NCBI GenBank assembly: GCA_005888095.1
Contig: VBKF01000118.1
Location: 1 to 48,227, forward strand
Direction of reading: 5' to 3'
Length of the DNA stretch: 48,227 nt
From: Deltaproteobacteria bacterium
GTDB lineage: Bacteria; Desulfobacterota; Binatia; DP-6
The position numbers and the translations under genes were made by a program. The notes beneath the pieces are model-generated. The model had not been told where the DNA came from and did not search any database. It saw only the letters and a list, made by a program, of their open reading frames with translations. Below, piece by piece: positions 1 through 48,227 of the stretch (position 1 is the stretch's first letter; every line of letters begins with the position of its first letter).

Positions 1-58
1 CGTGCTGACCATGAGCGACGTCGCCACGCGCGGCGTGCTGCCGATCCCGGGGAAGTAG
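1..58 (+). CDS. C-terminal end of an unidentified gene (partial)
   Basis: Only the last 18 codons are inside the window, read in the frame that ends at the TAG at 56-58. The peptide ends in GVLPIPGK. This is too short to assign a family. The stop lies 20 bases before the open frame of the truncated TIGR03118-like fragment, so the two sit head to tail with almost no spacer. The high GC at third codon positions fits real coding sequence, but the start and the function cannot be seen. Confidence 0.35.
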   Translation, partial: VLTMSDVATRGVLPIPGK

Positions 59-77
59 GCGCGCCCGCGCGCGCTAG

Positions 78-440
78 CGCCGCGTCGCGCGGCGTCTGCC
101 GGGCGCTGTCCTCAGGCGCGTGGCCACCCGCGGGCAGCTGAACTCGCCCTGGGGCCTCGCGATGGCACCGGCCGCATTCGGGCGCTTCGGCGGCGATCTC
201 CTGGTCGGGAACTTCGGCGACGGTCGGATCACGGCCTTCGAGCGCGAGCCGAACGGGAGCTTCCAGTCGCGCGGCCAGCTGCGAACTGCGGACGGCAGCG
301 CGCTGACGATCGACGGCCTCTGGGCGCTGCAGTTCGGCAACGGAACGGCGAACAACGGGCCGACCGACACGCTCTTCTTCACCGCCGGCCCCGACGACGA
401 GAATCACGGCCTCTTCGGGACGATCCGAGCGGGCGGATGA
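78..440 (+). pseudogene. Truncated TIGR03118-family protein (C-terminal third only)
   Basis: The open frame runs from just after an in-frame TAG at 75-77 to the TGA at 438-440; the first possible start is a GTG at 120. The peptide contains RGQLNSPWGLA, LLVGNFGDGRI, IDGLWALQFGNG and LFFTAGPDDENHGLFGTI. I recognise these as the conserved C-terminal blocks of the secreted, beta-propeller-like TIGR03118 family, whose members are usually several hundred residues long. Here only about 107 to 121 residues remain and no signal peptide precedes them. The likely reading is a remnant left by deletion or rearrangement at about 59-119. A short expressed domain is possible but less likely. Confidence 0.6.
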
Positions 441-453
441 GAAGTCCTGACCC

Positions 454-1392
454 CTAGAGACGGAACGCGTGCCGCATGCTCCGCGCGCGGCGGGCCAGCC
501 CGAGTCGTCGGACCCCGAGGAGCTGCTCGGTCGTTTTCAGCAGAGCGTAGTGGGTGAACGGCCGATCCGACGTCGCGCCGGGCGGCGTCGACGGGCTCAC
601 CACGATGGTCACGACGTGGCAGGATTCGTCGGCAGGGTTGGCCGCGCAGTCCTCGCCGACGCCACCGCCCGCGCCCTCGTCGAAGGTGATGAACACGGCC
701 ATGCGACCCGCCTGATAGGCGGCGCTGTTCAGGATCTTCGGCAGCTCGGTCGAGAGCCACATGTCGCCGTTCTGGATCGCGATGGGGTCCGGGCCGTCGT
801 GCATGTCGTGAACGGTGTTGGGCGTGACGAAGGCGAAGGCCGGGAGCGTGTCGTTGTCGAGGTCGGTCTGCAGGTCGGTGTAGGGGACGTCGAAGGTGCT
901 GCAGCCGGAGAGGCTCGTGAGATAGGGCGGCGGGTTGTGGCGCACGGCGTAGCCGACGAAGCCCGTCGTCTGGCAGTTCATGAGCATCGACTCCATGTAG
1001 CCCTTCCACGACGGCACCTGGGCGAAGATGCTGGCCGCGTCGGTGCTGCACGTCGCGCTCGGGCTGCAGTCGCCATCGAACTTGAGCAGGTCGGGGAGCG
1101 CGAGGCCGGTGACCGCGCCGATGTAGTTCGGAAGGCTCACGTGCGTGATGTTGCGGTAGTTGGTGGCGAGCCCGCAATCGGCGATGAGAGCGTTGATGTA
1201 GGGCGCGTCCGACGAGCCCACGATCTGGCCGAAGCTGTGGTTCTCCATCCAGATCCAGAGGACGTGCTGGTAGCGGCTGGGGTGGCTCCGGCGGAGGCCG
1301 CAGAAGGCGCCCATCGGCGACTGCGCCCGGGCAGGGGCGGGTGCGGCGAGCATGCAGGCGGCGAGGGCGAGCGCGGCGGCGAGCTTCGTCAT
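454..1392 (-). CDS. Secreted phosphoesterase-family protein (acid phosphatase / phospholipase C-like)
   Basis: A 312-residue protein with a clear Sec signal peptide (hydrophobic stretch ending in APARAQ, about residues 1-24). The mature part starts with the family motif HVLWIWMENHSFGQI; the ENHSF block carries the metal ligand Glu-Asn. It continues with SLPNYIGAVTG (the block holding the nucleophile Ser/Thr region), FAFVTPNTVHDMHDG and FITFDEGAGGG, which supply further metal-binding Asp, His and Glu. This order is that of the Pfam phosphoesterase family PF04185 in the alkaline phosphatase superfamily. It probably hydrolyses phosphate esters outside the cytoplasm; the substrate is unknown. It converges on the truncated fragment ending at 440 and is followed upstream, on the same strand, by the delta-60 gene. 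Confidence 0.85.
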   Translation of the reverse strand: MTKLAAALALAACMLAAPAPARAQSPMGAFCGLRRSHPSRYQHVLWIWMENHSFGQIVGSSDAPYINALIADCGLATNYRNITHVSLPNYIGAVTGLALPDLLKFDGDCSPSATCSTDAASIFAQVPSWKGYMESMLMNCQTTGFVGYAVRHNPPPYLTSLSGCSTFDVPYTDLQTDLDNDTLPAFAFVTPNTVHDMHDGPDPIAIQNGDMWLSTELPKILNSAAYQAGRMAVFITFDEGAGGGVGEDCAANPADESCHVVTIVVSPSTPPGATSDRPFTHYALLKTTEQLLGVRRLGLARRARSMRHAFRL

Positions 1393-1442
1393 GGCGACGG
1401 AGCCTCGCGCAGCCCGAGCGCCGTTGTCAAGAAGGAAAATGC

Positions 1443-3275
1443 CTACCGGCTCGCCGCCAATTGCTCCGCCCGATGCTCGGCTTCCCGCAGAACGCCGCCG
1501 AGTGCATCCCCGCAGAGCAACGAGAGCTCGGCCTTCGCGGTCGCCGCGGCGGCGAGCGTGACGGCCTTCTGCAGCGTCTTCGACGCCTTCCGCGCGAACG
1601 TCCTCGCCTTCTTCCCGTTGCTCGCGCCCGCGCCATGATCGGCCAGGCTCATCGCCTGCGTGATGCGACGCCGGACCGGGCGGGGCAGCGTTTCATCGGC
1701 GCACGGCTGGACGACACTTCTCAGCATGCAGCCCACGCCCTCGAAGCCGCTGTCGGGGCAAGGGGTCGTCGTGGTCGTGGTCGAAGAAGTGGTCGTTGTG
1801 GTCGTGGTCGTGCACCCGGCAAGGGCGGTGCCGACGCAGGCTCCGCTGCCGTCGCAGGTGTCATCGTCGGTGCAGCCGTTCCCGTCGTCGCAAGACGTGC
1901 CGCTCCCGTTGAACTGGCACGTCGTCGTACAGCAAGAGGTGAACGCGCCGTTCGCCGTTCCGTCATCGCACTGCTCGGGCGCTTGCACGATGCCGTCGCC
2001 GCAAACCTGTCCCAGGTAGCGCGCGACGGCGAAGTCGGTGTCGCTGCCGTTGTACGAGTAGCCCGCCGCGGCGAGCTTCCCGTCGGGTTGAAGGACGAGC
2101 GCATTGGCCTCGCCGAAGGCGCCCGGCACCGGCGTGATGACCTTCCCGCCCGTGCCGAAACTCCCATCGAGGTTCCCATCGGCGCTGTAGCGCACGAGGG
2201 CGAAGTCCTGCTCGCTGCCGTCGTTGGTGTAGCCGGCCGCCACGAGCTTCCCGTCGGGCTGGAGGACGAGCGCAAAGGCCTCGTTCTCCATGGTGACGAT
2301 CTGGGTAGTCACCTTCCCGCCCGTGCCGAAGCTCGCATCCGGGCTGCCACTGGCGTTGTAGCGCACGAGGGCGAAGGCGGTGTTGCTCGCGCCGGACGTG
2401 TAACCTGCCGCCACGAGCTTCCCGTCGGGCTGCAGGACGAGCGCAAAGACCTCGTCGTCGATGCTCCCGATCGCCGTCGTGACCTTCCCTCCCGTGCCAA
2501 AGCCCGTATCCAGGCTGCCATCGGCGTTGTAGCGCACCAGGGCAACGGCGTTGTTGCTGCCCCTGTCCGAGTAGCCCGCGGCGACGAGCTTCCCGTCGGG
2601 CTGCCGGACGAGCGCAAAGACCTCGTCGTCGACGCTCCCGATCGCGGTCGTGACCTTCCCCCCCGTGCCGAAGCTCGTATCCAGGCTGCCGTTGGCGTTG
2701 TAGCGCACGAGGGCAACGGCGTTGTTGCTGCCCCTGTCCGAGTAGCCCGCGGCGACGAGCTTCCCATCGGGCTCGAGGACAAGCGCAAAGGCCTCGTCGT
2801 CGACGCTCCCGATCGGGGTCGTGACCTTCCCTCCCGTGCCGAAGCTCGCATCCAGGCTGCCACTGGCGTTGTAGCGCACGAGGGCGAACGTGGTCTTGCC
2901 GGCGCTGGATGCGTAGCCCGCCGCCACGAGCTTCCCATCCGGCTGAAGGACGAGCGCGGTGGCGCCGCTCCCGGTCCCGATCGCGGTGGTGACCTTCCCG
3001 CCGGTGCCGAAGCTCCCATCCAGGCTCCCGTCGGTGTTGTAGCGCACGAGGGCGAAAACGGTGTTGCTGGCGTTGTACGCGTGGCCCGCCGCCACGAGCT
3101 TCCCGTCGGGCTGAAGGACGAGCGCGCTGGCCACGTCGTAGCCGTTGAAGATCGGGGTGACGACCTGCCCGCCGGTGCCGAACGCCGGGTCCAGATCGCC
3201 CGTGTTCGCCCGAGCGGCCGGCGGCAGCGCCAGCGCGGCGGCCCACAACAACACCGAGAGCGTGTGTCGCATCAT
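1443..3275 (-). CDS. Secreted delta-60 repeat protein with DUF4215-like Cys-rich segment, Thr linker and helical C-terminal domain
   Basis: I chose the start at 3275 (MMRHTL), directly before a signal peptide ending near ARA; an earlier in-frame Met at 3332 would bury the signal. Residues of about 25-420 form seven near-identical 57-residue repeats, each with FALVRYN, GSLDxSFGTGGKV and LVLQPDGKLVAAGY. These are delta-60/DUF5122 repeats, and seven copies suggest a beta-propeller. The segment from C425 (CGDGIVQAPEQCDDG) is DUF4215-like, with about a dozen Cys. A nearly pure Thr linker follows at about 489-504, then a basic, alanine-rich helical domain (505-610) with three Cys. This looks like a surface or extracellular binding protein. 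No catalytic motif was seen. Confidence 0.85.
   Translation of the reverse strand: MMRHTLSVLLWAAALALPPAARANTGDLDPAFGTGGQVVTPIFNGYDVASALVLQPDGKLVAAGHAYNASNTVFALVRYNTDGSLDGSFGTGGKVTTAIGTGSGATALVLQPDGKLVAAGYASSAGKTTFALVRYNASGSLDASFGTGGKVTTPIGSVDDEAFALVLEPDGKLVAAGYSDRGSNNAVALVRYNANGSLDTSFGTGGKVTTAIGSVDDEVFALVRQPDGKLVAAGYSDRGSNNAVALVRYNADGSLDTGFGTGGKVTTAIGSIDDEVFALVLQPDGKLVAAGYTSGASNTAFALVRYNASGSPDASFGTGGKVTTQIVTMENEAFALVLQPDGKLVAAGYTNDGSEQDFALVRYSADGNLDGSFGTGGKVITPVPGAFGEANALVLQPDGKLAAAGYSYNGSDTDFAVARYLGQVCGDGIVQAPEQCDDGTANGAFTSCCTTTCQFNGSGTSCDDGNGCTDDDTCDGSGACVGTALAGCTTTTTTTTSSTTTTTTPCPDSGFEGVGCMLRSVVQPCADETLPRPVRRRITQAMSLADHGAGASNGKKARTFARKASKTLQKAVTLAAAATAKAELSLLCGDALGGVLREAEHRAEQLAASR
2040..3200. 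repeat. Seven tandem 171-bp coding repeats (delta-60)
   Basis: The block CTTCCCGTCGGG (or CTTCCCATC variants) recurs at about 2076, 2247, 2418, 2589, 2760, 2931 and 3099. That gives a period of 171 bp, with 168 bp for the last step. The unit is in frame with the delta-60 protein and encodes 57 residues. Units 4 and 5 share long identical stretches around 2541-2593 and 2707-2760, which suggests recent duplication or gene conversion. Confidence 0.9.
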
Positions 3276-3448
3276 GCCCACGTTCGCACCATGGCAAACC
3301 GAGAGGGCGTCAATGGCAAGAACCGTACCCACACGGCGGTACCTCGGGGGCGCGGGACGCGCCCGACGCGCCCTGACACATCTGTGCCATCGTGAGTGAC
3401 AGCGGCGCGTCGTCTTGACGCAGAAACCCCCCGCGCCATACTCCGCGC

Positions 3449-4117
3449 ATGCCGAAGCTCGCCATGGCGTTGCCCGGCGCGGCGTGGCGCCATGCGGTCG
3501 GCGGCGTGCTCCTGCTCCCGGCGCTCTGTCTGGCGACCGACGTGCGGGTCGTGGCCGTCACGCCGGGCCGGAGCGCCGATGTCGTGATCGAGCGCGGCGC
3601 GCCGGTGACGATCGAGGTCGGCGAAACGGTCGAGGGGGTCAAGCTGCTGAGGGCGGACGCGCTTGGCGCGGTGCTGAGCGTCGACGGGATCACGAAGACG
3701 CTGCCGCTCGTGGGGGACCGGGCGTCCGTCGGGGATACCGCCACGAGCGGCAGCGTAACGCTGGTGGCCGACGCGCGCGGACAGTTCTTCACGAGCGGAA
3801 CCGTGAACGGACGTTCCATGCACTTCGTCGTCGACACGGGGGCCACGTTGACGACGCTCTCTCGGGCGGATGCGCGGCGCATCGGCCTCGACTTTCGTCG
3901 GGGCACGCCGATTCGAACGACAACCGCCAACGGTGTCGCGAACGGATGGCGAATGTCGCTCGACTCGGTGCGCGTCGGCGACACGACGGTGCGCGACGTC
4001 GATGCGATCGTGGTCGACAACGACACTCTGCCGGTGGGACTGCTCGGCATGAGCTTCCTCGATCGCTTCGATATGCATCGGCAGGGCTCGACGCTGGTGC
4101 TGCGGCGTCGCCGCTGA
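3449..4117 (+). CDS. Clan AA (retropepsin-like) aspartic protease, TIGR02281-like
   Basis: A 222-residue protein with an N-terminal hydrophobic segment (about residues 16-29) that is a signal peptide or membrane anchor. The first half (about 30-110) has no recognised domain. The second half has FVVDTGATLTTLS with the catalytic D129-T130-G131, then the flap region and a hydrophobic-hydrophobic-Gly block VGLLGMSFLDRF near 197-208. This is the pattern of bacterial single-lobe aspartic proteases, which act as homodimers outside the cytoplasm. It stands alone between the delta-60 gene (divergent) and the six-Cys repeat protein, and its target is not evident. Confidence 0.85.
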   Translation: MPKLAMALPGAAWRHAVGGVLLLPALCLATDVRVVAVTPGRSADVVIERGAPVTIEVGETVEGVKLLRADALGAVLSVDGITKTLPLVGDRASVGDTATSGSVTLVADARGQFFTSGTVNGRSMHFVVDTGATLTTLSRADARRIGLDFRRGTPIRTTTANGVANGWRMSLDSVRVGDTTVRDVDAIVVDNDTLPVGLLGMSFLDRFDMHRQGSTLVLRRRR

Positions 4118-4341
4118 GGGCGCACCGCGGGCGACGTCGACGGCATCCCGGGGCGCCGAGGGCGCCGTTCGCCGAGCGCCCGGGGGTGGCGCAACCGTGA
4201 CGTCCGTCACCCAGCGATGCGGCAGGTGCCGCGGCGCTGCCGTCAGCGGTTCCTCGGCCGCCACGGAAATCCGGCCCCGGGCTACGGGCACGGGCATTGC
4301 TCGCTCCGCGTCGACTTCACCCGACCACCACGGAGGCCCGC

Positions 4342-6036
4342 ATGCGCCCATCCCGCGTCTTCGCCGCCACGCTGCTCGCGCTCGCGCTGAGCACGATGTC
4401 TGCCCGGGCGGAGGATCCTCCGCCCACCGGCCCGTCGCCCTGCGTCCAGGAGTGCGCGACCGCCGCCAGGGCGGCGGCCGAGACGTGCCAGGCCGGAGGC
4501 GGGACGCTCGAGGCATGCAGGCAGGCCGCCGAGGCCCAATACCTGCAATGCACCGCGGGCTGCCCGTCGGCGCCGCCTCCGACCACCGGCGGCACGCCCT
4601 GTCTCGAGCAGTGCGGCGCGCAGGCACAGCAGGCCTTCCAGGCTTGCCGCGCGCAGGGCGGGACGGTCGACAGCTGCACCGAGACCGCCAAGGCGGGCTA
4701 CCTCCAGTGCGCGTCCGCGAACTGCGCGAACCAGGCGCCGCCGACGTGCGAGGCGCGCTGCACCGCGCTGGCGGACGGGATGCAGCAACACTGCCTCGAC
4801 GAAGGCAACGGCGCGGACAAGTGCGCCACGGTTCGCCAGTCCGCCCTCGACCGCTGCACACAGGAGCTGTGCAGCTCGACGGCGCAGACGTGCGAGGACC
4901 GATGCACCGACTTCTCCCGCGGCGTCTTCGCCGAGTGCATGAGCGCCGGCGGTACGTCGACGGATTGCGCGAACCAGGCGGCCGACGCCCGCGCGCACTG
5001 CATCAGCGAGCACTGCCAGCCCACCCCCGGGCCGACCTGCGAGGATCGCTGCCAGGCGCGCGCGAAGGCCGCGGCCGACGAGTGCGTCGCCGCGGGCCAT
5101 CCCGCCGACGCATGCACGACGCTCGTGCAGCAGCTCCTCGCCCACTGCGTCGACGAGAACTGCGCCGAGCCCGCGCCCGACTGCCGCGACGACTGCGACG
5201 AGCACGCCGAGCAGCAGTTCGAGGCATGCGTGGCCGGCGGCGGGAGCGAGGAGGCATGCCGCCGTGCCGCCGACTCGGCCGAGGGCGCGTGCGTGATGCA
5301 CTGCGGGGACGGCTCCTCCGAGCCCGACTGCCCCGCGCGGTGCGCGAGCGCGGCAGAGGACCTGAAGCAGCACTGCGTCGCGGAAGGGAACGACCCGGCG
5401 GAGTGCGCGGCCCGGGCCGCCGAGGCGGCCCGCCACTGCGTGGCCGAGAAGTGCGACGGCACGCCGGAGCCGCCCACGTGCCCCGCACTCTGCGAGCTGC
5501 ACGCGCGCGCCGACTTCGGGCGCTGCGTCGCCGCCGGCGGATCAGCGGACGACTGCAAGTCGCAGGCGATGGACGAGTTCCACGGTTGCGTCGCGCTGCA
5601 CTGCCAGCCGCCGCCTGCATGCGGGCAAGGGTGCGACGCGCGCGCCGCGCACGTCGAGCGCCGCTGCGTCCGGCACGGCGGCAGCGCGGAGGAGTGCGCC
5701 GCCGCCGCGGCCACCGTTCGCACGGCCTGCCAGGCCAAGTGCAGCCCGCCGCCACCCGACAGCTGCGATGTGGACTGCGAGCAGCGTGCGCAGGACGCCA
5801 AGGACAAGTGTACGGCCGACGGAACCGACCCTGCGCAGTGCGACTCGCTCGCGCAGGGCATGCTGGACCGGTGTCAGCAGGACTGCGGCACCGCCCCCGA
5901 CCAGACCTGCAGCGAAGAATGCGAGCAGGCTGCGCAGAACCGGCACGACACCGTCCTGCACGCGACCAGCAACGAGACCAGGGCGACGCGCAAGGGCCAG
6001 CGTCTCTTCCGGCGCTGCAGCCGGACCTGCGACTAG
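4342..6036 (+). CDS. Secreted protein of eleven tandem six-cysteine repeats
   Basis: The start at 4342 is chosen because GGAGG sits 5 bases upstream and a signal peptide (ending SARAED) begins there. The 564-residue product is almost entirely tandem units of about 47 residues, separated by short Pro-rich links. Each unit has the spacing C-x3-C-x10-C-x9-C-x10-C-x3-4-C; units 1 to 10 keep it well and the last (from about 530) is degenerate, having lost the central Cys. Between the Cys the sequence is Ala/Glu/Gln-rich and predicted helical, so each unit may be a disulfide-braced helical hairpin with paired CX3C motifs. I do not know a named family for it. The same module occurs twice in the protein at 26708-27721. 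A structural or ligand-binding cell-surface role is a guess. Confidence 0.85.
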   Translation: MRPSRVFAATLLALALSTMSARAEDPPPTGPSPCVQECATAARAAAETCQAGGGTLEACRQAAEAQYLQCTAGCPSAPPPTTGGTPCLEQCGAQAQQAFQACRAQGGTVDSCTETAKAGYLQCASANCANQAPPTCEARCTALADGMQQHCLDEGNGADKCATVRQSALDRCTQELCSSTAQTCEDRCTDFSRGVFAECMSAGGTSTDCANQAADARAHCISEHCQPTPGPTCEDRCQARAKAAADECVAAGHPADACTTLVQQLLAHCVDENCAEPAPDCRDDCDEHAEQQFEACVAGGGSEEACRRAADSAEGACVMHCGDGSSEPDCPARCASAAEDLKQHCVAEGNDPAECAARAAEAARHCVAEKCDGTPEPPTCPALCELHARADFGRCVAAGGSADDCKSQAMDEFHGCVALHCQPPPACGQGCDARAAHVERRCVRHGGSAEECAAAAATVRTACQAKCSPPPPDSCDVDCEQRAQDAKDKCTADGTDPAQCDSLAQGMLDRCQQDCGTAPDQTCSEECEQAAQNRHDTVLHATSNETRATRKGQRLFRRCSRTCD

Positions 6037-6060
6037 CCCGGCGAGGCTCGACGATCGGTC

Positions 6061-6966
6061 TCACCGCAGCGGCGTCCAGGCGCTGCGATCTGCTGGATCG
6101 AGCCAGGCGCGCACCCGGACCTCGATCTGCTGCGTTGCCCCTGGATGATCCTCGCTCACGGCGAGCGCGAACGAGCAATCGAGCAGCTCGCGCACGCGGA
6201 GGAGCGCCTCGAAGTGCTCCCAGCTCAGGAGGTCGAACCTGTACGCGGCACAGAACCCGAGGAGCTCTTCGACGGGGAGTCCGAAGCGGCGCTGCCGGAT
6301 GGCCACACTGACGAGGTCCCACTCTGCGGGACCCACTCCAGCAAGGTCGAAGTCGAGCAGCAGCGGTCCCCGGGCGGTGAGGACCACGTTGAGGGGGTCA
6401 CCGTGCACCAGCCCGATGCCGAGCGCCGAGCGCAGGCGTGTGAGGGCCACGCGCGCTTCGTCGCAAGCGGTACTGAGGAGCGATACGTAGTCGCCGCGGG
6501 CCGTGACGCGGGAGGCGTAGAGCGCGAGGCGTTCCTCGACCCGGCCGACGGGATCCCAGAGCGAGACGAGTTCTGCGGGCAGCGGCAGCTCATGGAGCCG
6601 ACGGAGGGTGTGCGCGAGCCACGCCCAGTCGAGATCGCCGCCGATATGCTCGACCAGGGGCCAGAAGGTGACTGGCCCGTGGCCGGTCGCGATCGGGCGT
6701 GTTCTGACCGCATCGGCCGGAGCCAAGACCGGCAATCCCGCTCGCGCGAGGTGACGCGCGATTCGGAGCTCCGCGTCCAGGCGCTCGGGCGAGTAGCCCG
6801 GACGGCCGACGCGGGCGACGAGCCCGGCAGCGGGCAGCGCGACCACAGCGCAGTGACCCAGCCGGAGGACCCGGGCGTCGCCGGGCGCAATCTCCAAGGC
6901 CGCGCAGGCCTCGCGCACGGCAGCCGCCGGCCAGGAGCCACGCGCCGCCCTCCCAGGCGCTCTCAT
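6061..6966 (-). CDS. Aminoglycoside phosphotransferase-family (APH/choline kinase-like) protein
   Basis: A 301-residue cytoplasmic protein with no signal peptide. The kinase catalytic loop is GLVHGDPLNVVL, with H188, D190 and N193. The metal-binding DFD (D205-F-D207) follows in LLLDFDLAGVGPAEWDLVSVAI. An N-terminal lobe with LVARVGRP could hold the nucleotide-binding Lys/Arg region. Members phosphorylate antibiotics, homoserine, choline or other small alcohols; nothing here identifies the substrate, and antibiotic resistance should not be assumed. It is transcribed toward the six-Cys repeat gene (convergent, 24 bp gap). Confidence 0.85.
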   Translation of the reverse strand: MRAPGRAARGSWPAAAVREACAALEIAPGDARVLRLGHCAVVALPAAGLVARVGRPGYSPERLDAELRIARHLARAGLPVLAPADAVRTRPIATGHGPVTFWPLVEHIGGDLDWAWLAHTLRRLHELPLPAELVSLWDPVGRVEERLALYASRVTARGDYVSLLSTACDEARVALTRLRSALGIGLVHGDPLNVVLTARGPLLLDFDLAGVGPAEWDLVSVAIRQRRFGLPVEELLGFCAAYRFDLLSWEHFEALLRVRELLDCSFALAVSEDHPGATQQIEVRVRAWLDPADRSAWTPLR

Positions 6967-7109
6967 GGCCGGAGCATGCGCTTCGACATTTCGAACATGC
7001 GGCGCGCCAGGAGGCGCCCGACCACCACATCACCTTGTACCAGGTGGGCACGATGATTAGCCAGAATCGCCGCGCCCGACACCAGGCCGAGCAAGGCCAG
7101 AAGATCGGC

Positions 7110-8261
7110 TCAGTATACGAAGTTGGCCCAGGGATGGTCGGCGCCGGGGATCCGACTGATGTCCCCGGCGTCCGCGACCTGCGCGATCGGGCCGTACGAG
7201 CTGCCGGCGGGGATGAGATAGGCGACGGTGCCCGAGGTCCCGCGCACGCAGTTGCGGACGATGAAGCAGCTGGGAGCCTTTTCGTCGACGACAACGCCGC
7301 TGGTGGCACCGACGATCTGGTTCCCGTCGATGAGCGCCTCCACCGCGCCGGCGAGCACGACGATACCCGTCTGCGCGTTCGCGATGTAGTTCTCCTCGAC
7401 GCAGCACCGCGCTCCGCGGATGGTGATCGCGGCTCCCGGCACGTCGCCGATGTCGTTCTCGGAGACGACGCTCCCGGCGCCCACGTCGATGCCCCCCACC
7501 TTTACCAGGCGATTGCCGATCAGCACGCCCCGGTTCCTGATGGTGAAGCCCGGGCCGTCGTTCTCCATCGCGAAGTTATCCTCCATCACGGCGTCGCCCG
7601 GCGAGAAGAAGCACCCCCCGTTCCCGTTGAAGTTGGTGCATTCCTCGATGACGCCATGCTGACCGACGCTCACCAGCGAGCCGCGGCAGGCGCGCACGTC
7701 GCAGTCGAAGACCACCCCGCCGGCGCCCAGCGCGCACGTCCCTCGAGCAGCGGGGTCCGTGGTGGAGTCGCACGAGTCGAACCAGCACTCCTCCACCAGG
7801 CTGTCGGCGGCATTTACCAAGTCGATGCACGTGTTCTGCCATCCCTTGAACCCGGCGTCGTAGATCCCGATGCACCGCTGTGCCCGCGGCGATGTGATAC
7901 ACGCCAACGTCCCCGGCGCACCCAAGAACGTGAATCCGTCGCATTCGATCTCGACGTGGTCGGACTGGACCTCGATGGCGGCCTTCCCCGCCACTCCCGT
8001 GATGTTCCCGGTCAGGTAATACACGCCCGGCGCGGCGATGACGTACTGGGCCGTCGGCGACCCCGGCAGGCTCTCCACGGGGATACGCGCTTCACCGAAT
8101 CCCTCGTCGGTGCGTGCGATCTTGTCGTACACGTCTTGCAACGACGTCCCGTTCGAGGCGGGGCGTGGCGGCGGAAGCGCGCGTGCAACACGGGCCAAGG
8201 CCGCGGCGCCGGTGAGGCCGAGGCCAGCGATCAGAAGACGGCGGTCGGGATTGCGTGCCAT
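7110..8261 (-). CDS. Tat-exported right-handed parallel beta-helix protein
   Basis: The 383-residue product begins with a twin-arginine-type leader (NPDRRLLIAGLGLTGAAAL). An AAGGGGGA-like Shine-Dalgarno sequence precedes the ATG. From about residue 90 it shows short, repeating Val/Ile/Asn/Gly strands such as VIAAPGVYYLTGNITG, AIEVQSDHVEIECDGF, GGVVFDCDVRACRG and GIVVLAGAVEALIDGNQIVG. This is the pattern of pectate-lyase/NosD-type beta-helices. No catalytic Asp/Arg set of a lyase could be placed, so carbohydrate binding or hydrolysis is only possible. It lies between the kinase and MBL-hydrolase genes on the same strand, with spacers of over 140 bp, so it is probably its own unit. Confidence 0.8.
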   Translation of the reverse strand: MARNPDRRLLIAGLGLTGAAALARVARALPPPRPASNGTSLQDVYDKIARTDEGFGEARIPVESLPGSPTAQYVIAAPGVYYLTGNITGVAGKAAIEVQSDHVEIECDGFTFLGAPGTLACITSPRAQRCIGIYDAGFKGWQNTCIDLVNAADSLVEECWFDSCDSTTDPAARGTCALGAGGVVFDCDVRACRGSLVSVGQHGVIEECTNFNGNGGCFFSPGDAVMEDNFAMENDGPGFTIRNRGVLIGNRLVKVGGIDVGAGSVVSENDIGDVPGAAITIRGARCCVEENYIANAQTGIVVLAGAVEALIDGNQIVGATSGVVVDEKAPSCFIVRNCVRGTSGTVAYLIPAGSSYGPIAQVADAGDISRIPGADHPWANFVY

Positions 8262-8403
8262 GATGGTCCCCCTTTGAGTCGGGCCACCCTACCGGGGCCC
8301 TGTGGGGAGTTGCAATGAAAAGTAGCCCTGCACGTTTATCCCCAGCGCACCGCACGGCAGCTTCTCCATGAGCCTCCGTACGTCTCGAAGTAGGGCGCGC
8401 CGC

Positions 8404-8417
8404 TCCGCCGCGGCGGA
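8404..8417 (-). terminator. GC-rich palindrome after the MBL-hydrolase stop
   Basis: TCCGCCGCGGCGGA is a perfect 14-base palindrome, just 3 bases beyond the stop codon of the MBL-fold gene on the minus strand. It can form a short hairpin, but there is no T run behind it, so it is at best a pausing or Rho-assisted end. Confidence 0.25.
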
Positions 8418-8420
8418 CCG

Positions 8421-9314
8421 TCAGCCGAGGATCGGGTACGCCGCGAGGTAGTCCATCTCCACGAGCCGGGCGCCCGGCATGCGTGCGGCGAGCGCGTGAC
8501 GGATGGGCGCGACGTCGGTCGGCCGCGTGAGCGGCGGCATCCAGTCGTCGTGGTGGCAGAGCACGACCGTCCGCGGGCGCAGCAGCTCGACCTCGGCGGC
8601 GATGAATTCCGCGAGCGTCCCCTGCACGGGCTCGCCGTCCACGTTGCCTCGGCCGACCGCCGCCAGGAGCGCCACGTCCGGGCGCAGGTCGCGCAGGATC
8701 CCGCTCCAGTGCCCCGACGTGTCCTTCCAGAGGATCGACCCGGCCGGCGTCTCGATCAGGTAGGCGAGCGAACCGCCCTCGCTGCGTGGGTGCCGATCGC
8801 TCGCCTGCATGTGCGCCGCCACCTCCTCGCCGAAGGCGCCGCCGTGCAGCATCTCGAAGCCGCGTTCCACGCGCGACACGCGCTCCTGGTGCGCGACGCC
8901 GAGATCGCCGAGGCAGGCCTCGTCCACCGTCGCCCCCATGTGCGCCCAGATGCAGGAGTGGAGGCTCGGATACACGCGGACCCGTATGCCGTCGCCCAGG
9001 TCGAGCGGCTCGCCGCCGGCGACGGCGATCAGCTGCTCCTCGGCGACGGCGTCGACGTCGTGCAGCAGCCGGACCGTCTCGTGCGAGCCGATCACGGTGG
9101 CGCCCGTCCGCGCCGCGATGCGCTCGGCGCCCCAGAGGTGATCGAAGTGGGAGTGGCCGACGAGCACGTAGTCGGCGCGCGCGACCTCCGCGGCGGTGAG
9201 TCCGACGGGCGGCGCGGCAGGCACGCGGTCCATGTAGGCGTCGAGAAAGATCACCCGCTCGCCGACCGTCAGCCGGAAGGTCGCGACGCCCAGCCAGTCG
9301 AGGGTCACGCGCAT
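8421..9314 (-). CDS. MBL-fold metal-dependent hydrolase
   Basis: A 297-residue protein without a signal peptide. The metal-binding signature HSHFDH (H54, H56, D58, H59) sits in YVLVGHSHFDHLWG. Later His and Asp candidates are in YPSLHSCIW, LIETPAGSILWKDTSGHW and VVLCHHDDW. The beginning (LDWLGVATFRL) resembles the UlaG/RomA-like branch that acts on sugar-lactone or phospholipid-like substrates. The start lies 3 bases after the stop of the upstream 916-residue hydrolase gene, so the two are very likely cotranscribed. The substrate is unknown. Confidence 0.85.
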   Translation of the reverse strand: MRVTLDWLGVATFRLTVGERVIFLDAYMDRVPAAPPVGLTAAEVARADYVLVGHSHFDHLWGAERIAARTGATVIGSHETVRLLHDVDAVAEEQLIAVAGGEPLDLGDGIRVRVYPSLHSCIWAHMGATVDEACLGDLGVAHQERVSRVERGFEMLHGGAFGEEVAAHMQASDRHPRSEGGSLAYLIETPAGSILWKDTSGHWSGILRDLRPDVALLAAVGRGNVDGEPVQGTLAEFIAAEVELLRPRTVVLCHHDDWMPPLTRPTDVAPIRHALAARMPGARLVEMDYLAAYPILG

Positions 9315-9317
9315 GCG

Positions 9318-12068
9318 TCACGGGAACACGAGCCGCGTGCCACGCGCGCGCAGGTTGCCGGCGCGGGTGAACTCGAAGCTCCCGACGTCGACCTCGGCGT
9401 CGAACGCGCCGGGCGCCGCCCCGGCCAGGTTCAGGTTGTCCCCCCGCACGCGGAGCGTCACCTGCCGCCGGCCGCCGATCGAGAGACCGGTGATGCCGCC
9501 CGCCAGCGTGCCCGACGGGTCGCGGAAGCGCAGCATGGTCCCGGCGGCGTTCGGCACCAGCCGCGCGGCGGGCACGGTGGCCATGAAGAAGCTTCCGCCC
9601 GAGTTGCCGAGCTTGACGGTGACGTCGGCGCCGGGAAGCCCGAGCGCGGCCAGCGTCGACGGCATGAACGCCCTCAGCATCAAGCGGTCGCTGCCCGGTC
9701 CACGCCGCGTGAGGACGAGCCGCCGGAGATCGAACGCGGAGGTGCACGCGATCACATAGGTATGCGTCCCCGCCGCCACGTCGAGCAGGATGCCGCCCGG
9801 CACCGTCAGCGGGGGGCCTACCACCGTCCCGTCCCGCACGACGCGGCTGCAGGCCGGGAAGCCGCCGTCGAGCTCGAGGACCGCGTCCGTGTCGGCGTCG
9901 ACGGCCAGCGTGAGTGCGTGGGCGGGGTCGAGACTCGCGCGAGCCATGTCGAGGCGTGCGGAAGCGAGGTTCCGGAGCGTCAGGTCGACGCGGTTCTCGG
10001 CCGGGATCGCGGGCGCCGCACCCCAGGTGCGGTTCGCCTCGGTGTAGGTGAACGGCGGCACCGAGCCTGCCGTCGTCCCCGGCGTGCTCGGCGGGTCGCC
10101 CATGCCGAAGGCGTGGCTCAGCGCATCGATCACGCCCTTGGCCGGCGTGCTGCCGCCCGCCGTGCTCTTCAGGCGCACCTCGGAGACCCAGTACGCGTGG
10201 TCGTGGACGAGGCCGCGGGAGGCGTCGTCGGAAGCCGGCACGGAGGCGAAGGTGACGTGCGGCGGGTTGCGGTCGACGGAGGCGGTATCCAGGAAGCCCG
10301 TCGAGAACGGATAGTTGTAGCCGTTGATCGCCTGCGCCAGGTGGTCCGACGGGCTGAAGACGAGAAAGCGAAAGCGGTAGCCGAGCTGGTCGAAGCCGCG
10401 GATGCCCTGCTCCGGTGCGCCCAGGTTCTGCGCCCGCGGTCCGGCAATGGGCACGAGTTCGTCCGAGCTGGCGGCCACGTTCAGGTACGGGATGTTGCGC
10501 GCGTTCTCGAGCCACAGGTTGGTGAGCGTCTCGATGCCGGCCGTCGGCGGGGCGGGCGGCACCCAGATGCCGTCGCCGGGCGGCCCCATCTGCGTGAAGG
10601 CCTTGCCAAAGAGATCCGGGTAGAGCGTCGGCAGGCGGTAGGTGCAGTAGCCGCCCATCGAGTAGCCGCTCGACGCCATGCGGTCCGCATCCAGGTTGAA
10701 GTGCGCGGCGACGTCGTTCCACATCTCGAAGGCGTCGTACTCCGCCTCGTGGATACACCAGCCGTCGGGCCCGCGGCCGAGCGCCGTCGCGACCAGGTTG
10801 CCGCGTGCCTCGCCGATCTGCTGCACGATCGTCGCGCCGTGGTACTGCCAGTAGTGCTCGCCGAGCGAGTGGAGATTGAGGGTCAGACCGGCGGGCGTGC
10901 CGGGGGAGTAGGTGCTCGGGATATAGAGCGAGTACGGCTGGAGCTGGCCATGGTACTGCGGGAACGTGCCGAAGTCGGGCTCCTGCGGGATGTCGCCACG
11001 GCCCTCCCCCAGGTCGAGGCGACTCGGGAAAAGGCGAATCTGGAGCCCGGTCGCGGGCACGGTGGACTCCGTGACCCCCATGTCGAGCTTGTCGAAGTCG
11101 ATGTCATGGGCGAAGTCGGTCGGCGTCTTGTTGCGGATCGACACCGCCTGCTTGGTGTCGGGCGGGACGTCGCAGTGGATCGTGTCGGGCGGGTTCTGGC
11201 AGTGCATGACGGCCTCGCCGAAGCGGAAGGCGAGGTTGAAGATGCCGCACGGCGTGGGATCGAGCAGCCCCGCGCCGCCGGGCGTGGTGGCGCTCGCCGA
11301 TTGCTGCGGCCGCAGCCATCCGCCCGTCATCGGATCGTAGAGCCCGGCGGCCACGGTCGCGCGCCACGTCCCGCTCGGGTTCGAGATCGTCCGCGGCACG
11401 ATCACGGTGATCTGGTTCGCCTCGAGGTCGGTGATCAGGTCGGTGAGCGGCGTCGTGACCGGCAGGCCCACGACGGGGAAGCGGGTGTGCTCCGCACCCG
11501 TGCCCCACACCGTGATCGCCTCGTCGGTACCCGGGAACGGCGCGCCGGGGTCACGCGGCAGCGTCAGCGCGCCGGTGGCGGCGTTGTGGTCGGTGTCGAA
11601 GGCGATCACGACGATCGTGCTGTCGGCCTCGAGCAGCGTGTTGAGCGTGATGCGGTAGGCGACGGAGTCGGGGGCGACGGCGATGCGGAGCTCGACCAGG
11701 TCGGCGGCGTTGCCGCCGTACCGCACGGTGTTCGTCGGGTAGGTGATGTCGCCGACGCGCGGGCTGAGCCCGTTGGCGCCCTGCCCGTCCGTGTCGCTTC
11801 CGTAGTCGTCGTACAGGAAGTCCTGGTAGAGGTACTCCCCGGCGACGTACGCCTCCTGCCCCGAGACGAGCAGCGGCGGCGCCGTGAAGCGCGGGTTGCG
11901 ATTCTCGAGCTGCGGCGCGGCAGGAGCCGGCGCATAGAGGACGTCGGGACCCGGCCGCGCACCGCTCGAGACGCTGGGCAGCGAGCCGGCGCGGGCCGCA
12001 CCGGCGACCGCAAGCACGACGGCGCCGGCCCACAGGGCCCGCTGGCGATACACCCGCTTCTCTCGCAT
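9318..12068 (-). CDS. Large secreted alpha/beta-hydrolase (esterase / prolyl oligopeptidase-like) with beta-rich flanks
   Basis: A 916-residue protein with a Sec signal peptide ending near AARAG. Residues of about 60-270 are beta-rich and Asp/Gly-rich (VIAFDTDHNAATG, VIVPRTI) and resemble surface binding domains. The central region carries a PHB-depolymerase- or prolyl-peptidase-like core: LNLHSLGEHYWQYHG for the oxyanion side, then the nucleophile elbow SSGYSMGGY with S470. SDELVPIAG and FSPSDHLAQA offer the Asp and His. The C-terminal 250 residues are beta-sandwich-like. An esterase or peptidase acting on an extracellular polymer is the best guess. The next gene (MBL hydrolase) follows after 3 bases. 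Confidence 0.75.
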   Translation of the reverse strand: MREKRVYRQRALWAGAVVLAVAGAARAGSLPSVSSGARPGPDVLYAPAPAAPQLENRNPRFTAPPLLVSGQEAYVAGEYLYQDFLYDDYGSDTDGQGANGLSPRVGDITYPTNTVRYGGNAADLVELRIAVAPDSVAYRITLNTLLEADSTIVVIAFDTDHNAATGALTLPRDPGAPFPGTDEAITVWGTGAEHTRFPVVGLPVTTPLTDLITDLEANQITVIVPRTISNPSGTWRATVAAGLYDPMTGGWLRPQQSASATTPGGAGLLDPTPCGIFNLAFRFGEAVMHCQNPPDTIHCDVPPDTKQAVSIRNKTPTDFAHDIDFDKLDMGVTESTVPATGLQIRLFPSRLDLGEGRGDIPQEPDFGTFPQYHGQLQPYSLYIPSTYSPGTPAGLTLNLHSLGEHYWQYHGATIVQQIGEARGNLVATALGRGPDGWCIHEAEYDAFEMWNDVAAHFNLDADRMASSGYSMGGYCTYRLPTLYPDLFGKAFTQMGPPGDGIWVPPAPPTAGIETLTNLWLENARNIPYLNVAASSDELVPIAGPRAQNLGAPEQGIRGFDQLGYRFRFLVFSPSDHLAQAINGYNYPFSTGFLDTASVDRNPPHVTFASVPASDDASRGLVHDHAYWVSEVRLKSTAGGSTPAKGVIDALSHAFGMGDPPSTPGTTAGSVPPFTYTEANRTWGAAPAIPAENRVDLTLRNLASARLDMARASLDPAHALTLAVDADTDAVLELDGGFPACSRVVRDGTVVGPPLTVPGGILLDVAAGTHTYVIACTSAFDLRRLVLTRRGPGSDRLMLRAFMPSTLAALGLPGADVTVKLGNSGGSFFMATVPAARLVPNAAGTMLRFRDPSGTLAGGITGLSIGGRRQVTLRVRGDNLNLAGAAPGAFDAEVDVGSFEFTRAGNLRARGTRLVFP

Positions 12069-12149
12069 GGGTCCCCTCCTCGGCGGTGCCGTGCGGTATC
12101 GCGCGCCCTGTCTCGCGATCCATACCGGAAGGCCCGGGAACCGGGACGG

Positions 12150-12183
12150 AAAAAGCGGGGAAGAGTCCCTCCAAAAGAAGGGA
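12150..12183 (-). terminator. Candidate intrinsic terminator after the crotonase gene
   Basis: On the minus strand, 6 bases after the crotonase stop codon, TCCCTTC-TTTT-GGAGGGA (plus-strand 12166-12183) forms a 7-bp stem with one G-U pair and a TTTT loop. A pyrimidine-rich stretch follows and ends in TTTTT at 12150-12154. A second small hairpin (CCCGG-TTC-CCGGG, 12133-12145) lies just beyond. The T run is not directly at the stem, so strength is uncertain. Confidence 0.4.
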
Positions 12184-12189
12184 GCCCGG

Positions 12190-13011
12190 CTAGCGACCCG
12201 TGAAGTGCGGCGCGCGTCGCTCCACGAACGAGGCGACGCCCTCGCGGAAGTCCTCGCTGCCGAAGGAGTCGACCATCTCGGCGTCGGCCACCCGGATCGA
12301 CGCCTCGAGGTCGCCGAGCTGATCCGTCCAGAGCTGCCGCTTCATGATGCGGAGCGAGCGCGGCGAGCACTGGGTCGCGAGCTCGCGCGCATACTCCCGC
12401 ACGTGCGCGAGCAGCGAGTCGTGCGGGACGACGCGGTTCACGAGCCCCATCGCGAGCGCTTCCTCGGCGGCGACCAGACGGCCGGAGAAGAGGAGATCGC
12501 ACGCGTTCGCCATGCCGACCAGGCGCGGCAGGATCCAGGCACTGCCGTGCTCGGCGACCAGGCCGCGGCGCGGGAACAGGAAGCCGAGGCGCGCGCGATC
12601 GGAGGCGAAGCGGAGATCGTAGTACAGCATGTACGACACGCCGAGGCCGGCCGCGACACCGTTCACGGCGGCGATGATCGGCTTGGTGAGCCCGAGCGGG
12701 TAGCTGTACTCGCCGCGGAACACGGCGGGCAGCGAGGGGTCCGGCTCGACGCGCAGATCGTCGCCCACCGCCTCGACGCTGTGGCCGCGCTGCAATCCCT
12801 GGAGCATGTCCATGTCGGCGCCGGCGCAGTAGCCCTTCCCCGCCCCGGTGACGACGATCACGCGTACCGTCTCGTCGCGGTCGGCGCGGAAGGCGGCGTG
12901 GCGCACCTCGGCGCCGAGACGCATGGTCCACGCGTTCAGCGTCTCGGGGCGGTTGAGGGTGATCGTCGCGATCCCGTCCGCCACATCGTAGAGGATCTGC
13001 TGGTAGTCCAT
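12190..13011 (-). CDS. Enoyl-CoA hydratase/isomerase (crotonase) family protein
   Basis: A 273-residue protein with no signal peptide. The N-terminal block DGIATITLNRPETLNAW and VIVVTGAGKGYCAGADMDML (60-70) form the CoA-binding and oxyanion-hole region. The second block, KPIIAAVNGVAAGLG (110-124), completes the oxyanion hole. AEHGSAWILPRLVG contains E154 at the position of the usual catalytic glutamate. It should act on an acyl-CoA in fatty-acid or aromatic degradation, but no partner dehydrogenase or thiolase is in the window. GAGGG overlaps the stop of a tiny upstream frame and is placed correctly as its ribosome-binding site. Confidence 0.92.
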   Translation of the reverse strand: MDYQQILYDVADGIATITLNRPETLNAWTMRLGAEVRHAAFRADRDETVRVIVVTGAGKGYCAGADMDMLQGLQRGHSVEAVGDDLRVEPDPSLPAVFRGEYSYPLGLTKPIIAAVNGVAAGLGVSYMLYYDLRFASDRARLGFLFPRRGLVAEHGSAWILPRLVGMANACDLLFSGRLVAAEEALAMGLVNRVVPHDSLLAHVREYARELATQCSPRSLRIMKRQLWTDQLGDLEASIRVADAEMVDSFGSEDFREGVASFVERRAPHFTGR

Positions 13012-13415
13012 CGCGCCCTCAGCATAACACCGCTGTCTTCGCCGCGACCAGGCCGTGTAGAACCAGGCCGTCCGCGCTGCCCTTGCCCCGCCCGAGGGCG
13101 ATGCCGGCGTCGCGCGAGACCACGCCGAGCCGGTGTCCCGAGAGGGGCCTCAGCAGCGCCTGCACCAGCTGGCGCTCGCACTGGAAGCACCGCACGCGCA
13201 GCTCGTCGCCGGCTCGCCGCGCGCGATCGAGGACGGGCGCTGGGAGCCGGCGGGACGACCCTTTCGGCGTCAGCGCAGAAGCCGCCGGGCCAGGACGTCC
13301 TGGATGTCGCGTCGGCCGTCGAGCACTGCGAGGATCCAAACGACCCGATCGCCCATCACGAGCCGCGGGGGCCTCGACTGGGCCTCCGCGGGACGGTAAG
13401 GATCGGTTTCGCGCC
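13012..13415. other. Spacer between crotonase and HtrA-like genes
   Basis: These 404 bases separate two divergent, well-supported genes. The minus strand holds the possible 58-residue frame ending at 13019 and, further upstream, a second short natural-looking frame. No RNA gene and no clear promoter elements were found. The AAGGA at about 13397-13402 is the probable ribosome-binding site of the protease gene. Confidence 0.4.
13019..13195 (-). CDS. Possible small Cys-containing protein upstream of the crotonase
   Basis: This frame from a GTG at 13195 gives 58 residues starting (M)RCFQCERQLVQALL and ending at a TGA just 7 bases before the crotonase ATG, an operon-like spacing. Third codon positions are almost all G or C. 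It holds a CxxC and a terminal Cys, but I do not recognise a family. A neighbouring minus frame at about 13273-13356 also reads naturally and ends in RRDIQDVLARRLLR, so this may be a remnant of a frameshifted gene. Confidence 0.25.
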   Translation of the reverse strand: MRCFQCERQLVQALLRPLSGHRLGVVSRDAGIALGRGKGSADGLVLHGLVAAKTAVLC

Positions 13416-14423
13416 ATGCTCCATTTCATCGGGCACACCCTCGAGGATTCCGCCGCCCGCGACGAGGCGCCGGCGGGCGTGACCGAGGCCGAGGCCCTCG
13501 ACGCCTACTCGGCGATCGTGACGTCGGTGGCCGACCGGCTCGCCCCCTCGGTCACGAGCCTGCGCGTCGCGCAGCGCCTGCGCGGTGGACGGCGGGCGGA
13601 GGGAGCCGGCTCCGGCGTCATCATCACGCCCGACGGCTTCGCGCTGACGTCGGCGCACGTGATCCAGCGCGCCGACGGGGGCACCGCGTCCTTCGCCGAC
13701 GGCCGCGAGTTTCCCTTCCAGGTGGTGGGCAGCGATCCGCTCTCCGACCTCGCGGTCATCCGCATCACCGCCTCGGACCTGGCGCCGGCCGAGCTCGGCG
13801 ACGCCGACCGGCTGCGCGTCGGCCAGCTGGTGGTCGCGATCGGCAACCCGCTCGGCTTCGCCGGCTCGGTGACGACCGGGGTGGTGAGCGCGCTCGGCCG
13901 CTCGCTGCCGACGCGCGCCGGCTCGGCCGGCCGCATCGTCGAGAACGTCATCCAGACCGACGCGGCGCTCAACCCGGGGAACTCGGGCGGCGCGCTGGCC
14001 GACAGCCGCGGGAGGGTGGTCGGCATCAACACCGCGGTCGCGGGCATCGGGCTCGGCCTGGCCGTGCCCATCAACCGGACGACCGCGCGCATCCTCGCCG
14101 CGCTCATGCGGGAGGGCCGCTTCCGGCGCGCCTATCTCGGGATCGCCGGCGGCCGCCGGCCGCTGCCGCCGCGTCTGGCCCAGACGCTGCGGCGGCGCGC
14201 CGGCGTCGAGGTCGTCGAGGTGGTCGACGGGAGCCCCGCCGCCGGGGCCGGGCTCAGGCGGGGCGACGTGATCGTCGAGCTCGCCAGCGAGCCGGTCGAG
14301 GGCGTCGGCGACCTGCAGCGGCTGATGGCGGCGGAGCTGATCGGCCGGCCGGTCGCGGTGCGCGTCCTGCGCGGCGGGGAGACGGTCAACCTGAGCGTCA
14401 CGCCGAGCGAGCTCGCGAGCTGA
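13416..14423 (+). CDS. S1C trypsin-like serine protease with PDZ domain (HtrA/Deg type)
   Basis: The 335-residue product has the chymotrypsin-fold triad in DegP-type blocks: H81 in ALTSAHVIQ, D111 in SDLAVIRI and S190 in NPGNSGGAL. A single PDZ domain follows (about 240-330, with GVEVVEVVDGSPAAGAGLRRGDVI). No signal peptide or membrane segment precedes the protease domain at the chosen ATG (13416), which is unusual because most HtrA proteins are periplasmic. It may act in the cytoplasm, or its export signal may lie outside this frame. A small unknown gene starts 7 bases after its stop, so the two are likely cotranscribed. Confidence 0.9.
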   Translation: MLHFIGHTLEDSAARDEAPAGVTEAEALDAYSAIVTSVADRLAPSVTSLRVAQRLRGGRRAEGAGSGVIITPDGFALTSAHVIQRADGGTASFADGREFPFQVVGSDPLSDLAVIRITASDLAPAELGDADRLRVGQLVVAIGNPLGFAGSVTTGVVSALGRSLPTRAGSAGRIVENVIQTDAALNPGNSGGALADSRGRVVGINTAVAGIGLGLAVPINRTTARILAALMREGRFRRAYLGIAGGRRPLPPRLAQTLRRRAGVEVVEVVDGSPAAGAGLRRGDVIVELASEPVEGVGDLQRLMAAELIGRPVAVRVLRGGETVNLSVTPSELAS

Positions 14424-14430
14424 GGCGACG

Positions 14431-14769
14431 ATGGCCGACGACGGCGTGGAGCTGCTGCGCAGCTACCTCGAGGCGGTCGTCCGGCGGGCCGAGCACCACC
14501 TGCTGCCGTTTCCCGACGTCACGGGCCACGTGCTCGTCGAGGTGATCCTGCGCCACGAGCGCGGCTCCCTCGCGTGTCGTGTGCCACCTCCGGGCAGCGA
14601 GCTGCCGATCGAGCTCGGCTTCAGGATGGACGGCTACGCCTACACGCTCGCATACACTCACGCGGGCGGCGGCCGCCTCGAGCTGCGTAACGACGAGGGC
14701 GCCGCGGTCTGCGCCTTCCGGAACTGCGAGACCTGGGCGTGGGTCAACGCGGCGTTCAACAAGCTCTAG
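14431..14769 (+). CDS. Small conserved-looking protein of unknown function downstream of the HtrA-like protease
   Basis: A 112-residue acidic soluble protein. GAGG lies 5 bases upstream of its ATG and overlaps the stop of the protease gene, which indicates translational coupling. It is a mix of an N-terminal helix (ELLRSYLEAVVRRAEHHLL) and beta strands (VLVEVILRHERG, GYAYTLAYTHAGGGRLELRN). No motif was recognised. The pairing with a protease suggests a regulator, adaptor or substrate, but that is only inference from position. Confidence 0.7.
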   Translation: MADDGVELLRSYLEAVVRRAEHHLLPFPDVTGHVLVEVILRHERGSLACRVPPPGSELPIELGFRMDGYAYTLAYTHAGGGRLELRNDEGAAVCAFRNCETWAWVNAAFNKL

Positions 14770-14781
14770 CGGCCACGCCCG

Positions 14782-15468
14782 TCACGGCAGGTCGAAGACC
14801 AACGCCTCCGCGCCGTCGACGCCGCGCAGCGTGACCGACCGCTCTTCGCTCAGCGCCGCTCCGTCGCCCGCCGCGAGCCGCGCGCCGTTCACCTGCGCGG
14901 CGCCGCGTGCCATCTGGATCCAGGCGTGCCGGCCCGGTGCGAGGGCATGCACGACGTCTTCTCCGGGCGACAGGCGCGCGAGGTGGACGAGGACGTCCTG
15001 GTGGATCCTGACCGAGCCCTCGCGGCCGTCGCGTGACCCCACCAGGCGGAGTCCCGCCGCGGGCAACGAGCGCTGCTCGTAGCTCGGGGCGAGACCCGGC
15101 TGGTCCGGAAGGATCCACACCTGGAGGAAATGCACCGGCTCCGTGCCGGACGGATTGAACTCGCTGTGCGTGATCCCCGTGCCCGCCGTCATCCGCTGCA
15201 CGTCGCCCGGCCGGATGACCGAGCCGCTGCCGAGGCTGTCCTTGTGCTCGAGCGCGCCCTCGAGGACGAAGGTGAGGATCTCCATGTCGCGGTGCGGGTG
15301 GGTGCCGAAGCCCTGCCCGGGATCGACCCGGTCCTCGTTGATGACCCGCAGCACGCGGAAGCCCATGTGCCGCGGGTCGTAGTAGCGGTCGAAGGAGAAG
15401 CTGTGGCGGCTGTCGAGCCAGGAGAGCCGGGTGTGGCCGCGTTCCTCGGCGGGGCGCAAGGCGATCAT
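14782..15468 (-). CDS. Pirin-family bicupin protein (YhaK / quercetin 2,3-dioxygenase-like)
   Basis: A 228-residue cytoplasmic protein. The beginning ([22 protein letters not shown]) is typical of pirins. The metal site is in the N-terminal cupin: H57 and H59 of THPHRDMEI, then H101 and E103 of [10 protein letters not shown]. The second cupin (about 150-228) lacks metal ligands, as in most of the family. Some members oxidise quercetin, others regulate transcription or sense redox state; this one cannot be told apart. It converges on the small unknown gene with a 12-bp gap. Confidence 0.92.
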
Positions 15469-15643
15469 CGGTATCCTTCGCTCACGCCCCGGCCAGTGTG
15501 CGTCGCGTACGGCTTCTCATGCGGGCGGCAAGCGACTCAGCCCGCGTGCCTGTACCGTAGGCGCGCGTCAGTCGTCAAGAATAAAACCTGGTCTACCTGC
15601 TGTTGACCCTGCCGGTCCGGGCGAGCTATGGCCGCTTCCCGCC

Positions 15644-17968
15644 ATGGACCGCCTGGTGACGTGGCTGATCGCCCACGGCGGCCGGGTGGTCGGCGGCGTC
15701 CTCCTGGTGTCGCTCGGCCTCGGCCTCGCGGCCGTCCGCCTGACGCTCGAGTTCCGCGAGGGCGACCTGCTGCCGCAGGGCCACCCGTTCATCGCCGTCC
15801 ACAACCGCTACCACCGGAACTTCAGCGAGGCGAACGTCCTCGCGGTCATGGTCGAGGCGCGTAGCGGGACGATCTTCACGGCCCCGATCCTGGCCACGAT
15901 CTTTCGCGCCACCGAGGCGGTCGACCGGCTCCCCGGGGTGAACCACGACCAGGTCACGTCGGTGGCGCACCGCATGACGCGCTGGGCGCGCGTGCGGCCG
16001 GGCGGCATGATCGCGAGCGAGCCGATCATGCTCCGCCCGCCGACGGGCGACGCGGAGGCGGCCGAGATCCGGCGCCTCGTCCTCCAGTCGTACGTCTTCG
16101 GCTCGATGGTCTCCATCGACGAGCACGCCGCGCTCATCCGCGCCGGCTTCGACGAGCGCCGCCTCGACTACCGCCGCCTGTTCGACGCCGTGAACGCGAC
16201 GGTGCTGTCCCTCGCCGACGAGCGCGTGGCCGTCTACGTGAGCGGGCAACCGCGCCTGAATGGATGGATCCTGCGCCTGGAGAGCGAGGTGCTCGCCGCC
16301 TTCGCGGTCGCGATCGTCCTCACCTGGGTGCTGCTGTACGCCTACTTCCGCGACTGGCGAGGTGCGCTCCGGCCGACCATCTCCGGCGGTCTCGCGGCGC
16401 TCTGGGGATTCGGCCTCATGCGGCTCACGGGCTTCGCGCTGAACCCGTTGACCCTCGTCATCCCGTTCCTCATCACGGCGCGCGCCGTCAGCCACTCGGC
16501 CCAGATGCACGACCGCTACTACGAGGAGCTGGCGCGCGGCCAGCCGAAGGCGGGCGCGATCGGAAGCTCATTCGTCGGCCTCTTCGCGCCCACGATGGCC
16601 GGCATCCTGACCGACGCGCTCGGCGTGCTCGCGATCGGCATCGTCGCCATCCCGGCGCTCAGGCAGCTCGCCGTGACCGCGACGCTCTGGCTCCTCTCGC
16701 TGATCGTCACCGAGCTCCTCCTGAACCCGATCGTCTACAGCCGGCTCCGCGCGCCCGAGCCCCGGACCATCGGCGCCCGCGAGACGAGCTGGCTCGCGCG
16801 GGCGCTCGACCGGCTGGCCGACGGCGTCCTCGGGCCGCGCGGCCGCTGGGTGGCGCTCGGCAGCGGCGGCGCCGTGCTCGCCGTGGCCGTCGCGCTCCTG
16901 CCGGGCATGCAGATCGGCGATCCCGGCTCGGCGTCGCGTATCCTGGCCGCCGGAGCCGAGTACAACCGGAGCCACCGCGCCGTGCAGGACGCCTTCGGCG
17001 GCAGCGAGCCGTTCATGGTGGTGGCGGAGGGCGACGGCCGCGATGCGCTCCAGCGCGTGGGCGTCCTCCGCACCATCGAGAGCTTCCAGCGCTTCCTCGA
17101 GCGCACCCCGGTCGTCGGGGCGAGCTTCTCGCTCGTCGACATCCTGAAGAGCATGGGGCAGCTCTTCCACGAGCTCGAGCCGCGGTGGGCCGTCATCCCC
17201 GAGGAAGAGCGGGCCATCCGCACGATGTTCTTCACCTACTGGGGGTCCGTCTTCCCGAGCACGAGCACCCAGTACTTCACGCCCGACTTCGCGACCGCGC
17301 CCATCACCTTCTACTGCCGGGACCACACGGTGGAGCACGTGCGCGCGCTGGTCGCCGCCGCGCGCGAGTTCATCGCGACGCATCCCCTGCCGCACGTCCA
17401 GTTCCGCCTGGCAGGCGGCTTCATCGGCGTCATGGCCGCCATCTACGACGAGATCCTCCGCAGCCAGGCCCGCATGACCGCCGCCTCGTTCCTGGTGATC
17501 TTCCTGGTGCTCGTGCCGACCTACCGCTCGGTGACGGCGGCGGTGCTGCTCGTGGTTCCGCTCGCGCTCGCCAACGTCATCGTCAACGCCTACATGGCGG
17601 CGCGCGGCATCGGCCTCGACCTGAACACCTTGCCGGTCATCGGGGTCGGCGTCGGCTTCGGCGTCGACTACGGCATCTACATCCTGAGCCGCGTCGCCGA
17701 GGCGATGCGCGGCGGGACGTCGCTCGAGGGCGCCACGCACGAGGCGCTGCGCCACGCCGGGCGTACCGTCGCGTTCACCGCGCTCACGATGACCGCGGGC
17801 ATGCTGTGCTTCACGGCGACGGCGCTTCGCTTCGTCGGCGAGATGGCCGCGCTCCTGGCGCTGTGGATGGTGAGTAGCGCGGCGACGGCGCTGGTGGTGC
17901 TGCCGGCGCTGCTGGTGGTGATCCGGCCGCGCTTTCTCGTCGCAGGACGCGACGAGGCCGGCCGGTGA
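15644..17968 (+). CDS. MMPL/RND-family transporter
   Basis: The ATG at 15644 (MDRLVTWLIAHGG) is placed just before the first membrane helix; upstream codons in the same frame overlap the pirin promoter region. The 774-residue product has the duplicated RND layout: TM1, a large extracytoplasmic loop (about 40-200), a bundle of five helices (205-360), TM7 near 405, a second loop and a last bundle from about 610. The second bundle contains GVGVGFGVDYGIYIL, the conserved TM10-like motif with Asp used for proton coupling. The family includes lipid and hopanoid exporters; the cargo is unknown. No membrane-fusion or outer-membrane partner is adjacent. Confidence 0.88.
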   Translation: MDRLVTWLIAHGGRVVGGVLLVSLGLGLAAVRLTLEFREGDLLPQGHPFIAVHNRYHRNFSEANVLAVMVEARSGTIFTAPILATIFRATEAVDRLPGVNHDQVTSVAHRMTRWARVRPGGMIASEPIMLRPPTGDAEAAEIRRLVLQSYVFGSMVSIDEHAALIRAGFDERRLDYRRLFDAVNATVLSLADERVAVYVSGQPRLNGWILRLESEVLAAFAVAIVLTWVLLYAYFRDWRGALRPTISGGLAALWGFGLMRLTGFALNPLTLVIPFLITARAVSHSAQMHDRYYEELARGQPKAGAIGSSFVGLFAPTMAGILTDALGVLAIGIVAIPALRQLAVTATLWLLSLIVTELLLNPIVYSRLRAPEPRTIGARETSWLARALDRLADGVLGPRGRWVALGSGGAVLAVAVALLPGMQIGDPGSASRILAAGAEYNRSHRAVQDAFGGSEPFMVVAEGDGRDALQRVGVLRTIESFQRFLERTPVVGASFSLVDILKSMGQLFHELEPRWAVIPEEERAIRTMFFTYWGSVFPSTSTQYFTPDFATAPITFYCRDHTVEHVRALVAAAREFIATHPLPHVQFRLAGGFIGVMAAIYDEILRSQARMTAASFLVIFLVLVPTYRSVTAAVLLVVPLALANVIVNAYMAARGIGLDLNTLPVIGVGVGFGVDYGIYILSRVAEAMRGGTSLEGATHEALRHAGRTVAFTALTMTAGMLCFTATALRFVGEMAALLALWMVSSAATALVVLPALLVVIRPRFLVAGRDEAGR

Positions 17969-17972
17969 GAGG

Positions 17973-18146
17973 TCAGCTCGCCGCGTTCTGCAGCGTCGTC
18001 GCGGCCTGGTTCCAGAGCGACGTGATGTTCGTGCCGACGAGCTGGACCGCCGCGATCACGGCGATGGTGATCACCGCGAGGGCGATGGCATACTCCGCGA
18101 GGTCCTGCCCGCGCTCATCGCGAATCAACTGCCTCGCGAATCTCAT
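17973..18146 (-). CDS. Flp-type pilin, copy 2 of a tandem pair
   Basis: A 57-residue prepilin starting at the Met before RFARQLIRDERG, with GAGGG 6 to 7 bases upstream. The short basic leader ends in Gly. The mature part begins QDLAEYAIALAV, with the Glu at +5 that class IVb pilins need, and continues as one hydrophobic helix. It closely matches the copy at 18155-18328, which precedes it by 8 bp, so both should be on one transcript. No prepilin peptidase or Tad secretion gene is in the window. Confidence 0.88.
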   Translation of the reverse strand: MRFARQLIRDERGQDLAEYAIALAVITIAVIAAVQLVGTNITSLWNQAATTLQNAAS

Positions 18147-18154
18147 GTCAGCCC

Positions 18155-18328
18155 TCAACTCGCGGCATTCTGCAGCCCGGTCGCCGCTTGGTTCCAAAGC
18201 GTGGTGACGCGTGTGCCGACGAGCTGGACCGCCGCGATCACCGCGATCGTGATCACCGCGAGCGCGATCGCGTACTCCGCGAGGTCCTGCCCGCGTTCAT
18301 CCCGAATCAACCGCCTGGCCAATGTCAT
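18155..18328 (-). CDS. Flp-type pilin, copy 1 of a tandem pair
   Basis: A 57-residue prepilin with the same leader-GQDLAEYAIALAV arrangement, preceded by AAGGGGC. It differs from copy 2 at a handful of positions (TLARR for RFARQ near the start, RVTTLWNQAATG for NITSLWNQAATT near the end). Flp pilins are assembled by Tad systems into adhesive fibres. Two genes could tune fibre composition or raise dosage. A sigma-54-like promoter and a structured leader lie upstream. Confidence 0.88.
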   Translation of the reverse strand: MTLARRLIRDERGQDLAEYAIALAVITIAVIAAVQLVGTRVTTLWNQAATGLQNAAS

Positions 18329-18357
18329 GTCAGCCCCTTCCCGGGGTGCCCGCACTC

Positions 18358-18388
18358 GAGCGCCGGAGCGGCGCTCGTCCCCGGGGAC
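18358..18388 (-). promoter_or_regulatory. Two stem-loops in the pilin leader
   Basis: GAGCGCC-GGAGC-GGCGCTC (18358-18376) is a 7-bp stem with a 5-base loop. It is followed directly by the 12-base palindrome GTCCCCGGGGAC (18377-18388). On the minus strand both would sit about 30 to 60 bases before the first pilin ATG, inside the transcript if the sigma-54-like promoter is used. They may stabilise the mRNA or control translation. Confidence 0.4.
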
Positions 18389-18413
18389 CCGTGATCCAAG
18401 AGTGTAGGACCGT

Positions 18414-18429
18414 AGCAAGGTCGATGCCT
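18414..18429 (-). promoter_or_regulatory. Sigma-54-like promoter for the pilin pair
   Basis: The minus strand reads AGGCATCGACCTTGCT, with GG-N10-GC spacing and a TTGCT -12 element; it deviates from TGGCAC-N5-TTGC at two positions. It would start transcription about 75 bases before the first pilin ATG. Sigma-54 control is common for pilin genes, but no activator gene is nearby. Confidence 0.4.
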
Positions 18430-18624
18430 CGGCGGAAAACGGGTCGCCCCGCCGCATCCCCCTTTAGATTGAAGGTTTCGCCTTCCCGCCGGGCACGGTG
18501 GACCGTTACAAACCTGACGGTTGCGACACATGCGCGGTCACGCCGGCAGAGGATGCCGGGTCGTGCGATCACGGTTGTCGGCGGATCCCTTTTCCACTAG
18601 CCTCCCCGCTCCCCGTCCGAAACC

Positions 18625-20676
18625 ATGGTCCGGCCGACGCGCTCGTCATCGAATCACCGGCCGCGAGCCCAGAGGAGCGGGCGGCATCGGGAAAGAGCGG
18701 AGGCCGTTCGTCGTCCGAAGACCGTCGGCGGCGTGCTACCTGCGCTGGCCCTCGCGCTCCTCGTCGTCGCGGCCTACCTCCCAGCTCTGCACGCGGGCTT
18801 CATCTGGGACGACGACGCGTACGTCACGGCCAATGCGACGCTGCGGACGCTCGACGGGCTCCGGCGCATCTGGCTCGAGCCGGGCGCCGTCCCGCAGTAC
18901 TACCCGCTCACCTTCACGAGCCTCTGGCTCGACCATCACCTCTGGGGAGTCCAACCTCTCGGCTATCACCTCGTCAACGTGCTCCTGCACGGCGCCAATG
19001 TGATCCTCGTCTGGGTGATTGGGCGGCGGCTCGCGCTGCCCGGCGCGTGGCTCGCGGCGGCGGTGTTCGCCGTCCATCCGGTGCACGTCGAGTCGGTCGC
19101 CTGGGTCACGGAGCGGAAGAACGTGCTCTCGGGCGCGCTCTACCTCGCCGCCTTCCTCGCCTACCTGCGCGCCGCCGGCGGCGCGCGCGCGGCCTATGGC
19201 CTGGCCCTCGGCCTCTTCGCCGGCGCGCTCCTGGCGAAGACGGTCACCTGCACGCTGCCGGTCGTGCTCCTCCTCGTCCTCTGGTGGAGGCGAGGCCGCG
19301 TCGACATCACGCCCCTCATCCCCTTCTTCGTGCTCGGAGCGGCCTCGGGGCTCGTGACCGCCTGGATGGAGGCGCACCACGTCGGCGCGACGGGGGCGCT
19401 ATGGAGGCTGTCGCTCCTCGACCGCTGTCTGATCGCCGGCCGCGCGCTCTGGTTCTATGCCGGCAAGCTCCTCTGGCCACATCCGCTCGCCTTCATCTAC
19501 GCGCGCTGGCACGTCGACGCCGCGGTCTGGTGGCAGTACCTGTTCCCCCTCGCGGCGGCCGCGACCGTGGCGGCTCTCCACCTCGCACGAGGGCGGATCG
19601 GGAGCGGGCCGCTGGTCGCCGTGCTCTGCTACGTCGCGACCCTCGCGCCCGCGCTCGGGTTCGTCAACGTCTACCCGATGCGCTACTCGTTCGTCGCCGA
19701 CCACTTCCAGTACCTGGCGAGCCTGCCGCTCATCGCCCTCGCCGCGGCCGGCGCGACGCGCCTTCCCCGGCCGCAGGTGATCGGGGCGGGCGTGCTCTTG
19801 GTGCTCGGCGCGCTCGCGTGGCGGCAGGGCCTCGTCTATCGCGACGCGGAGACCGTCTGGCGCGACACGCTCGCCAAGGATCCCGACTCCTCCATGGCGC
19901 ACATCAACCTGGGCATGCTGCTCTCCGACGACGGGCGCGTCCCGGAGGCGATCGTACACTTCCGGGAGGCGCTGCGCATCGACCCGGAGGACGGCGAGGC
20001 GCACGACGACCTCGGCAACGCGCTCGCGTCCGAGGGCAAGCTCGACGAGGCGATCGCCGAGTACGGCGCCGCGCTCGGCATGAAGGGCGACCACGCCCTC
20101 GTACACAACAACCTCGGCAATGCGCTCGCCGCCTCCGGGCGGCTCGAGGACGCCGCCGCCCACTATCGCGAGGCGATCCGCGAGAAGCCCGGCTACGCCG
20201 ATCCGCACAGCAACCTCGGCAACGTGCTCGCCGCGACGGAGCGCCTCGCCGACGCCACCGCCGAGTACGAGGCGGCGCTCCGACTCGACCCGGGCTACGC
20301 CGATGCGCACGCCAACCTCGCCGCCGTCCTCGCCGCCCAGGGCGATCTCGACGGGGCGATCGCCCACTACCAGGCGCTGCTCGCCGCGAGGCCGCGCTCG
20401 GCGCAGGCGCACTACGACCTGGCGACGGCGCTCGCGGCGCGCGCGCGGCAGACCGAGGCGACCGCACACTACCGCGAGGCGCTGCGCCTGCGTCCGGACT
20501 GGCCAGAGGCGCTCGACGGTCTCGCGGCGAGCTACGCGGCGGACGGGCAATGGGAGGCCGCCGTCGCGACCGCCGAGCGCGCCGTCCGAACGGCCACCGC
20601 CGCGGGCGAGACCGACGTCGCGGGTGCGATCCGGGAGCGGCTCGCACGCTACCGTGCGCGCGGCGCGGAGCGATAG
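18625..20676 (+). CDS. TMTC-like polytopic membrane protein with C-terminal TPR repeats
   Basis: The 683-residue product has about ten membrane helices (from residue 38 to about 410), then six to seven tetratricopeptide repeats (about 420-660) such as AEAIVHFREALRIDPE-like units. The first extracytoplasmic loop contains FIWDDDAYVTAN, the acidic motif typical of GT-C-type glycosyltransferases of the TMTC/PMT group, and VHPVHVESVAWVTERKNVLSG is a conserved block of this bacterial family. A glycosyl transfer from a lipid donor to protein is possible but unproven. The ATG at 18625 has no visible ribosome-binding site; a GTG at 18733 nearer the first helix is an alternative. Confidence 0.8.
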   Translation: MVRPTRSSSNHRPRAQRSGRHRERAEAVRRPKTVGGVLPALALALLVVAAYLPALHAGFIWDDDAYVTANATLRTLDGLRRIWLEPGAVPQYYPLTFTSLWLDHHLWGVQPLGYHLVNVLLHGANVILVWVIGRRLALPGAWLAAAVFAVHPVHVESVAWVTERKNVLSGALYLAAFLAYLRAAGGARAAYGLALGLFAGALLAKTVTCTLPVVLLLVLWWRRGRVDITPLIPFFVLGAASGLVTAWMEAHHVGATGALWRLSLLDRCLIAGRALWFYAGKLLWPHPLAFIYARWHVDAAVWWQYLFPLAAAATVAALHLARGRIGSGPLVAVLCYVATLAPALGFVNVYPMRYSFVADHFQYLASLPLIALAAAGATRLPRPQVIGAGVLLVLGALAWRQGLVYRDAETVWRDTLAKDPDSSMAHINLGMLLSDDGRVPEAIVHFREALRIDPEDGEAHDDLGNALASEGKLDEAIAEYGAALGMKGDHALVHNNLGNALAASGRLEDAAAHYREAIREKPGYADPHSNLGNVLAATERLADATAEYEAALRLDPGYADAHANLAAVLAAQGDLDGAIAHYQALLAARPRSAQAHYDLATALAARARQTEATAHYREALRLRPDWPEALDGLAASYAADGQWEAAVATAERAVRTATAAGETDVAGAIRERLARYRARGAER

Positions 20677-20774
20677 CCCGATCGCGTTGCCCGTCGCTCG
20701 GGCAGACGCGCCCCGTCACGGAGTCACGGCGCCCTGAGCCGTCTTCACCAGCCGTTTCCGGCCGGACGGGCGGT

Positions 20775-20828
20775 CTAGGGGAATTCCCTAGTATCCATTG
20801 GCGGAATCACCAATTGCGGAATTCCCTA
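20775..20828. promoter_or_regulatory. Array of short direct and inverted repeats upstream of the copper-oxidase operon
   Basis: GGAATTCCCTA occurs twice (20780-20790 and 20818-20828, 38 bp apart), each with the palindromic core GGAATTCC. Between them ATTGG (20797-20801) and CCAAT (20810-20814) form an inverted repeat. The AT-richer array stands out from the GC-rich surroundings and lies 57 to 110 bp before the multicopper oxidase ATG. It may bind a dimeric regulator. Confidence 0.4.
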
Positions 20829-20884
20829 CAGTCCGCGCATAGCGCACAGCGGGAGCCACCGGTGCAATCAGGGAGAACCCGCAA

Positions 20885-22597
<1,713 letters not shown>

Positions 22598-22604
22598 GGA
22601 CAGC

Positions 22605-23204
22605 ATGAACCGGAGAACGTTCCTCGCCGCCGGAGCCATGTCCGCGATCGGCTGCGCCGCCCTCAGGGGCGGCCCGGGAGCCCGCCAGGCCGTCGAGCGG
22701 CGGAGCCGCCTCCCGAACGTCCCACTGCAAACCCACGAGGGAAAGACGGTCCGGTTCTACGACGACCTGGTACGGGGGCGGATCGTGACCGTGAATTTCA
22801 TGTACGCGCGATGCCAGAACATCTGTCCCGGGATGACCAGCAACCTCGCCATGGTTCAACGCGCCCTCGGCGAGCGCGTCGGCCGGGACATCTTCATGTA
22901 CTCGATCACGCTGAAGCCGGAGGAGGACACGCCCGCGGTGCTGAGGAGCTACGCCGCCGCCTACGGCGTGAAGCCGGGGTGGCTGTTCCTCACGGGACAG
23001 CCCGACGATGTCGAGACGCTCCGCCGGCGGCTCGGCTTCGTCGACCCGGACCCCGCCCTCGATGCAGACACGTCGCAGCACATCGGCGTGGTCCTGTACG
23101 GGAACGACGCGCTCGAGCGGTGGGCGGCGTGCCCGGCGCTGACCGATCCCGAGGAGATGGCGAAGTACATCCGGTGGATGGAGGGGCGGAAGCGGCCGGC
23201 GTGA
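22605..23204 (+). CDS. SCO1/SenC-family copper-binding thioredoxin-like protein
   Basis: A 199-residue protein with the copper site of SCO proteins: CxxxC (C70, C74) in YARCQNICPGM and H159 in SQHIGVV. The thioredoxin fold is seen from about residue 40. The N-terminus has a twin-arginine-like NRRTFLAAG followed by AIGC, a possible lipoprotein cleavage site at C17. GAGGA lies just before the start. SCO proteins deliver or reduce copper for cupro-enzymes, usually cytochrome oxidase. Here the direct neighbour is the multicopper oxidase, which suggests it may serve that enzyme. Confidence 0.92.
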   Translation: MNRRTFLAAGAMSAIGCAALRGGPGARQAVERRSRLPNVPLQTHEGKTVRFYDDLVRGRIVTVNFMYARCQNICPGMTSNLAMVQRALGERVGRDIFMYSITLKPEEDTPAVLRSYAAAYGVKPGWLFLTGQPDDVETLRRRLGFVDPDPALDADTSQHIGVVLYGNDALERWAACPALTDPEEMAKYIRWMEGRKRPA

Positions 23205-23228
23205 GGGCTGAACGGCGGGTCTGTCAGC

Positions 23229-24125
23229 TCACTCGATCGGCACGCGCCCGCCGATGCCGACCATGCGCAGCCGGCCGGACGGCTCGCGCAGCTCCACACC
23301 CTCGGCGCCGATGCGGGTGGCGCGCCGGTCGCCCAGCTGAGCCCCTTCGGTCAGCGTGATCGTCTCGGTGGGCGTGCGGAACATCGCCTGGCGGACGTCG
23401 CCGAGGAGGCTGACTCCCTCCAGCGTCGCGGTGGTCGGGGCCGGCGCGAGGACGGAGGATGCTGCCGGAGTTGACACCGGGGCCGCGGCGCCTGGCTGAG
23501 CGTCTGGCACGGGCATCGCCGCGGACGCGGCGACCACCGCAGCCGATCGGATCCGCCCGTCGTCCGCGGGCGACGGCGCCGATGGCGGACGCCTCATCGG
23601 GATCCCGATCAGCACCGCGGCACCCAGGGCAGCGGCCGCCACGCTCGCCTTGCGCAGCCAGGTCTTCGGTGACGGCGCCACGTGCTCGCGCCGGTCGAGC
23701 GCGACGCGCAGGCTCAGCGCGGCCTCCCACCGCGGACGCTCCGCACGGGTCGACGCGACCCACGCATCGGGCGCGGCCGGACCGAGGACGGTCAGCGCGG
23801 GGCTCGAGGCGGAGTGCATCGACGAGCCGATCAATCCCAACGACTGCGGGCCCAACAACGGCGGGATTTGCGACGCCAGCGCGGGGAGGCTCGCCGTCGG
23901 AGCCGGCGCTCGAAGCACGAGTTCCCGGCGAGGCCGGTAGCGAACGCGGCGCTCCTCGGCAAAGGCGAGGATGATCTTGACCGCCAGACGGTTCGGCTGC
24001 GCCCGACCCGACTCCCACCGGGAGATCGTGGAGGGCGCCCACCCGAGCGCGCGGCCGAACTCCGCCCGCGTCATGCCCAGGGCCTGGCGGATGGCGCGGA
24101 TCATCTCGTGCGGTTGGCCGCCCAC
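23229..24125 (-). CDS. Membrane-anchored XRE regulator with C-terminal GspC/PilP-like domain
   Basis: The 298-residue product starts with an XRE helix-turn-helix (about 8-58: TRAEFGRALGWAPSTISRW), then a Pro/Ala-rich linker and an acyl-free spacer. A short hydrophobic membrane segment follows at about 161-177, just after the basic KTWLRKA. After a second Pro/Ala linker the last 68 residues (231-298: LEGVSLLGDV, ATRIGAEGVELREPSG) match the beta-rich pattern of the GspC/PulC homology region of type II secretion. This arrangement would let a periplasmic domain signal to a DNA-binding domain. An internal Met at 24104 is an alternative start. It is the last gene of a run with the M50/HlyD gene. 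Confidence 0.7.
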   Translation of the reverse strand: MGGQPHEMIRAIRQALGMTRAEFGRALGWAPSTISRWESGRAQPNRLAVKIILAFAEERRVRYRPRRELVLRAPAPTASLPALASQIPPLLGPQSLGLIGSSMHSASSPALTVLGPAAPDAWVASTRAERPRWEAALSLRVALDRREHVAPSPKTWLRKASVAAAALGAAVLIGIPMRRPPSAPSPADDGRIRSAAVVAASAAMPVPDAQPGAAAPVSTPAASSVLAPAPTTATLEGVSLLGDVRQAMFRTPTETITLTEGAQLGDRRATRIGAEGVELREPSGRLRMVGIGGRVPIE

Positions 24126-24225
24126 GAGGTGCCGAATGGAGCAACCCCTATGCCCGGCGCGCAGGTGTCGCTACGGCTCGAAATCGCTGCTGGCGGACGC
24201 CGAAGCGGTCAGGAAAATGTCAGGC

Positions 24226-24247
24226 GTTCGTTCAGGAATGAACGAAC
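24226..24247. promoter_or_regulatory. Perfect 9-bp inverted repeat between the M50/HlyD and XRE genes
   Basis: GTTCGTTCA-GGAA-TGAACGAAC is a perfect 9-bp inverted repeat with a 4-base spacer. It begins 5 bases after the stop of the M50/HlyD gene and about 100 bp before the regulator start on the minus strand. It could be an operator for the XRE protein, or a weak terminator or attenuator; only a short T run (ATTTTCC) follows. Confidence 0.4.
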
Positions 24248-24251
24248 CTGT

Positions 24252-26486
24252 CTACCACCAGGACCAGAATTCGACCCTGAGGTAGCGTGCCAGGCGCCGT
24301 GTGATGAGGTCGAATGGCCGACGTCTGCCCGCGGAGATCTTGGCGTTTCCCGTCATCTCCGGCTTCAGGAGCAGCGACGGATTCTCGAGCCGCGTCACGA
24401 CCAGGATCGTTCTCCCCCACTCCCCTTCATCGGGTCGCGTCGCAACCGGAGCCACGGAGGTGACCTCCCCATCGAACCTCATCTCGGGATAGGCCCTCGC
24501 CTTCAGCACCACTCGCTGTCCCACCCGAACGTCGGCTATCTCCTTCTCGGAGATCGCGATCTCGGCCCTCACCCGTCGCAGCTCGTGCACGCTGGCGACG
24601 AGATCTCCGCGGCTCACATGGCGCCCGATCTTTTCTTTCAGCCTGGGCGTCGTGATCACTCCCCCGCGCGGGCTCACCACGGTGAGCAGCCCGAGCTGCT
24701 CCTCCACGTGGGCACGCTCGGCCTGCAGGCGGGCGACCTCGGCCTGGAGGGCTTCCCTCTCCTCGGGGCGGCTGCCCGCGAGGAGGAGCCTGAGCCGCCC
24801 CCGCACCTCGTCCAGCTCCTTGGCCCTGACCGCCACTTCTTCCCGCGCCTCGTCGAACTCCTTCCTGGAGACGAGGTTGGGATCCATCTCGAGCATCGTC
24901 AGGTGCTTGCGTCCGTACCGGAGCCTCTCCTCCGCCCTCAGCACGGCGGCCTGCGCCACGTCGATCTCCTCCGGCCTGGGACCCGCCTGCGCCATCCGGA
25001 GCCTCGCCTGCTTCTCGTCGATCTCGGCCGCGATCTTGCGAAGCTCGGCACGCGTGTCGCGGTCGGACAGACGCGCGATCACGTCGCCCTGCTCGACGAC
25101 CTGCCCCTCGTCCACCGGTATCTGCTCGATGACCCCGTCGACCTCGGCTCTCACGTCCGCATTCTCGACGGGCAGGATCCTGAACTCCCCCGAGACCCTG
25201 AGCTCCATACTCGCGAACAGGAGCACGGCCACGAGAGCCGCCAGCACCACGGCGTACCGTGCCGCCCGCCTCGCCGATGTCCGCATCGGCCGCCCCCGCC
25301 CGGGGACGGCCCGGAGTCCGGCGAGCCCCCTGGCCAGGGGCTTGCGGAACATGCCCACAACTGCGGCGGCGAACAGGAAGAGTCCCCAGGCCTGGTAGCG
25401 GGAGACCAGCAGGCTCCCGACGCTCGACATGACGATGCCGAGAAGCGCGCTCGAGTAGGTCGCCGCGAGGACGCCGTACGTGAGGTATATCCGCCGTTCG
25501 CGGGGGGCAATGTCGTTCGCTCGCTCGACCGTCGCCGCCCAGAGCGCCCGCACCCGGGTGCCGAGATAGCCGAGAGCTCTCTGCCTCAGATTCGGCACCT
25601 CGAGATAGTCGCTCAGGAGGTAGTAGCCATCCAGCTTGATCAGCGGGTTCAGGTTGAAGCACGTCCTAACCAGGGAGCTGACCATCACGACCAGCGCAAC
25701 GTAGTGGAGTCCACCGGGATCGGTCACGCGCCACACCACCGTGGCCACCGCCCAGAGACACATCTCGAAGTAGGCGCCGGCGAAGGTCACCCAGAGCCGG
25801 CTCGACTTCCGCGGGAAGAGCCAGGCGTCGCTCACGTTGCAGTAGAGCGCGGGCTGCAAGTAGAGGAGGAGGAAGCCGATCTCGTGGACCTTCCCGCCGA
25901 AACGCTTGCAGGCGAGTCCGTGCGCGAACTCGTGGGCTGCCGTGACCGTCACAACCGCGAGCCACGCCAGGATCAGCGCCTGGAACCGGTACAGCCGCGA
26001 CATGTCCCGCCCGATCTCTCCGCTGCTCGCGATGCTGATGCCCGTCGCCAGGAGGATGAGTCCCGCAGAACACGCCAGGAAATGCGGCGTGAAGAAGAAC
26101 CCGAGCTTGCCGACCAGGCGATCGAGGAGGCGGTCGGGGTCGAACGCTCTCAATCTCAGGTAGAAGAGGCTGCCACGAACCCTCCCCGACCGCGGCACTG
26201 GGGTGGCGGTTTCACCGGTATCGAGCAGGCCGAGTCGGAGCAGCTTCTCGACGAACTGCTCGAGGGAGTCTGACGGGATGGTAGCCGAGAATCGCTGCTC
26301 GACGTTGCGTCGCGCCAGATCGAGCGGCGTTCTCCCGTCCAGCTGCTCGGCCAGCCGGAACTCGGGCTCCCGGAGCCGAAAGAACCGGGCGCTAATGGGA
26401 TCCTTGACGACGAAGATCGCCTCGCCGGCTGTCTCCTGCCGGCTCACGACGAGGCCACTCCTGAGCTTCAAGTGCTCCGACGGCAT
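24252..26486 (-). CDS. PqqD-like / M50-family metalloprotease / HlyD-type fusion protein
   Basis: A 744-residue membrane protein with three parts. Residues 1-95 resemble a PqqD-like winged-helix peptide-binding domain. Residues of about 130-420 are a polytopic M50-like domain with HExxH (H185-E186-H189 in AAHEFAHGLAC), the second ligand block NPLIKLDGYYLLSD (D286) and a conserved YCNVSDAWLF. From about 430 a further membrane helix leads into a HlyD-type adaptor: a split lipoyl half-motif (VRAEVDGVIEQIPVDEGQVVE), a long coiled coil (about 490-610) and a beta-barrel. Such fusions occur in peptide maturation and export loci. Here there is no ABC transporter, radical SAM enzyme or LanC-like gene beside it. 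Confidence 0.88.
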   Translation of the reverse strand: MPSEHLKLRSGLVVSRQETAGEAIFVVKDPISARFFRLREPEFRLAEQLDGRTPLDLARRNVEQRFSATIPSDSLEQFVEKLLRLGLLDTGETATPVPRSGRVRGSLFYLRLRAFDPDRLLDRLVGKLGFFFTPHFLACSAGLILLATGISIASSGEIGRDMSRLYRFQALILAWLAVVTVTAAHEFAHGLACKRFGGKVHEIGFLLLYLQPALYCNVSDAWLFPRKSSRLWVTFAGAYFEMCLWAVATVVWRVTDPGGLHYVALVVMVSSLVRTCFNLNPLIKLDGYYLLSDYLEVPNLRQRALGYLGTRVRALWAATVERANDIAPRERRIYLTYGVLAATYSSALLGIVMSSVGSLLVSRYQAWGLFLFAAAVVGMFRKPLARGLAGLRAVPGRGRPMRTSARRAARYAVVLAALVAVLLFASMELRVSGEFRILPVENADVRAEVDGVIEQIPVDEGQVVEQGDVIARLSDRDTRAELRKIAAEIDEKQARLRMAQAGPRPEEIDVAQAAVLRAEERLRYGRKHLTMLEMDPNLVSRKEFDEAREEVAVRAKELDEVRGRLRLLLAGSRPEEREALQAEVARLQAERAHVEEQLGLLTVVSPRGGVITTPRLKEKIGRHVSRGDLVASVHELRRVRAEIAISEKEIADVRVGQRVVLKARAYPEMRFDGEVTSVAPVATRPDEGEWGRTILVVTRLENPSLLLKPEMTGNAKISAGRRRPFDLITRRLARYLRVEFWSWW

Positions 26487-26550
26487 ACGACACGAGGAGG
26501 CCCCGTGCGCGCGAGGCCATAACGCCGTCGCGATGCACCGGTCAAGGGAG

Positions 26551-26583
26551 TTGCAAGGCGGCTTTATTGCAGATGCTATAGCA
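26551..26583 (+). promoter_or_regulatory. Weak sigma-70-like elements and a TGCTATAGCA palindrome
   Basis: TTGCAA (26551-26556), a 17-base spacer and TGCTAT (26574-26579) resemble -35 and -10 boxes on the plus strand. TGCTATAGCA (26574-26583) is a 10-base palindrome. However, both flanking genes are on the minus strand, so the site could instead be an operator for the M50/HlyD gene that starts at 26486. Confidence 0.2.
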
Positions 26584-26707
26584 GGCTACCCGGCAGGGAG
26601 CGCGGACGGACGAGCTTTCGCCCGCGGCGTGGCGCACGCTCCGGGCAGCGCACGGGCGGTGCGGCTCGTCTACGCCCCGAGCGGCAGGTGTCTACGCCTT
26701 TCCCGGC

Positions 26708-27721
26708 TCAGAGGTTCGGGCACTTCGTCAGGCAGGCGACAAAGGCGCTGCGGCAGTCCACGGTCGCGGGGTTTGCACATCCCACCACGCACGCGTCGTA
26801 GGCCGCCCGAGCGGCGGTGAGGCACGCCTGGTCCGCGCCGCCGCACCGTGCCCCGGCGTCAACCCACTGGTTTTGGCAGCCCTTCACGCACGTGCTGCGG
26901 CTGCTCGAACCGCCGGTCTTGCTCGTGCACTTCGTCTTCTTCGCCAGACAGCTAGCCGCGCACGTCACGCCCTTGCCCGGAGCGAAGCAGCTGGCGAACG
27001 CCGTCTCGTACTCGGCCTCGCACTCGAGGGCGCTCGCGGAGACGAGACAGATCTTCTTGTCGGCGGTCGCCTGCTTGATGCACGCGCCGGTGCTCGGGCT
27101 GAACGCGGGCACCAGGGTCGTCGTCGTGGTCGACGACGCGACGGTGGTCGTGGTCCTGGGAAGAGTCGGCGCCGTGCTCGTGGTGGTGGTCGTGATGGGG
27201 CTCGGCGCCGTGGTCGTGGTCGTGGGCCGGCTCGGTCTCGTCGTCGTCGTGGTGCTCGGCCGGCTCGGTCTCGTCGTCGTCGTGGTCGTCGGGCGGCTCG
27301 GTCTCGTCGTCGTCGTGGTGGTGGAGCTGCTCGGTGGGTCACCGAGCGTGGTCGTCGTGGTGCTCGGCTCTCCGAGCGTCGTCGTGGTGGATGTGGGACG
27401 CGGGCGCGTGGTCGTCGTAGTCGTGGTCGTGGGACGCGGGCGCGTGGTCGTCGTCGTGCGCTGGGGTGTCGTGCACGCGACCACGCACGCGTCATACTTC
27501 GCCCGCGCGACGTCGAGGCATGCCTGGTCGCGGCCCACACATTGGCCGCCGTCGGCGATCCACTGGTTCTGACAGGTGCTGACGCATGAATGGCCCGAGG
27601 ATGCGGCCACGTCGAAGCTGGCGAGCGCGACCGCCACCATGGCGAGTGCGCCCGCAGGGAGCATTCGGAGCCATACCCATCTCGCTGCGGCCTTCGTCAT
27701 GTCGTTCGAGTGCGTCGCCAT
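26708..27721 (-). CDS. Exported protein with two six-Cys modules around a Thr-rich linker
   Basis: A 337-residue protein with a signal peptide (about 8-40; ATG at 27700 is an alternative start). Residues 46-83 form a module with spacing C-x3-C-x10-C-x6-C-x10-C-x3-C (CVSTCQNQWIADGGQC and so on). Residues of about 87-203 are a Thr/Arg/Pro low-complexity linker. A middle Cys-rich domain (about 214-275) has different spacing. Near the C-terminus the first module recurs with exactly the same spacing (CVKGCQNQWVDAGARC), followed by a last CRSAFVACLTKC. The Thr linker is a plausible O-glycosylation region. The module matches the repeats of 4342-6036. The family is unknown to me. Confidence 0.82.
   Translation of the reverse strand: MATHSNDMTKAAARWVWLRMLPAGALAMVAVALASFDVAASSGHSCVSTCQNQWIADGGQCVGRDQACLDVARAKYDACVVACTTPQRTTTTTRPRPTTTTTTTTRPRPTSTTTTLGEPSTTTTTLGDPPSSSTTTTTTRPSRPTTTTTTRPSRPSTTTTTRPSRPTTTTTAPSPITTTTTSTAPTLPRTTTTVASSTTTTTLVPAFSPSTGACIKQATADKKICLVSASALECEAEYETAFASCFAPGKGVTCAASCLAKKTKCTSKTGGSSSRSTCVKGCQNQWVDAGARCGGADQACLTAARAAYDACVVGCANPATVDCRSAFVACLTKCPNL
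27110..27465 (-). repeat. Low-complexity Thr/Arg/Pro-coding tract
   Basis: Imperfect ACC/ACG/ACT runs interrupted by RPSRP and RPRP units encode about 117 residues of the Thr-rich linker. Repeated RPSRPTTTTT-like units suggest growth by slippage or unequal crossing-over. Confidence 0.85.
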
Positions 27722-27928
27722 GAGGGTTCACCGGCTGAGCAAGAGAGGTGCCCCCGAAAGGCGCGTGAATGCTTCGTGGACCCGCGCCGCCGCCGCCGGC
27801 TGCGCTGCACCGTTGCAACACGATGCAATCGAGCACTGGCGCGGATGCGCGCTGCCGAAGAGCGGCGGTGGGCAGCTCTAGGATTGCCGGGGGTCCGCAA
27901 GTACAATCCGGCCGGGAGTCGCCCACCG

Positions 27929-28672
27929 ATGACCTACTGCGTCGCGATCCAGGTGAACGACGGCCTCGTCTTCGCCTCCGACACGCGCACCAGCGCGGGC
28001 GTCGACGACGTGCGCACGTACAGCAAGATGCACGTGTTCGAGTTCCCGGGGGAGCGGTCGCTGGTGGTGCTGTCGGCCGGGAACCTGGCCACCACGCACG
28101 CGATCCTCGCGCAGACCAGGCGCGACCTCGAGAACCCGGGCGCGCCGCTCTCGTTGCGCACCGCACGCTGCATGTACGACGCCGCGGAGTACCTCGGCGG
28201 CGTGTCCACGCGCGCGCAGACGGACACCGCCGTGCAGGGCCAGTACGGGGGGGTCGACCTGCGCGTGACGCTCATCCTGGGCGGGCAGATCCGCGGCGAA
28301 CCACCCGCGCTCTATCTGATATACCCCGAGGGCAACTGCATCTGGTGCTCGCCGGAGACCCCGTACCTGCAGCTCGGCGAGAGCAAGTACGGGAAGCCCA
28401 TCCTCGACCGCATCATCCGGCCGGAGGTGCCGCTGGAGGACGCGGCGCGCTGCGCGCTCGTGTCGCTCGACTCGACGATCAAGAGCAATCTCTCGGTCGG
28501 TCCGCCGCTCGACCTCGCGATCCTCCGCCGCGACACGTTCAGCATCGCGCAGAAGCTGCGGCTGGAGCCGGACACCGGCTACTACGCGAAGCTGAGAGAG
28601 GCGTGGGGCCGGAAGATCGCCGACGCGCTCCGCAGCCTTCCCAAGTTCGACTGGGAGCTGCCGCCCAGGTAG
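27929..28672 (+). CDS. Anbu (ancestral beta-subunit) proteasome-like protease
   Basis: The ATG at 27929 is chosen because it puts Thr at residue 2 (MTYCVAIQVNDGLVFASD), so Met removal would expose the N-terminal nucleophile Thr. GGGAG lies about 10 bases upstream. The 247-residue length and the blocks VFASDTRTSAGVDDV, YSKMHVFEF and LSAGNLATTHAIL match the Anbu branch of the Ntn-hydrolase fold. Anbu is widely found beside alpha-E, circularly permuted ATP-grasp and transglutaminase genes, and the same three genes are next to it here on the opposite strand, end to end (13-bp gap). The substrate of the system is unknown. Confidence 0.93.
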   Translation: MTYCVAIQVNDGLVFASDTRTSAGVDDVRTYSKMHVFEFPGERSLVVLSAGNLATTHAILAQTRRDLENPGAPLSLRTARCMYDAAEYLGGVSTRAQTDTAVQGQYGGVDLRVTLILGGQIRGEPPALYLIYPEGNCIWCSPETPYLQLGESKYGKPILDRIIRPEVPLEDAARCALVSLDSTIKSNLSVGPPLDLAILRRDTFSIAQKLRLEPDTGYYAKLREAWGRKIADALRSLPKFDWELPPR

Positions 28673-28685
28673 GGACCGCCCGCGG

Positions 28686-29606
28686 TCAACCGCGGAAGAA
28701 CGCGACGCACAGGGCTTCGTTCAGGCGGTCGAGGCCCTTCTGGATCTCGTCCATGAGCTCCTTGAGGCTCGACTCCACGAGCCCGTCGAGATCCACGTCC
28801 TGGACCATCAGCAGCGTGCGTTCAAGCTCCTGCTCCACCTCGGCATGGGACGGCAGGCGGGGCAACGTGGCCCGGATGCGCAGGAGGCAGCAGGCCACCG
28901 ACCGAGGGAACTCGCGGTTCTGGAGCAGGAAGCGCGTGACGGGCGCCGCGGCGACGCGGCTCCGCACGTGCCGCCGGTAGGTCTGGTCGGCCGTCAAGGA
29001 CCGCAGCACGCTCATCCACTCCACGGCCTCGAACGATCCCGCATCCTCGGCGCGGATCACGCGGGTGGACCGGGCGTCGAGGATGCGCGTGGTCATGTCC
29101 GCCTGCTCGAGGTTGGCGCCCATGCCGAGGAAGTGGAAGCCCACGTCGTGGTTCATGTTGAAGGCAAGGAGACCGTGGATGCCGAGCGCGCCGTCCTGGA
29201 CACTTTCGAGGAGCACGTGCCGGCGTGCGCGCCCCAGCGAGCGCTCGCCCTTGTCCTGCACGTAGAAGTAGAGGTCGTTCACCCGCTCCCACACCTCCCC
29301 GGGCATGTAGTCGCGTGTGGTCCGCAGTGATTCGCGCGCGCGGTGGAGCGAGCACAGGATCGAGCCCGGATTGCGCTCGTCGACGGAGAGGAAGCGGACG
29401 ACGCTGTCTTCCCCGTTGGCATCATAGAGCTGCGCGAAGAGCGCGCGGGCGCCGACCAAGTCGACGAGCGGCTCCCAGCCGAGCTCCACGCGCCGCGGCA
29501 GGTCCATCGAGAGGATGGTGTTGACGTTGATGAGCCGGGCGGTGTTCTCCGCCCGCTGCAGGTAGCGACCGAACCAGTAGAGGTTGTCGGCCAGCCGCGA
29601 GAGCAT
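28686..29606 (-). CDS. Alpha-E domain protein
   Basis: A 306-residue, mostly helical cytoplasmic protein. It opens with MLSRLADNLYWFGRYLQRAENTARLI, the hallmark of the alpha-E family (DUF403), and contains DVGFHFLGMGANLEQADMTTRIL. It has no known catalytic residues; the family always travels with ATP-grasp and transglutaminase partners and may hold the substrate. Its start abuts the ATP-grasp stop directly, with no spacer, so the two are translationally coupled. Confidence 0.93.
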   Translation of the reverse strand: MLSRLADNLYWFGRYLQRAENTARLINVNTILSMDLPRRVELGWEPLVDLVGARALFAQLYDANGEDSVVRFLSVDERNPGSILCSLHRARESLRTTRDYMPGEVWERVNDLYFYVQDKGERSLGRARRHVLLESVQDGALGIHGLLAFNMNHDVGFHFLGMGANLEQADMTTRILDARSTRVIRAEDAGSFEAVEWMSVLRSLTADQTYRRHVRSRVAAAPVTRFLLQNREFPRSVACCLLRIRATLPRLPSHAEVEQELERTLLMVQDVDLDGLVESSLKELMDEIQKGLDRLNEALCVAFFRG

Positions 29607-31058
29607 TCAGGCTGCGTCCTCGACGTCGACCACCCAGGTGTCCTTGCTGCCCCCGCCCTGCGAGCTGTTGACCACCAGCGAGCCCTTGACCAGCGCCACG
29701 CGCGTGAGCCCGCCGGTGGTCACGTACGGGTCGTCGCGCGACAGGATGAAGGGCCGGAGATCGAGGTGGCGGGGCTCCAGCCCGTCGTCGGTGAGGGTCG
29801 GCGCGGTCGACAGGATGATCACGGGCTGCGCCATGTAGTTGCGCGGGTCGGCCTGGATCAGCTCCCGGAACTTCTCGCGCTCGGCCCGGGCGGACTTGGG
29901 GCCGATCAGCATGCCGTAGCCGCCCGATTCGTTCGCGGGCTTCACCACGAGCTCGCCCAGGTGGGCCAGCACGTGCGCGCGATCCTTCTCCCGGTAGCAG
30001 AGGTAGCTCGGCACGTTCGGCAGGATCGGATCCTGATCGAGGTAGTAGCGGATCATCTCCGGCACGAAGGCATAGACCACCTTGTCGTCCGCCACCCCGG
30101 CACCCGGCGCGTTGGCGAGCGCCACGTTGCCCCGCGTCCACGCGCGCATGAGGCCGGCCACGCCGACCATCGACTCGGCGCGGAAGGTCTCCGGGTCGAG
30201 GAACAGGTCGTCGATGCGCCGGTAGATCACGTCGACCCGCTTGGGGCCGTAGATCGTGCGCATGTAGCAGCAGTCGTCGTCGCCGACGAAGAGGTCGGAG
30301 CCCTCCACCAGCTCCACGCCCATCTGCCGCGCGAGGTACGCGTGCTCGAAGTAGGCCGAGTTGTAGACGCCCGGCGTGAGCACCACCACCAGCGGGGCGT
30401 CGCCCGGCCGCGGCGAGAGGCCGGCCAGCGTCTCGTAGAGCTGCGCCGGATAGTCGTCGACCGGCAGGATCGTCGTGGTCTCGAAGAGCTCCGGGAAGAC
30501 GCGCTTGGTCACCATCCGGTTCTCGATCATGTACGAGACGCCCGACGGCACGCGCAGGTTGTCCTCCAGGACGTACAGCGTGCCGTCGCGGTCGCGGATG
30601 AGGTCCGAGCCGCAGACGTGCGCCCACACACCGCCCTTCGGCTTCACGCCCTGACACTGCGGCCGGAAGTTCTTCGAATCGGCCAGCAGCGCTTTCGGGA
30701 ACACGCGGTCCTTGACGATCTTCTGGTCGGCGTAGAGGTCCTGGATGAAGCAGTTGAGCGCCGTCACACGTTGCTTCAGGCCCGCCTGCGTGCGCTCCCA
30801 CTCGGTGCGCGAGATCACCCGCGGCAGGATGTCGAAGGGCCAGGCGCGGTCCACGTTGCGACCGTCGGAGTAGACCGTGAAGGTGATGCCCATGGCCTTG
30901 ATCGTCAGCTCGGAGGCGAGCCGCCGCGCGGCGAGCTCGGCTGTGGAGAGGCCGCTCAGGTACTCGACCAGCGGGCGCGCCGCCGTCCGCGGCTCGCCCG
31001 CCGCCTCCAGGAGCTCGTCGAAGGCTTGGGAACGGTAGTGTCGCCAGTCGATGGGCAT
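29607..31058 (-). CDS. Circularly permuted type 2 ATP-grasp protein
   Basis: A 483-residue cytoplasmic protein. Family blocks include GVWAHVCGSDLIRDRDG, YVLEDNLRVPSGVSYMIENR, GDDDCCYMRTIYGPKRVDVIYRRIDD and ELVVKPANESGGYGMLIGP, where the Lys and the Gly-rich loop bind ATP. ATP-grasp enzymes join a carboxylate to an amine through an acyl phosphate, so this member probably forms peptide or amide bonds. Its partners in the operon (transglutaminase upstream by 9 bp, alpha-E downstream) and Anbu nearby suggest a peptide-making or tagging and cleaving pathway, whose product is unknown. Confidence 0.93.
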   Translation of the reverse strand: MPIDWRHYRSQAFDELLEAAGEPRTAARPLVEYLSGLSTAELAARRLASELTIKAMGITFTVYSDGRNVDRAWPFDILPRVISRTEWERTQAGLKQRVTALNCFIQDLYADQKIVKDRVFPKALLADSKNFRPQCQGVKPKGGVWAHVCGSDLIRDRDGTLYVLEDNLRVPSGVSYMIENRMVTKRVFPELFETTTILPVDDYPAQLYETLAGLSPRPGDAPLVVVLTPGVYNSAYFEHAYLARQMGVELVEGSDLFVGDDDCCYMRTIYGPKRVDVIYRRIDDLFLDPETFRAESMVGVAGLMRAWTRGNVALANAPGAGVADDKVVYAFVPEMIRYYLDQDPILPNVPSYLCYREKDRAHVLAHLGELVVKPANESGGYGMLIGPKSARAEREKFRELIQADPRNYMAQPVIILSTAPTLTDDGLEPRHLDLRPFILSRDDPYVTTGGLTRVALVKGSLVVNSSQGGGSKDTWVVDVEDAA

Positions 31059-31067
31059 GCGCGTGCC

Positions 31068-34000
31068 TCAGGCCCTCCGGAGGTCCAGGGTGGAGGGATG
31101 CTCGGGGTCGACGCGCGGCGGCGTCGCCGCGTACGCGCCGGGCGTGTGGCCGAAGGGCTCGAACCTCGAGAGTCGCCGCGATTCCGCCTCCCGCGCGTTC
31201 ACCGGAAAGGCTTCGTAGCTGCGGCCTGCAGGGTGGGCGACGTGATAGGTGCACCCGCCGAGCGCGCGGCCACTCCACGTGTCGTACAGGTCGAACGCCA
31301 GGGGCGTGTGGACGCCGATCGTGGGGTGGAGGCACGCCCAGGGCTGCCACGCCCGGTAGCGCACGCCGGCCACCTGGACGCCGGCCGTGCCGGTCGAGGC
31401 GAGCGGCAGCGCGCGCCCGTTGCAGGTGACCCAGTGGCGACCGGGCGTGAGGCCCGACGCCGTGATCTGCAGCCGCTCGAGCGAGGAGTCGACGTAGCGG
31501 GTGGTGCCGGTCGCCCCGGGCTCTTCACCGAGCACGGGCCACGGCTCGAGGGCGTGTCGCACCTCGATCTCCACGTCGCCGTAGCGCGCGGCACCGTAGC
31601 GCGGGAAGCGGAACTCGTACTGCGCCTCGAACCACTCGAGGCGGAACGGAAACCCGGCGCGGTCGAGGTCCGCCACCACCTCGGTGAAATCCATCCAGAT
31701 GAAGTGCGGGAGCAGGAAGCAATCGTGGAGCATCGAGCCCCAGCGCACGAGCGCGCGGCGGTACGGCTCGTCCCAGAACCAGGCGAGGAGCGCGCGTACG
31801 AGGAGCTGCTGCACGAGGCTCATGCGAGGGTGCGGCGGCATCTCGAAGGAGCGGAGCTCCACGAGCCCGAGGCGCCCGCTCGCCGATTCGGGGGCGTAGA
31901 GCTTGTCGATGCAGAACTCCGTCCGGTGCGTGTTGCCCGCCACGTCCACGAGGAGATGACGCAGGATGCGGTCCACCAGCCAGGGCGGGAACTCACTCCC
32001 CCTCGGCGGGAGCGTGGCGAGCGCGATCTCGAGCTCGTAGAGCTGGTTGTCGCGCGCCTCGTCCACCCGCGGGTGCTGCGAGGTGGGGCCGATGAAGAGG
32101 CCCGAGAACAGGTACGAAAGGGACGGATGGTTCTGCCAGTAGCGGAGGAGGCTGCCGAGCAGGTCCGGGCGGCGGAGGAACGGGCTGTCGAGCGGATGCG
32201 CGGCGCCGACGACGATGTGATTCCCCCCGCCGGTGCCGACGGCGCGGCCATCGATCAGGAACTTCTCGGCGGTGAGCCGCGCGAGCCGTGCTTCCTCGTA
32301 GACCGCGAGCGTGTTCTCCCGCAGCTCTCCCCAGGAGTGCGCCGGGTGGATGTTCACCTCGATCACACCGGGGTCGGGCGTGATCTGGATGCGGTTCAGG
32401 TCCGGGTGCGGCGGCAGCGGGTAGCCTTCGATCCGCACCGGCGCCTCGAGCTCCGCCGCGACGTCCTCGATTGCCGCGATCAGGTCGATGTAGTCCTCGG
32501 CGGTGGCGACGGGTGGCAGGAAGACGTTGAGGAAGCCGTCGCGCGCCTCGACGACGAGCGCGGTGCGGACGGCGAGCGCTTCCCCGTCGCGCGGCCCGTC
32601 GCGTCGCCGGTCCCGACTGGTCTGCGGGTACGGCTGCCGCCGAGGCTCGACGTCGGGCAATGGCCCTTGCGGCGCGGTGGGATCGCGGGCGAGCACCGAC
32701 GGGAAATCGCTCGCCGGGAGCCACGGGAGCTGGTCGAGCGGCAGCCGGAGCCCGACCGGCGAGTCTCCCGGGGTGAGGAAGAGCGAGCCGCCGCGGAACG
32801 TCCAGCGCTCGCTCAGCCAGCGCGCGTCCGACCGCTGCAGCGGTAGGACATGGCCCCGCGGCGTGCCGAGGCCGCGCTCGAACACCTGCGCGAGGCGCGC
32901 GCGGTCCTCGGGATCGCGCAGACGGTTGTCGAGCGGGTCGACGTTGACCGGCAGCCGCCGCTCCTTCAGCAGGTAGTGGAAGGGGTCCTCGTAGGCGGGA
33001 AGCGCGCAGGCGGGGTCCACGCCGAGCCGCTCCGCCAGCCGGCGCGCGAACCGCGCGGCCAGCTCCTCGGTCGCAGGCGCCGCGGAGGTGGGGGCCGGCA
33101 GGCGCCAGAGCGGTTGCCCGTCGCGGCGCCAGTAGAGCGAGTACACCCAGCGCGGCAGCGACTCGCCCGGGTACCACTTGCCCTGGCCGTAGGTGACGAG
33201 GCCGCCGGGGGCGAGCCGCTCCCTCAGCCTCTGGATGAGCGCCGCCGCGAGCCGCTCCTTGGTGGGTCCGACGGCGGCGACGTTCCACTCCTCGCCCTCC
33301 ATGTCGTCGAGCGAGACGAACGTCGGCTCGCCCCCCATCGTGAGCCGGACGTCGTCCGCCCGCAGCCGGCGCTCGACCGCGTCGCCGAGCGCGTCGATCG
33401 CCGCCCATTGCTCCTCGGTGTACGGACGGGTCGAGCGCGGCGATTCGGCGATTCGCGAAACCGACATCTCGTGGGAGAAGTCGACCTCGCATTCCTCGAC
33501 CGTCCCCGTGATCGCGGCCGCCGTCTGGGGCTCGGGAGTCGCCGCGAGCGGGAGATGCCCCTCGGCCGCGAAGAGACCGGAGGTCGGGTCGAGCCCGAGC
33601 CACCCGGCGCCCGGGACGAAGACCTCGGCCCAGGCGTGGAGGTCGGTGAAGTCGCGTTCCGGGCCGGAGGGGCCGTCGAGGGACTTCACGTCCTGCTCGA
33701 GCTGGATCAGGTAGCCGGAGACGAAGCGAGCGGCGAGGCCGATGTGGCGGAGAGACTGCACGAGCAGCCAGCCGCTGTCGCGGCAGGAGCCCGAGGCCTT
33801 CGCCAGCGTGTCCTCCGGCGTCTGCACGCCCGGCTCGAGCCGGATGAGGTACCGGACCTCGCGCTGCAGGCGCTGGTTCAGGGTGACGAGGAAATCCACG
33901 GTCTTGCACGGACCTCGCGGGAGGGAAGCGAGGAGCGCCTGCAGCCGCGGGCCGGCGGGCTCCCGCCGGAGGTACGGGCGCAGGTCCGCCTCGAGCGAGC

Positions 34001-34322
34001 GCTCGTACTCGAAGGGCCACTCTCCCGCGTAGTCCTCGACGAAGAAATCGAAGGGGTTGAAGGCGGAGAGCGCCGCGACCAGGTCCACGGTCACGACGAA
34101 CTCACGCACCTCGCCGGGGAACACCACGCGCGCCTGCCAGTTGCCGAACGGGTCCTGCTGCCAGTTCAGGAAGTGGGGCCGGGGCTCGACCTTGAGCGAG
34201 TACGAGACGACCGGGGTCCTGGTGTGCGGCGCGGGCCGCAGTCGGACGGTCTGGGGAGACAGGGAGACGAGCCGGTCGTACCGGTAGGCCGTGCGATGAC
34301 GGAGCGCGACTTGTACGCTCAC
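31068..34322 (-). CDS. Large transglutaminase-like protein with DUF2126 region
   Basis: The GTG at 34322 (VSVQVALRHRTAYRYD) is chosen; GGGGAG lies just before it and homologous proteins start at this beta-strand. The 1084-residue product has an N-terminal transglutaminase-associated domain, then a core with C180 (GSCRDSGWLLV), H229 (DLHAWAEV) and D245 (GLDPTSG), a papain-like triad. The rest (about 320-1084) is the DUF2126-type extension, with MGGEPTFVSLDD, VGTGGGNHIVVG and NTHRTEFCIDKLYAP. It is the first gene of the ATP-grasp/alpha-E operon. It may cleave or transfer peptide amides. Confidence 0.92.
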   Translation of the reverse strand: MSVQVALRHRTAYRYDRLVSLSPQTVRLRPAPHTRTPVVSYSLKVEPRPHFLNWQQDPFGNWQARVVFPGEVREFVVTVDLVAALSAFNPFDFFVEDYAGEWPFEYERSLEADLRPYLRREPAGPRLQALLASLPRGPCKTVDFLVTLNQRLQREVRYLIRLEPGVQTPEDTLAKASGSCRDSGWLLVQSLRHIGLAARFVSGYLIQLEQDVKSLDGPSGPERDFTDLHAWAEVFVPGAGWLGLDPTSGLFAAEGHLPLAATPEPQTAAAITGTVEECEVDFSHEMSVSRIAESPRSTRPYTEEQWAAIDALGDAVERRLRADDVRLTMGGEPTFVSLDDMEGEEWNVAAVGPTKERLAAALIQRLRERLAPGGLVTYGQGKWYPGESLPRWVYSLYWRRDGQPLWRLPAPTSAAPATEELAARFARRLAERLGVDPACALPAYEDPFHYLLKERRLPVNVDPLDNRLRDPEDRARLAQVFERGLGTPRGHVLPLQRSDARWLSERWTFRGGSLFLTPGDSPVGLRLPLDQLPWLPASDFPSVLARDPTAPQGPLPDVEPRRQPYPQTSRDRRRDGPRDGEALAVRTALVVEARDGFLNVFLPPVATAEDYIDLIAAIEDVAAELEAPVRIEGYPLPPHPDLNRIQITPDPGVIEVNIHPAHSWGELRENTLAVYEEARLARLTAEKFLIDGRAVGTGGGNHIVVGAAHPLDSPFLRRPDLLGSLLRYWQNHPSLSYLFSGLFIGPTSQHPRVDEARDNQLYELEIALATLPPRGSEFPPWLVDRILRHLLVDVAGNTHRTEFCIDKLYAPESASGRLGLVELRSFEMPPHPRMSLVQQLLVRALLAWFWDEPYRRALVRWGSMLHDCFLLPHFIWMDFTEVVADLDRAGFPFRLEWFEAQYEFRFPRYGAARYGDVEIEVRHALEPWPVLGEEPGATGTTRYVDSSLERLQITASGLTPGRHWVTCNGRALPLASTGTAGVQVAGVRYRAWQPWACLHPTIGVHTPLAFDLYDTWSGRALGGCTYHVAHPAGRSYEAFPVNAREAESRRLSRFEPFGHTPGAYAATPPRVDPEHPSTLDLRRA

Positions 34323-34449
34323 GGCTCCCCGAGGACCGGAGCAAGCCACGTGCCCGAGCAGCAGCCGGTTTTCGTCAGCATCCACCCCTCCCGAGCGCCC
34401 GTTTCTTCGGCAGGCGACCGTCTTTTCAGCAGCACGACGGCGGTTCCCG

Positions 34450-36228
34450 TCATCGCCGCAGCAGGGACGAGCCGCGCATCCCTTCGGGCGGGGCAAAGCC
34501 CATCACGTCCGTCACGGTTGGCACGATGTCGTAGTACGAGACCGCGAGCGGCGCGTCCCGATGAGGGAATGACGGACCCGCCGCGATCAAGATTCCACGG
34601 GCGCTGTGCCAACCTCTCCACATCGGATGGGTCAGATTCGCCTCGAAGCCGTGATCGGAGAGGACGATCACGTTGGGCGCCTGGCCGTAAGCGGCGATGA
34701 GACGGCCCAGGGTACGATCGACGAAGGCGAGGTAGCGGTCCACCACCGGACCGAGCTCGGCGCTGTCCTCCGCCGCCGGTCGCATCTGGCCGTAGTCCTC
34801 GGGGAATCGATACTGCCAGAACGCGTGGCAGACCTTGTCGAAGCCGGGCAGGTAGACCGCCAGTACGGGCAGGTCCGGGCGGACGTGAATCAGCCGCTCG
34901 GCAGATTCCAGGGTCCGGCGGTCGATTTCCACGGCAATGCCCAGCACGTTGATCGGATTCACGACCGCGTCTGCCGGCGGGGGTCGATCGACGCGCGGGA
35001 GGAGCTCGGCGAGCAGTCGTCCATCGGGAGGCTCGTCGTCGGAAAACGGTGCCAGTAGCCCGGCGCGCCGCGCCGCCGCCGTGGCGATGTCCGGCCCGCG
35101 AGCAGGGCGCGAGCTGCCGAGCTGCCAGGTGTCGCGGCCGGCCCAGCTGGAGACGACGAACTCCGCTTCGCCTCCGGCGGGATACGTGAAGTCGAAGCGG
35201 ATCACCCCCGTCTCGACGCCGGCTCTCGAAAGCATCTCCCACACCGGCGGCGAGTGCAGGGCCCGACGCGGTGGATGCCGGATGTGGACGACTCCCCAAT
35301 CGGACAGCGTGAACTCGAGCAGGAAGAAGGGATCGAGCAGCAGGTCGACATCCGTCGGTGCGACGAGATCCGGAAGGCCCGGCACCTCCACCATCATGTC
35401 ACCGAAGACTCCGTTCTCTTCCGGCGAATGAGCGGTGAGGATGGCCGCCCAGGCCGGCACCGACCAGTAGGGCGGCCAAACCGCCTGCATGTTGCCACGG
35501 ATCCCCTCCGAGACGAGGCGCCCGAACGTGGGGAGGGCGCCCCGGGCCAGCATGGGCTCGAGCGTCTCCCAGTTGCCTCCGTCGAGACCGACGAACAGGA
35601 GAGGCGGCGCGCCACCCGTCGCGCCCGGGCGCGCGATGAGCGTCGTCGCGCTCGGGCTTTCCGGCCTGGCCGGGATGGACACGCGGAGCGGGAGGACGGC
35701 CGCGCCGGCGAGCGCCGTCGCAGCGAGGCCAACCGCGAGCGAGGTTGTCGGCGGCCGGGCCCGACGCCCGAGGACCCAGCCGTAGGCGAGGCGGAGGACC
35801 ACGCAGAAGACGAGATACGCTCCGATCGCTGCCGGCGCGTATCTCGCGTAGTGCTTGGCGCTCACGACGTGCTTGAAGGTCCCGGATTCGACGGCGGCCG
35901 CCGCCGCAAGGTAGACGGGCGGTAAGAGCGCCCCCATCGTCAGACCGACGGTCCACCCGACATCGCGATAGAGACGCCGCCGGCCAACCTGCCATCCGAC
36001 GACGATCAGGGCCGCAAGGAGCGAGCAGAGCGCCCCGATGGCGCCGAACACCCCGAGGAGCACGGCGGCGAACGTCAGCCAGCCGAGCGCGGTGCTCGGG
36101 TCTGCGTGGTGGTCCTGCAGGAGGCGCGGCGCAAAGAGGCACAGGCCCATCGCTGCACCCCAGAGCGCACCCCATCCCAGCACGCCGAGAATGAAACGCA
36201 GCGCGCCGTTGATGGATCTGCCTGCCAC
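34450..36228 (-). CDS. Membrane-anchored phosphodiesterase / nucleotide pyrophosphatase-like protein
   Basis: The 592-residue product has about five membrane helices in its first 180 residues. An alkaline-phosphatase-superfamily domain follows: D216 in FVGLDGGNWE, the probable nucleophile region YWSVPAWAAIL near 254-264, then GFDKVCHAFW, LSDHGFEANL and GWHSARG supplying the Asp and His ligands of two metals. The catalytic part should be outside the cytoplasm. It may act on nucleotides or phospholipid-like molecules. It lies 127 bp upstream of the transglutaminase gene on the same strand, so it could belong to the Anbu-associated unit, but this is not typical of those operons. Confidence 0.85.
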   Translation of the reverse strand: MAGRSINGALRFILGVLGWGALWGAAMGLCLFAPRLLQDHHADPSTALGWLTFAAVLLGVFGAIGALCSLLAALIVVGWQVGRRRLYRDVGWTVGLTMGALLPPVYLAAAAAVESGTFKHVVSAKHYARYAPAAIGAYLVFCVVLRLAYGWVLGRRARPPTTSLAVGLAATALAGAAVLPLRVSIPARPESPSATTLIARPGATGGAPPLLFVGLDGGNWETLEPMLARGALPTFGRLVSEGIRGNMQAVWPPYWSVPAWAAILTAHSPEENGVFGDMMVEVPGLPDLVAPTDVDLLLDPFFLLEFTLSDWGVVHIRHPPRRALHSPPVWEMLSRAGVETGVIRFDFTYPAGGEAEFVVSSWAGRDTWQLGSSRPARGPDIATAAARRAGLLAPFSDDEPPDGRLLAELLPRVDRPPPADAVVNPINVLGIAVEIDRRTLESAERLIHVRPDLPVLAVYLPGFDKVCHAFWQYRFPEDYGQMRPAAEDSAELGPVVDRYLAFVDRTLGRLIAAYGQAPNVIVLSDHGFEANLTHPMWRGWHSARGILIAAGPSFPHRDAPLAVSYYDIVPTVTDVMGFAPPEGMRGSSLLRR

Positions 36229-36353
36229 CGCCGCCCCTACCTCCTCTCCTCGTGCTGTCGGAGGATACTAGCGGATAGCGCTCGATGGACAAGCGAGGCG
36301 AAGGAACGACCTGTCGCAACGAGTTCGCGCCTCGCGTGTTCGCCGCGGGGCGC

Positions 36354-37430
36354 ATGGGACCGATCCGTGCGGCGCTCCTGCTTTCCCTGGGTGCATTGGT
36401 GCTCGCCGCACAGCTTGGGGCGGCCACCAAGGCCGTGCTCGTGGGACCGGACGGCACCCTGACCTTCCGCGACATGGAAAGCGGGACCGACACCACCACC
36501 GTGACGGCCGGCGACCGCGTCCAGTGGCAGTGGGTGTCGGGCTTTCACTCGACCAGCCGGTTCGACGCCCCCGAGACCTGGGACTCCGGCGTGCAGTCCG
36601 CGCCCTTCTCGTTCTCACGGCGTTTCGTCGTTCCCGGCACCTACCCGTACGTCTGCACGGTCCACGAATTTCTCGGGATGACCGGCACGGTGGTGGTGCT
36701 GCCCGCGACCTCGACGACTGGGCCGCCAACCTCGACCACGACGGTCACGTCGACGACTGTCACGACGACCACCACCCTGCCTGCGGTGCTCCAGTGCGAG
36801 GACACGGTGGCCCGACGGCTCGCGACGCTCGGAACCGACATCGTCGGCTGTCACATCCGGACGGCTCGCCGCGTCCTTCGACGCCAAGGTATCCGGCAGG
36901 CGGCCTGCGAGCGCCACGCGCGGGCGCGGTATGCGCGCGCGGTCCGCAAGCTCAACCCCGGCCGCTGCCCAGGGTGCCTGCTCGGCAACCTCGCCCCCTT
37001 CCGAGATCGGATGACGTCGCTGCTCGACGATCTCGCCCCCCGCGTGTTCTGTGCGCCCGGCCTGCCCGTCGCCGGGTCGCAGCCGGCGGCCCGGCGGCTG
37101 CACCGGTGCGAGGACGGGACCGCGAGACAGCTCGCCGGGCTGCTCCGCGCTCTGGTCCGCTGCCGCATTCGGGCGGCCGACGCCCCGTTCACGGGACAGC
37201 CGGTTGACGAGATCGCGTGCATAGCAGCGGCGAAGGACCGGTTTGACGGCGCCATCGGGAAGCTCCGCCTGGGTCTGTGCCCACCCTGTCTGGACCCCGG
37301 CCGCCTCCGCGACGAGTTGGAGTCGGCGGTCGGTGGGTTGGGCGCCGCCGTGTACTGCGCCGCTTCGTGGGCCCAACCCGCAAATCGGCGGGCATTCCCG
37401 CTTCCTCGCCGGAGCCTCCGGGCCGCTTGA
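36354..37430 (+). CDS. Exported cupredoxin with Thr linker and duplicated Cys-rich tail
   Basis: The start at 36354 (MGPIRAALLL) is chosen because a signal peptide follows; the longer frame from 36285 would hide it. The 358-residue product has a plastocyanin-like domain (25-118) with H65, C101, H104 and M109 in FHST and YVCTVHEFLGM, a full type 1 copper site. A Thr/Ser linker (about 118-142) leads to two tandem repeats of about 85 residues, each spaced C-x17-C-x18-C-x19-CxxC-x22-24-C. The repeats look helical and basic; the family is unknown to me. The protein may be an electron carrier tethered to another partner. Confidence 0.85.
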   Translation: MGPIRAALLLSLGALVLAAQLGAATKAVLVGPDGTLTFRDMESGTDTTTVTAGDRVQWQWVSGFHSTSRFDAPETWDSGVQSAPFSFSRRFVVPGTYPYVCTVHEFLGMTGTVVVLPATSTTGPPTSTTTVTSTTVTTTTTLPAVLQCEDTVARRLATLGTDIVGCHIRTARRVLRRQGIRQAACERHARARYARAVRKLNPGRCPGCLLGNLAPFRDRMTSLLDDLAPRVFCAPGLPVAGSQPAARRLHRCEDGTARQLAGLLRALVRCRIRAADAPFTGQPVDEIACIAAAKDRFDGAIGKLRLGLCPPCLDPGRLRDELESAVGGLGAAVYCAASWAQPANRRAFPLPRRSLRAA

Positions 37431-37534
37431 CACGATCGTGAGCGCGGCGCTAGAGGGCGTCTTGTCAGCAAGGAAGCTCGGCAAATCTGCCGCTAGCTCC
37501 GGAGCGTGCTCGGACGGCATCGGGGGGCTCGCCG

Positions 37535-38167
37535 ATGAGAGAGGTGACTGCGCAGCGCTTCGGGTGCTGGCACGGTGCGCTGCTGATCGTCTCGCTGGTC
37601 GCGACGACCGGCTGCCTGCTCTATCGAGGCGACAGGCAGCCGAACCTCATCGGAACGGGAGCCAGGGCAACGGCGCCGGACGCACCCCGCATCGAAGTCG
37701 TCCTCCACCATCGGCACACGATCGACGGGAAGGATGCAGGCGGCCAGGCCACGGAGTTGACGTTCAAGCAGATGAAGAGTTCGTGGGAGAGGGTGCAGAA
37801 GGAGACCCCCTTCCTCGCCAACGCAGGAAGCGGCATTGCCAAGGCGGACTTCGTACTCGATCTCGACACGGAGGTCGCGGAGCACGGGAAAGTAGCCGCG
37901 ATCGTCTCGGGTGCGACGCTTCTGCTCTTCCCCGGCTTCATCTCGTCCAACGTCATGGTGAAGGCGACGCTCAAGAATCCGACGGGCGAGACGCTCGGGA
38001 CGCACGAGGCCTCCGGCCAGGTGAAGGGCATTTTCCACCTCCTGTTCGCACCGATCCTTCCGATCGTGGCCATCACCGCGCCGGGAAAGGAGCTATACGA
38101 CGACACCTTTCGTGACGTGCTGATCCAGGTGGCGGGGGACCTCGGGCGAAGCGATGCGCCTCGCTGA
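37535..38167 (+). CDS. Probable lipoprotein of unknown function (first of an overlapping pair)
   Basis: A 210-residue protein. The N-terminus (LLIVSLVATTGC) has a hydrophobic segment ending in a Cys that fits a lipoprotein signal, although the lipobox is not canonical. A GGGGGG run sits 7 bases before the ATG. The mature part is beta-rich with hydrophobic stretches near 125-140 (VAAIVSGATLLLFPGFI) and near 165-180. I recognise no family. It ends 14 bases inside the next gene, in another frame, so the two are translationally coupled. Confidence 0.7.
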   Translation: MREVTAQRFGCWHGALLIVSLVATTGCLLYRGDRQPNLIGTGARATAPDAPRIEVVLHHRHTIDGKDAGGQATELTFKQMKSSWERVQKETPFLANAGSGIAKADFVLDLDTEVAEHGKVAAIVSGATLLLFPGFISSNVMVKATLKNPTGETLGTHEASGQVKGIFHLLFAPILPIVAITAPGKELYDDTFRDVLIQVAGDLGRSDAPR

Positions 38168-38765
38168 GCTGATCGCTGCAGCCGGGCCGTTGCTCGTTGG
38201 TACAGGCTGCACGCAGATATCGCTCGACAACCCGCTACGCTACCGGGACGTCGCACCCGAGGAGCGACTTCACGTTCCGTGCTACTACGCACTCGATCCG
38301 GCGACCGACGCCCTAGTCCTGAAGGAGGGCGGCTACCGCGTCAAGATGGGGCCTGCCATCGCGGAGCAGATGCGGGCCGCGCTCGCTGGCCTGTGCCGAG
38401 GAACGGGGCGGGTGCGTGACCGGGAGGAGTTCCTCGGGCTCACCCGCGACGAGCCGGCCGTGCTGTTTGCCGTGACGGCGACCGCCAAGATGGACGCCAA
38501 GCTCTTCACGTGGGCGGTCAACGCCGGGCGCATCGAGGGGCAAGCGCTGGTTGCGGGGCCCGGCGACGCCGAGCCGCTGCGTTACCCGTACTCGGGGAGC
38601 GGCGAGAAACGGCAATACTTCGCGGAGGCCGGATCCGGTGCGGAGGGTCTACGCCGTGCACTCGGTGAAGCGACCCAGGATCTTGCAGATGCGGCGAGAA
38701 GGGACCGCGCACTGATCGAGCGCCTCGCGCACGCGACGAGGGCGGTCAAACCCGCCGCGCCGTAG
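38154..38765 (+). CDS. Probable lipoprotein of unknown function (second of an overlapping pair)
   Basis: A 203-residue protein that starts within the last codons of the preceding gene. The leader LIAAAGPLLVGTGC ends in a Cys suited to lipidation. The mature part is mixed alpha/beta, with AEQMRAALAGLCRGTGRV and a charged C-terminal helix (about 165-203). No motif was recognised. The close overlap suggests the two products work together at the membrane. Confidence 0.7.
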   Translation: MRLAELIAAAGPLLVGTGCTQISLDNPLRYRDVAPEERLHVPCYYALDPATDALVLKEGGYRVKMGPAIAEQMRAALAGLCRGTGRVRDREEFLGLTRDEPAVLFAVTATAKMDAKLFTWAVNAGRIEGQALVAGPGDAEPLRYPYSGSGEKRQYFAEAGSGAEGLRRALGEATQDLADAARRDRALIERLAHATRAVKPAAP

Positions 38766-38780
38766 GGATTCGGCGCGCTT

Positions 38781-41700
38781 CTATAGCGCAACGTTGCTCA
38801 GGGCCGAGATGTTGCCCGCCACGTCCAGGGTGCGAATGGCAAAGTAGACGGTCGAGCCGGAGACCCCGCCGACCACCATGCTCTGCTGCGAGCCTGCCGG
38901 CTCGGGAGCGGGCGCTCCCGCCAGCGAGGTCGCGGACCAGAAGCTCGAAGAGGTGATCGGCTGGTTCGACCACCTCACGTCGTAGCGGTCGGCCGTGCCG
39001 ACCATGTAGTCGTCGCCCGGCGCCGTCCAGGCCAGCTGAGGCTGTGGACCTCCCACGACGCGCAGGTCCAGGATGGAGGCAGGCCGCCGGGCATCGACAC
39101 CGTAGGTGCCCGTGTTGTGCTCGTCGTGGCGGTAGTGCCACCAGCTATCGTTCAGCGCCGTGTCCCCGGCCACCTTCCAGGTGAAGACAAATCCTTCGCG
39201 CGTCGGAATCGCGTAGACGAGCTGACCGTTCATCAACGGGTCGGCGACCACGCCCGCGAAGGCCTGCCACTGCCCGGTGTACTTGGGGAACCCGGGCGCC
39301 TCCAGCCCGCTCGCCTGGAAGGCGTGGATGAAATAGGTGTCGTTGCCTTCGATGGCCGAGCGGCCGAGGCCGAGCCCTGCCACGTCCGCCGTGATCGGCG
39401 AGGCATAGAAGGGGAAGCCGTCGACGCGCCTGGGCCAGCCCGGAAGGACCTGGCCGTCGCGCGGGTCCCAGGCCTTCTCGTAGACCTGGGGCAGGCCGGC
39501 GACGCCCGGGACCTGCAGCGAGGCCACGATCGACTCCACTCCGGTGTTGTTCATGATGAAGGCGGGTGTGCCGGTGCCGTAGAGATCACCGAGGCCGCCG
39601 GTGCCGGTGAGGACGAGCGTGTGGCTATCCCCGGGGCGGTAGGGGGGAAGCGACGAGCAGTCGGAACTGGGGCAGGAGAAGTCGAACCGCCGCTCGACGC
39701 TGCCGTCGGGCTTGATCGAGTAGACGCCGCCGGTGATCGGCCCGGTGATGATGCGCGGCCCGCTGCCGAAGTCGGCGATGGCTGGCGGGCTGGTCGACTC
39801 GCCGACGAAGTCGATCGACTGGTCATAGGCGAAGGATGCGCTCTGCACGGTGACCGGCCAGGTCCCATCCGGCGGGTGGATGTACGGACCGCCGGGGTGG
39901 TTGTTGCCGTCGGCGTAGAGGCCGTACAGCCAGGTCGCGGCGGCGTCGTTGCTTGGATTGAAGCCCAGGAGCGACGTGCCCAGGTCCTCGGTGCTGCTTC
40001 CCTGACCGTTCGACTCGAAGGAGGGCACGAACACCTGCGGAGCCCCGAGGCCGAGGACGTCGGCGACCGCGACCGGGTACATCAGCTTCGGATCCCTGAT
40101 GTAGCTCCCCGGGTCGACGGTGCCTCCCTGATCGGTCAAGTAGGAGGCCGGCAGCTTGATCTCGACCGGCCAGCCCGGCACCGTGGCTCCGTCCGGACGG
40201 AACGCGTAGACGAAGCCGTCGAAAGCGGTCATGAGGATGTCGAGCTGGCCGGTCCCTTCGAGGTCGGCCAGCACGGGCGGTGACCAGTTGCCCCGGTCCG
40301 GGTTTCGGCTGTGTCCGGTGGCGGCGCGAGGCGTTGGTACCGCCGTGAAGGGCTCCCAGTTGGCGCGGTCCTGGCCCACCGGGAAGCCGGGCAGCAGGCG
40401 CCCGCGGCTGTCCCAGGCGTAGACCTCGCCGTTGGTGCTGGTGGCGACGATCTCCAACTCGCCGTGGTGGAAGAGGTCACCCACCGCGGCGCCACCCGAG
40501 AGCGGGTCGCGCACGTTCGCCAGGTTGGCGTTCCGATAGGCGCGGGCGCGGTAGTTCTCGGGGTTGAGGGGGTCGAGCTGCTTGAGCATCTCGGTGTGGA
40601 CGGGGAAGCCCGGCACCTCGGTGCCGTCCGGCCGCCAGGCGTTCACCTCGCCGTTGCCGTTGGGGACGATCAGGTCGAGCTCGTGCCTGCCCTCGAGGTC
40701 GGCATAGGTCGGGGCCGCGTCGCCGTCGGCCCTGTCGACGCTCTTGGGGTAGCCCGGCATCAGGTCGGGGTCGTGGCGCAGGCCGACGCTGCGGCGGTCC
40801 TCGGCCTTGATGCCGTTGGCGTCGTTCACGCGGAGCCGGATGGTCATGGTGTACTGCTCCGCCCCGTCGGGCTGCAGGGTGGTGAGGGGCGTGTGGGTGT
40901 AGAAGCTCGGCGGAACCTGTTTCAGGTCGATGGTTCCGAGCTTCCCCGAGATGCCGGTGCTCGCCGTACGGCCGGCCACGGTGTGGAAGTCGCCGTCGGC
41001 GGGATCGGCGCCCAGCGCCCACTCGAGCACATAGCTGACCGAGCCGCCGGAGTTGAACCTCGAGCGGGCGAGGCTACCGTCCACCTCGAGCTGCGGCGTA
41101 ACCGTGGGGTCAACGTACGAGTACCACTGGGGGGCGGTGATGTCCGCGGTGGGCGGGATGCGCCCGGCCATGATCATCGCCGTCGCCGCGCCCACGTCCG
41201 GCCGCCCGTAGCCGTACTGCGTGGACCAGTTGGTGTGGGTAGCGTCGGTGGCGCTGTTCGGGTTGCCCGGCCACTGCGGCTGCTTCGTCCCGGGCGGCGC
41301 CCCGGGGCCCTCCGGCTGCGGCGGCTGGGCGTTCGGGATGATCGGCTGGGCGGTGTCCATCAGCACCTGCTTGATCTCGTTCGGGGTGAGCCGATCGAAG
41401 CCCGGAACCAGGCCGGTGTCCCGGAGGTTGAGCGCGGCCGACTGGACCATTGCCAGGATCCCGGCCTGGAAGGGTGTCGCGCCCGAGGTCGTGTACTCGC
41501 CCCCCGAGAAGACGTTGTGCGTGCCGTAGCTCGTGATGTTGCTGCGGGAACGGAACCAGCTCGTGCTGCTCCCGGTCAGGTCCATGGCCGCCGAGTTGCC
41601 GGGCAGAGCGTGATCCCAGAGCATCCCGTCGGTGTGGTCCATGGCGTCGAAATCGTTGGAGTCGAGCGACATCACGACCCCGTGCTCGTAGGCGTAGTTG

Positions 41701-42818
41701 ATGGCGTCCTGTACGAAGCGGCTGTAGGTGTAGTTGACGACCACCGAGCTGACCGAGGTCACGCCGATGTCGGCCGCGTAGAGGAGCCCTTCGGCCCACT
41801 TGTCGGAGCGGCCGAGCGCTTCGGCGCCGGTCTTTATCGGCACCACCCGGCAGCGGGGACAGAGGCCAACGCCGGCGTACCCGTTGTCGGGGACGCCAAC
41901 CAGGAGCGACTGCAGCCCGGGCGCGTGGTTGTAGGCCATGTCCTCCGTCTGCGGGTCATTGTTGTTGCGGTCGCTGTTCCAGCCGTTGATGTCGTTGGGA
42001 TAGCCGTTGCCGTCGTTGTCGAAACGGCCCCCACCCGGACACTGCGCGACCTGACCCTTTTGGATCCGGCAGTGGCCGAAGACGGCGATGAGGTCTTCGG
42101 GGGAAAGGTAGGGCGTCCGCGTTCCCTGGACGTTGACGGCGTTCAGGTATTGATGCTGGCCGCTGCTGACGCAGTTGCGGCTGGTGCCCTCCACGTCGAT
42201 GGCCAGTCCGCCCCCTTGGGCGACCGGGGTATCGGACGCTACGCCCGCGGGGCAGGACGGGTTGGCGCGCGGGTCGTGCACCCAGTCCCGGATGTCGAAG
42301 CGGCCGTTGCCGTCGAGGTCGTAGCAGCCGGGCCAGACGAGGCTGGTCCCGTCGGCGCGCTCCGGACAGGGCAGCTCCCCCTTGTTCAGCCATTCGTTGT
42401 CGAGGGCGTCCTTGATTGAGTTGGAGCTGTAGTTCACGCCGCCTTCCATGTAGGCGATGAGGATGTCGTCGCGCCCGACGTTGCCCTGCGCCCAGGCGCC
42501 CGTGAAGTTGACCCCAGACATGTGATCGGGGTCGAAGGCGGCCGTCGCCCAGCAGGGAAGCCCGCCGTCGGGGTGCTGAAGGATCGGCGGAGGGCAGGGA
42601 TACTGCGTATCCGAGAGCACACCGAACATGTCCCACTGGTCTGCGCCCGGGTCGGAGTAGCAGTCTGAGGTGAAGGTGGCCGCGTTCTCGCAGGGCGCGA
42701 ATTGGGGGTCGTTGGGCGGCGTCTGCGGCCAGGCGGCATGAGCGGCCACCGCTGGCACAAGGAGGCCGGCCAGGAGGATGGCCAGCGACCACAGCAGTCT
42801 TCTCACCATCGCCGGCAT
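38781..42818 (-). CDS. Secreted S8 (subtilisin-like) family protein with FG-GAP-like repeats and fibronectin III tail
   Basis: A 1345-residue protein with a signal peptide (ending AHAAW). The subtilisin region (about 115-490) has H298 in MAYNHAPG and S445 in TTSGATPFQAG, but the usual Asp is a Glu, E125, in IAYMEGGVNY. Two Ca-binding-like loops (DLDGNGRFDIRD, DNDGNGYPND) are inserted. Residues of about 690-1230 form several FG-GAP/VCBS-like beta-propeller repeats (GDLFHHGELEIVATSTNG, LADLEGTGQLDILM). A fibronectin III domain closes the protein. A similar Glu-bearing architecture is, from memory, common in actinobacteria, so transfer is possible. Its upstream neighbour is a CocE-like hydrolase, 51 bp away. 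Confidence 0.8.
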   Translation of the reverse strand: MPAMVRRLLWSLAILLAGLLVPAVAAHAAWPQTPPNDPQFAPCENAATFTSDCYSDPGADQWDMFGVLSDTQYPCPPPILQHPDGGLPCWATAAFDPDHMSGVNFTGAWAQGNVGRDDILIAYMEGGVNYSSNSIKDALDNEWLNKGELPCPERADGTSLVWPGCYDLDGNGRFDIRDWVHDPRANPSCPAGVASDTPVAQGGGLAIDVEGTSRNCVSSGQHQYLNAVNVQGTRTPYLSPEDLIAVFGHCRIQKGQVAQCPGGGRFDNDGNGYPNDINGWNSDRNNNDPQTEDMAYNHAPGLQSLLVGVPDNGYAGVGLCPRCRVVPIKTGAEALGRSDKWAEGLLYAADIGVTSVSSVVVNYTYSRFVQDAINYAYEHGVVMSLDSNDFDAMDHTDGMLWDHALPGNSAAMDLTGSSTSWFRSRSNITSYGTHNVFSGGEYTTSGATPFQAGILAMVQSAALNLRDTGLVPGFDRLTPNEIKQVLMDTAQPIIPNAQPPQPEGPGAPPGTKQPQWPGNPNSATDATHTNWSTQYGYGRPDVGAATAMIMAGRIPPTADITAPQWYSYVDPTVTPQLEVDGSLARSRFNSGGSVSYVLEWALGADPADGDFHTVAGRTASTGISGKLGTIDLKQVPPSFYTHTPLTTLQPDGAEQYTMTIRLRVNDANGIKAEDRRSVGLRHDPDLMPGYPKSVDRADGDAAPTYADLEGRHELDLIVPNGNGEVNAWRPDGTEVPGFPVHTEMLKQLDPLNPENYRARAYRNANLANVRDPLSGGAAVGDLFHHGELEIVATSTNGEVYAWDSRGRLLPGFPVGQDRANWEPFTAVPTPRAATGHSRNPDRGNWSPPVLADLEGTGQLDILMTAFDGFVYAFRPDGATVPGWPVEIKLPASYLTDQGGTVDPGSYIRDPKLMYPVAVADVLGLGAPQVFVPSFESNGQGSSTEDLGTSLLGFNPSNDAAATWLYGLYADGNNHPGGPYIHPPDGTWPVTVQSASFAYDQSIDFVGESTSPPAIADFGSGPRIITGPITGGVYSIKPDGSVERRFDFSCPSSDCSSLPPYRPGDSHTLVLTGTGGLGDLYGTGTPAFIMNNTGVESIVASLQVPGVAGLPQVYEKAWDPRDGQVLPGWPRRVDGFPFYASPITADVAGLGLGRSAIEGNDTYFIHAFQASGLEAPGFPKYTGQWQAFAGVVADPLMNGQLVYAIPTREGFVFTWKVAGDTALNDSWWHYRHDEHNTGTYGVDARRPASILDLRVVGGPQPQLAWTAPGDDYMVGTADRYDVRWSNQPITSSSFWSATSLAGAPAPEPAGSQQSMVVGGVSGSTVYFAIRTLDVAGNISALSNVAL

Positions 42819-42869
42819 TGGCGGCTCACAGCGGGGAGCGTGTTCAGCTGCTCGACGGCTGGGACACGG

Positions 42870-44651
42870 TCACGATGACAGCACCGGCAAGCGGAGCCGG
42901 AACGGTGTGGAGGGGTTGACGGTGATAGTGATGGTATGCGGAGCGCGCGAGCCGACATACGCCTGGTCGGACGCGGCCAGCACGAGGCGCAGCCGATGCC
43001 CGGCCGGGTAGCGGTGTACGACCCCAGGCAGGTTGAGGTGGACCGCCTGGCTGAGGTCGGCGATCCGGATGGGAGATACCAGGCGGTGGACCAACAGCAC
43101 CGAGTCGTCCGGCGCGACGTCGTAGATCTTGCCGAAGAGGACCACCTCAGTGGCCGGCAACTGGCTGTCCGATCCTGTGGCGCTTAGGCTGAAATCAAGG
43201 GTTGGGATACCCACCGAATCGAGGTCCGCCGCCAGCGGGGCCGAGATGAAGGCCGCAAACGTCCCCGGAGGATCGGTCGGCGGGATCGAGCTGAAGGGCT
43301 CGTTCGACTGCACCGCGGAGGTTTCCGAGTAGCTCGACGGCTCTCCGTCCGCCGGGTTGACGAACGTCTGCGAGCCGGCCGCGATCTGGCGCCTCGAGGA
43401 AACCAGGCTGCCATCGCCGGAGAGGTACCAGCTCTGGGTCGTGCCCACGGGCCACGCGGAGGCGGAACCGTAGGCCGGCTGGGCCGAGCCGCTCGGGTCG
43501 TACGGGACCCAGTCGCGGAAGTACTCCACTCCAGGGCCGGTCGGCACACCGGACCCCTTCAAGTAGTGCGAATACCAGTTGAGCCACAGCTGGTCGAGGT
43601 AGCCCTTCGACGGATCGGCGTCATTGACCTCTCCCGGCGCCGACGGACCGCTGTGCCCGCCGAACCCGAGCACCAGCTTCACTGGTGCGCCGTGTTTCAC
43701 GAAGCCTTGGTAGTTGGCCACCGCGTCGGCGATGGTGAAGAGCGTGTCCGTCTCCCCCTGTACCAGCAAGGTCGGCGGAAAGCGTGTCACGTTCGGGTTG
43801 GAAAAGAACTCGTACTGGGCCGACGCGTGGCGGAGGAAAGCGATCGTGTCGGCTGTGAGATAGCCGGCCGCAAGGGACTCGGTGTTGATCACGCAGACTT
43901 CGGGGTCGAAGCCAGGACAGGCAGGGTCGGGCGGCTGGCCGCTGGTCCAGCCACTCGTCCCCGGGTTGAGGGCGGGCTGGGCATTGCCGTCGGCGAAGAA
44001 GAGCTCGCTCCACTCGTACTTGCTGGCCCCGGGCGGCGAGTTTGTATAGATGAAATTGCGGGCGTCGTTGTTGGGTCCCAGGGAGTAGCTCAAGTCGTTC
44101 CAGGTGATCAGCGGGATCATGGCGTCGACTCTGGAGTCGACCGAAGCCAAGGCGAACTGGAAGCCACCGCCGTAAGACCCACCCCAGGTGCCCACCCGCG
44201 GGTCATTCGGCCCGTCCTTGATCACGTCGTCGCGCGCCGCGATGAGGTCGACCATGTGGGAGGCAGCCCTGCCGTCCCACTCGGGCGAGTCGATCTCGAT
44301 TGCACAGCTGCTGCCGCCGAAGCCGAGTCCAGAGTAGGAGAGGACCACGTAGCCGTTGCGCGCGAACAGATCTGCTTCGGAGGCTTGGTCATCCTTGCTG
44401 CCGCCGAAGCCGTTGGTGGTCAGGATTGCCGGGACGGGCGATAACGGGCTGGCGGCGTTGGGGACGTACAGGTCGTAGAAGATGTCGCAGAACTGGTCTT
44501 GGTTGGGGCCCAGACCGGTGGCGCGAGTGGTCTGATCAGAGGTCTTGGTGTACGGCGGTGAGCTGTCGGCAACCGCACCCGGAGCGGCGGCGGCCAGGAA
44601 ACCAGCGACCAAGCCCAAGAGCAAAATTGCCGGAGTACATCGTTTTTTCAT
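42870..44651 (-). CDS. Secreted CocE/NonD-family hydrolase (X-Pro dipeptidyl-peptidase-like)
   Basis: The start at 44651 (MKKRCTPAIL) is chosen: AAGGAG precedes it and a signal peptide ends near AVADS. The 593-residue product is an alpha/beta hydrolase with the nucleophile S159 in GTWGGSYGGG, likely Asp in LVQGETDTLFT and likely His in FGGHSGPS. A C-terminal beta-sandwich (about 440-590) has the pattern of the X-Pro dipeptidyl-peptidase galactose-binding-like domain. It may cleave proline-containing peptides or esters outside the cell. It is upstream of the S8 gene in the same direction, so the pair could form a small extracellular proteolysis unit. Confidence 0.88.
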   Translation of the reverse strand: MKKRCTPAILLLGLVAGFLAAAAPGAVADSSPPYTKTSDQTTRATGLGPNQDQFCDIFYDLYVPNAASPLSPVPAILTTNGFGGSKDDQASEADLFARNGYVVLSYSGLGFGGSSCAIEIDSPEWDGRAASHMVDLIAARDDVIKDGPNDPRVGTWGGSYGGGFQFALASVDSRVDAMIPLITWNDLSYSLGPNNDARNFIYTNSPPGASKYEWSELFFADGNAQPALNPGTSGWTSGQPPDPACPGFDPEVCVINTESLAAGYLTADTIAFLRHASAQYEFFSNPNVTRFPPTLLVQGETDTLFTIADAVANYQGFVKHGAPVKLVLGFGGHSGPSAPGEVNDADPSKGYLDQLWLNWYSHYLKGSGVPTGPGVEYFRDWVPYDPSGSAQPAYGSASAWPVGTTQSWYLSGDGSLVSSRRQIAAGSQTFVNPADGEPSSYSETSAVQSNEPFSSIPPTDPPGTFAAFISAPLAADLDSVGIPTLDFSLSATGSDSQLPATEVVLFGKIYDVAPDDSVLLVHRLVSPIRIADLSQAVHLNLPGVVHRYPAGHRLRLVLAASDQAYVGSRAPHTITITVNPSTPFRLRLPVLSS

Positions 44652-45005
44652 CGACTCCTTCTCCAAACGGCCCGCACCGCCCCCCCCTTCTCCTTGGACA
44701 GCCCGCCACTGGCTATCCCGTGTTGGGGCATCTCCGCACCACGAGACCGGGGACTGGCAGGAAAAAAGAAGGGGCTTCGTGAGTTCCCGAGGGATGAATG
44801 CGGCTCGGGTCTGGACGGTATCCGTTCGCTCTCTACCGCGAGGCAATCCGCAAGTCCCCTATTCCGCCCATCGACTTTCCGAAGGGACGGGATTGAAGGC
44901 GGGGCCCCGTGCCAGACTAACCTTCGAGTGCTTGGCGCTCGGCGTGCGAAAACGGCGGCATGGTCGCCGTCGCCAGATCGAAACCACGCTCACCACACTT
45001 GGTTC
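44652..45005. other. Divergent intergenic region between CocE-like and GH3 genes
   Basis: These 354 bases must hold promoters for both flanking genes. TTGAAG (44893-44898) with weak TA-rich bases near 44916-44921 might serve the GH3 gene, and CGGGGCCCCG (44900-44909) is a palindrome between them. No RNA gene and no convincing open frame were seen. The CocE ribosome-binding site AAGGAG is at about 44656-44661. Confidence 0.3.
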
Positions 45006-47213
45006 ATGAAGAACGAATTCGGCTGCGGCGTCCTCTTGCTGATTGCGTCCGTCGGAGGGGCCGACGCAGCAGGCCGCTGCGGTGATCATCCCTGGTGCGA
45101 CACTTCCTTGGCGCCCGATACGCGCGCCGGCCTGCTGCTGGAGCAGCTCACGCAGGACGAAAAGATCTCGCTCCTCGCCGGCGACGACCTCTTCGGCGTG
45201 GGCGGCCAGGCGGGCTCGCACACCGGCACGAGCGACGGGCTGCCGCGCGTCGATCTGCCCACCATCTACTACACCGACGGCCCGATGGGCGTACGGTCCG
45301 GCATGGCGACGGCGATGCCCGCGCCGCTCGGTCTCGCCGCGACCTGGGATCCCGTCCTCGCCGCGCGTTACGGCGCGACGGTCGCCAACGAAGCCAAGAG
45401 CAAGGGCAACGACGTCGTGTTCGCGCCCACGGTCAACATCATGCGGACGCCGCTCGGCGGCCGGACCTTCGAAGGCTACGGCGAGGATCCGTTCCTGGCC
45501 GCCCGCACCGCCGTCGGCTGGATCGAGGGCGCACAGAGCGAGGGTGTGATCGCCAACGTGAAGCACTTCGCCGCCAACAACCAGGAAGGCATGGGGCCGG
45601 CGCCGCAAGGCGCGCCGCTCGGGGCGGGCGTGGTCGGAGACCGCTACACCGTCAATGCGGTCGTGGACGAGCGTACGCTGCGCGAGATCTACCTCCCGGC
45701 CTTCGAGGCGGCGGTCAACGAAGCGAACGTGGGCTCGATCATGTGCTCCTACAACCGCCTGAACGGCCAGTACGCGTGCGAGAACGAGCACCTGCTCGAG
45801 ACGATCCTGCGGCACGACTGGCGCTTCGAGGGCTACGTGCTGAGCGACTACGGCGCCGCGCACCCGAACGGCACGGCGGCGTCGCTGAACAACGGCCTCG
45901 ACTTCGAGCCGTGGCCGGGCTGGTCCTACTCGCCGCTGCAGGTCGAATTGGCGCTGGCGGCCTCGCTGGCGAGTCCGGCGACCGTCGACGAGCACGTCCG
46001 CCGCATCCTGCGGACGCTCTTCGCCTATGGCGCCTTCGATCGCGACGCGTACCCCTATGACGACGGCCTGATCGACAAGGTCGGCCACGCCGCCATCGCC
46101 GCCGAGGTCGAGGAAGCCGCCATTACGCTGCTGCAGAACGACGGCCGCGTCCTGCCGCTCGACCTCGAAGATCCCGATCTCCGCTCGATCGCGGTCATCG
46201 GCGCGGATGCCGATAGGTTCCAGTCCCGCGGCGGCTCGGCGGGGATCAGTCCCTTCTTCTACGACACGCCGCTCCAGGTCATCCGCACCCGGGCGGAAGC
46301 CCAAGGCGTGACGGTGTCGTTCGCCGACGGCAGCGATCAGACCGCCGCGGCCTCGACCGCCGCGGCTGCCGATGTCGCCCTGGTGTTCGTCTCCGACATC
46401 TCTGGTGAGGGGGCGGATAAGCCGTGCATGGCGATCGATTGCGGATTCTTCCCACCCCGCTCGCAGGACGCCCTCGTCGACGCGGTCGCGACGGCGAACC
46501 CGAACACGATCGTCATTCTGGAGGCGGGCGCACCCGTGCTGACGCCGTGGCGGGCAAGCGTCAAAGCGATCCTCGAGGCCTGGATCCCGGGCGAGAGCGC
46601 GGGCACCGCGATCGCGGACGTGGTCTTCGGCCGGGATGCCAGCGGGGACGCGGTCGATCCCGGCGGCCGCCTGCCAGTGACGTTCCCGAAGAGCGACGCC
46701 GATATCCCGACGGCCGGCGATCCCGAGAAGTACCCGGGCGTGGCCGAAAACGTGTACTACAAGGAGGGCGTCCTGGTCGGCTACCGCTGGTACGATGCGA
46801 ACGGCATCGAGCCGGCCTTCGGCTTCGGCCACGGCCTCTCGTTCACCGACTTCGCGTACAGCGGGCTCGCGGTCACGCCCGCCCGGGACGGCGGGGCGGC
46901 CGTCCACTTCGTAGTGCACAACGTGGGCGCGCGGTCGGGCAGCGACGTGGCGCAGATCTACGTCGGCTTACCCGCGGTGGCGGGGCTCGTGCAGCCGCCG
47001 AAGGCGCTGAAAGGCTTTCAGAAAGTCGCGCTCGCCCCCGGGGCGTCCACGCCCGTCCATCTCGAGCTCGACGCGCGCGCGTTCGCGTACTGGAGTACCG
47101 CCGCGAACGACTGGCGCGTGGCGCCCGGCTGCTATCAGATCATGCTCGGCCGCTCCTCGCGCGACATCGTGGCGACCGCTTCGGTCCCACTCGGCGGCGG
47201 AGCCTGCCCGTGA
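45006..47213 (+). CDS. Glycoside hydrolase family 3 beta-glucosidase-like enzyme (exported)
   Basis: A 735-residue protein with a short signal peptide (about 1-22). The catalytic domain has IYYTDGPMGVR, TRTPLGGRTFEGYGEDP-like sequence (147-163), K186-H187 in VIANVKHFAANN and the nucleophile D281 in GYVLSDYGAAH. The second alpha/beta domain (about 365-590) carries VFVSDISGEG, which should provide the general acid/base region. A fibronectin III-like domain (about 645-725, GARSGSDVAQIYV) ends the protein. This order is that of three-domain GH3 enzymes, which release terminal glucose, xylose or similar sugars. No sugar transporter is adjacent. Confidence 0.93.
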   Translation: MKNEFGCGVLLLIASVGGADAAGRCGDHPWCDTSLAPDTRAGLLLEQLTQDEKISLLAGDDLFGVGGQAGSHTGTSDGLPRVDLPTIYYTDGPMGVRSGMATAMPAPLGLAATWDPVLAARYGATVANEAKSKGNDVVFAPTVNIMRTPLGGRTFEGYGEDPFLAARTAVGWIEGAQSEGVIANVKHFAANNQEGMGPAPQGAPLGAGVVGDRYTVNAVVDERTLREIYLPAFEAAVNEANVGSIMCSYNRLNGQYACENEHLLETILRHDWRFEGYVLSDYGAAHPNGTAASLNNGLDFEPWPGWSYSPLQVELALAASLASPATVDEHVRRILRTLFAYGAFDRDAYPYDDGLIDKVGHAAIAAEVEEAAITLLQNDGRVLPLDLEDPDLRSIAVIGADADRFQSRGGSAGISPFFYDTPLQVIRTRAEAQGVTVSFADGSDQTAAASTAAAADVALVFVSDISGEGADKPCMAIDCGFFPPRSQDALVDAVATANPNTIVILEAGAPVLTPWRASVKAILEAWIPGESAGTAIADVVFGRDASGDAVDPGGRLPVTFPKSDADIPTAGDPEKYPGVAENVYYKEGVLVGYRWYDANGIEPAFGFGHGLSFTDFAYSGLAVTPARDGGAAVHFVVHNVGARSGSDVAQIYVGLPAVAGLVQPPKALKGFQKVALAPGASTPVHLELDARAFAYWSTAANDWRVAPGCYQIMLGRSSRDIVATASVPLGGGACP

Positions 47214-47440
47214 CGATTCGTCGAATGTCGGCGCGCGGCTTGCGGTCACGAAAGGCATCAAGACCGCCCTTGAGCGGATCGGGAGTGTGCATCCAGCACT
47301 CGGTGCGCACCTCGATGCCACCGTTCGCCGCGGCTACCTCTGCCGATACCTTCCGGACCCGCGCCACCCGATCAGGTGGGAGGACTGAAGACCGGAGAGA
47401 CCCCCTTGACCCGCCGCCATGGGTGGACCACAGTCACCTC

Positions 47441-47887
47441 GTGACGCTTGCGGCAATCGATCGGCCGCTGGCCTCCTGGGTTCGTCGGCTTCCCACCCTG
47501 ATTCTGACGGCCTGCTTCACGCTCTCCCTGACCAGCGGTTCAGCTCTGGCACGTGGCCACGGGGGTGGTGGGTTCGGCGGCGGCCACATGGGTGGTGGAC
47601 ACTTCGGTGGAGGCCACGTCGGCAGCTTCGGTGGACATTTTGCCGGTCGTCACTTCGGGGCCGGGCACTTCGCCGGGGGTCACTTCGGCGGGCAGTTCAG
47701 CGGAGGTCGCTTCACCGGCGGTCTCCGGGGACCGTCCCACGCCCCGGTCTTCTTCGCGTTCGGCTTTCCGGTTGTTGTGCCGTCTTACGCCTACCCGCCG
47801 TACGCCTACTACTACGACCCGTACTGCGATCCGTACTCACCGTACTACGATCCGAATTACTGCTACTGGCTACACCGCGCTTACTGA
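47441..47887 (+). CDS. Small exported Gly/His-rich, Tyr-rich protein
   Basis: The GTG at 47441 is the suggested start, giving a 148-residue product with a signal peptide ending SGSALARG; an earlier GTG at 47423 is possible and the start is uncertain. The mature part first has Gly-His-Phe runs (GGGHMGGGHFGGGH-like, about ten His), then a hydrophobic patch VFFAFGFPVVVPSYA, then Tyr/Pro/Asp-rich YYYDPYCDPYSPYYDP. Such sequences bind metal ions or form disordered surface layers, but no function is known for this one. It converges on the GMC oxidoreductase gene. Confidence 0.6.
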   Translation: MTLAAIDRPLASWVRRLPTLILTACFTLSLTSGSALARGHGGGGFGGGHMGGGHFGGGHVGSFGGHFAGRHFGAGHFAGGHFGGQFSGGRFTGGLRGPSHAPVFFAFGFPVVVPSYAYPPYAYYYDPYCDPYSPYYDPNYCYWLHRAY

Positions 47888-47920
47888 CGCCGGTCCGATG
47901 TGGCAACGCGGCGGACCTCG

Positions 47921-48227
47921 TCACGCGCCCGTCAGGTGGCGCGCCATGCGGAGCGAGAGGGCCATGATGGTGAGCGTCGGGTTGAACCCGCCCGACGACA
48001 CGAACACCGAGCCGTCGGCGACGTAGAGGTTGTCGAGCTCGTGCGCGCGCCCGAAGGCGTCCACCACCGACGTGTCGGGGTCGTCCCCCATGCGCGCCGT
48101 GCCCATGATGTGCGCGGTGGAGGCGATGCCGGCGAACGGGCCGCCGGGGCCGGTCGTCTCGGTGAGCGTCGCGACGGGCAGGACGAACGCGGCGAGCGCG
48201 CCCGGTGCGGCCTGGCAGACCGCGGCG
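47921..48227 (-). CDS. GMC-family oxidoreductase, C-terminal part (runs off the window)
   Basis: The minus frame is open from the window edge to the TGA at 47921-47923, giving about 102 residues. It has the conserved C-terminal GMC blocks HIMGTARMG and LYVADGSVFVSSGGFNPTLTIMALSLRMA; the His in the first and the Asn in the second are the catalytic pair of choline dehydrogenase and glucose oxidase-like flavoenzymes. The flavin-binding N-terminus lies outside the window, so the substrate cannot be judged. Confidence 0.92.
   Translation of the reverse strand, partial: AAVCQAAPGALAAFVLPVATLTETTGPGGPFAGIASTAHIMGTARMGDDPDTSVVDAFGRAHELDNLYVADGSVFVSSGGFNPTLTIMALSLRMARHLTGA

Follow-up and report, generated by a model that had tools for sequence, protein, structure and literature searches.

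The question raised by this locus is what a bacterium may gain from an apparently exported protein in which cysteines recur in one regular helical frame. The window, i.e. the whole stretch of 48,227 nucleotides that was analysed, carries the gene at positions 4342-6036, and a preliminary description of the sequence had proposed eleven tandem copies of a new six-cysteine module there, with over 60 Cys in one product. The features of the locus are as follows, the units and the cap being placed by their Cys pattern and the ribosome binding site and signal peptide being read from the sequence.

4332-4336, forward strand: likely ribosome binding site GGAGG, with a 5-base spacer to the ATG at 4342
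4342-6036, forward strand: whole gene of the exported protein (564 aa, 64 Cys), from the ATG at 4342 to the stop codon ending at 6036
4342-4410, forward strand: likely Sec-type signal peptide MRPSRVFAATLLALALSTMSARA
4441-4563, forward strand: unit 1
4600-4725, forward strand: unit 2
4747-4872, forward strand: unit 3
4891-5016, forward strand: unit 4
5038-5163, forward strand: unit 5
5182-5304, forward strand: unit 6
5329-5454, forward strand: unit 7
5479-5604, forward strand: unit 8
5620-5742, forward strand: unit 9
5764-5886, forward strand: unit 10
5908-6030, forward strand: C-terminal cap C-x3-C-x31-C-x3-C, basic, without the central Cys pair

The signal peptide, as read from the sequence, is probably cut after SARA and before ED, and similar N-termini are found across the 10 complete relatives that were compared with the array protein. 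The count of 64 Cys upholds the "over 60" of the preliminary description, and its formula, C-x3-C-x10-C-x9-C-x10-C-x3-4-C, fits ten units, the x3, x10, x9 and x10 spacings being constant in 10/10 and the final gap being 3 in four units and 4 in six. The claim of eleven copies needs amendment, however, in that ten six-Cys units are followed by an eleventh element (aa 523-563) that is a four-Cys cap with both outer CX3C pairs and zero central Cys; since 31 = 10+1+9+1+10, the cap has the length of a full unit minus the central pair. The proposed extra central Cys pair is likewise retained for the ten units, whose spacing fits a central rung, but not for the eleventh.

Two trivial origins of the pattern were rejected. 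Chance or a compositional artefact was ruled out by shuffling the residues beyond residue 23 of the chain 5000 times. Scored with a pattern slightly looser than the formula above, the shuffled chains gave a mean of 0.06 units and a maximum of 2, against the real 10. A simple DNA tandem repeat was ruled out because Tandem Repeats Finder gives no array between 3182 and 8556, and the units have thus diverged; mean non-Cys identity between units within arrays is 24%. The unit best kept between families is unit 8 (40% mean non-Cys identity, three f1 versus four f7 proteins).

A search of genomes of the class with a profile made from the units, as the preliminary description had suggested, finds 12 arrays, spread over 11 of the 148 genomes. 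Five of these genomes are among the seven listed for the window's own family (f1), five belong to f7, where G012 has two arrays, and one to f16. At E<=0.001 no array is found in G003 and G004 (f1) or in G044 (f7), nor a second array locus in the window's own genome. The 11 unbroken arrays hold 8-10 units each. The array of G002, a genome of the same genus as the window (L034, G002:C277, 1564-4753), is split over two reading frames, through either an assembly error or a broken gene. Scans of the phylum, which sample a larger group with few candidates scored per genome and therefore give lower bounds from draws that are probably much alike, find the array in at least 2 of 395 genomes (the window's genome and G012) and in at least 1 of 395 (G012). 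Among 72,556 plasmid records and 50,697 phage records, none gives a match at E<=0.01 that would mark the array as mobile cargo.

The units are not only repeated, they are also arranged in an order. With close pairs and the G112 array left out, 418 of 734 best unit matches join units in equal positions counted from the C-terminus, against 80 expected, and with these kept the count is 495 of 964 against an expected 105. This unit order is common to two families, f1 and f7; the G112 array is without cap and without the common order. Pairs from the same genus show purifying selection, with dN/dS of 0.38, 0.25 and 0.24 and with 64/64, 58/58 and 53/53 Cys kept; the ratio is 0.56 for the more distant pairs (window/G006 and window/G018).

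The unit consensus was drawn from an alignment (A2) that covers ten of the 12 arrays and holds 88 of the 109 units; it omits all eight units of G031, all eight of G002 and five units with an odd loop, an odd last gap or an extra Cys; a staggered alignment (A3) was misaligned and was discarded. The six Cys are invariant in these 88 units, partly by construction since the units were picked by Cys pattern. Ala stands at +4 after the second Cys in 74/88 and after the fourth Cys in 65/88, and a hydrophobic residue directly follows the third Cys in 75% and the fifth Cys in 80%. Because the tendency C-x3-A-x3-[FL]-x2-C-[LVI] is common to both helices, the unit may be a duplicated helix.

The loop between the helices bears on whether the protein is a multi-headed protease inhibitor, in which each hairpin would offer its loop to a protease as in the alpha-hairpinin trypsin inhibitors. 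Single hairpins of such kind inhibit trypsin in plants (excerpts of PMC7191063), the units differ while each tends to stay in its own place, and a few, e.g. units 2 and 9 of the window protein, do carry a trypsin-type P1 residue. Yet Lys/Arg makes up 0-11% of nine aligned loop columns (20-30 of A2, 88 units), and 0-2% of five of these, so that most units are without such a residue, and the loop keeps a Gly (72/88 at column 24) rather than being hypervariable. Inhibition is consequently a rather improbable role for the array.

When all Cys of the 11 mature proteins are listed with no pattern imposed, the gaps are 3-4 (228), 9 (101) and 10 (206), plus the linkers; with the broken G002 stretch set aside, x3 and x10 are present in every unit, and the gaps that vary across relatives are the loop (9-13, units with an extra loop Cys aside) and the last gap (3-5). 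Departures from six Cys occur in nature, and three of them are changes by pairs. In each of the 11 f1/f7 arrays the cap has x31 between its outer pairs and neither central Cys; G005 carries a unit of eight Cys in which the additional pair is also in register (position sums 45, 44, 44, 44); and a second extra pair in G005 sits before the unit that follows it. Two departures are of a single Cys, in G024/G031 and in G112, and leave an odd Cys total in 3 of 11 mature proteins (G024, G031, G112); these count against a perfectly closed disulfide system.

Facing residues in an antiparallel hairpin have a constant sum of positions, and the spacings x3/x10/x9/x10/x3-4 give such a sum, from which we infer a nested three-rung ladder, C1-C6, C2-C5 and C3-C4. 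The position sums over 106 six-Cys units are largely forced by the search pattern; independent support for the pairing comes from the unfiltered spacing, the natural departures and two solved alpha-hairpinins, VhTI and BWI-2c, in which the sums of paired Cys are constant (7+29 and 11+25; 11+32 and 15+28; excerpts of PMC7191063).

The helical hairpin envisaged in the preliminary description is borne out by AlphaFold2, which predicts two helices with a short turn for every unit, the two being presumably packed antiparallel. A three-unit model made from a six-row alignment has six helices, a mean pLDDT of 88 and a pTM of 0.38. The mature chain, modelled from two aligned rows, has 22 helices, i.e. 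11 hairpins including the cap, at a pLDDT of 70.4 and a pTM of 0.19; zero residues reach a pLDDT of 90, and all ten tethers fall below 50 over part of their length. Given the whole-chain pTM of 0.19 and only two aligned rows, the arrangement of the beads is not given by the model. The hairpin fold is well supported by these predictions, and the function of the chain is suggested by the features discussed below.

Closure of so many disulfides would call for the demanding oxidative folding route that the preliminary description foresaw, and the genomes are equipped accordingly. All 14 genomes tested have a DSBA-family match, the non-carriers G003, G004 and G044 among them, whereas VKOR is found in 10 of 14 (8 of 11 array carriers and 2 of 3 non-carriers). 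Every VKOR match (10/10) is accompanied by a DSBA match in a frame of equal length, and these frames are read as VKOR-DsbA fusions; that of the window's genome (G000:C210:10106-11206, reverse strand) has both matches within 415 residues. VKOR does not track the array, being absent from the carriers G001, G002 and G006 (G001 and G006 are 80-82% complete). DsbA/VKOR is thus a plausible oxidation route for the array protein, which with a putative 32 disulfides would be a demanding natural client for the system.

Alternatively the Cys might stay reduced and hold copper(I) or a similar metal in thiolate clusters, like those of the Csp proteins or metallothioneins. Csp1 has CX3C pairs on helices, as does the array with its 64 Cys in one protein, and a multicopper oxidase is encoded in the window at 20885-22597. 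The Csps bind Cu(I) in Cys-lined four-helix bundles (excerpts of PMC9484137). Against a metal store, Pfam gives no family for the window protein at E<=10 and none common to the 11 array proteins at E<=1, one DUF (0.23) being found in one protein. Moreover, the protein is likely exported into a compartment with DsbA, the absence of a Cys pair from the cap and the in-register extra pair fit disulfides, and the mature chains have 0-6 Met each. The copper monooxygenase model PF02461 matches 0 of 14 genomes, and its control was silent too, hence the result is uninformative. A metal store is, on this evidence, quite unlikely.

The charge of the array is predominantly negative. The mature window protein has a net charge of -39 and its relatives -7 to -80; the units average -4.0, with 15 of 101 positive, whereas the cap is basic (+2 to +8 in 11 arrays). 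The 90 linkers contain, in 636 residues, 223 Pro, 129 Asp/Glu, 6 Lys/Arg and 0 dibasic sites. These numbers weigh heavily on a further possibility, that the protein is a polyprotein precursor whose ten hairpins are cut apart after export to act as antimicrobial peptides against other microbes. The gross plan is that of the plant cassettes, with a signal, up to 12 modules, a short C-terminal part and a fixed order (excerpts of PMC11591084 and PMC7191063). But the linkers offer neither dibasic sites nor more than the few Lys/Arg noted, and antimicrobial peptides are described as positively charged (in the same excerpts of PMC7191063) where the units and the mature protein are acidic. The chain might be cleaved at sites of another kind, but we regard such processing as having only a slim chance of being the explanation.

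The cap, found at the end of every f1 and f7 array, also occurs elsewhere in a shortened form. A second protein of G037 (L043, G037:C99, 5806-7506, reverse strand) begins with a likely signal and a single unit, followed by a Cys-rich spacer, a cap-like element with x27 in place of x31 and a part of ~385 residues, whose GCW...GHA...D motif we take to recall a transglutaminase-type cysteine enzyme. Since unit and shortened cap stand together in this enzyme-like protein, the two may form a docking pair. By extension the hairpin-plus-cap pair could be a docking tag that holds enzymes, the array being a scaffold that groups cargo with the same tag. At E<=0.01 the cap profile matches 13 of the 145 class genomes, of which ten are array carriers; the G037 protein is the only full-length match outside arrays, and the other three genomes give weak matches of 22-25 positions. 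Against this extension, the evidence is one protein in one genome, without a Pfam, NCBIfam or significant PDB match; among 145 genomes at E<=0.001 it matches array units (G001, G012) and the array of its own genome, the remaining match, in G103, being weak and reading as an unrelated protein, with none in the window's genome. Such a docking tag for cargo is accordingly unlikely.

A related question is whether the hairpin exists outside arrays. The A2 profile at E<=0.001 matches 16 of 148 genomes, i.e. the 11 array carriers and five (G025, G030, G036, G102 and G105) with one partial unit match each, over positions 7/8-38 and in frames of 760-806 residues, which were not counted as arrays. A motif with three Cys, CWRAGEI/CRRAGEI...RC...C, is common to these five and to G017 (loci G025:C53:46529-46621, G036:C45, G030:C88, G102:C91, G105:C222 and G017:C49), so that a hairpin with the inner frame of the unit turns up in other families of the class as well. 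The protein of G025, the only one scanned, is a DUF3604 protein. Its hairpin resembles the array unit in the C-x10-C-x9-C frame (CWRAGEI...RC...G.....C..RA) and differs in being a single partial three-Cys unit inside a large protein; it is possibly a related hairpin, the source of the module, or a case of convergence. A further partial unit match lies in G006 (C236).

The neighbourhood was compared by searching the ORFs of the window's first 25 kb and of ten stretches (7-18 kb) at E<=1e-12, much of it being outside the view in the same-genus contigs of G001 and G002, which are only 8.0 and 7.2 kb. Between genera there is no clear common neighbour, only three weak similarities (27-30%) whose places do not correspond. 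One is between a delta-60 repeat protein of the window and a G005 frame (27-28%), one concerns a gene read from its sequence as CoA-transferase-like in G002 and G024/G031 (28-30%), and one is a 177-residue match of G031 with G037 (30%). Within genera, G024 and G031 have many neighbours in common and G018 and G037 one region.

Several neighbours deserve mention in their own right. Directly upstream of the array gene, 3449-4117 (forward strand) encodes a clan AA (retropepsin-like) aspartic protease, TIGR02281; neither this gene nor the downstream phosphotransferase-like gene has a counterpart beside other arrays in the stretches compared, those of the same-genus G001 and G002 included. The delta-60 repeat (DUF5122) protein at 1443-3332 (reverse strand) combines a weak Cys repeat of the myxo type with a Thr-rich stretch, and its C-terminal part contains further Cys; the frame near the G005 array that is 27% similar to it lies at L035 14358-16496. 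At 17973-18457 (reverse strand) two overlapping short frames contain a 182-base direct repeat in two copies with 85% matches, and the repeated part, as read from its sequence, resembles a small Flp-type pilin.

What, then, could the chain do? Acidic units, linkers without dibasic sites, rare Lys/Arg in the loop and the common unit order favour a protease-resistant scaffold tethered by its cap. The Sec-exported chain would consist of ten alpha-helical hairpins that each fold on their own, followed by the cap hairpin. In every unit the two antiparallel helices would face each other across the three in-register disulfides that staple them, Ala and hydrophobic residues lying between the rungs. Periplasmic DsbA would make the bonds and the VKOR-DsbA fusion protein would re-oxidise it. 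The Pro/Asp/Glu-rich tethers of 5-12 residues would hold the beads apart, yielding an extended, acidic, protease-resistant chain, and the basic two-disulfide cap may anchor this chain to a partner or an anionic surface. The common unit order across families suggests that the beads are not interchangeable, so that the chain would be less a spacer that simply expands than an ordered multivalent scaffold, either periplasmic or on the cell surface. To this best explanation of the whole, a protease-resistant multivalent surface or periplasmic scaffold of stapled hairpins held by a basic cap, we give about even odds (roughly 0.5). A more ambitious version sees a convergent bacterial architecture of ordered three-rung hairpin chains, with the cap as a docking element borrowed by a secreted enzyme and the whole as an extracellular assembly scaffold; it is tentative and, as it stands, doubtful. 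The natural four-, six- and eight-Cys versions would in any case offer a ready-made series on how disulfide rungs stabilise a minimal hairpin.

Comparison with known families and systems gives no close match. Beyond the Pfam result above, the sole NCBIfam match is far below cut-off (15.1 versus 166.9 bits), nothing in the PDB is significant by sequence (best E 0.64 with phmmer and 0.1 with the unit profile), and fold searches at E<=0.001 match nothing in the PDB (Foldseek) or in the viral set, the best values being 1.4 and 0.23. In a VIA-align comparison with 81 chains the top Z is 6.5 over 44 residues, in unrelated proteins, and the absence of a family there proves nothing. Among the matches listed, the open-licence literature has no bacterial array of such kind.

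Small Tim proteins have two CX3C motifs on antiparallel helices, and the likeness to them put forward in the preliminary description holds for the pattern only: the array has no Pfam match, it is bacterial and in tandem within one chain, and its units have an extra central Cys pair. The inner four Cys form a twin CX10C that is close to the CX9C/CX10C hairpins of the CHCH or twin CX9C mitochondrial proteins; the array differs in its x10 and x10 spacing, extra outer rung and tandem plan, again with no Pfam match, and the only CX9C protein among the PDB matches listed for the unit profile has an E value of 3.3. The Csp copper storage proteins are also helical with many Cys on helices, but for the array no Pfam match is found, two-helix beads rather than a four-helix bundle are predicted and the evidence favours disulfides. 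The SCREPs, secreted tandem disulfide-rich domains joined by linkers, with high avidity reported in those characterised (excerpts of PMC6262176), are, in these excerpts, a descriptive class around toxin-like folds, whereas the array is made of helical hairpins in bacteria; its tandem Cys-rich units recall theirs, with a likely signal peptide read from the sequence and with putative disulfides.

The nearest kind is that of the plant alpha-hairpinin cassettes, which qualifies the view that the module belongs to no known bacterial family: that view agrees with the Pfam, NCBIfam and PDB results, but tandem stapled alpha-hairpins have been described in plants. In excerpts of PMC11591084 and PMC7191063 the plant motifs are a 4C form, CX3C-Xn-CX3C, and a predicted 6C form, CX3CX3C-X4-20-CX3CX3C, and the precursors have a signal, cassettes of up to 12 modules and a short C-terminal part, the number of modules varying but not their order. 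The solved alpha-hairpinins are absent from the phmmer and profile matches listed for the PDB, short repeats being hard for HMMER. Predicted helix-loop-helix units, putative nested disulfides, 4 or 6 Cys and tandem modules behind a signal are common to both. The array units fit neither the 4C nor the 6C spacing published in these excerpts: their third Cys pair is x10 further in (C-x3-C-x10-C) and they are mostly 41-42 residues long, and the CX3C-x31-CX3C of the cap compares with 11-13 in the proven 4C members. On charge alone the acidic array also parts from the cationic plant peptides, and it is further set apart by linkers without dibasic sites, by its bacterial host and by a basic cap in two families. 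The likeness thus extends to the predicted fold and the tandem plan but to neither Cys spacing nor charge, and it is apparently convergent; the array is filed as a variant beside the plant alpha-hairpinins rather than as a member of them, and with it the bacterial repertoire gains a helical hairpin of six Cys whose Cys frame is distinct.
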